From Desulfobacteraceae bacterium (GTDB lineage: Bacteria > Desulfobacterota > Desulfobacteria > Desulfobacterales > Desulfobacteraceae), in assembly GCA_021107575.1 (NCBI GenBank), contig JAIOSM010000314.1:1-38028 (forward strand): 38,028 nucleotides of DNA. The letters run 5' to 3'. Of this stretch, positions 1 to 38,028 are shown in pieces; the stretch's first letter is position 1, and the number at the start of each line of letters is the position of its first letter. The position numbers were made by a program, and so were the translations under genes. Under the pieces are notes generated by a model, which was not told where the DNA came from, made no database searches, and saw only the letters and a program-made list of their open reading frames with translations.

Positions 1-1506
1 GGTGAAGAAAGGTTAAAAGCTATTTTCAAAGCAAACCCTGACCCTTTTGTGGTGTACGATGTCAATGGCCATCCATTATATTTAAACCCGGCTTTTACTG
101 AGGTTTTTGGGTGGGATCTAAATGAAGTACAAGGGAGACGTATTCCTTTTGTACCCAAGGATCAGGAAAAAATATCTACAGAAAAAATAAAAGAGATTTA
201 CAAAACCGGGAATACTGTTCAATTTGAAACAAAGAGATTAAGCAAACAAGGGAATACTATTGATATCCTTCTTAGTGCTGCAATAATAAAGGATGTCCAT
301 GGGATAAACAATGGACTTGTTGTTAATTTGAAGAATGTTACTGAACAAAAAAATATAGAAATTCAACTCAGGCAGTCCCAGAAAATGGAGGCTATTGGGA
401 CACTGGCTGGCGGGATTGCCCATGATTTCAATAATATTCTATCTGGAATTTTTGGATATGCTCAGTTGACAGAATTGGACCCCGATGATGGAGATAAAGT
501 AAGAAAAAATACAAAGCAGGTGATTAAATGTGCTCAAAGGGCAGGCGATCTTGTGCAACAGATCCTGACGTTCAGCAGACAGGCTGAACATAAAACATAC
601 CCGCTAAAATTATTTTTAATCGTCAAAGAAGCGATAAAATTTTTACGTTCTTCCATACCTGCAACAATTTCAATACAAGACAAGATATCATCTAAGGCAA
701 CAGTGCTGGCAGATCCAACCCAGGCACATCAGGTAGTCATGAACCTTTGTACAAATGCCTACCATGCGATGCGTGATTCCGGCGGAACTTTATCCATAGA
801 GCTGGACGATATTGAAATCACTCAGCAGGAGAATTTCACAACAGATTCTTATAAGCCTGGAAAGTATATCAAACTCGAAGTAAGAGACACAGGCCAGGGT
901 ATGGATAAAAAAACTCTGGAAAGAATATTTGAACCGTATTTCACCACAAAGCAACTGGAAAAAGGAACCGGTCTGGGGCTTGCTGTGGTTGACGGCATTA
1001 TAAAAAAGCATAACGGATTTATCAGAACTTATAGTGAGGTCGGGCTTGGTTCCACATTTCAGGTATTCTGGCCTGTAATTGAAAAAGATGATTCTTCCGG
1101 TATTCCCGAGGAAAAAAACAGAGATTTACTCAAAGGGACTGAGCAAATAATGCTCGTTGATGATGAGATTAATATTTGTGACACATCCCGGGTACTTCTT
1201 GAAAAACAAGGATATAAAGTGATAATTTTTCAAGACGGATTGTCTGCATTACAGGCCTTTACAGAAGACCCTGATTTTTTTGATCTTGTTGTCACTGACA
1301 TGGCTATGCCTCAGATGGCTGGAGATGAACTATCCACACAGATTTTAAAATTAAGAAAAGATATGCCTATTATACTTTGTACTGGGTTCAGCGAAACTAT
1401 GTCTGAAGAAAAGGCAGCATCTTTAGGTATTAAGGGATTTTTATTGAAGCCTATTGCTATGAATGACCTTTCTCATAAGGTGCGTGAAGTACTGGATAAA
1501 AAATAG
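1..1506 (+). CDS. Hybrid sensor histidine kinase (PAS + HisKA/HATPase + C-terminal receiver), 5' end truncated by the window
   Basis: The frame is open from base 1 (GEERLKAIFKANPDPFVVYD...). PAS-like N-terminus; H-box GTLAGGIAHDFNNIL; N-box NLCTNAYHAM; G-boxes DTGQGM and GTGLGLAVV; C-terminal receiver with LVDDE, VVTDMAMPQMAG and LLKP. Confidence 0.93.
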   Translation, partial: GEERLKAIFKANPDPFVVYDVNGHPLYLNPAFTEVFGWDLNEVQGRRIPFVPKDQEKISTEKIKEIYKTGNTVQFETKRLSKQGNTIDILLSAAIIKDVHGINNGLVVNLKNVTEQKNIEIQLRQSQKMEAIGTLAGGIAHDFNNILSGIFGYAQLTELDPDDGDKVRKNTKQVIKCAQRAGDLVQQILTFSRQAEHKTYPLKLFLIVKEAIKFLRSSIPATISIQDKISSKATVLADPTQAHQVVMNLCTNAYHAMRDSGGTLSIELDDIEITQQENFTTDSYKPGKYIKLEVRDTGQGMDKKTLERIFEPYFTTKQLEKGTGLGLAVVDGIIKKHNGFIRTYSEVGLGSTFQVFWPVIEKDDSSGIPEEKNRDLLKGTEQIMLVDDEINICDTSRVLLEKQGYKVIIFQDGLSALQAFTEDPDFFDLVVTDMAMPQMAGDELSTQILKLRKDMPIILCTGFSETMSEEKAASLGIKGFLLKPIAMNDLSHKVREVLDKK

Positions 1507-1780
1507 AGGCGAGTTTTTAAGGAGATAGGGATATGAAATCAGTCTATTTATTATTTGAAAGGCCGAATATGTATTTTGGTAATCGTTGTTATATAGGGCT
1601 GTTAATCATTCTATAGCGATTCTCAAAATAATGTTCTAAAAATTTAATTGATCTTTGCTTTAAAATTTGGCATGTATTTTTTTATTAATATTGTCAATAT
1701 TAGTAGTGTGTGGTAAAAATATAATAGATCACAAAAAATTTCAACATATGTATGTTTAATAAATAATTAAGGGATGCAGG

Positions 1781-2707
1781 ATGCCGGATAAACCTGTTAT
1801 CAGAGTCGGGTGTTTAAGAACCGCAGATCATTTGATTGCCGGGGTCACGAAAGAAAGATTAGAAAAAAAGGATGTTGATTTTTCTTTTTTTGAAATGGAC
1901 CTGGTTGTTATGAATGCCCTTGAAGAAGTGTCAGATTTATTGGTTAAAGGAGAGATTGACGGGGCCTATGTCCCGCTTCCTTTTTCCATGGATCTTTTTA
2001 GACGTGGGCTTGATATTAAACTTCTTTTATTTACCAACCGGGGCGGCGGCTCAATTGTAAAGAATAAAGCGGCTTGTATAAAACGTGTTCAGGGTTTTAA
2101 AAATAAAATAATTTTAACACCCTGTCTATTGTCAGTCCAGAATATGCTTTTGCATAAAATATTTTTTTCTGCCGGGCTTACTTTTGGGCATGGCAGCGAG
2201 GATCAATATGATGTGTTATTGGAAGTTGTTCCTTCCAACATTATAGCTGAGATGCTTGAAAATGATTCTGACAATGAAATTGGTGGTTTTGTAACGCAGG
2301 AACCCTTCGGAATCAAGGCGATTAAGTATGGAGATTGTGAAGAGTTTTGTAAATTTGATTCCCTTTGGCAAGGTCACCCTGATAGTGTTTTTGTGTTAAG
2401 GGACTCTGTAATTAAAAATAACCCTGAGCATGTAAGAGAGCTTGTCCGTGCATTTATTGAATCAGGCGAAATAATTGCTCAAAGTAATGACGACAATTTA
2501 AGATCGTATGTAGAAACTTTTTTCAGGCATGACCGAAAAATTGTAAATAGTTTGCACTTGGCAATAAAAGGTATGTTTGCTAAACCAAAATTTTTACCTG
2601 ATTATTCAGTTATGGAAATTGTTCAGGATTATATGGTTGACCAAGCAGGTTTGATGGCTGGGAAAATAGATATTAAAAAGTTTATTGATGCAGGTTTTGC
2701 TGAATAA
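1781..2707 (+). CDS. NrtA/CmpA-like substrate-binding-domain protein with no signal peptide (predicted cytosolic)
   Basis: NMT1/SBP-like features (GEIDGAYVPLPFSMDLF, GGFVTQEPFGIKAI). The N-terminus MPDKPVIRVGCLRTADH has no hydrophobic signal. It resembles the C-terminal domain of the 5518..6885 product. Confidence 0.8.
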   Translation: MPDKPVIRVGCLRTADHLIAGVTKERLEKKDVDFSFFEMDLVVMNALEEVSDLLVKGEIDGAYVPLPFSMDLFRRGLDIKLLLFTNRGGGSIVKNKAACIKRVQGFKNKIILTPCLLSVQNMLLHKIFFSAGLTFGHGSEDQYDVLLEVVPSNIIAEMLENDSDNEIGGFVTQEPFGIKAIKYGDCEEFCKFDSLWQGHPDSVFVLRDSVIKNNPEHVRELVRAFIESGEIIAQSNDDNLRSYVETFFRHDRKIVNSLHLAIKGMFAKPKFLPDYSVMEIVQDYMVDQAGLMAGKIDIKKFIDAGFAE

Positions 2708-2729
2708 TTAAGGTGAGGTTAAAGAAGTT

Positions 2730-3497
2730 TTGAAAATAGAAATTGAAAAAGTATCAAAAAGTTACACCAAGAGCTATAAAAAAGAACATGTTGTTTTAAA
2801 AGACATAACCTTTCAGATAGATGAAGGAGATTTCGTAATTATACTTGGAGAATCAGGCTGTGGAAAGACAACACTTTTGAATATGCTCGCCGGGTTTGAA
2901 AAACCAACATCAGGTAAAGTCTTTGTTGATGGGAAAGAAATTTTCGGGGTGCATCCTTCAAGATCTATGCTCTTCCAACAACCTGCTCTTATACCCTGGC
3001 TTACTGTGGAAGAGAATGTTGCCTATGGTTGCAAGATAAGAGGCGATATTGACAATCTTGATTATAGAGTAATTCAGTTCCTTGAAATCATGGGACTTCT
3101 GGGCTATGCAAAAGAGAAACCAGCAGAGCTTTCATTGGGCATGGCACATAGAACGTGCCTTGCAAGGGCGCTTGTAGGGTTGCCCAAAGCACTTCTTTTA
3201 GATGAGCCCTTTGCAGCTCTTGACACATTTACTCAAAATCATATCCGTGAAGAATTGGTTAATTTATGGTTAAGCGAGCAATTCTCAGCAGTATTTGTTA
3301 CCCATGATATAGATGAGGCAATTTTTTTAGGAAATAAAATAGTTTTACTTGGTGGTGAACCTGCAAGTATTCAGGAAATATTTAAAATTGATTGGGAATA
3401 TCCGAGAAATGCAGGTTCGTTGTCCTTTAAAAGTATTAGAGACGATATTCTGGAAAGGTTTAAAAGGTCGTATGTCGCAAAGAGAACGCTTATTTAG
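2730..3497 (+). CDS. ABC transporter ATP-binding protein (NrtD/SsuB/TauB type)
   Basis: Walker A GESGCGKTTL; signature-like LSLGMAHRTCLARAL; Walker B ALLLDEPFAALD; H-loop VTHD. TTG start at 2730. Confidence 0.93.
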   Translation: MKIEIEKVSKSYTKSYKKEHVVLKDITFQIDEGDFVIILGESGCGKTTLLNMLAGFEKPTSGKVFVDGKEIFGVHPSRSMLFQQPALIPWLTVEENVAYGCKIRGDIDNLDYRVIQFLEIMGLLGYAKEKPAELSLGMAHRTCLARALVGLPKALLLDEPFAALDTFTQNHIREELVNLWLSEQFSAVFVTHDIDEAIFLGNKIVLLGGEPASIQEIFKIDWEYPRNAGSLSFKSIRDDILERFKRSYVAKRTLI

Positions 3498-3507
3498 GAG
3501 TGGCTGA

Positions 3508-4659
3508 ATGGATTTTGATCCTTTATGTAAAAAAAGGCGATTTTTTTTGAAAAGTGCTGCGCTTGGGTTGTCTGGTATGCTTTTACCGTCATTGGGAAAT
3601 TCCCGGCTTAAAAAATCTTCCTTGTCTATTGGATACCTTCCGGTTACTGATGCAGCACCGCTTTTGATAGCCCATGCTCTGGGGTATTTCTCCCAGGAAG
3701 GGCTTGTAATTGATAAGCCGGTTATGGTACGATCATGGAAAGTACTTACAGAATCATTTCTTACAGGAAAATTTGATTTAACACATATGCTTTTTCCCAT
3801 TCCCATATGGATGAGATTTAAGCACAATATCCCTGTTAAAGTTCTTGCATGGAATCATACTAATGGAAGTGCAATTACAGTGAGGGGAGATTCAGACATA
3901 AAAAGTTTTAACAATCTCAAAGGAAAACAAATGGCAGTACCTTCATGGTATTCAATGCATAATCTGATACTTCAGCTTGGAATTAAAACTCAAGGGTTGA
4001 GGCCCGTGATAAAACCACAGTCAAGTAAGCTTGAAAAGGATGAAGTTAATTTGTTTATTCTGTCACCTCCTGAGATGCCCACTGCACTTCTAGGTGGTAA
4101 AATAGATGGTTTTATTGTGGCTGAACCTTTTAATGCACTTGCACAATTGAAGCTTAAAGCAAGAATAATGCGGTTCTCAGGTGATATCTGGAAGGACCAT
4201 CCATGCTGTGTGATAGTATGTAACGAAGATTTGGTAAGCCGTGACAGTTCATCAGTCCAAAAAGCTATTAATGCTATTGTAAGAGCTCAACTATGGTGTA
4301 CTTATAACCCTAAAGAAGCAGCATATCTTTTAAGCCGTGATGGTAAAGGTTATCTTCCGGTATCACAAAAGGTTCTGGAGCAAGTTTTTAGTGATCCGTT
4401 AAAGAACGATTTAAAACACCCGGAATGGGATATTAAAAGAATAGGGTTTCAGCCATATCCTTTTCCTTCTGCAACAGAGTTTATTATTAAACAGATGAAA
4501 GAGACTGTTGTGGAAGGCAATATTGATTTCCTTGACAAGCTGAATCCAACTGCTGCAACAGAAGAGTTGGTTGATGACAGTTTTGTGTTAAAGGCAATAG
4601 ATGAAATAGGCGGGATTAAGAAACCATTTTTAAGGAAAGAAGTAGTTGAAATCAATTAA
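3508..4659 (+). CDS. ABC transporter substrate-binding protein (NrtA/SsuA-like) with a Tat-like signal
   Basis: N-terminus CKKRRFFLKSAALGLSGMLLPSL resembles a twin-arginine signal; NMT1-type SBP body (GYLPVTDAAPLLIA, GGKIDGFIVAEPFNALA, DHPCCVIV). RBS-like taggag upstream. Confidence 0.88.
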   Translation: MDFDPLCKKRRFFLKSAALGLSGMLLPSLGNSRLKKSSLSIGYLPVTDAAPLLIAHALGYFSQEGLVIDKPVMVRSWKVLTESFLTGKFDLTHMLFPIPIWMRFKHNIPVKVLAWNHTNGSAITVRGDSDIKSFNNLKGKQMAVPSWYSMHNLILQLGIKTQGLRPVIKPQSSKLEKDEVNLFILSPPEMPTALLGGKIDGFIVAEPFNALAQLKLKARIMRFSGDIWKDHPCCVIVCNEDLVSRDSSSVQKAINAIVRAQLWCTYNPKEAAYLLSRDGKGYLPVSQKVLEQVFSDPLKNDLKHPEWDIKRIGFQPYPFPSATEFIIKQMKETVVEGNIDFLDKLNPTAATEELVDDSFVLKAIDEIGGIKKPFLRKEVVEIN

Positions 4660-5476
4660 TCGGGCTATATACATTAACTCAAAAGAGATTGGGTTAAATG
4701 CAGTCTTTGGGAAAAAAGCATCAAGTCTGCGTTTTGAAGTCGCAGGTTTGCTTTTTTTTGCTTTACTCTGGATTGCGCTCTCCTTTTTTTTCTTTACAAA
4801 AGCCGGGTCAGAGCATCTTAATGGATTTTTGCCTTTACCGACATTTAAGGCTTTAATCAATTCCATGACCGAGAGTCGTTTCTGGCTCTCTGCATGGGCA
4901 AGCTTCAGAAGAGTATTTGTTGGGATATTTATTGCAACAATTATAGGAGTACCTACAGGGATTGCAATCGGTTATTATCCAAGGCTCAGGAGTTTTACAT
5001 ATTCTCCCATTCAATTTGTAAGGATGATAAGCCCGCTCTCATGGATGCCTGTTGCTTTGCTTATTTTTGCAAGTTTTGAGTCAGCAGTTTCTTTTTTAAT
5101 AGTGATGGCTTGTGTTTGTCCTATAATACTTAACACAGCAATAGGCGTATTAAATGTTAACCCCCAGTGGATAAAAATGGCATTAAATCAGGGAGCCGGA
5201 AATATTCAATTGATAAGGACGATAATTATTCCCTATTCGATTCCATATATGCTTACAAGCGTGAGGCTTGCTTTGGGTATTGCCTGGATTGTACTGGTTC
5301 CTGCTGAATTTCTGGGTGTTTCAAGCGGGCTGGGATATTTGATAAACGATGCAAGAGATACAATGGAATATGACAGGCTGATGGCAATGATAATTGCTAT
5401 TGGAATTTTAGGTTTCAGTCTGGACAGGATTCTTCAGAAAATCCAGAGTATTTTTAGCTGGACATGGACAGAATAA
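4646..5476 (+). CDS. ABC transporter permease (NrtB/SsuC/TauC type)
   Basis: Multiple TM segments and the permease EAA-like region ALNQGAGNIQLIRTIIIPYSIPYMLTSVRLALGIAWIVLVPAE. TTG start overlaps the end of the upstream gene. Confidence 0.9.
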   Translation: MKSINRAIYINSKEIGLNAVFGKKASSLRFEVAGLLFFALLWIALSFFFFTKAGSEHLNGFLPLPTFKALINSMTESRFWLSAWASFRRVFVGIFIATIIGVPTGIAIGYYPRLRSFTYSPIQFVRMISPLSWMPVALLIFASFESAVSFLIVMACVCPIILNTAIGVLNVNPQWIKMALNQGAGNIQLIRTIIIPYSIPYMLTSVRLALGIAWIVLVPAEFLGVSSGLGYLINDARDTMEYDRLMAMIIAIGILGFSLDRILQKIQSIFSWTWTE

Positions 5477-5517
5477 ATAAGATAAAATAAAAGAATAATA
5501 AGATAAGGAGTTTCAAT

Positions 5518-6885
5518 ATGGTTGCAGACCCGAACATGAAAATTTTAGTTGTTGATGATTCCGGTACCATGCGCGTAATGTTCAAGCAGATGTTAAATAA
5601 AGCCGGTTTTGATAATATTATAATAGCAATAAACGGCAAAGACGGTCTGGAGAAAGTTAATGAGGAAAAACCTGATCTGGTTTTGAGTGACTGGAACATG
5701 CCTGTAATGGATGGGCTTGAATTTCTTAAAAAATTAAGAAAAACAGATGAGTATAAGAACCTGCCATTTATTATGGCTACAGCTCAGGCTGATAAATCAT
5801 CACAAAATGATATTATGGATGCGGGTGGCAATGGTCATGTCCCAAAACCTTTTGATGAAAACCAGATCAAAAAAGCCATTGAAAAAATTTTTGCACCAAA
5901 AGGCAAGGGTGATGGCAAACCAAAGAAAAAGAAGAGACAGGTTATTGGGGGTAGAGTTGAACTGAACGTCGCCCATATCCAAATTACTGATCATCTTGCG
6001 CTTGGTGTTTTAAAACACAGAATAGACCAGGGCGAGATTGAGCCTGAGCATTTTGATCTTACAACAACCCTTAAACCGGGCTGGAACCCGATTCAGGAAG
6101 GGCTTGAAAACGGAGAGCTTGATTGCGCTTTTGTTTTAGCCCCTATTGCAATGGATCTTTTTGCTTATGACTCTCCCATAGAACTTCTTTTATTTGCCCA
6201 TAAAAATGGAAGCACCTTTGTAAGAAACAGACATTATGATGTCAGGTTTGATTCTTTGCAAAGTTATTATAAGTATAAGGTTGTGGATATCCCTCACAGA
6301 ATGTCAGTCCATCATATGCTTGCACATCAGTTTTTAAAGGAACTTGGTCTTAAACCGGGTGTCCCAGGGAAAACAGCAATCAATGTAAGGTTTGAAGTTG
6401 TACCCCCTGTTAAAATGCCTGAAATTATGCAAGAGAATGATGGTGTAGCAGGATTTATGGTTGCAGAACCCATAGCTACAAAAGCTATTTATGGTGAAAT
6501 TGGTAATCTTGAATTTTTTTCTGCAGCACGTTGGAATAATCATCCGTGTTGTGTTGTTACCATGCAAAAAGATTATATTGATAAATATCCTGAAGCAGTT
6601 CAGGAGTTTATTACACTTTTAAAAGATGCTGGCGAGTATATTGAGGATGATAAGACAAAGGCTGCAGATATTGCAGTAAGTTTTTTAGATCCTGATGGGA
6701 AACTCGGTCTTAACTCTCAGGTGTTGCAAAATGTTTTCTCCCAGCCTCAGGCAATAAGATGGGATAGGCTTAGTCCTGTTCTTGAAGATTTAGAAAAAGT
6801 TCAAAAATATATGCATGATGTTATGGGGATTGGAAAAATTATTGATCTTGAAAAATTTGTTAACAAAACATTTGCAGATAATTAA
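5518..6885 (+). CDS. Fusion protein: CheY-like receiver domain + basic linker + NrtA/CmpA-like substrate-binding domain
   Basis: Receiver residues VVDDS, LSDWNMPVMDG, MATAQ, VPKPF in about the first 125 aa; linker KGKGDGKPKKKKRQ; then an SBP-like domain (IQITDHLALGVLKHRI, LDCAFVLAPIAMDLF, AGFMVAEPIATKAIYGEIGNLEFFSAARWNNHPCCVV). Confidence 0.9.
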   Translation: MVADPNMKILVVDDSGTMRVMFKQMLNKAGFDNIIIAINGKDGLEKVNEEKPDLVLSDWNMPVMDGLEFLKKLRKTDEYKNLPFIMATAQADKSSQNDIMDAGGNGHVPKPFDENQIKKAIEKIFAPKGKGDGKPKKKKRQVIGGRVELNVAHIQITDHLALGVLKHRIDQGEIEPEHFDLTTTLKPGWNPIQEGLENGELDCAFVLAPIAMDLFAYDSPIELLLFAHKNGSTFVRNRHYDVRFDSLQSYYKYKVVDIPHRMSVHHMLAHQFLKELGLKPGVPGKTAINVRFEVVPPVKMPEIMQENDGVAGFMVAEPIATKAIYGEIGNLEFFSAARWNNHPCCVVTMQKDYIDKYPEAVQEFITLLKDAGEYIEDDKTKAADIAVSFLDPDGKLGLNSQVLQNVFSQPQAIRWDRLSPVLEDLEKVQKYMHDVMGIGKIIDLEKFVNKTFADN

Positions 6886-6912
6886 TTATATGTAATTTAA
6901 TTGAGGTGGATA

Positions 6913-7473
6913 ATGAAACTTACAGACCCGGGTATTATACAAGAGGGTGAAAAAGATTTAATAGATGCTATAAAGGATGATCTTGATCTGGATGCAATCA
7001 ATGAAGTCATAAAAGATAAATTAAAAGTAAAAAATCTGGAATCAAAAGGTGGCAAGATTATTGTTCATAATAATAAGATTGCTTTTAAACTGGACTTTGA
7101 ACTGAGTTTGAACGGAAGCTTGATGTTTGACAGAGATGGTAATTATATCCCGGACAGTCATGATGATGGCGATGCTGATGACAGTGAAGACACAATTGCT
7201 GAGTCTGAGGTTGATTTTTTTGAAATAGAGAAAGAAGCAAATATAGAAAAAGCAGATGACAAAAAGAGTGACTCTGAAGAGGATATAGCACAGGAACTTG
7301 CAGCAGAAGATGATCCCGATGATGATGAAACCGATGCTGTCGAATCATCAGAATTGGATTTGGATATAGAAAACTCTGAAGACGAAGAAGATGATATGGA
7401 TTTTTCTGATGATGAAGAGATCGGTGATATATTAAAAGAGAGTAGAGAGTTCTGGGAAAAGAAAAAAAAGTAA
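6913..7473 (+). CDS. Acidic low-complexity hypothetical protein
   Basis: ORF given as 6901 (TTG); the ATG at 6913 with upstream gaggtgg is the better start. Structured-looking N-terminal ~75 aa, then a D/E/S-rich tail (DSHDDGDADDSEDT... EDEEDDMDFSDDEEIGDI). Confidence 0.75.
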   Translation: MKLTDPGIIQEGEKDLIDAIKDDLDLDAINEVIKDKLKVKNLESKGGKIIVHNNKIAFKLDFELSLNGSLMFDRDGNYIPDSHDDGDADDSEDTIAESEVDFFEIEKEANIEKADDKKSDSEEDIAQELAAEDDPDDDETDAVESSELDLDIENSEDEEDDMDFSDDEEIGDILKESREFWEKKKK

Positions 7474-7485
7474 TTATAATTGCCA

Positions 7486-8493
7486 ATGGTTTCTGATTCA
7501 AAATTATTAAAAACTAAAAAAGCACTTGGAATCACCTCCGGCGGGCTTGATAGTATTCTGTCAGCACTGATTTTAAAAGATCAGGGGATTGAGGTTTCCT
7601 GGATTAGTTTTAAAACTCCATTTTTTTCTTCTGATACTGCAATTCGAGCTGCTGAAGCACTCAACATCCCCATAAAAGTAAAAGATATAACTGAAAAATA
7701 TCTCCCGTTGCTTGAGTCCCCTAAAGCAGGATTTGGTAAGAATATGAATCCCTGTATGGATTGCCATGCTTTGATGTTTGCCATGGCAGGGAAAGAGATG
7801 GAAAAAGAGGGTGCTGATTTTCTTTTTAGTGGCGAGGTCGTGGGCCAGCGGCCTAAATCACAGACTAAAAATTCCATGAGATATGTGGAAAAGAATTCCG
7901 GGTTTGATGGATTTATCTTGCGCCCGCTCAGTGCAAAGTTGCTTCCTGAAACCATTCCTGAAAAAAGAGGGTGGGTTGACCGCACAAAACTGTTTGATAT
8001 TTCCGGCAGATCCAGAAAAGCTCAAATGGAGATGGCAATAAAATTTGGAATCAGAGATTACCCTGCACCTGCCGGAGGCTGCCTTTTAACTGATCCCGTT
8101 TTTTCTAACAGACTCAGAGATTTAATAAATGTGCGGCAGGATTTTGAAATAAGGGAATTGTCTCTTTTAAAACATGGCCGCCATTTCAGGGTTAATAAAG
8201 AGATAAAGGTTATAGTGGGCAGATCAAAAGAGGATAATGACAATATTGTAAATTATTACAGGAAAGATAAAGATATTTTGATGAATCCGGCCTCATTGCC
8301 AGGCCCTGTTGTTCTTATTGTGTCAGGAGAAAAAACAGAGAAAACAGAAAGAATAGGGGGGCTTATTTGTGCTTCTTATACAAAAGCAAAACCTGATGAG
8401 ATAACAGACATACATATTGTATATCCTGATAAAGAAAAAATATTTCAGGTAAAAGCCCGCCACAATTCAGAGTTTAGAGAACTTATGATTTGA
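7486..8493 (+). CDS. PP-loop ATP pyrophosphatase (ThiI/MnmA-like thiouridylase-related) with C-terminal NFACT-R-like domain
   Basis: PP-loop-like LGITSGGLDSILSALIL; CMDCHALMFAMAG; APAGGCLLTDPVFS; C-terminal LKHGRHFRVNKEIKVIVGRSKEDNDNIVNYYRKDKDIL resembles NFACT-R. ORF track start is TTG 7480; ATG at 7486. Confidence 0.8.
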   Translation: MVSDSKLLKTKKALGITSGGLDSILSALILKDQGIEVSWISFKTPFFSSDTAIRAAEALNIPIKVKDITEKYLPLLESPKAGFGKNMNPCMDCHALMFAMAGKEMEKEGADFLFSGEVVGQRPKSQTKNSMRYVEKNSGFDGFILRPLSAKLLPETIPEKRGWVDRTKLFDISGRSRKAQMEMAIKFGIRDYPAPAGGCLLTDPVFSNRLRDLINVRQDFEIRELSLLKHGRHFRVNKEIKVIVGRSKEDNDNIVNYYRKDKDILMNPASLPGPVVLIVSGEKTEKTERIGGLICASYTKAKPDEITDIHIVYPDKEKIFQVKARHNSEFRELMI

Positions 8494-8502
8494 TAAAGCC
8501 TT

Positions 8503-8988
8503 TTAATGGAAGGTCATCTTATCCCAGAAGTCCTTCTCATCCTTGACCCAGTCTGCTCCAAATTTCTTTTCACAGAATGAAGCGAGCCTGCTGTACCAAT
8601 TTATCCAGGGATTTTTTCCTTCTGCCTTGGCTTTAAGAACATCATTAAGAAAGGATTCAATATTTGCCATTTCTTCTTTTGGGATATAATACTGTGCTCC
8701 GCCTTTGTAAGATTTTTCAATACTTTCCGGGCTTAGGGCATGGGCAGTAAGCATTACAGCTAATATTTTCTGATCAGTTGCAATATCTAACAGGGCATAC
8801 CCATCTACGCCCATAATATCAAGGATAGCAATATCAAAGTTTTGATTTATTAATAAAGATTTTGCATCTTCAAAGTTGTCAGCTTTGGTAATGTCACACA
8901 TGTTTAAAAGCTCTTCAAGGGACTCCAGTATATCGGGCTCGTCATCAACAATAAGAACTTTTTTATTTTCAAGTAGATCTTTTGCCAT
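8503..8988 (-). CDS. Single-receiver response regulator with short conserved C-terminal extension
   Basis: Receiver motifs VLIVDDEPDILE, AILDIMGVDGYALL, MLTAHA, YIPKEE; C-terminal NPWINWYSRLASFCEKKFGADW. Confidence 0.88.
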   Translation of the reverse strand: MAKDLLENKKVLIVDDEPDILESLEELLNMCDITKADNFEDAKSLLINQNFDIAILDIMGVDGYALLDIATDQKILAVMLTAHALSPESIEKSYKGGAQYYIPKEEMANIESFLNDVLKAKAEGKNPWINWYSRLASFCEKKFGADWVKDEKDFWDKMTFH

Positions 8989-9053
8989 AATATTTCCTTT
9001 TATATATGCCTAAAGCTATTAAATAGCTGGTTTGTTAAAAAAAATCAACAATA

Positions 9054-10103
9054 CTAATTATTATTTTTAATTAAAAGTTTGGCTTTAAGTTGACCGCAGG
9101 CTGCGGAGATATCCTCGCCTTTACTTTTTCTTATAATAGCAGTAAAATTTTCATCAAGCAGTATTTGTAAAAATTTACTAATTCTCTCTTTTGAAGGTTT
9201 TTTAAATGTTGTGTGGTCATGCTCATTAAACGGGATAAGGTTAATCTTAGCCTTGATCGGGGCAAGCATTTTACATAATCTTTTAGCGTCGTCTTCAGTG
9301 TCATTAATCCCATCTATTAAAATATATTCAAATGTGATTTTATTCCTTGGCCTCATTTTGAATGTTTTACAGGCGTTAAGAAGTTGTTTAAGAGGGTATC
9401 TATTGTTTACAGGCATGAGCATCGATCGTGTTTTATCATCTGTAGCATTAAGAGAAACAGCAAGATTGGCATTGGTAACCAAGCCGAGCTTTCCCATTTC
9501 AGGTACAAGTCCGCAGGTTGAGATTGTAATTCTTCTTTCGGCAAGTTTGAGTCCATAATCAGCATCAGTCATTATTTTTAATACCTGAACAATAGTATCA
9601 TAGTTTGCAAGGGGTTCACCCATACCCATGAAGACAATATTTGCAAGTTTTTTCTTGTTTTCATTCTTTAAAAGATACTGTCTGATATCACGGATTTGTG
9701 AAATAATTTCAGAAGGAGTCAGGTCCCTTTTAAAACCTCCTCTGGCAGTAAGACAAAACTTGCAGTTTTGTGCGCATCCCACCTGGGATGATATGCAGAG
9801 GGTAAAGTGATCTTTTACCGGAATGAGTACTGATTCAATATAATTTCCATCGTTAAGCTTAAATAGGAATTTTTCAGTTTTATCTGAAGATTCTTCTTTT
9901 GTTTCAAGATCTAATCTTGGGACGTAAAAATTATCAATTAATAATGATCGCATCTCTTTGCCAATATCAGTCATTTCTTCAAAACGATCGACCTGGCGCA
10001 GGTATATCCATTTAAAAATCTGTTTTGCTCTGAAAGGCCTGATCCCTTGTTCTTCAAGCCATTGAGACAATTCTTCCCGGGAATAATTTAAAATATCCTG
10101 CAT
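9054..10103 (-). CDS. rlmN: 23S rRNA (adenine2503-C2)-methyltransferase
   Basis: Radical SAM motif CAQNCKFC, FMGMGEPLANYD, ITISTCGLVPEM, EYILIDGINDTEDDA. Likely start is the Met of MQDILNYSREELSQW (10103), not the ORF track start 10145. Confidence 0.93.
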   Translation of the reverse strand: MQDILNYSREELSQWLEEQGIRPFRAKQIFKWIYLRQVDRFEEMTDIGKEMRSLLIDNFYVPRLDLETKEESSDKTEKFLFKLNDGNYIESVLIPVKDHFTLCISSQVGCAQNCKFCLTARGGFKRDLTPSEIISQIRDIRQYLLKNENKKKLANIVFMGMGEPLANYDTIVQVLKIMTDADYGLKLAERRITISTCGLVPEMGKLGLVTNANLAVSLNATDDKTRSMLMPVNNRYPLKQLLNACKTFKMRPRNKITFEYILIDGINDTEDDAKRLCKMLAPIKAKINLIPFNEHDHTTFKKPSKERISKFLQILLDENFTAIIRKSKGEDISAACGQLKAKLLIKNNN

Positions 10104-10205
10104 AAATATAAAGCTCCAAATTGTAATAATCTCTTGACATAACACGAAATTTGTACTAATTACAATAGGTTTAGAATATGTGATTAATATAAAGCTGATT
10201 TGTGT

Positions 10206-11531
10206 ATGTTTGATAATTTAAGTGACAAACTTGATTCTGTATTTAAAAAATTCAGAGGGCGGGGTACGCTCAATGAGAAGAATATTGAAGATGGCTTAAA
10301 ACAAGTGCGGTTAGCGCTTCTTGAAGCCGATGTGAATTACAGAGTTGTAAAAAATGTTATTTCAGGTATAAAAGAGCGGGCTCTTGGTACTGAAGTGATG
10401 AAAAGTCTCACTCCGGGTCAGCAGGTAATAAAGATTGTAAATGATGAATTCACCCGGATGATGGGATCGACCCATCAAGATCTGGATTTGTCCGGTAAAG
10501 CGCCTGTTCCCATGATGCTTGTTGGATTGCAGGGCTCCGGAAAAACAACAACTGCAGGCAAACTTGCTTTTTATTTGTCAAAAAAGGGAAGAAAACCATT
10601 TTTAGTCCCGGTTGATGTGTATAGACCTGCTGCGATTGAGCAGTTAAAAAAGATTGGGAAACAACTCGGCTATCCTGTCTTTGATTCAGATCCTGACATG
10701 AAACCATTAAAAATTTGTCAGGCTGCCAGGATAGAAGCTGTTAAGCAGGGGTATGATACCATGCTTATTGATACAGCTGGCCGACTGCACCAGGATGAAG
10801 AATTGATGGTCGAACTGGAGCTTTTAAAAAAGGGCATGAACCCATCAGAAATACTCTTGGTGGCAGATGCCATGACTGGCCAGGATGCTGTTAATATTGC
10901 CTCATCTTTTGATGAACGCCTTGATTTAAGTGGCGTGATTCTGAGCAAGATGGACGGTGATGCAAGAGGTGGCGCTGCTCTTTCAATTAATGCGGTTATC
11001 GGGAAACCGTTAAAGTTTATAGGTGTTGGAGAAAAACCAAAAGCTTTGGAGGCTTTTCATCCGGACAGGATGGCTTCAAGAATTTTAGGAATGGGAGATA
11101 CACTCTCATTTATTGAAAAAGCCCAGGAAGCAGTTGATCAAAAAGAAGCAGCAAAGCTGGAAAAGAAGCTTAAGAAGAACCGGTTTACTCTTGAGGATTT
11201 CCGTAATCAGATGCAGTCTGTAAGAAAGATGGGATCTATTCAGGATATTATAGGTATGATACCGGGAATTAATAAAAAACAGCTTAAAGGAATAAATGTT
11301 GATGATAAGGAACTTGGAAGAATAGAAGCTATTATTAATTCCATGACTCCTCAAGAACGGAAAAAACATTTGATTATTAAAGCAAGCAGGAAGAAAAGAA
11401 TTGCAAAGGGAAGCGGTGTCACTGTTCAGGATGTGAACAAGCTTCTTAAAAGCTATTCTCAAACAATGAAAATGATTAAGAAGTTTAATAAAGGCGGCAT
11501 GCGTTCTTTGCAGAACATGCTTCCATTTTAA
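10206..11531 (+). CDS. ffh: Signal recognition particle protein Ffh
   Basis: NG domain GLQGSGKTTTAGKLA, VDVYRPAAIEQL, DTAGRL, SKMDGDARGGAALS; Met-rich M domain. ATG at 10206 preferred over TTG at 10200. Confidence 0.97.
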   Translation: MFDNLSDKLDSVFKKFRGRGTLNEKNIEDGLKQVRLALLEADVNYRVVKNVISGIKERALGTEVMKSLTPGQQVIKIVNDEFTRMMGSTHQDLDLSGKAPVPMMLVGLQGSGKTTTAGKLAFYLSKKGRKPFLVPVDVYRPAAIEQLKKIGKQLGYPVFDSDPDMKPLKICQAARIEAVKQGYDTMLIDTAGRLHQDEELMVELELLKKGMNPSEILLVADAMTGQDAVNIASSFDERLDLSGVILSKMDGDARGGAALSINAVIGKPLKFIGVGEKPKALEAFHPDRMASRILGMGDTLSFIEKAQEAVDQKEAAKLEKKLKKNRFTLEDFRNQMQSVRKMGSIQDIIGMIPGINKKQLKGINVDDKELGRIEAIINSMTPQERKKHLIIKASRKKRIAKGSGVTVQDVNKLLKSYSQTMKMIKKFNKGGMRSLQNMLPF

Positions 11532-11546
11532 GGAGAACAAAAGTAT

Positions 11547-11789
11547 ATGGCAGTAAAAATAAGGCTTTCCCGAAAGGGAGTAAAGAAAAACCCCTTTTAC
11601 AGAATCGTTGCAGCAGATATAGAAGCACCAAGAGATGGTAAATACCTTGAGACTCTTGGTACATATAACCCAATGGTTGATCCGGCAGTTGTAACTTTAA
11701 AAGAAGAGAGAATAAAATATTGGTTAGCTGAAGGTGCACAAACCAGCCCAACAATTAAAAGTATTTTAAAGAAACAGGGTTTGAGTTAA
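11547..11789 (+). CDS. rpsP: 30S ribosomal protein S16
   Basis: [42 protein letters not shown]. Confidence 0.97.
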
Positions 11790-11855
11790 AACCCTGTGTA
11801 AAAGTGTGTTGATACTCCATGTTTTCAATATCTCATAGAAAAAGGAGATGCAGCT

Positions 11856-12086
11856 ATGAAAGAATTGATCACTTATATTGCAAAGGCCTTGGTTGATAAC
11901 CCTGATCAGGTAGAAGTTCTTGAAGTCAAGGGTGGACAAACATCTGTTCTTGAATTAAAAGTGGCAAAAGAAGATCTGGGGAAAGTAATTGGAAAGCAAG
12001 GTAGATCTGCCCGTGCTATGAGAACTATTTTAAGTGCTGCTTCAACCAAGATAAAAAAGCGCACAGTGCTTGAGATTGTAGAATAA
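11856..12086 (+). CDS. khpA: KH-domain RNA-binding protein (YlqC/KhpA type)
   Basis: 76 aa with the KH signature [20 protein letters not shown], between rpsP and rimM. Confidence 0.9.
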
Positions 12087-12089
12087 TTA

Positions 12090-12608
12090 ATGCCGGGGAC
12101 AGCTCTGTTTGTGATTGGTGAGATTGTCGGCGTGCATGGACTTGATGGAAAGCTCAGAGTCCGGTCATATGCCGAGTCAATTGAAGCATATAAGCCTGGA
12201 TTTAATGTTAAGCTTGAGTCCTCTGACAAGAATGATGAAGCATGGTATGAAATAGTAAAATCTTCTTATCACAAGAAAGGAATTTTACTTTCTTTAAAAG
12301 GAGTGGAAGATATCAATATTGCCGAGTCTTTAAAGGGCAAAGAGATTTTAATTAAAAGAGGAGACTTGCCAGAGCCTGAAGAGAACGCATATTTTTGGCA
12401 GGATCTTATCGGACTTGAAGTATTTGATAAAGAGCGTGGGCTTCTTGGAAAAATCGACAATGTTTTTCCAACAGGAGCCAATGATGTTTTTGTTGTAAAA
12501 TCAGGTAAAGGTAAAAAAGAAGTTTTAATCCCGGCAATTGAATCTGTGATTATTGCTGTGAATATTAAAGAAGGAACAATGGAGATTGATTTGCCAGAAG
12601 GCTTGTAA
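12090..12608 (+). CDS. rimM: Ribosome maturation factor RimM
   Basis: N-terminal GEIVGVHGLDGKLRVRSY; C-terminal PRC-barrel-like YFWQDLIGLEVFD..GANDVFVVK; position between khpA and trmD. Confidence 0.93.
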   Translation: MPGTALFVIGEIVGVHGLDGKLRVRSYAESIEAYKPGFNVKLESSDKNDEAWYEIVKSSYHKKGILLSLKGVEDINIAESLKGKEILIKRGDLPEPEENAYFWQDLIGLEVFDKERGLLGKIDNVFPTGANDVFVVKSGKGKKEVLIPAIESVIIAVNIKEGTMEIDLPEGL

Positions 12609-13360
12609 TGAAATTTATTGTATTAACATTGTTTCCTGAACTTATTTCTTCTTTTTTGAATTATGGAGTTATTGGAAGGGCTTTTAAAAATAAGATAATT
12701 TTTGGGCAAAGCATTGATATCAGAGAATTTGCAACTGACCCTCATAAAACAGTTGATGACAAACCTTATGGAGGCGGATGCGGCATGGTCATGAAACCTG
12801 CAATTCTTGATTCGGCAATTGCTGACACAAAGATGAAATACCCGGGAGCAAAAGTTCTACTTATGACTCCACAAGGGGTTCCTTTTAATCAGGAAAAAGC
12901 CCGGACTCTGGCAAATAAAAAAGAGAATCTGATTTTTCTTTGCGGCAGGTACGAAGGTATTGATGAAAGAGTTTGTCAAAAACATGTGGATGAAGAAGTA
13001 TCCATGGGAGATTTTGTAATGACTGGTGGAGAGCTTGCTGCCATGTCTATTATAGATTCTGTGGCAAGATTGCTGCCAGGAGTACTTGGGGGAGAACAGT
13101 CTGCTGAGTTTGATTCTTTCAGTAATGATAGACTTGAGCATGATCAGTATACGCGTCCGGATGAGTTTGAAGGGAATAAGGTGCCCGAGGTACTGTTGTC
13201 AGGTAATCATAAAATGATTGAAGAATGGAGGAGCCGTTCATCTGTAATTACAACTTTTATTAAGAGACCGGATCTTTTTACAACAAAAGGTCCAAGCAAA
13301 GAAGAGAAAATAATTTTAAAAGAGTTGTGTCAGGAATTAGAAGAGCTTATTGGAAGATAA
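12608..13360 (+). CDS. trmD: tRNA (guanine37-N1)-methyltransferase
   Basis: MKFIVLTLFPELI; DDKPYGGGCGMVMKP; CGRYEGIDERV; GDFVMTGGELAAMSIIDSVARLLPGVLG; VLLSGNHKMIEEWR. Confidence 0.97.
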   Translation: MKFIVLTLFPELISSFLNYGVIGRAFKNKIIFGQSIDIREFATDPHKTVDDKPYGGGCGMVMKPAILDSAIADTKMKYPGAKVLLMTPQGVPFNQEKARTLANKKENLIFLCGRYEGIDERVCQKHVDEEVSMGDFVMTGGELAAMSIIDSVARLLPGVLGGEQSAEFDSFSNDRLEHDQYTRPDEFEGNKVPEVLLSGNHKMIEEWRSRSSVITTFIKRPDLFTTKGPSKEEKIILKELCQELEELIGR

Positions 13361-13916
13361 TTTGGAAAATAATCTTTATATAGCCTTGATACACTCCCCG
13401 GTTGTCAACAAACATGGAAAAGCAATCGGCTCAGCTCTTACAACAATTGATTTGCATGATATTGCAAGGGCAGCAAAAACTTTTGGAGTAAAGAGATTCT
13501 ATGTTGTAACACCGTTTGAAGATCAGCAAGTATTGGCTCAGAAAATAATTGAGCATTGGACAGATGGTGTTGGAGGTGAAGTAAACCCTGATCGGAAAAA
13601 AGCACTTGAATTGATAAGGGTTGCATCAACTTTTGAAGATGCATGTTCAGACATTACAAATGAACATAAAATAAAATTGGTTACTATTGGAACAAGTGCA
13701 AAAGAATATGGGAATTCAGCTTCAATTGTGAAGCTTAAAAAAGAACTAAATAAAGAAAATCCTTGTATTGTGGCTTTTGGCACAGCATGGGGGCTTTCAG
13801 AGGAATTTATTGAAAATTGTGATATGATATTGGAACCCATAAAAGGAGAAGGTGAGTTTAATCACCTCTCGGTAAGGTCTGCTGTTTCAATATATTTAGA
13901 TCGAATTTGTAATTAA
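13350..13916 (+). CDS. SPOUT-like RNA methyltransferase (Methyltrn_RNA_4 family)
   Basis: YIALIHSPVVNKHGKAIGSALTTIDLHDIARAAKTFGVKRFYVVTP; FGTAWGLSEEF; GEGEFNHLSVRSAVSIYLDRI. Immediately follows trmD. Second possible TTG start at 13362. Confidence 0.85.
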   Translation: MEDNLENNLYIALIHSPVVNKHGKAIGSALTTIDLHDIARAAKTFGVKRFYVVTPFEDQQVLAQKIIEHWTDGVGGEVNPDRKKALELIRVASTFEDACSDITNEHKIKLVTIGTSAKEYGNSASIVKLKKELNKENPCIVAFGTAWGLSEEFIENCDMILEPIKGEGEFNHLSVRSAVSIYLDRICN

Positions 13917-13962
13917 TTTAAGCTTAAAGCTTTTGTAAATATTAGGAGGATAAAGGTTAAGA

Positions 13963-14322
13963 ATGTCAAACATTATTGAGCAAATAGAAAGAGAACAAAT
14001 GCGTACCGATGTCCCTGATTTTGGTTCAGGTGATACCGTTAAAGTACATGTTAAGATACGGGAAGGTGAAAAAGAACGTGTCCAGATCTTTCAGGGTGTT
14101 GTAATCAAGAAAACAAAAGGAATGAACAAGGCACGCTTTATAGTAAGAAAAATTTCCGGCGGCATCGGAGTTGAGCGTACATTCCCGGTTTATTCACCTT
14201 CAATTGATAAAATTGAAGTTGTTACAAGAGGGCGTGTTAGAAGAGCAAAACTTTATTATCTCAGAGATCGTCGTGGTAAAGCTGCAAGAATTTCGGAAAA
14301 GCGACCAGCTTACTTAAAATAA
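13963..14322 (+). CDS. rplS: 50S ribosomal protein L19
   Basis: [81 protein letters not shown]. Confidence 0.97.
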
Positions 14323-14333
14323 AGACTTGACCC

Positions 14334-14939
14334 ATGAGACAGTTTGAGGATGAAGCTTGCCAAAATGGGTATAAAATTATTGCAGGTATAGATGAGGCCG
14401 GCAGAGGACCCCTTGCCGGCCCAGTTGTATCTGCATCAGTTGTCTTCCCTCCTGGCTTTTCAGATCCTGATATCACAGATTCTAAAAAACTTTCTTCAAA
14501 AAAGCGTGAGCTTCTTTATTCAAGAATAACTGAATATGCATTATCTCTATCCACCGGCATTGTTGACAATATTGAAATAGATAGAGTCAATATTCTGAGA
14601 GCTTCGCTCAATTCCATGAAAATATCATGTGAAAGTTTATTGGTCCCTCCGGATTTTTTGTTGATTGATGGAAAATTTGAGATTGATACAGATATCCCGC
14701 AAAAAGCAATAATCAGAGGTGATTCAAAAAGCATTTCCATTGCAGCTGCATCAATTGTTGCTAAAGTAACAAGGGACAGGCTTATGCTTGAGTTTGATAA
14801 ACACTATCCTGAATATGGTTTTGCAAGGCATAAAGGATATCCTACAAAAGCACACAAGCGAGCTATCCTTCGATATGGCGCAACTCCTATTCACAGAAAA
14901 ACTTTTAAAGGCGTCAAAGAGGTTGCCTTTGCCAAGTAA
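14334..14939 (+). CDS. rnhB: Ribonuclease HII
   Basis: IAGIDEAGRGPLAGPVVSASVVF; DSKKLSSKKRE; DGDKSISIAAASIVAKVTRDRLM-like RNase H II motifs; YGFARHKGYPTKAH. Confidence 0.96.
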   Translation: MRQFEDEACQNGYKIIAGIDEAGRGPLAGPVVSASVVFPPGFSDPDITDSKKLSSKKRELLYSRITEYALSLSTGIVDNIEIDRVNILRASLNSMKISCESLLVPPDFLLIDGKFEIDTDIPQKAIIRGDSKSISIAAASIVAKVTRDRLMLEFDKHYPEYGFARHKGYPTKAHKRAILRYGATPIHRKTFKGVKEVAFAK

Positions 14940-15294
14940 AGCACAAATAACAGGCAGGCTTGGAGAAGATGCAGCCGCAAAATATTTAAAAAAAAACAAT
15001 TTTTTAATTCTTGATAAAAATTATAGAGTAAAGAATGCTGAAATTGATATTATTGCAAAAGATAAAGGTACAATTGCTTTTATTGAAGTTAAAACAAGGA
15101 AAACTTTAAGAAAAGGATTGCCGGCAGAATCAGTAAATTACCCAAAGCAAAAAAAGATTATTTCAGCAGCATTATATTATATAAGAGAGAACAATATAAA
15201 TAATACAAGGCTAAGATTTGATGTGATTGAAGTTTTTGAAAAAAATGGTTCCCACGAATTTAACTTAATAAAGAATGCATTTCAGGCTTCTTAA
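14923..15294 (+). CDS. UPF0102/YraN-family protein
   Basis: GRLGEDAAAKYLKKNNFLILDKNYR..AEIDIIAKDKGTIAFIEVKTRK. TTG codons at 14923/14929 give plausible starts; the ORF track start at 14788 lies inside rnhB. Confidence 0.85.
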   Translation: MPLPSKAQITGRLGEDAAAKYLKKNNFLILDKNYRVKNAEIDIIAKDKGTIAFIEVKTRKTLRKGLPAESVNYPKQKKIISAALYYIRENNINNTRLRFDVIEVFEKNGSHEFNLIKNAFQAS

Positions 15295-16188
15295 ATGAAA
15301 GAAAATTTAAAATCCAATATAGAACCAAAAATAGATTCAGGCAAAGGAGCTCTATATGTTGTAGCAACTCCCATTGGGAATCTGGAAGACATAACACATC
15401 GGGCTGTAAGAATTCTAAAGCAAGTTGATCTCATAGCCGCTGAAGATACGAGACATACCTTAAAATTACTCAATCATTTTGATATTGAAAATAAATACAT
15501 TTCCTGCAATGAACAAAATGAAGAGAAAAGGGCAGAAGAATTTATTACAAAGCTTAATCAGGGTTTAAATATTGCCCTTGTCTCTGATGCAGGCACACCT
15601 TCTGTATCAGATCCCGGGTTTAAAATAGTAAGAAGAATAATTAAGGAACATATTGATGTAATACCTATCCCCGGTTGCAGCGCAGCCATTGCAGGCCTAA
15701 GTGTTGCAGGACTGCCTACAGACTCTTTTCTTTTCAAAGGTTTCCTTCCCAAAAAAAAGGGAAAAAGAAAAACAATAATCAGTGAATTAGCTAGTGAAAA
15801 ACCAACTCTTATTTTTTATGAATCTCCCCGAAGAATAATAGTGCTTATCGAAGAAATTTTCGGAATTATGGGTAACAGACCTGCCATGCTTGCGCGAGAG
15901 ATTACAAAGCTGCATGAAGAGTATATCCGGGGTGATCTTGAGCTTATACTTGAAAAACTGAAAGCAAAAGATCAGGTTAAAGGTGAATGTACTTTATATA
16001 TTCAAGGCAGTGATACTGAAATCAAGATAGATGACAATGAACTTGATAAAGAGATTAAACTTGCATTGAGTATGACTCACCAATCTGAGCTTGGCACATC
16101 AGATATAGCAAAAAATATTGCAGCAAGATTTTCTCTTCCAAGAAAAAAAGTTTATGACAGGGTAGTAAAATTTAAGAATATGCTTTAA
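15295..16188 (+). CDS. rsmI: 16S rRNA (cytidine1402-2'-O)-methyltransferase
   Basis: GALYVVATPIGNLEDITHRAVRILKQVDLIAAEDTRHTLKLL; ALVSDAGTPSVSDPGFKIVR; PGCSAAIAGLSVAGLPTDSFLFKGFLPKKKGKR. Confidence 0.96.
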   Translation: MKENLKSNIEPKIDSGKGALYVVATPIGNLEDITHRAVRILKQVDLIAAEDTRHTLKLLNHFDIENKYISCNEQNEEKRAEEFITKLNQGLNIALVSDAGTPSVSDPGFKIVRRIIKEHIDVIPIPGCSAAIAGLSVAGLPTDSFLFKGFLPKKKGKRKTIISELASEKPTLIFYESPRRIIVLIEEIFGIMGNRPAMLAREITKLHEEYIRGDLELILEKLKAKDQVKGECTLYIQGSDTEIKIDDNELDKEIKLALSMTHQSELGTSDIAKNIAARFSLPRKKVYDRVVKFKNML

Positions 16189-16199
16189 TGTGACAAATT

Positions 16200-16470
16200 G
16201 CCGCTCCTGATTGATTACCTCTCCATGAACCAGGATCAAAAAGAGGTCTTCCAGGTTGTCAGCTTAAGCCGCAGGCACTAGCGAAAGGTATGCCCTTCGG
16301 TGACTGCTGTCTAATACTTTTTGTCCTGAACGTTCATTTGAGAGGCAAGCAAACAGGAGCTTTAGCCGTCGCATTAATGCAATCTTCAAAATAAACCAAT
16401 GCTCAGGGCAAATCACTATAGCTGCATTGGATTGATACCCCAAAAGATTTCACATTGACATTTACGGCAC
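16200..16470. other. Non-coding region with predicted secondary structure (unidentified structured RNA/DNA element or degraded mobile element)
   Basis: No plus-strand ORF. Visible hairpins: ACCTCT 16217-16222 / AGAGGT 16242-16247, and gcag-g-cac-tag-cgaa-a-gg-tatg-cc-c-ttcg-gtg-a-ctgc at 16271-16307. By eye richer in GC than the flanks. Confidence 0.4.
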
Positions 16471-16595
16471 TGTAAATTAAAAATAAACTGTAGAAAATTT
16501 ATTTGTGAAGAATTGGAACGTAATTTATCAAGGCAAATAGACATGATAACTCGGACATTATACATGCCTATTGAAAAATTAAGGAGAATTAAATA

Positions 16596-16901
16596 ATGAA
16601 AAAAATGCTGCTTGTATTCTTGTTTGCCTCATGTTTGTCGACACTTTCTTATTCAGCAGAATATTCAGGAAAAAATTTAGATGGTATGGAGTACGATTGT
16701 ACAGCATATTCATACGATACAGGTAACTATTATTATGTTACAGTAGAATTTAATGGAGACGAGGCTATGATAACCTTTGATCATGGAGGATATATCACTG
16801 TAACTTTGGATGACGAAGTAATAGAAGATCCATCTTCTATAGATGCTTATGACTACGATAAAGGAGTCTATTGGGAATTTGAAATAGATGATTTGGAATA
16901 G
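16596..16901 (+). CDS. Small secreted acidic hypothetical protein
   Basis: Signal peptide MKKMLLVFLFASCLSTLSYSA; Tyr/Asp/Glu-rich mature part; RBS aaggagaatt before ATG. Confidence 0.7.
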   Translation: MKKMLLVFLFASCLSTLSYSAEYSGKNLDGMEYDCTAYSYDTGNYYYVTVEFNGDEAMITFDHGGYITVTLDDEVIEDPSSIDAYDYDKGVYWEFEIDDLE

Positions 16902-16930
16902 TCAAACGTTATGTATCAGGGAGCACATAG

Positions 16931-17773
16931 ATGTGGTCAGATAGTTTAAAAGAACGAGAGGCCACGCGTACAAAGGAAGCTATTTTAATATTAAAAAATC
17001 ACAGGTGGACAGAACCGTTGCTAAAGAGGTTCAAGGATGGTGGCGAATTTATTCAAAGCAATAAATCAATCATGTTTGAATTAAGATTTGCTGCCGAGAT
17101 TTGTGAACGAGGATTTGAGGCAGTTTATGAGTCACTGGGTATAAATGATTCTTCAATAGAATTTAAAATTGAAGTTGAAGGAGATACTTGGCTTATCGAA
17201 TTGGTTAGCATTCAAAGCAGCGACGCTGCAAGGGAAGCAGTGGTATCAAATGCTGGATTTTACTCGCAATTACTTCAAACAGGAAACTCCGATGAAAGGC
17301 AAACTCCAGAAGGCGAACTGATATTAGTCGAACAAAAAATCGGTGAAAAAGTCTTTCACAACAGAAAACCTCACAAGTTTCCTGAACCGAAGCCAAATGT
17401 TTATCATGTTATTATTGTTGATATGCGGGGATTTTTAGATGGAGGCGGTGGCGATAAAACTGACTATACACAAATTGCTATTGGCGCAGACACTATACCA
17501 GATGAACTAACGGCGTTCTGGAAAAATAAGGACGGGGGCTTAGAGCCAATTAAGGGGCTTTATGAAGGAAATAACCCCTTAAATGCAGCAAAATATGTCA
17601 GGGAAAGAATCCATTATATTGGTTTTCTTGCTGAAAAAAAGTATTCGAAGGACGAGTTTAAGAGCGATATATATCATATATCAAATCCTGTGCTTTTTCG
17701 AGATTGTTCAGCTATAAAGATATATGATCGTTATCCAATGAAAAGCATTGAACAATGTATAACATGGAGTTGA
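16931..17773 (+). CDS. Hypothetical protein, possibly a restriction-endonuclease-like (PD-(D/E)XK) fold
   Basis: Single 280 aa ORF. Segment FELRFAAEICERGFEAVYE...IEFKIEVEGDTWLIELVSIQ resembles a nuclease-fold arrangement, but no family was firmly recognised. Confidence 0.6.
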   Translation: MWSDSLKEREATRTKEAILILKNHRWTEPLLKRFKDGGEFIQSNKSIMFELRFAAEICERGFEAVYESLGINDSSIEFKIEVEGDTWLIELVSIQSSDAAREAVVSNAGFYSQLLQTGNSDERQTPEGELILVEQKIGEKVFHNRKPHKFPEPKPNVYHVIIVDMRGFLDGGGGDKTDYTQIAIGADTIPDELTAFWKNKDGGLEPIKGLYEGNNPLNAAKYVRERIHYIGFLAEKKYSKDEFKSDIYHISNPVLFRDCSAIKIYDRYPMKSIEQCITWS

Positions 17774-17792
17774 CCGTTTTACGGTCAACTCG
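17763..17792. repeat. Perfect 10-bp inverted repeat (hairpin) spanning the stop codon of the 16931..17773 ORF
   Basis: GAGTTGACCG-TTTTA-CGGTCAACTC read directly; coordinates approximate to a few bases. No T-tract follows. Confidence 0.7.
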
Positions 17793-17850
17793 GACATTCT
17801 ACCGTAGATATACCTCTACTGTCCATATTGATTTTTGAACATTTTCCCTA

Positions 17851-17878
17851 TTGACAATGTATCACTGCGTGCTATACT
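17851..17878 (+). promoter_or_regulatory. Near-consensus sigma70 promoter of the toxin-antitoxin operon with an overlapping imperfect palindrome
   Basis: TTGACA 17851-17856, 16-nt spacer, TATACT 17873-17878; imperfect palindrome GTAT-CAC-TGC-GTG-CT-ATAC at 17859-17877. Confidence 0.75.
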
Positions 17879-17884
17879 TAAACA

Positions 17885-18253
17885 ATGAAAAAGTTAATGA
17901 CAAAACATTTCTCAAAATGGGCATCAAAACAAGAAATTCATAAAGATGACTTGTCGTTAGCTTTGGCAGAAGTTCAAAATGGTAATTTTGAAACAAGCCT
18001 TGGTGGGCATATTTATAAAAAAAGAATTAAATTTAAAGGTCAAGGCAAAAGTGGTAGTGGCAGAACGATTATTTGTTATAAGAAAGGAAACAGAGCTATT
18101 TTTATTCATGGATTTGCCAAAAACCAAAAATCAAACCTGTCGAAAAAAGAATTAAGTATCTTTAAAGAGTTATCCAGAATTTTACTTAATTTTTCAACTA
18201 AAGAAATGCAAATAGCAATAACCAATGGAGACATTATTGAGGTGAAATCATGA
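17885..18253 (+). CDS. Type II toxin, RelE/HigB-like (RelE superfamily)
   Basis: YKKRIKFKGQGKSGSGRTIICYKKGNRAIFIHGFAKNQKSNLSKKELSIFKELSRILL; ATGA overlap with a downstream HTH antitoxin. Confidence 0.85.
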   Translation: MKKLMTKHFSKWASKQEIHKDDLSLALAEVQNGNFETSLGGHIYKKRIKFKGQGKSGSGRTIICYKKGNRAIFIHGFAKNQKSNLSKKELSIFKELSRILLNFSTKEMQIAITNGDIIEVKS

Positions 18254-18555
18254 GAAAAGCAATTGCCAAATCAGTAACAAGCACTGTTAAGGATTTACAT
18301 AAAAGTGGGTTAGTAGATGTAATAACCATGAAGAATATTGAAAAACTTTGTATTCCAGAAGTACAGGAATATACTCCTGAAAAAATTGTTTTTATTCGAA
18401 ATAAATTCAGGCTAAGCCAAGCTGCTTTAGCAAGTATTTTTAATATTAGCCCTTCAACCGTACAAAAATGGGAACAAGGCAATAAAAAACCTACTGGGGC
18501 ATCAAAAAAGTTATTAGATATAATTGAAAGAAAAGGGATAGAAGCGTTTATTTAA
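18250..18555 (+). CDS. HTH (XRE/HigA-like) antitoxin
   Basis: IRNKFRLSQAALASIFNISPSTVQKWEQGNKKPTGASKKLLDIIERKG: XRE helix-turn-helix. Confidence 0.88.
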   Translation: MRKAIAKSVTSTVKDLHKSGLVDVITMKNIEKLCIPEVQEYTPEKIVFIRNKFRLSQAALASIFNISPSTVQKWEQGNKKPTGASKKLLDIIERKGIEAFI

Positions 18556-18570
18556 AAATTGCAGAGCAAG

Positions 18571-18590
18571 CCGCCGGAGCAGACCGGTGG
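18571..18590. repeat. GC-rich hairpin downstream of the antitoxin
   Basis: CCGCCGG-AGCAGA-CCGGTGG, 7-bp stem with one G-T pair. Confidence 0.6.
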
Positions 18591-18642
18591 TTACTAAGCA
18601 ACTCTCGAAAATTTTGCCTTTAACATAAATTTTAACCATGCA

Positions 18643-18675
18643 GAGTCTGTCGGCATTAAGCCCCCCCGACAGCTC
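18643..18675. repeat. GC-rich hairpin upstream of the DUF2786 gene
   Basis: GAG(t)CTGTCGG ... CCGACAGCTC: 7-bp stem extended by GAG/CTC with one bulge. Confidence 0.6.
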
Positions 18676-18712
18676 AGCTTTGTGTTCTTGGGAGCAAGGA
18701 AATAGAAAAAAA

Positions 18713-19147
18713 ATGAATGAAGAAATTAGAATAATTGAAAAATTAAGAAAGATTGAAGCTCTTTTTGCAGGAGCGACCACTGCTGGTGAGAAAGATGCTG
18801 CCGCAAGTGCATTGGAAAGAATGCAGAAAAGGTTTAAAGAAATACAAGACATAGACCCACCCATTGAATATAAATTTTCCCTTTCGGACCCATGGTCCAG
18901 AAAACTTTTTGTAGCCTTGTTGCGCAGGTATGGAATAAAGCCTTTTCGTTATTATAGGCAAAGACGAACTACTGTAATGGCTAATATCTCTGCCAGTTTT
19001 GTTGATGAGACACTTTGGCCTGAATTTCAGGAACTAAACAAAACTCTTAGAGAATATTTAGATGAAGTCACAAATAACATTATTTCAAAAAGCGTACATT
19101 CGAATAATACTGAAGCAGAAGTTGTTAAGCAATTAACTGAAGAGTAA
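18713..19147 (+). CDS. DUF2786-domain protein
   Basis: N-terminal IEKLRKIEALFAGATTAGEKDAAASALERMQKRF fits the DUF2786 pattern. ATG at 18713 preferred; the ORF track start at 18638 runs through the hairpin. Confidence 0.75.
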   Translation: MNEEIRIIEKLRKIEALFAGATTAGEKDAAASALERMQKRFKEIQDIDPPIEYKFSLSDPWSRKLFVALLRRYGIKPFRYYRQRRTTVMANISASFVDETLWPEFQELNKTLREYLDEVTNNIISKSVHSNNTEAEVVKQLTEE

Positions 19148-19204
19148 AGAATCATGATCCCACCATAAGTAACTGCCTTGGAGATGGCAGCAATCTGCTG
19201 TACG

Positions 19205-20683
19205 TTAATTTTTCCGGCGGCTTAGTTCTTTTATCTCGTTAAGGATTTCATTGGCTTTTTCAATTTTTTGTTTGTTTGAAAGTGTTTCCAAGGCCTTTGT
19301 CAAATGAGTGCGTGCATTTTTCTTGTTTTTGATCTCAAAATAGTAATACCCCAGGTAATAATGCTTGAGTCCGGGATTGTTTTCTTTACTATATACTTTT
19401 GCTATATAGTAATAGGCTTTTGGCTGGGCAGTTGCTGGTTTACTGATCACTTTTTTTAAGTTTAATTTTGCATCTTTATAATTACCGAGTTCCAGCTGGG
19501 CCTGGCCTAAAGAGTAAAAAACCGATGAACTGACAACCGGGTCGTTTTCAATTCCTTTAAGGATGGTAACAGCCTTTTGCGGCTCGCCATTATGAAGGTA
19601 TAGATTACTTATTTCCAGCAGTATTAAAGGATCAAAAAGCTTGATAGCAAGAGCCTTTTTTAAATGTATACTTGCTTTGTCATATTTTAATTGTTTTGTA
19701 AGAGCAAGAGCAAAACCATAGTGATAAGCTGCATTGTCAGGATTTTTTTGTAAGAGCTTGGTAAATATTTTTTCCGATTCAGTACTATTTTTATAGAGTC
19801 CAATAATACGATATTTAATCATGTCAAAGCTATGGTTTGTACTACTTTGAGTTAATTTTAATTTTTTAGGATAGCGGGCAAACATTATTTCAAGGGAGGT
19901 TATTCTTTTTTTTGTACCCGGGTGTGTTTTAAAGTAATCAGGGATATCATCAGTCCCATAAAAATCTGCTGCTCTAATTTTTTTTAAACTTGTCAGGAGT
20001 CCTGTGGGTGAAAAGTTTGTTTGTAGTAAATAATTAAATCCTTGCTGATCTGCTTCAGTTTCATGCTCTCTGGTATAGGTGAGCATGGCGCTTTGCCCTG
20101 CAGCGACAGAGCCCATGACAAGGGCCTGTCCAAGGTCGATATCTCCTTTGCTTCCGGCAACAGCTCCTGCTATCATTCCAGCCAGAGTCGCAATGTTTAC
20201 AATTTTACTTTTATCAATTAATTGAGCAATATGTCTGCAAACTGAATGAGCTGTTTCATGGGCAAGTATCCCTGCAAGCTCATCAACTGTATCAAGAGAT
20301 GTAATAAGACCTCTGTTTACAAATATATTTGCACCAGGTATGGCAAAAGCATTAAAATTATCAACATTAAGGACATAAAAAGAATATTTGAATGGCTGGG
20401 GAGGAAGTGTAGCAACAATTTCATTGCCAACGTTTTTCACCAGGTTTGCTATAATTGGATCTTTAATTATCAGGCCGGTATTGTTGAATACCGTCATATA
20501 TTTTTTTGCAAGTTCTTTCTCTTTACCAATAGTCAGTGCACTGATTTTAGATGGGAAGCAAACAGACATTGAAAAGACGTAAAAAAAGCAAACTAGTAAA
20601 ATACCGGCACAGTTTTTTATCTTTGTCCTTAAAATATCACCTTTCTCCTTTTTTATAGGGCTCGCCAAGCTTTGCAGGGGCAT
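19205..20683 (-). CDS. M48-family metalloprotease with C-terminal TPR repeats (BepA/YfgC-like)
   Basis: Zinc motif HETAHSVCRH; EHETEADQQGFNYLL; FKTHPGTKKRI; TPR-like C-terminus. Exact start uncertain; overlaps the end of the upstream permease gene. Confidence 0.9.
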   Translation of the reverse strand: MPLQSLASPIKKEKGDILRTKIKNCAGILLVCFFYVFSMSVCFPSKISALTIGKEKELAKKYMTVFNNTGLIIKDPIIANLVKNVGNEIVATLPPQPFKYSFYVLNVDNFNAFAIPGANIFVNRGLITSLDTVDELAGILAHETAHSVCRHIAQLIDKSKIVNIATLAGMIAGAVAGSKGDIDLGQALVMGSVAAGQSAMLTYTREHETEADQQGFNYLLQTNFSPTGLLTSLKKIRAADFYGTDDIPDYFKTHPGTKKRITSLEIMFARYPKKLKLTQSSTNHSFDMIKYRIIGLYKNSTESEKIFTKLLQKNPDNAAYHYGFALALTKQLKYDKASIHLKKALAIKLFDPLILLEISNLYLHNGEPQKAVTILKGIENDPVVSSSVFYSLGQAQLELGNYKDAKLNLKKVISKPATAQPKAYYYIAKVYSKENNPGLKHYYLGYYYFEIKNKKNARTHLTKALETLSNKQKIEKANEILNEIKELSRRKN

Positions 20684-21557
20684 TAAGTTTTCTTGGGTCT
20701 TTCAAGCTTATCAGGAGTAACACAATAAGAGTTGTGGCATAGGGAAGCATTGCAAGAAAGTTAGGGGATATACCCAGGGGCTGCAAAAGATATTGGAGTA
20801 CAAATATACCACCAAACAGGAAGGCTGCAAAAATTGCTTTACCCGGATTCCACAGGGCAAATATTGTAAGGGCAATTGCGATCCAGCCACGACCGGCAGT
20901 CATGCCTTCAATCCATGATTTACTGTAAGAAATTGAAAGATGAGCACCTGCCAGAGCAGAAAAGCCCCCGCCAATAAGTATGCATATATATCTTATTAAT
21001 GAAACATTAACACCATGTGTTTCTGTAGCACCGGGGTTTTCACCTGTGGAGCGCACTTTGATACCAAAGCGTGTACGTTCCAGGAAAAACCATGCAAGCA
21101 ATGCAAGCCCCACTGCCAGAAAGAAAAATGGGCTTTGATTAAAAAATATTTTCCCTGCATAGGGAATGTCGGAGAGAAACGGAACAGCAAATGAATTCAT
21201 TTTGATTGCAAGAGGTTTTCCAATATATGGTTTTCCAAGCATTCCTGAAAGCCCTAAACCAAGCATTGTAAGGGCAAGCCCTGAGACAACCTGATTTGCC
21301 TGTAATGTAACAGAAGCAAAAGCATGTATAAGCGAAACAGCCATGCCCGCAACAATTGCTGCTGCAACACCGAGCCAGGGCTGACCTGTTAAAAAAGTAA
21401 CAATAAAGGCTACAACAGCTCCAACAGACATGACTCCTTCAACCCCTAAGTTAAGAATGCCGGACCGCTCGCATATTATTTCTCCAACTGTGGCAAGAAG
21501 CAAAGGTGTGCCTGCTATCATGGTGCGTTGAAGTACGGAAATTATTATATCTTCCAT
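20637..21557 (-). CDS. ABC transporter permease (BMP/nucleoside-type, second permease)
   Basis: GEIICERSGILNLGVEGVMSVGAV; RSTGENPGATETHGVNVSLIRY; multiple TM segments. Confidence 0.92.
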   Translation of the reverse strand: MEDIIISVLQRTMIAGTPLLLATVGEIICERSGILNLGVEGVMSVGAVVAFIVTFLTGQPWLGVAAAIVAGMAVSLIHAFASVTLQANQVVSGLALTMLGLGLSGMLGKPYIGKPLAIKMNSFAVPFLSDIPYAGKIFFNQSPFFFLAVGLALLAWFFLERTRFGIKVRSTGENPGATETHGVNVSLIRYICILIGGGFSALAGAHLSISYSKSWIEGMTAGRGWIAIALTIFALWNPGKAIFAAFLFGGIFVLQYLLQPLGISPNFLAMLPYATTLIVLLLISLKDPRKLNAPAKLGEPYKKGER

Positions 21558-22634
21558 CTATTGAATCCTTTGAATTCTTATCCTGTTTTTTAAAAAGAAA
21601 TCTCCCATGATCAGAAAAACAAGCAATGTACCGTTTATTATCTGCACAGTCGCAGCAGGTAGACCTAAAGAAATTTGTATTGCATCCCCACCGACCAGAA
21701 TGCCCGCAAAAAAGATGCCGGATATAATTGTGTATAAAGGGTTAAGTTTTGCTAGCCAGGCAACAATTATGGCAGTAAATCCATATCCTGATGATATTGA
21801 TGCAGGATAACCAAGATAATGATGAATACCGGCAACTTCACCAACACCTGCAAGTCCTGCTGCCCCTCCGCTTATCATCATAACCAGAACAGTTGTCCTA
21901 AAAAAATTAATTCCTGCATATTTGCCGGCATCCGGATTCTCTCCCACAACTCTTACTTCATACCCGAACTTGGTTTTATAAACAATGATACAGAGTATAG
22001 CCGCAAATAGAATTGTTACAATTAAGGTAGCATAGTGTATTCTTGATCCGGGTATCAAATTTAGAACAGCAGATGCTGGAAGATCATTTGTTCCGGGGAA
22101 TCCAAAGCGCTGTGACCCTTTCCAGGGGCCGACAATAAGCATTGTAATAAATTCAGCGCATATATAATTTAACATTAAGGTTGAAATCACTTCGTTGATT
22201 GAATATTTGATTTTTAATATTGCAGGTATAATCCCGCAGAGACTACCCCCGATAAAGCCTGCAATAAACATCATGGGGACAATAATATACCCGGGGAAAA
22301 ATTCTCCAAAAGTCAGAGCAATCCATGTACCGAATAATGCGCCCATGAGAAGCTGACCTTCAGCACCTATGTTCCAGAATTTTGCTCTGAAAGCAAACGT
22401 GAGCCCTGTACCAATCAGTATCAATGGAATAGCTTTGGTTATGGTCTCTTTTATACCGTATATTGTTCCAAAAGAGTCTGCAAATATTGCTGAAATAGCA
22501 AAAAAAGGATTAACTTTGCAACTTAAAAAGATAAAGCCTATGGCAACAAGCCCTGCGCACAGGGAAAAGGTATTGGTCATAAAAGAGCGTGTCTTTGTTA
22601 TATTCTCTCTGTCGCTTACTTTTATTTTAAACAT
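21558..22634 (-). CDS. ABC transporter permease (BMP/nucleoside-type, first permease)
   Basis: KFWNIGAEGQLLMGALFGTW; EVRVVGENPDAGKYAGINFFRT; TM-rich. Confidence 0.92.
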   Translation of the reverse strand: MFKIKVSDRENITKTRSFMTNTFSLCAGLVAIGFIFLSCKVNPFFAISAIFADSFGTIYGIKETITKAIPLILIGTGLTFAFRAKFWNIGAEGQLLMGALFGTWIALTFGEFFPGYIIVPMMFIAGFIGGSLCGIIPAILKIKYSINEVISTLMLNYICAEFITMLIVGPWKGSQRFGFPGTNDLPASAVLNLIPGSRIHYATLIVTILFAAILCIIVYKTKFGYEVRVVGENPDAGKYAGINFFRTTVLVMMISGGAAGLAGVGEVAGIHHYLGYPASISSGYGFTAIIVAWLAKLNPLYTIISGIFFAGILVGGDAIQISLGLPAATVQIINGTLLVFLIMGDFFLKNRIRIQRIQ

Positions 22635-24144
22635 AGTTAAGTGATCCTGCCATCATCAGCCCGATATCAGCAAGCCTTTTATCATCAGCATCAAGAATTC
22701 CTGTGAATTTGCCTTCAAATAGAATGGCTATTCTGTCACATAATTCAAAAATTTCATCTAAATCTTCTGAAAATAGAAGGATGGCACCACCAAGTTTTCT
22801 TATTTTTAGAAGTTGTTCTCTTAAGTATTGTGTAGCTCCGACATCAAGCCCATATGTAGGGTGTGAAGCAACCATGAGTGACGGTTCTTCACTGATTTCT
22901 CGTCCTAAAATAAGCTTTTGGATGTTCCCGCCGGAAAGGTTTCTTATTTCAGTATTGATGGATGGAGCTGAAACATTAAATTTTTTTATAAGGTTTTTAG
23001 TATGTGTTTTAATTTTGTCATATTGGAGAAAAGAGTTCTTAGAGTATTTGTCAAGATGGTGTTGTTTGAGTATGGCATTGTCATAAAGAAATAATCCCGG
23101 CGCAATTCCGAATTTTATTCTTTCTTCCGGCACATGGGAGACTCCCTGATCAAATATCTTTCTAGGTGAGATATTTGTTATATCCTTGCCCTTAATGGTT
23201 ACACTGCCTGTAGTAATTTTTCTAATTCCGGTTATTGCTTCGGCAAGTTCTTTTTGTCCGTTCCCTGCGACTCCTGCAATACCAAGAATCTCGTTCTCAT
23301 GGATATTAAAAGAGATATTCTTTAAAGCAAGCAAGCCTTTATCATCAACTACGTTGATGTTGTCAACATTGAGGACTGTCTCGCCTTTTTCTATTTTTTC
23401 TTTTTTGATATTAAAAATGACTTCTCTTCCGATCATCATTTTTGCAAGGCTTTTTTTATCAGTCTTTTGGGTCTCGGTGCTCCCAATGATCTCACCTTTG
23501 CGCAACACCACAACTCTGTCACATAGCTCCATTATTTCATTAAGTTTATGGGAGATAAAGATGATCATATGGCCTTGCTTTTTCATATCATTAAGAATGA
23601 CAAAGAGTTCTTTTGCTTCCTGGGGTGTTAAAACTGATGTGGGTTCATCTAAGATAAGAAGATCTGCTCCGTTTAACAGGGCCTTAATAATTTCGATTCT
23701 CTGCTGCTCACCTGCTGAGAGTTGCCATACCTTTTTCGAAAGTTCTATGGGGAAATTAAATTTTTTGGAGAATTCAAGAATTTTTTCTTTAATTTTAATT
23801 TTTGGAAAAAAGAAAGGTGTGTCTTTATAGCCTAAGGCGATGTTTTCAATAACAGAATGGTTCTGAATCAACATAAAATGCTGGTGGACCATGCCAATCC
23901 CATGTTCAATAGATGCAACAGGCGAATTTATTTCAATTTTTTTGTTATTTATTTTAATTTCACCTGAATCAGGTTGATAAAGCCCGTACAGGATGTTCAT
24001 AAGAGTGGTTTTGCCGGCACCATTCTCTCCAAGAAGACCTAAGATTTCTCCGGATTTAATTTGCAGGTTTAAATTTTTATTGGCAAATATACCTTGAAAT
24101 GATTTTGAGATGTTTACCATTTCAAGGCTTTTAATTTTTTTCAT
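22627..24144 (-). CDS. ABC transporter ATP-binding protein, duplicated ATPase domains (BMP/nucleoside-type)
   Basis: Walker A GENGAGKTTLMN; LSAGEQQRIEIIKALL; LLILDEPTSVLTPQE; second half GVAGNGQKELAEAITG, LSGGNIQKLILGRE. Confidence 0.95.
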   Translation of the reverse strand: MKKIKSLEMVNISKSFQGIFANKNLNLQIKSGEILGLLGENGAGKTTLMNILYGLYQPDSGEIKINNKKIEINSPVASIEHGIGMVHQHFMLIQNHSVIENIALGYKDTPFFFPKIKIKEKILEFSKKFNFPIELSKKVWQLSAGEQQRIEIIKALLNGADLLILDEPTSVLTPQEAKELFVILNDMKKQGHMIIFISHKLNEIMELCDRVVVLRKGEIIGSTETQKTDKKSLAKMMIGREVIFNIKKEKIEKGETVLNVDNINVVDDKGLLALKNISFNIHENEILGIAGVAGNGQKELAEAITGIRKITTGSVTIKGKDITNISPRKIFDQGVSHVPEERIKFGIAPGLFLYDNAILKQHHLDKYSKNSFLQYDKIKTHTKNLIKKFNVSAPSINTEIRNLSGGNIQKLILGREISEEPSLMVASHPTYGLDVGATQYLREQLLKIRKLGGAILLFSEDLDEIFELCDRIAILFEGKFTGILDADDKRLADIGLMMAGSLNYV

Positions 24145-24168
24145 GCGGGTCCTGGTTTTAAAGAAATT

Positions 24169-24201
24169 ACCGGGGCCTTTTTTACAAAAAAGTGCCCCGG
24201 T
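24169..24201 (-). terminator. Strong intra-operon hairpin between the BMP gene and the ATPase gene (attenuator/terminator-like)
   Basis: + strand ACCGGGGC-CTTTTTT-AC-AAAAAAG-T-GCCCCGGT: nested 8-bp and 7-bp arms with one unpaired base. Confidence 0.7.
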
Positions 24202-24215
24202 TTTATATGCAAATA

Positions 24216-25427
24216 TTATTTTGGAATTGAGCCCTCTACATTATCAACATAGTAGTCTATGGATAAAAGTTCTCCTTTTGAAGCTCTTGTGCCTTGTTTA
24301 ATTCTGACTACACCTTTGTTATCTTTAATTGGACCGTCATAGGGGTCAAAGATATCAACGCCTTGTTGCATCTGAGCATACCTTTTTAGAATAAGGTCAT
24401 AGGCAGAAATTTTCCCAAATTCTTTTGAGTTAACCATTGCTTTTTTTAGATCGTCAACAAATTTCGGGTTAATAATTTCACCCGGGGCGCCACCAAGCAT
24501 TGCAGCTTTTTCGTTGGCAAGCCACCGGATGTCTTTATTGTCCCATGTTTTGTCTTTAATGCTTTTCAGTATTTTAACATAGATTCCGCCCCAGTCCATG
24601 AGTTGGCCTGACACAACAGAGTCAACGCCATATGGCTGCATGGGGCTGTAATGACTGAAAGTATAAATTTGTTTACCCATTTCAGAATGTTCCTGTCCAA
24701 CTTCAATAACAGCCGGAGTGTCTTCAGTAAAAGCAAGAGCATCACAACCTTCAGCAATAAGTGCCTGGGCTGCTTCTTTTGCTTTGTCAGGACCATACCA
24801 GGCATATGTCCATTTAACATGAACTTTTGCATCAGGGTTTACAGCTTTTAATCCCAGGGCATAGGCATTGATGTGACGTATTAGCTCAGGAATAGGGAAT
24901 GCTGCAACATAGCCAATTTTATTGGTTTTTGTGAGTACGCCGGCCATGATACCATTAAGGTAGTACATTTGATAAAGATCACCAAAATAGGTTCCAACAT
25001 TTTCTGCTCTTTTAAAACCGGAGCAATGCATGAATATGTTGTCAGGGTATTTAGCACCTGCTGCAACAGTGTCGTTCATATATCCAAAACTTGTTGTGAA
25101 TACAACATCGCATTTCTGTTCCTGGACAAGTCTGTCAATTATTCTCGCACTGTCTGATTCTGAGACGGATTCTACAATGACAGTATCAAGCCATGGAAGC
25201 TGTTTTTCAGCAAATATTCTTCCTTGGTCATGGGCATGGGACCATCCATAATCACCAACAGGTCCAACATAGATAAATCCTGCTTTCATTCTGGTTTCAA
25301 CCGGGGCTTCCTCTGGAACAACTGCCTCCTTTTCTGTTACATCCTGTGGTGCAATTACTTTAAAATAGAGAACGGCTATGACTAAACAAAGCACGACTAA
25401 TCCTAAAACAACATACAACTTTTTCAT
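24216..25427 (-). CDS. BMP-family ABC transporter substrate-binding protein
   Basis: KAGFIYVGPVGDYGWSHAHDQGRIFAEKQLP; DVVFTTSFGYMNDTVAAGAKYPDNIFMHCSGFK; N-terminal hydrophobic segment without an obvious lipobox. Confidence 0.92.
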   Translation of the reverse strand: MKKLYVVLGLVVLCLVIAVLYFKVIAPQDVTEKEAVVPEEAPVETRMKAGFIYVGPVGDYGWSHAHDQGRIFAEKQLPWLDTVIVESVSESDSARIIDRLVQEQKCDVVFTTSFGYMNDTVAAGAKYPDNIFMHCSGFKRAENVGTYFGDLYQMYYLNGIMAGVLTKTNKIGYVAAFPIPELIRHINAYALGLKAVNPDAKVHVKWTYAWYGPDKAKEAAQALIAEGCDALAFTEDTPAVIEVGQEHSEMGKQIYTFSHYSPMQPYGVDSVVSGQLMDWGGIYVKILKSIKDKTWDNKDIRWLANEKAAMLGGAPGEIINPKFVDDLKKAMVNSKEFGKISAYDLILKRYAQMQQGVDIFDPYDGPIKDNKGVVRIKQGTRASKGELLSIDYYVDNVEGSIPK

Positions 25428-25592
25428 TTTTTATGCTCCTTGTTATTATTATTGTCAAAAATAGATATAATACGAATTTATGATTTTATAGTCAATAATA
25501 TTAATACTACTAATTTATTTTTATCGACATAGCTCAATAATTATGGTTAAATATTTTCTTTGTAATCTTAAGTCGTATGGAGTTTTAAAAAA

Positions 25593-26042
25593 ATGAGCCA
25601 AAAAAAAGAACTAATAAACAAAGTAGATGTTTTTAAAACCTTAGATGACAGTGTCAAAGAAAGACTCGAGAGCATCATGGAGCAAAGGACTGTTCATGAA
25701 GGCGAGGATTTTGCTGTAGAGGGGGCGCAGGCTTTTTATTTTTTTATCCTTATCTCAGGTAAGATAATGTTATCTACTAAAGAAGGGAAAGCTGTAGTTT
25801 TTAAAGAATCCGGGGATTTCATAGGCTTTGAACTCCTTTCTTCACAGGGCATATATAAAACAACCCTAAAGTCTCTATCAGAGGGGCAGGTTTTTTTTCT
25901 GGATCGCAGTAAATTCCTTGCAATGATTCAGGAGGATTCTTTAATGGCAGAAAGTATTATGACTGAATGGGAAAGCTATTTTTTAAAAACAGCTCCTTTT
26001 ATTGAAAAACCTGGTTCTACCGGAGCTGAATCTATTTATTAA
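25593..26042 (+). CDS. Cyclic-nucleotide-binding-domain-like protein without a DNA-binding domain
   Basis: CRP-like beta-roll pattern VFKTLDDSVKERLESIMEQRTVHEGEDFAVEGAQAFYFFILISGKIMLS..EGQVFFLDRSKFLAMIQED; ends at 149 aa with no HTH. Confidence 0.75.
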   Translation: MSQKKELINKVDVFKTLDDSVKERLESIMEQRTVHEGEDFAVEGAQAFYFFILISGKIMLSTKEGKAVVFKESGDFIGFELLSSQGIYKTTLKSLSEGQVFFLDRSKFLAMIQEDSLMAESIMTEWESYFLKTAPFIEKPGSTGAESIY

Positions 26043-26056
26043 GTGGAGGGAAACAA

Positions 26057-26485
26057 TTGTACGGATTTGATGCAATTAATGCAAATAATGGATGGTCAAT
26101 AGCAGCTGTTGGTATTATTATCGTTTTTACAGGACTTGTCATGCTGTCTTTAATAATTTCCCAACTTTATAAGGTTTTGGAGTTTATTGAAAATCCTAAG
26201 AGGTTTGAATTTTTAAGCCGGAAAAAGGGCGTTGAAAAGAAGGAAAAATATACTCTACTTTTTTTATCAAAAAATCAAAAAGAGTCAGCTAAACAATTCA
26301 GTCTTATTATTAAAACAATGGAAGAACACTTTCCATTACCAAAACTTTTGCGTCTTGCTGAGGTAAATGGGCTTGGGGAACCTTATAATAACCTTACTAC
26401 TCTTCTTGACGCAGGAATTGTTGAACCTGATACCGAAGGTTATTTTATATGGAACAAGGAGCGCTTTAATAAGCTTGTATCCTAA
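26057..26485 (+). CDS. OadG-like membrane subunit with an atypical C-terminal domain
   Basis: N-terminal TM region GWSIAAVGIIIVFTGLVMLSLIISQLYKVL typical of OadG, immediately upstream of an OadB-like gene. TTG start likely. Confidence 0.7.
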   Translation: MYGFDAINANNGWSIAAVGIIIVFTGLVMLSLIISQLYKVLEFIENPKRFEFLSRKKGVEKKEKYTLLFLSKNQKESAKQFSLIIKTMEEHFPLPKLLRLAEVNGLGEPYNNLTTLLDAGIVEPDTEGYFIWNKERFNKLVS

Positions 26486-26537
26486 TAAATATTTTTAAAA
26501 CAGCTTAGAATAAAAGATTATGTAAAAGGGAATGTAA

Positions 26538-27665
26538 ATGGGGCATTTATTTGTAGAATTTTTTCAGAATACTGGTTTTTATTTATGCGACTATCGCTAT
26601 ATAATAATGATATTAATTGGTTTTGTATTTATCTATCTGGGGATTGTAAAAGATTATGAGCCCTTGTTGCTGGTTCCTATCGGTTTTGGCATGCTTGTGG
26701 GGAATATTCCGATTTTTAAAGGACTTGGACTTGGTATTTATGAAACAAACAGTGTTCTTCATTATCTTTACTTTGGTGTAACCCAGGGTATATATCCACC
26801 GCTTATCTTTCTTGGTATAGGTGCAATGACTGATTTTTCCACACTGCTTGCACGACCTGTACTGATGCTCCTTGGAGCTGCTGCCCAGACAGGAGTCTTT
26901 TTAACATTTCTTGGTGCCCTTGCTTTGGGGTTTGCCCCAAATGAAGCTGCATCCATTGGAATCATCGGTGGTGCTGATGGACCAACAGCAATTTTTTTGA
27001 CTGCAAAACTTGCTCCACACCTTATAGGCCCGATTGCTGTTGCAGCTTATTCCTATATGGCTCTTGTTCCAGTTATTCAGCCTCCTATTATGCGGCTTTT
27101 AACAACAAGAAAAGAGCGCCTTATCAGAATGGAAGAGCCTCGGGTTGTTGGTAAAAAAGAAAAAGTTATTTTTCCCATAGTTGCATTTTTACTTTGTTGT
27201 TTTCTAGCACCGGCTGCTCTACCACTTCTTGGAATGCTTTGTTTTGGAAATCTTTTAAAAGAGGCAGTTGTAACTGAAAGACTTGCCCAGACAGCAAGAA
27301 CTTCTTTGATTGATATAGCAACTATACTACTTGGTCTGACAGTGGGGGCAAGTACACAGGGAGATGTTTTTTTAACACCGGCATCAATTAAGATTTTTGT
27401 TCTGGGGGCAGGTTCTTTTGGGGTCGCAACTGCAGCAGGCCCGATTTTTGCAAAAATAATGAATCTCTTTTTAAAAACAAAGATTAATCCCCTGCTCGGT
27501 GCAGCAGGTGTTTCCGCTGTTCCTGATTCAGCAAGAGTTGTTCAAATGGTTGGTCAAAAAGAAGACCCGTCAAATTTTCTTTTAATGCATGCCATGGCTC
27601 CTAATGTTTCAGGAGTGATTGGTTCTGCTGTCGCAGCAGGTATACTTTGGAGTTTTATGGCCTAG
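26538..27665 (+). CDS. Sodium ion-translocating decarboxylase beta subunit (OadB/GcdB/MmdB family)
   Basis: PLLLVPIGFGMLVGNIP; PPLIFLGIGAMTDFSTLLARP; GIIGGADGPTAIFLTAKLAP; GVSAVPDSARVVQ. Confidence 0.95.
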   Translation: MGHLFVEFFQNTGFYLCDYRYIIMILIGFVFIYLGIVKDYEPLLLVPIGFGMLVGNIPIFKGLGLGIYETNSVLHYLYFGVTQGIYPPLIFLGIGAMTDFSTLLARPVLMLLGAAAQTGVFLTFLGALALGFAPNEAASIGIIGGADGPTAIFLTAKLAPHLIGPIAVAAYSYMALVPVIQPPIMRLLTTRKERLIRMEEPRVVGKKEKVIFPIVAFLLCCFLAPAALPLLGMLCFGNLLKEAVVTERLAQTARTSLIDIATILLGLTVGASTQGDVFLTPASIKIFVLGAGSFGVATAAGPIFAKIMNLFLKTKINPLLGAAGVSAVPDSARVVQMVGQKEDPSNFLLMHAMAPNVSGVIGSAVAAGILWSFMA

Positions 27666-28803
27666 ACTTTATTTGTACATCATAGGAAAGTGTTTCCACC
27701 TTTTCAAGTTTATAGTCACACGTTCCAATACCAAGGCTTTGAGCATAATCAAGCTGATATTGCCATTCAATATTGGGATACAGGCCTTTAATCTTGTCCT
27801 CACCTTTATTCTTATTGCATTTGAGCACACTCCCGGGAAGGGCTTCTTCGTTGTTGACAAGGTCTACAGAGGCCTGATCAATTGCCACAGGATCTTTTGA
27901 TGCAAGGATTCCAATATCTTTAACAATTGGATAGTCATTATAAGGCAGGCAGTCACATGTTGGGCTTATATCTGCAACTATATTTATAAAAAAACTTTTA
28001 TTTTTTTTCCCTTTTAGTACGCCCTCGGTATATTCAACCATTTTTTCAAGAAATAATGGTATATCCTGATTCCATCGTATTTTGACAGCATCACTGGGAC
28101 ATCGAATAATGCATTCTCCACATCCGATACATTTTTTTGAATCAATGTATGCTTTTTTTTCTTTAAGCATTATTGCTTCAACCGGGCAGTGATTTATACA
28201 TTCTGAACACCCAATACAATTTTTTCTTTTGACTTTTGGGCTTACACTTGAGTGTTGCACCATTTTTCCACGTCTTGAAGCGCAACCCATGCCAAGGTTT
28301 TTTAAAGTCCCGCCAAAGCCTGCAAGTTCGTGTCCTTTAAAATGCGCAACTGAAATAAGTGCATCTGCATTGAATATCTCAGATCCAATATAAACATGGG
28401 AGCAGTTTTTCTGATCTATTTTAATTTTTGTTTCTGACTTGCCCCTTAGTCCGTCAGCAATGATTAAAGGTGTTGCATCCATACTTGAGTATGAAAAGCC
28501 GTTGTCAATTGCTGTTTTGATGTGTGATACAGAGTCGCTTCTTGAGCCTGCGTAAAGGGTGTTTGCATCAGTTAGAAATGGCTTTGCTCCGGTTTCTTTA
28601 ATACATTCTATAATTTTACGGATATATGGAGGGCGGATAAATGCAGTATTGCCTTTTTCGCCAAAATGAATTTTAACAGCTGCTAAGTCTTCTTTGCCAA
28701 GCATATCCTTTATTCCAGCAATTTCACAAAGCCTTGCAAGTTTTTCAACAAGGCTTTCCCTTGAGGTAGCTCTGAAATCTGTAAAATATACTTTAGATGT
28801 CAT
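27655..28803 (-). CDS. DUF362-domain protein with two 4Fe-4S ferredoxin motifs
   Basis: AVKIHFGEKGNTAFIRPPYIRKII; NADALISVAHFKGHELAGFGGTLKNLGMG; CIGCSECINHCP and CIGCGECIIRCP. 3' end overlaps the convergent gene by 11 bp. Confidence 0.93.
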   Translation of the reverse strand: MTSKVYFTDFRATSRESLVEKLARLCEIAGIKDMLGKEDLAAVKIHFGEKGNTAFIRPPYIRKIIECIKETGAKPFLTDANTLYAGSRSDSVSHIKTAIDNGFSYSSMDATPLIIADGLRGKSETKIKIDQKNCSHVYIGSEIFNADALISVAHFKGHELAGFGGTLKNLGMGCASRRGKMVQHSSVSPKVKRKNCIGCSECINHCPVEAIMLKEKKAYIDSKKCIGCGECIIRCPSDAVKIRWNQDIPLFLEKMVEYTEGVLKGKKNKSFFINIVADISPTCDCLPYNDYPIVKDIGILASKDPVAIDQASVDLVNNEEALPGSVLKCNKNKGEDKIKGLYPNIEWQYQLDYAQSLGIGTCDYKLEKVETLSYDVQIKSRP

Positions 28804-28981
28804 TTTGTCTCCTTATATTCAATTTGCATTGTCCAACGGATTATGATCAAAATTCTTATTAAAGTCAAACAGCTTGGAGTTTCTTACAATCACTTGAGCC
28901 GTATGTATTTTTTTATTTGACATTTTAAAACTAAATCTTAAGTTCGATCATATTTGTTTTATAAAAAAAAAGGAGAAAAAC

Positions 28982-29512
28982 ATGTCTGAATTAACAGCCA
29001 TTTTTGAAACAAGCAAAGGTTCTATTAACATAGAATTATTTTCTGACAAGACCCCTGTTACATGTGGTAGCTTTGTAAACCTTGCAAAAAAAGGATACTA
29101 TGACGGTCTTAATTTCCATCGCGTCATTGCAAATTTCATGGTTCAGGGCGGGTGCCCCAATGGGAACGGTATGGGCGGCCCGGGATATGATTTTAAAGAT
29201 GAATTTGATAAAGATCTAAAACATGATAAACCAGGAATTTTATCAATGGCAAATGCCGGCCCTGGTACAAATGGCAGTCAGTTTTTTATCACCCACGGCC
29301 CAACTCCCCATCTTGATGGCGTGCATACTGTTTTTGGTACAGTTGAAAGTGATGGAGATCAAAAAATTGTGGACAGCATTGCCCAGGGTGATGTTATTAA
29401 AAAAATTACCATTAAAGGCGATACTGACAAATTATTTGAACAAGTCAAGCCGGAACTGGATGAGTGGAATAAAATATTAAGCAAAAAATTTCCAAAACTC
29501 ACAAAAGAATAA
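28982..29512 (+). CDS. Cyclophilin-type peptidyl-prolyl cis-trans isomerase
   Basis: [67 protein letters not shown] aaaggagaaaa. Confidence 0.97.
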
Positions 29513-29542
29513 AAAGTAGTTCATTAACAAAAAAAGACATAA

Positions 29543-29585
29543 CAAAAGGTCGGATCTTTTAAAAAGGTTCGACCTTTTTTATTAA
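29543..29585 (+). terminator. Rho-independent terminator after the cyclophilin gene
   Basis: aaaaggtcgGATCTTTTAAAAAGGTtcgaccttttttatt: AAAGGTCG/CGACCTTT stem followed by a T-run. Confidence 0.85.
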
Positions 29586-29783
29586 GCCTCTTTTATTCGA
29601 CCTTAAAAGTAGAAGCAAGATTATCCTTTCCCAACCTTTGACGAGAAAGCTTTGGCGCGATTAAAAAAATGGCTGAAACATACGCCTAATTAACTTTATT
29701 GAGGCCTTTGTACTTGACTTGTATAAATTAAATCAATAAAGTAAAAAAATTAATAATTACAAAATAAGCGCAAAAAGGAAACA

Positions 29784-30731
29784 ATGTTGGACGTACCAAG
29801 GACTACTGATACTGTTTTGATGGTCAGACCCTATGACTTTGGATTTAATGAAGAAACAGGTTCGGATAACGAATTCCAACAAAAACTTCAGGCTTCTGAA
29901 ATAGAGATTAATAAAAAGGCAAACGCAGAATTTCAAAATATGGTCGACCTTCTTAAAAAAGAGGGTGTGATAGTATTAATCCTTGAAAAACCTGAGGAGC
30001 TTTATTCAAAAGCTCCGGATGCAATTTTTCCAAATAACTGGTTTTCCACTGAACATGATGGGACTCTGCTTATTTATCCCATGGCAGCTCATAACCGTCG
30101 TTTTGAAAAAAGACCGGCAGATGTTGAAAAATTATTAAATACCAATGGATATAAAATCAGAAATGTTATCAATGTCGGGCACCTTGATGAAACAGACAGC
30201 TTTCTTGAAGGAACCGGGAGCATGGTGATTGATCATGCTGCCGAGATTGTTTATGCAGCAAGGTCCAAACGATGCAGTGATGAACAGTTTGATAATTTTA
30301 TCCGGCTTCGTTTTTATGAAGAAGGTATTCTTTTTGATACTACGAGTTCTACCGGACACCCTGTTTATCATACCAATGTTATGATGGGAATTGGAGAAAA
30401 GTTTGCTGTTGTCTGCCTTGAGTGTATTTATCATAAAAAAGAGAAAGAAAAAGTATATAATTCTTTAAACCGATTTTTCGATGTTATTGAGATATCAATG
30501 GAGCAAATGGAAAAGTATTTTTGTGGTAATATCCTTCAGGTAAATTCTTCTAATGGTAATCCTATAATCGTCATGTCAGAACAGGCTTTTTCAGGGTATT
30601 CAAAAAAGCAGCTTCAAAGGCTTGAACAATATGGTAAAATATTACCTGTTGATCTTACTACTATTGAAACTGTCGGTGGTGGAAGTGCTCGTTGTATGAT
30701 GGCTGAAATTTTTTCTGAAAAGATGGTTTAA
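29784..30731 (+). CDS. Amidinotransferase/arginine deiminase-related protein (CtlX-like)
   Basis: TDTVLMVRPYDFGFNEETGSDNEFQ; PDAIFPNNWFSTEHDGTLLIYPMAAHNRRFEKR; LEGTGSMVIDH; VGGGSARCMMAEIF. Confidence 0.9.
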   Translation: MLDVPRTTDTVLMVRPYDFGFNEETGSDNEFQQKLQASEIEINKKANAEFQNMVDLLKKEGVIVLILEKPEELYSKAPDAIFPNNWFSTEHDGTLLIYPMAAHNRRFEKRPADVEKLLNTNGYKIRNVINVGHLDETDSFLEGTGSMVIDHAAEIVYAARSKRCSDEQFDNFIRLRFYEEGILFDTTSSTGHPVYHTNVMMGIGEKFAVVCLECIYHKKEKEKVYNSLNRFFDVIEISMEQMEKYFCGNILQVNSSNGNPIIVMSEQAFSGYSKKQLQRLEQYGKILPVDLTTIETVGGGSARCMMAEIFSEKMV

Positions 30732-30733
30732 AA

Positions 30734-31639
30734 ATGTTATATTCCCTCCCATCATACGTTAAAGGTTGCTGTTCATTTTTATTATATACTGTTAATTCAA
30801 TTCTTTTATGCTTACCTATTTTTTTAATAGCAGGGATTAAACTCTTTATTCGAATTCCGTTGGTTACTGATTTGTGTGCAAAAAGTCTTATATCTATTGC
30901 AAGTTTATGGATAAGTATAAATGCTTTTAATATACATTTGTTTAATAAAATAGAATTTGATGTCCGGGGCCTTGAAAAATTAGAAAAAAAACAATGGTAT
31001 CTCGTTCTTTCCAATCATCAATCATGGGTTGATATCCTCGTACTCCAAAAGATATTTAACAGAAGAATTCCCATGCTGAAATTTTTTTTAAAAAAAGAGC
31101 TTATCTGGGTACCTTTTCTGGGACTCGCCTGGTGGGCACTGGATTTTCCGTTTATGAAACGGTATTCAAAAAAGTTTATTGAGAGAAACCCCCATCTGAG
31201 AGGAAAAGATTTTGAAAAGACAAGAAGAGCCTGTGAAAAATTTAAAAGAACTCCTGTCTCAATAATGAATTTTGTGGAAGGGACAAGATTTACAAAAGAG
31301 AAAAAAGCATTATCAAAGGGGAACTTCGAGAATTTGCTTCAACCCAAGGCTGGAGGAGTAGCATTTGTTTTAGGGTCAATGGGCGAATTTCTTCATAAAA
31401 TTATTGATGTTACAATAGTATATCCCGGAAGCTCGCCAACACTTTGGGAGTTTATGTCAGGCAAGACAAGAAAAGTGATAGTCGATCTTGAAGTAATGCC
31501 TGTGACTGACTCACTTATAGGTAATTTTTTTACTGATAAGGATTTTAGAGATGAGTTCTGTGCTCGACTAAATGCTTTTTGGGAAGCAAAAGATCATAAA
31601 ATTAAAAGTCTGTTAAAAGAAAATAATAGTTTCAGCTAG
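30734..31639 (+). CDS. 1-acyl-sn-glycerol-3-phosphate acyltransferase-like (PlsC domain)
   Basis: LVLSNHQSWVDILVLQ; FLKKELIWVPFLGLAWWALDFPFMKR; NFVEGTRFT. Confidence 0.9.
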   Translation: MLYSLPSYVKGCCSFLLYTVNSILLCLPIFLIAGIKLFIRIPLVTDLCAKSLISIASLWISINAFNIHLFNKIEFDVRGLEKLEKKQWYLVLSNHQSWVDILVLQKIFNRRIPMLKFFLKKELIWVPFLGLAWWALDFPFMKRYSKKFIERNPHLRGKDFEKTRRACEKFKRTPVSIMNFVEGTRFTKEKKALSKGNFENLLQPKAGGVAFVLGSMGEFLHKIIDVTIVYPGSSPTLWEFMSGKTRKVIVDLEVMPVTDSLIGNFFTDKDFRDEFCARLNAFWEAKDHKIKSLLKENNSFS

Positions 31640-31645
31640 ACTATT

Positions 31646-33760
31646 TTAATTGATCACCATTTCATATTGGTTTCTTTTCTTATTATCATCGTTGTGTTGT
31701 TTCACAAATTCTTTGATTTTAATATTGACCAGTTTGTCTTTAATTCGTTTTTCTGAAAATTTACCTTTAACCATAGTTCCCGGAAACACAATCCCTGTTA
31801 CTTTAACTGTTGTATCTCCCGGATTGGCATCACTCCACTCGGCAAGGTGCTTTTTCTCTTGTACCAGGTCATCAATGCTTTGTTCTATTTCTAAAACAGA
31901 GGTTGCGACACTATTAATTTTTTCATCCATTTCATCTATTTTGGAAAAATAGGAATTAAGCTTTTTATTTACTTTCTTTAATTCCTTTTTCAGGGAATTA
32001 AGTGTTTTTTTCAAGAGATCTTTTTTTTCATTGTTTTTAATCATTGACTCTATTTTGGCAGTTAACTGTTTTTGATTTTTTTCGGATTTTTCCTGGATAT
32101 TAGCAAAGTATGCAGCATCTTTTTGATATTGTTTATTTCTGTTAATAAGTTTTTCTTTTGATTTTTGATTTTTATTTTTTTCTTTCATAAGGTTACGGAT
32201 TTTATCTTTAATAATTACAAGCTCTTTGTTGATAAAGATATCATGACCAGTTGTGATAACATTTGGTTCGGAAAGTTCAGTCCCAATTTGTTTTGCAAAA
32301 ACTCCCATTTTTGCTGTTATTTTACATGAGATTACTTTCCCCTCCTTTGTAATACATACACCACTGGTTTCAATCGTTGAGTCTACAATTTCTTTTGTTA
32401 TATAGATATTCCCCAGACATACAATGTTTGAGTTGTGAACAAATTTGGCATAAACATTCCCTTTAGCGTAAATCGTTGCTTCATTTATACCGTTTGTAAT
32501 AGTTAGATTGCCTTCAGCATGGATAATCCCGCCTTGAATTTCATATGCATCAATATCATTCCCGCTTACCTTAAATCCATCTTTTATGCATCCTTTTATT
32601 CTGATATTGCCATCATATTTCACATGACCTGTTTGATAATTTACATCTCCGGTTGTTACAAACTCTTGATTAACAGTAACAAGACCAGCCCAGGTGAGTT
32701 TTGGGTAGCCATTCACTGCCGCAAGTATTTTCAGACGATCTTCAGAAAGTTTTGCACCTTTGCCATATCTTAAGTTTATATCCTGTGCTTTATTTGTTGC
32801 CAATTCTTTTCCGAAAACATTTTTACCATTGCGCGGTTTTCTAAGAGGTGTTTTTTCAGCCAGGACAGTGCCTTCTTCTACTTGAGGGATTATCCCTCTG
32901 TCTTTAAAGTCGATTTTTCCGCTGGCGTTCAGCCCTCCGGCTTTTAAATGATCTGTATCAAAAAAGTATTCAACTTTTGCATTTTCACCTTTTACAGGTT
33001 TAATACCTTTAGCAGCAATAAATCCCTTTTGCTTGAATCTCCTTGATTTGATAAAACCTAAAAAAAGATCATTATTTACAATTCCAAAGTTGATACCTTT
33101 TTTAATAAGAAGGCTCCTAATATCATCAGGATTGATATTGTCATCAAAATTTTCAGTCTTGGATATTAACGCGGTGAGGGTGTCTTGTGCAATTTTAAGT
33201 TTTAAGCCGTATTGAATGACTTCTATTGTACTGAAATTTGATATTTTTTGTTTTTGAATATTTTTGGTAAGGTCCTTATAATCAGCTTTAGGAGTCTCGG
33301 AGTTGTTGATATTTGCATGATCCTGTTTAATTTCTTTAATCAATCTATTTTGCTTTTTTAAAATTAAATTACGATGTCCTACTGTGATTATCCCTGCAGT
33401 AACAAGAATATCACCAATAAGTCGTGGGTTCTTTTTGGTTTTGAAACTTTGGTTTTGTTCTTCTAATACAAGGTCTAACACGCTTTGGGAAATTAGCCCT
33501 TTATTTACGGCAATGGCACCGAATTTTATATCTCTTTGTCTTAATTCTACTGCTTTAGTCGCTGTTACAAGTCTTTTTAAATTTTGAGGAGTAATAAGAT
33601 CGTTGGCAAGAAAATATTCTTTTAACGCTTCTTCCGGATCATCTGCTTCAGTACAGGCAGCTATTGCTTCATCAAATTCATACTCCGTGACTAGAGAGTT
33701 TTTTATTGCAAGTCTTCCTATTAATGGGGCTTTTATAGAGTCGTTATCGTCTTTTACCAT
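31646..33760 (-). CDS. FapA/DUF342-domain protein with a long N-terminal extension
   Basis: VEYFFDTDHLKAGGLNASGKIDFKDRGIIPQVEEGTVLAEKTPLRKPRNGKNVFGKEL; GDVNYQTGHVKYDGNIRIKGCIKDGFKV; EVQGGIIHAEGNLTI-like beta-helix repeats; coiled coil near the C-terminus. Confidence 0.88.
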   Translation of the reverse strand: MVKDDNDSIKAPLIGRLAIKNSLVTEYEFDEAIAACTEADDPEEALKEYFLANDLITPQNLKRLVTATKAVELRQRDIKFGAIAVNKGLISQSVLDLVLEEQNQSFKTKKNPRLIGDILVTAGIITVGHRNLILKKQNRLIKEIKQDHANINNSETPKADYKDLTKNIQKQKISNFSTIEVIQYGLKLKIAQDTLTALISKTENFDDNINPDDIRSLLIKKGINFGIVNNDLFLGFIKSRRFKQKGFIAAKGIKPVKGENAKVEYFFDTDHLKAGGLNASGKIDFKDRGIIPQVEEGTVLAEKTPLRKPRNGKNVFGKELATNKAQDINLRYGKGAKLSEDRLKILAAVNGYPKLTWAGLVTVNQEFVTTGDVNYQTGHVKYDGNIRIKGCIKDGFKVSGNDIDAYEIQGGIIHAEGNLTITNGINEATIYAKGNVYAKFVHNSNIVCLGNIYITKEIVDSTIETSGVCITKEGKVISCKITAKMGVFAKQIGTELSEPNVITTGHDIFINKELVIIKDKIRNLMKEKNKNQKSKEKLINRNKQYQKDAAYFANIQEKSEKNQKQLTAKIESMIKNNEKKDLLKKTLNSLKKELKKVNKKLNSYFSKIDEMDEKINSVATSVLEIEQSIDDLVQEKKHLAEWSDANPGDTTVKVTGIVFPGTMVKGKFSEKRIKDKLVNIKIKEFVKQHNDDNKKRNQYEMVIN

Positions 33761-33780
33761 AGATAATATCCAATTATGAA

Positions 33781-35489
33781 TTAAATTATCCCGGCAATTA
33801 TTCCGGCGATAATATAATTAAATTCAATAATAAATCTAAATTGCATTCTGGATTTAATATTTTCTTTATCAATGACTATAGTAATATATAACATTAATAA
33901 CGGCAGGATTACAAGAAAAAACCCTAAGTTATGTATCATTTTAAAAAGAGAAGTCACAATCAGAACAACAGATATTGAAACTAAAACCTGTTTTATAATG
34001 AGAATACTTTTTTTTTCGCCGACAAAAGTGGGTACAGTTTCCTTGCCCGTGATTCTATCGCCCTGTATTCCTAAGATGTCGAGTAATGCAGTAGTGGCGA
34101 AAACAAGTCCTGTGGAAAAAGTAAATGCAATGGCAGAAGATATGATATTGCCTGAATTCGATATAGCAGGAAGAATTGAAGTTACTGTTCCCCATGCTGT
34201 GGCAATAAGAACGGTCTTTGCACCAGGTATGTCTTTTATTCGTTGTATTTTTTTAATTCCCAGAAAAGGCGGCACTATTTTTAAGTTATATGAAAGGCCC
34301 AGGATACTCATTACAAAGAGTAAAGAAAAAGAGGCGATGCCGGTTGTAAAAGATAAAAAAAGACCAGTGGCCCCAAAAATGCACGTTATGACGGCAAAAA
34401 GAATATAATTGTTTTTGTATAGCTCTGCTCTGTCAGGGTTATTATATCTGTCAGATTTTATGGCAAAAAGATTGTTTAAGACTTGCATGGATAAAATATA
34501 AAAAAAAGCAATTGCAGTATGAATAAAAATATTTTCAAAGTTTTGAATTTTTGAACAAGCATAGGTCATACAGCCTGCGCCAACAGACAACATTATATTG
34601 GTGTGTAAAAGAAAATCTCTTATTTTGAATAAAGCATTTGAGACTCTGTTTTTTTTCTGCAGCTTCTTTTCAATCTCTCTGTATGCCTTGCTGATTATCC
34701 AGTTGGGCGTTGATGCTCCCGCGGTAATTGCAATGGATTGAGCAGGGGATAACAAAGAAAGATCAAGCTCTGAAATATCTTCAACATGGAAAACTATTTT
34801 GCCTGTTTTAGTAGCAATCTTAAAAAGTCGTTTGGTATTGCCACTCTGTTTCCCGCCAAGGACAATTATGGCATCATTTTTATCTGCAATATTACGAGTT
34901 TCTATCTGTCGTTTTTCAGTAGAGTTGCAAATTGTGTTGAATATTTTATAGTTAGGATGTTTTGTTTCTACCCATGTTTCTATTTTGTTAAAAAAGATAG
35001 TATCCTGTGTTGTCTGGGCGACAATTACAGCTTTATCAAAATCAGGGAGCATATCAAGTTCTTCCATATTAGACACTATATGCCCTTTTCCGTGTGAATA
35101 GCCTACGAGGCCTTTGACTTCAGGGTGGTTTTTGTCTCCTATGATTAATACAACATAGTCTTTTTTGGCGTGTTTCTCAATAATAGATTGTACCATAATT
35201 ACCCGTGGGCAGGTTGCATTGATAACTTTGAATCCGGCATCCCATAAGGCTTTCTTTTCTTTTGGAGGTATTCCATGGGCTCTTATTAAAACTATGCCTT
35301 TGCTGTTTTCAGGAATTTGATTAAGTGTGGAGATGCCTTTTTGGGCAAGAACATCCATAACCTGGGGATTGTGTATTAAAGGTCCATATGTATAAAGTGA
35401 ATCAGAAGATGTATTTGAAGCATCAAGAGCCATTTCCACAGCTCGGCGTACGCCCATGCAAAATCCGGCTGTTTGTGCAACCGTTATTT

Positions 35490-35493
<4 letters not shown>
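33781..35493 (-). CDS. ispH: Fusion protein: 4-hydroxy-3-methylbut-2-enyl diphosphate reductase (IspH/LytB) + UbiA-like prenyltransferase membrane domain
   Basis: N-terminal IspH: AQTAGFCMGVRRAVEMAL, TYGPLIHNPQVMDVLAQKGI, IRAHGIPP, NATCPRV, ICNSTEKRQ, ITAGASTPNWII. C-terminal about 270 aa is polytopic with UbiA-like Asp motifs NNLFAIKSDRYNNPDR and LDILGIQGDRITGKETVP. Confidence 0.92.
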
Positions 35494-37120
<1,627 letters not shown>

Positions 37121-37197
37121 TTAATTTCAATATCATAGTTTGAAAATCAGAGCAATTTTTTTTAAATTTTTAAAGAGCATTTTTTAAAAGAAAAATT

Positions 37198-37240
37198 AAA
37201 ACCCGGTACAGAATAAGCCTGTCCGGGTTTTAATTTTTTT
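37198..37240 (-). terminator. Bidirectional-looking hairpin terminator downstream of the CCG-domain Fe-S gene
   Basis: AAAACCCGG (37198-37206) and CCGGGTTTT (37223-37231), inner ACAG/CTGT, T-rich flanks on both strands. Confidence 0.8.
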
Positions 37241-37260
37241 ATAAAATAATAATTTTTTAT

Positions 37261-38028
37261 TTACATTTCTGATTCCGGATGAAATACATCGACTCCTTTT
37301 AGGTCATCACCAAGGTATTCACGTTCGTTTGGACCTAGGATACCAAGAGACAGGCAAAGTAATGTCCACATATGAACCACAGGATAATTGCCACCATAAT
37401 GCTCGCTCAGTTCATGGATCTGAGCATGACAATTATGACAAGCTGCAATACAGTAATCAGCTCCTGTTGCCTTTATCTGGTTATCTTTGATTTTTCCATA
37501 TTCAAGCCTTTCATCTTTAAATCCTGACTGTAGGAATCCACCACCACCACCGCAACAGAAGTTGTTAGATTTATTTGGTGTCATGTCAACAAAATTTTCT
37601 TCACCAACAACTGATTTTACAACAAATCTTAAATCATCAGCAATTGAATCTCCATATGATTTACGTACAATCTGACAAGGGTCTTGAACTGTAAATTTGA
37701 TTTTTAAATCTTTGTTCCAGTCTGAGCTTACCTTAAGCTTTCCTTCCCGAATCCATTTTGCGTAATATTCATAGATATTTTTGATTTCAACTTTATGGTC
37801 TATGTTAAATTTTTTCTGTCCTGCCAGGACAGAGAATGTAACGTGCCCTCACTCAGTGTTGAGGTAGGTCTTACACCCGAGTTTATCTGCCTGGTTTAAC
37901 GTTGTTCTTGCAAGATGCTCCCAGGCCTCATCATCAGCAAGGAACATACAGTAATTTTCTCCTCCCCAGCCTTTACTGCCATATGTCCAGCTTACACCGG
38001 CCTTATGAAGGATTTTCCAGAGAGGGAC
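37261..38028 (-). CDS. CCG-domain Fe-S oxidoreductase (HdrD/DsrK-like), probable selenoprotein with in-frame TGA (Sec) at 37849-37851; 5' end beyond the window
   Basis: One frame reads VPLWKILHKAGVSWTYGSKGWGGENYCMFLADDEAWEHLARTTLNQADKLGCKTYLNTE[TGA]GHVTFSVLAGQKKFNIDHKVEIKNIYEYYAKWIREGKLKVSSDWNKDLKIKFTVQDPCQIVRKSYGDSIADDLRFVVKSVVGEENFVDMTPNKSNNFCCGGGGGFLQ...ACHNCHAQ...ESEM. The TGA is the only stop. The ORF track shows only 37261..37584. Confidence 0.85.
37815..37833 (-). promoter_or_regulatory. Candidate bacterial SECIS hairpin downstream of the in-frame TGA
   Basis: Minus-strand UCUGUCCU-GGC-AGGACAGA: perfect 8-bp stem, 3-nt loop with G in the first two positions; 23 nt lie between the UGA and the loop. 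Confidence 0.7.

Follow-up and report, generated by a model that had tools for sequence, protein, structure and literature searches.

At one end of a contig from a Desulfobacteraceae draft genome, a minus-strand reading frame is open except for one TGA. The locus raises the question of whether this codon ends a protein or is read as selenocysteine (Sec) and, if the latter, what kind of selenoprotein is encoded and what it might do. The window, meaning the whole stretch of DNA that was analyzed, is 38,028 nt long and represents the entire contig (G000:C251). The draft genome comprises 3.9 Mb in 526 contigs, and the assembly, a MAG, is 91% complete.

The in-frame TGA and its column in homologues

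The frame runs from 38028 to 37264 on the minus strand, contains a single internal stop, the TGA at 37849-37851, and is closed by a TAA at 37263-37261. The TGA lies in the context KTYLNTE-TGA-GHVTFSVL, and homology to related proteins runs on past it in the same frame. Read-through translation and homology confirmed the claim of an earlier note on this DNA that protein-like sequence is present on both sides of this one TGA. At 37261-38028 (minus strand) lie the last 255 codons and the TAA of a predicted selenoprotein gene whose product is HdrD-like (an HdrC+HdrB fusion). The 5' part, ∼184 N-terminal codons, is missing because the contig ends there, which is a matter of assembly and not of the choice of window. 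A complete gene was found in the genome of a genus mate (G004), encoding a 439-aa protein that is 92% identical and has the TGA at the same site. The predicted Sec, within the motif NTE-U-GH, is residue 60 of the fragment and residue 244 of the genus-mate protein, and it follows the Cys of GENYCMF by 33 residues, the distance given in the earlier note. As also foreseen there, standard gene calling shortens the protein to an ORF of only 107 aa (37261-37584).

To assign a meaning to the TGA, we compared the same column across homologues. Exactly one internal TGA is present in 43 of the 44 homologues with at least 78% identity (59 genomes of the GTDB family searched), and the TGA is found in all 80 named Desulfobacterales loci. 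Among loci where the motif was located, 128 of 136 instances read NTEUGH while the other 8 read NTECGH with TGC; all 103 distinct Sec genes have NTEUGH. A search for Cys opposite the TGA, proposed beforehand as a check, returned Cys or Sec at this column in homologues. Sec-free paralogues have Cys (TGC), and Cys is also found in HmcF and TmcB of the same genome. A TAG reported within one homologue (G009:C3) was rejected as a recoded stop at the Sec column, as that gene reads NTECGH with TGC.

A nonsense change (pseudogene, sequencing error or ordinary stop) might be suspected in a single draft MAG whose hairpin is not significant alone, but the TGA recurs, with a covarying SECIS, in over 100 distinct genes of many genera, from isolate genomes as well as MAGs; TGA conservation across homologues rules out a pseudogene or sequencing error, and the explanation as a whole has next to no probability. 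Comparison at this column supports the prediction that the gene encodes a bacterial selenoprotein. Its UGA is almost certainly decoded as Sec by SelA, SelB, SelD and tRNA-Sec via the SECIS hairpin described below.

A second Sec copy, 59% identical, is located on contig C246 of the source genome. This paralogue (L004 / L057 3482-4765) has its own SECIS hairpin and lies directly downstream of an MTHFR-like gene, at the contig end. In the relative G033, the arrangement of an MTHFR-like gene and a Sec-HdrD gene runs on into a 1477-aa HdrA/HdrL fusion. Additionally, Desulfamplus and its relatives (L070 / L078 / L093) carry a tandem pair of Sec-HdrD genes with a UGA in both. Because standard gene calling truncates such selenoprotein genes, counts of electron-transfer proteins in marine sulfate reducers come out too low; several such copies are present in one Desulfobacteraceae genome.

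The hairpin past the UGA and the decoding machinery

A bacterial SECIS hairpin, UCUGUCCU-GGC-AGGACAGA, is located at 37815-37833 (minus strand). It has an 8-bp stem and a GGC loop at 37823-37825, and the 23 nt from the UGA to the loop agree in sequence and spacing with what had been claimed for it. Single-sequence folding of the window hairpin gave an MFE of -11.2 kcal/mol (z = -1.57), and 14 of 200 shuffles folded equally well. Because this energy is not significant, the comparative test alone counts for the hairpin. An Rfam scan of the window produced no match at curated thresholds.

In the comparative test, a 7-bp core with at most one mismatch is present in all 103 distinct Sec genes and is perfect in 85 of them, with the loop always 23 nt past the UGA. 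Paired cells numbered 811 of 927, compared to 743 ± 6 (maximum 764) after dealing the 3' arms anew among the sequences, and pairing fell to 19–42% when the partner was slid by 1-3 nt. Compensatory changes occur at several stem pairs: one is found as A-U, G-U, G-C or U-A, the next as G-C or A-U, and the closing pair as G-C, U-A or G-U. The first loop base is G in all Sec genes. The hairpin is lost in 8 Cys genes, where no more than 2-5 of the 7 pairs survive. Within the window itself, a Leu CTG to Gln CAG change is offset by a synonymous change in a Ser codon (TCA to TCT) that restores the stem pair. Because a change in the protein is matched here by a silent one, the hairpin RNA appears to be under constraint independent of the protein.

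On the 115-row tree, three changes between Sec and Cys are needed. One Cys copy lies inside the main Sec clade (G016, L062 7785-9101) and shares 82% identity with the Sec protein of the genus mate. This copy has TGC for TGA and a decayed hairpin. It is likely a Sec-to-Cys reversion and looks as Sec loss should.

The source genome encodes most of the machinery that had been listed as a check on the selenoprotein reading. Matches were found for selA (613 bits), selB (356 bits) and selD (361 bits; G000:C143:2121-3044), the last of which is itself a selenoprotein gene with one in-frame TGA. In contrast, no selC turned up in the draft, whether sought with the Rfam model, with the genus-mate sequence or by running ARAGORN around selA and selB, while the genus mate and four other family relatives each have a tRNA-Sec scoring 73–79 bits against the Rfam model. 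ARAGORN confirmed the tRNA-Sec in all four relatives scanned with it. Separately, two RNase P RNA genes were detected in the source draft genome (G000:C388:1462-1842 and G000:C69:2726-3084, with 309 and 249 bits, respectively), hinting that the bin may be contaminated or contain more than one strain.

Protein identity and the surroundings of the selenocysteine

Pfam assigned two-[4Fe-4S] ferredoxin-type domains and the CCG domain PF02754 (1.5e-11) to the protein. A profile search of solved structures found HdrC at the N-terminus and both HdrB and EtfD at the C-terminus. An AlphaFold model of moderate quality (pLDDT 70, pTM 0.76), usable for fold assignment only, had HdrB as its best Foldseek fold match (E 1.7e-6, TM 0.63 by target). 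The protein is HdrD-like, a soluble chain in which an HdrC-like two-[4Fe-4S] domain is fused to an HdrB-like one comprising two CCG halves, and the likeness to HdrD suggested by the earlier note held in both domains and fold. HdrD has an N-terminal HdrC-type dicluster domain and a C-terminal HdrB-type CCG domain, both present here, together with two complete five-Cys CCG motifs, of which only the second is complete here. Because the first motif keeps just one Cys plus the Sec, we name the protein HdrD-like, not HdrD. It resembles HdrB/HdrC of HdrABC-MvhAGD (PDB 5ODC) in the HdrC-type dicluster domain and the HdrB fold with CCG motifs, but is one fused chain with a degenerate first CCG motif, in which Sec replaces the first CxxC cysteine.

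In NCBIfam, the fragment is matched best by TmcB, HmcF and DsrK, with which it has the C-terminal CCG architecture and the ECGH motif in common, and it might be taken for a Sec version of one of these cytoplasmic subunits of transmembrane electron-transfer complexes. However, the NCBIfam scores separate them well. The full-length genus-mate protein reaches 175.8 bits for TmcB (NF045724, at least 735 needed), 169.2 bits for HmcF (NF045711, at least 750 needed) and 122.2 bits for DsrK (NF045796, at least 400 needed, plus a dsrMKJOP operon), and all three were rejected. A true HmcF (922 bits) and a true TmcB (799 bits), having Cys where the window protein has Sec, occur in the same genome as the full-length query. 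Genes for cytochromes or membrane complexes were not seen next to the Sec gene, and no dsr genes were recognized beside it in the genus mate. We consider this identity very unlikely. Because it fails, HdrD-like is the right level of naming, and the DsrK-like character noted earlier is reduced to a distant likeness.

Selenoproteins of this kind have been described previously. Zhang et al. 2006 included Fe-S oxidoreductase (GlpC) among the selenoprotein families of Deltaproteobacteria and gave its five-gene operon as glpC-hdrA-frhD-frhG-frhA (PMC1794560). A 2026 review gives the family motif as UGH (PTHR43551; reference WP_174406253.1) and credits it to Kryukov & Gladyshev 2004 (PMC13188914). 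The genome paper of Desulfobacterium autotrophicum HRM2 reported a Sec-HdrD, HdrD4 (PMC2702500), which by its description is likewise a soluble HdrD-type (HdrC+HdrB homologous) Sec protein of the Desulfobacteraceae. The GlpC family, found in Desulfotalea, Syntrophobacter and D. vulgaris among the Deltaproteobacteria, shares with the gene studied here and its relatives a Sec in U-G-H of a CCG-type Fe-S protein and hdrA neighbors. The window protein is a CCG-type (PF02754) Fe-S protein with Sec in U-G-H and, as judged by motif and domain, its gene belongs to the GlpC UGH selenoprotein family. Because this family and the HRM2 Sec-HdrD were already described, the gene is another member of a known family.

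The second CCG motif is complete (C118, C158-C159, C197 and C200 of the fragment; 37429-37677, minus strand), as indicated by PF02754, motif spacing and the HdrB and EtfD alignments, and would be the site of a noncubane [4Fe-4S] cluster. In the degenerate first CCG half, C211 and Sec244 are all that remains. C211 (Cys27 of the fragment; 37948-37950, minus strand) never varies within the Sec/Cys subfamily, unlike in TmcB and HmcF, and is a candidate Sec partner. H246 (His62 of the fragment; 37843-37845, minus strand) is also invariant; its counterpart in EtfD is His583, which ligates the noncubane cluster there.

In mycobacterial EtfD (PDB 9OJN), a linear [3Fe-4S] cluster is ligated by Cys581 and Cys584, and the noncubane cluster of the second motif has His583 as its cap (PMC13083937). 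Both proteins have two CCG halves, and the U-G-H-x of the window protein aligns with C581-P-H583-C584 of EtfD in what is a weak alignment (31.8 bits). EtfD differs in having a membrane domain, which the window protein lacks, and in the window protein Sec stands for Cys581 and a non-Cys residue for Cys584. Thus, the earlier suggestion that Sec replaces a cluster-ligand Cys stood in part: the column does align with the ligand Cys581, but the next cysteine of the CxxC is missing here. The protein would hold one noncubane [4Fe-4S] cluster, in the second CCG half, with the invariant His of U-G-H probably serving as its remaining ligand, as His583 does in EtfD. Because the first half keeps only one Cys and the Sec, we infer that the selenolate would adjoin this single, probably His-capped cluster, either as a redox-active group or as an iron ligand.

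Gene neighborhood and proposed function

Downstream of the stop, at 37190-37232 (minus strand), a terminator-like inverted repeat, AAAACCCGG...CCGGGTTTTA, followed by a T run was read directly from the sequence. Because of this repeat, the transcript of the Sec gene is suggested to end before parA. Past the repeat, the window continues with parA/parB, ispH-ubiA and fapA-like genes. The genus-mate Sec gene sits between a DEAH helicase gene and parAB, and no redox partner gene was seen beside it.

Other relatives have a different neighborhood. Within ∼4.5 kb of the 80 named Desulfobacterales loci, matches were found to HdrA-type (32), MvhD-type (26), MetF (21) and MetV (15) proteins. The order hdrA-mvhD-hdrA-mvhD-SecHdrD-metV-metF is present in Desulfosudis (L151) and others, hdrA-mvhD-SecHdrD-metV-metF in Desulfonema magnum (L079), and metV-metF-qmoA-like-qmoB-like-SecHdrD in L108, L136 and L146. 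The GlpC family differs by its glpC-hdrA-frhD-frhG-frhA operon from the window copy, which is stand-alone, and from the nearest operonic relatives, which are found with metVF. The open-licence literature searched held no description of a metVF-linked arrangement of the Sec protein. Many copies, like that of the window, are stand-alone. A short contig of the source genome (C217) carries metV-metF-qmoA-like without an HdrD gene and ends inside the qmoA-like gene, so that one may still follow beyond the contig end. The metV-metF-qmoA-like cluster of the relatives G002 and G016 stops after qmoB-like, also without an HdrD gene.

A similar linkage is found in acetogens. In Sporomusa, MetVF physically interacts with HdrA, HdrB and MvhD (PMC9430772). 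The HdrCBA-MvhD-MetVF system of Sporomusa and Moorella links metVF to Hdr and MvhD proteins as in relatives of the window gene, but HdrB and HdrC are separate proteins there (PMC9430772), whereas the window protein is one fused chain carrying Sec. The likeliest role of Sec-HdrD would be that of an HdrBC-type electron module in a complex of MetVF with HdrA/QmoAB-like and MvhD-like proteins, a methylenetetrahydrofolate reductase that would work like the acetogen system. In the lineage of the window, where the genes are unlinked, stand-alone Sec-HdrD would supply the HdrD subunit to the metVF cluster from a distance. Based on gene order in relatives, we give this role an even chance.

The stand-alone copy might instead serve a partner other than MetVF, such as a thiol/disulfide or persulfide carrier (for example DsrC), ETF, or other HdrA/HdrL complexes, with the Sec itself being real. 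Most Desulfobacteraceae copies examined are stand-alone, including that of Desulfobacter latus, and the genus Desulfobacter is known for oxidizing acetate via the citric-acid cycle; furthermore, paralogues adjoin HdrL, MvhD and FrhB-like genes. However, the sole recurrent neighbors of the subfamily are hdrA/qmo-like, mvhD and metVF, and MetV-type proteins are encoded in all 59 family genomes searched. A partner other than MetVF is thus a serious, if minority, possibility.

Returning to the MetVF complex, the best explanation of the locus as a whole, which we regard as quite probable, is a UGH-family Sec-HdrD-like protein that is decoded through its SECIS, probably holds Sec beside a noncubane cluster and may act as a module of that complex. 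More tentatively, and rather unlikely in its full detail, the Sec in the emptied first CCG half may be a redox-active selenolate, or ligate iron, next to a noncubane [4Fe-4S] cluster capped by His; the protein would then belong to a methylenetetrahydrofolate reductase complex of the Hdr type, with its HdrD subunit encoded away from the other genes. If true, selenium would here act at a noncubane cluster, a use of which the open-licence literature searched gave no description.

The window also encodes, at 33781-35493 (minus strand), a 570-aa fusion of IspH (LytB) and a UbiA-type prenyltransferase. The same fusion is found in G004 and G033, where it adjoins parAB.
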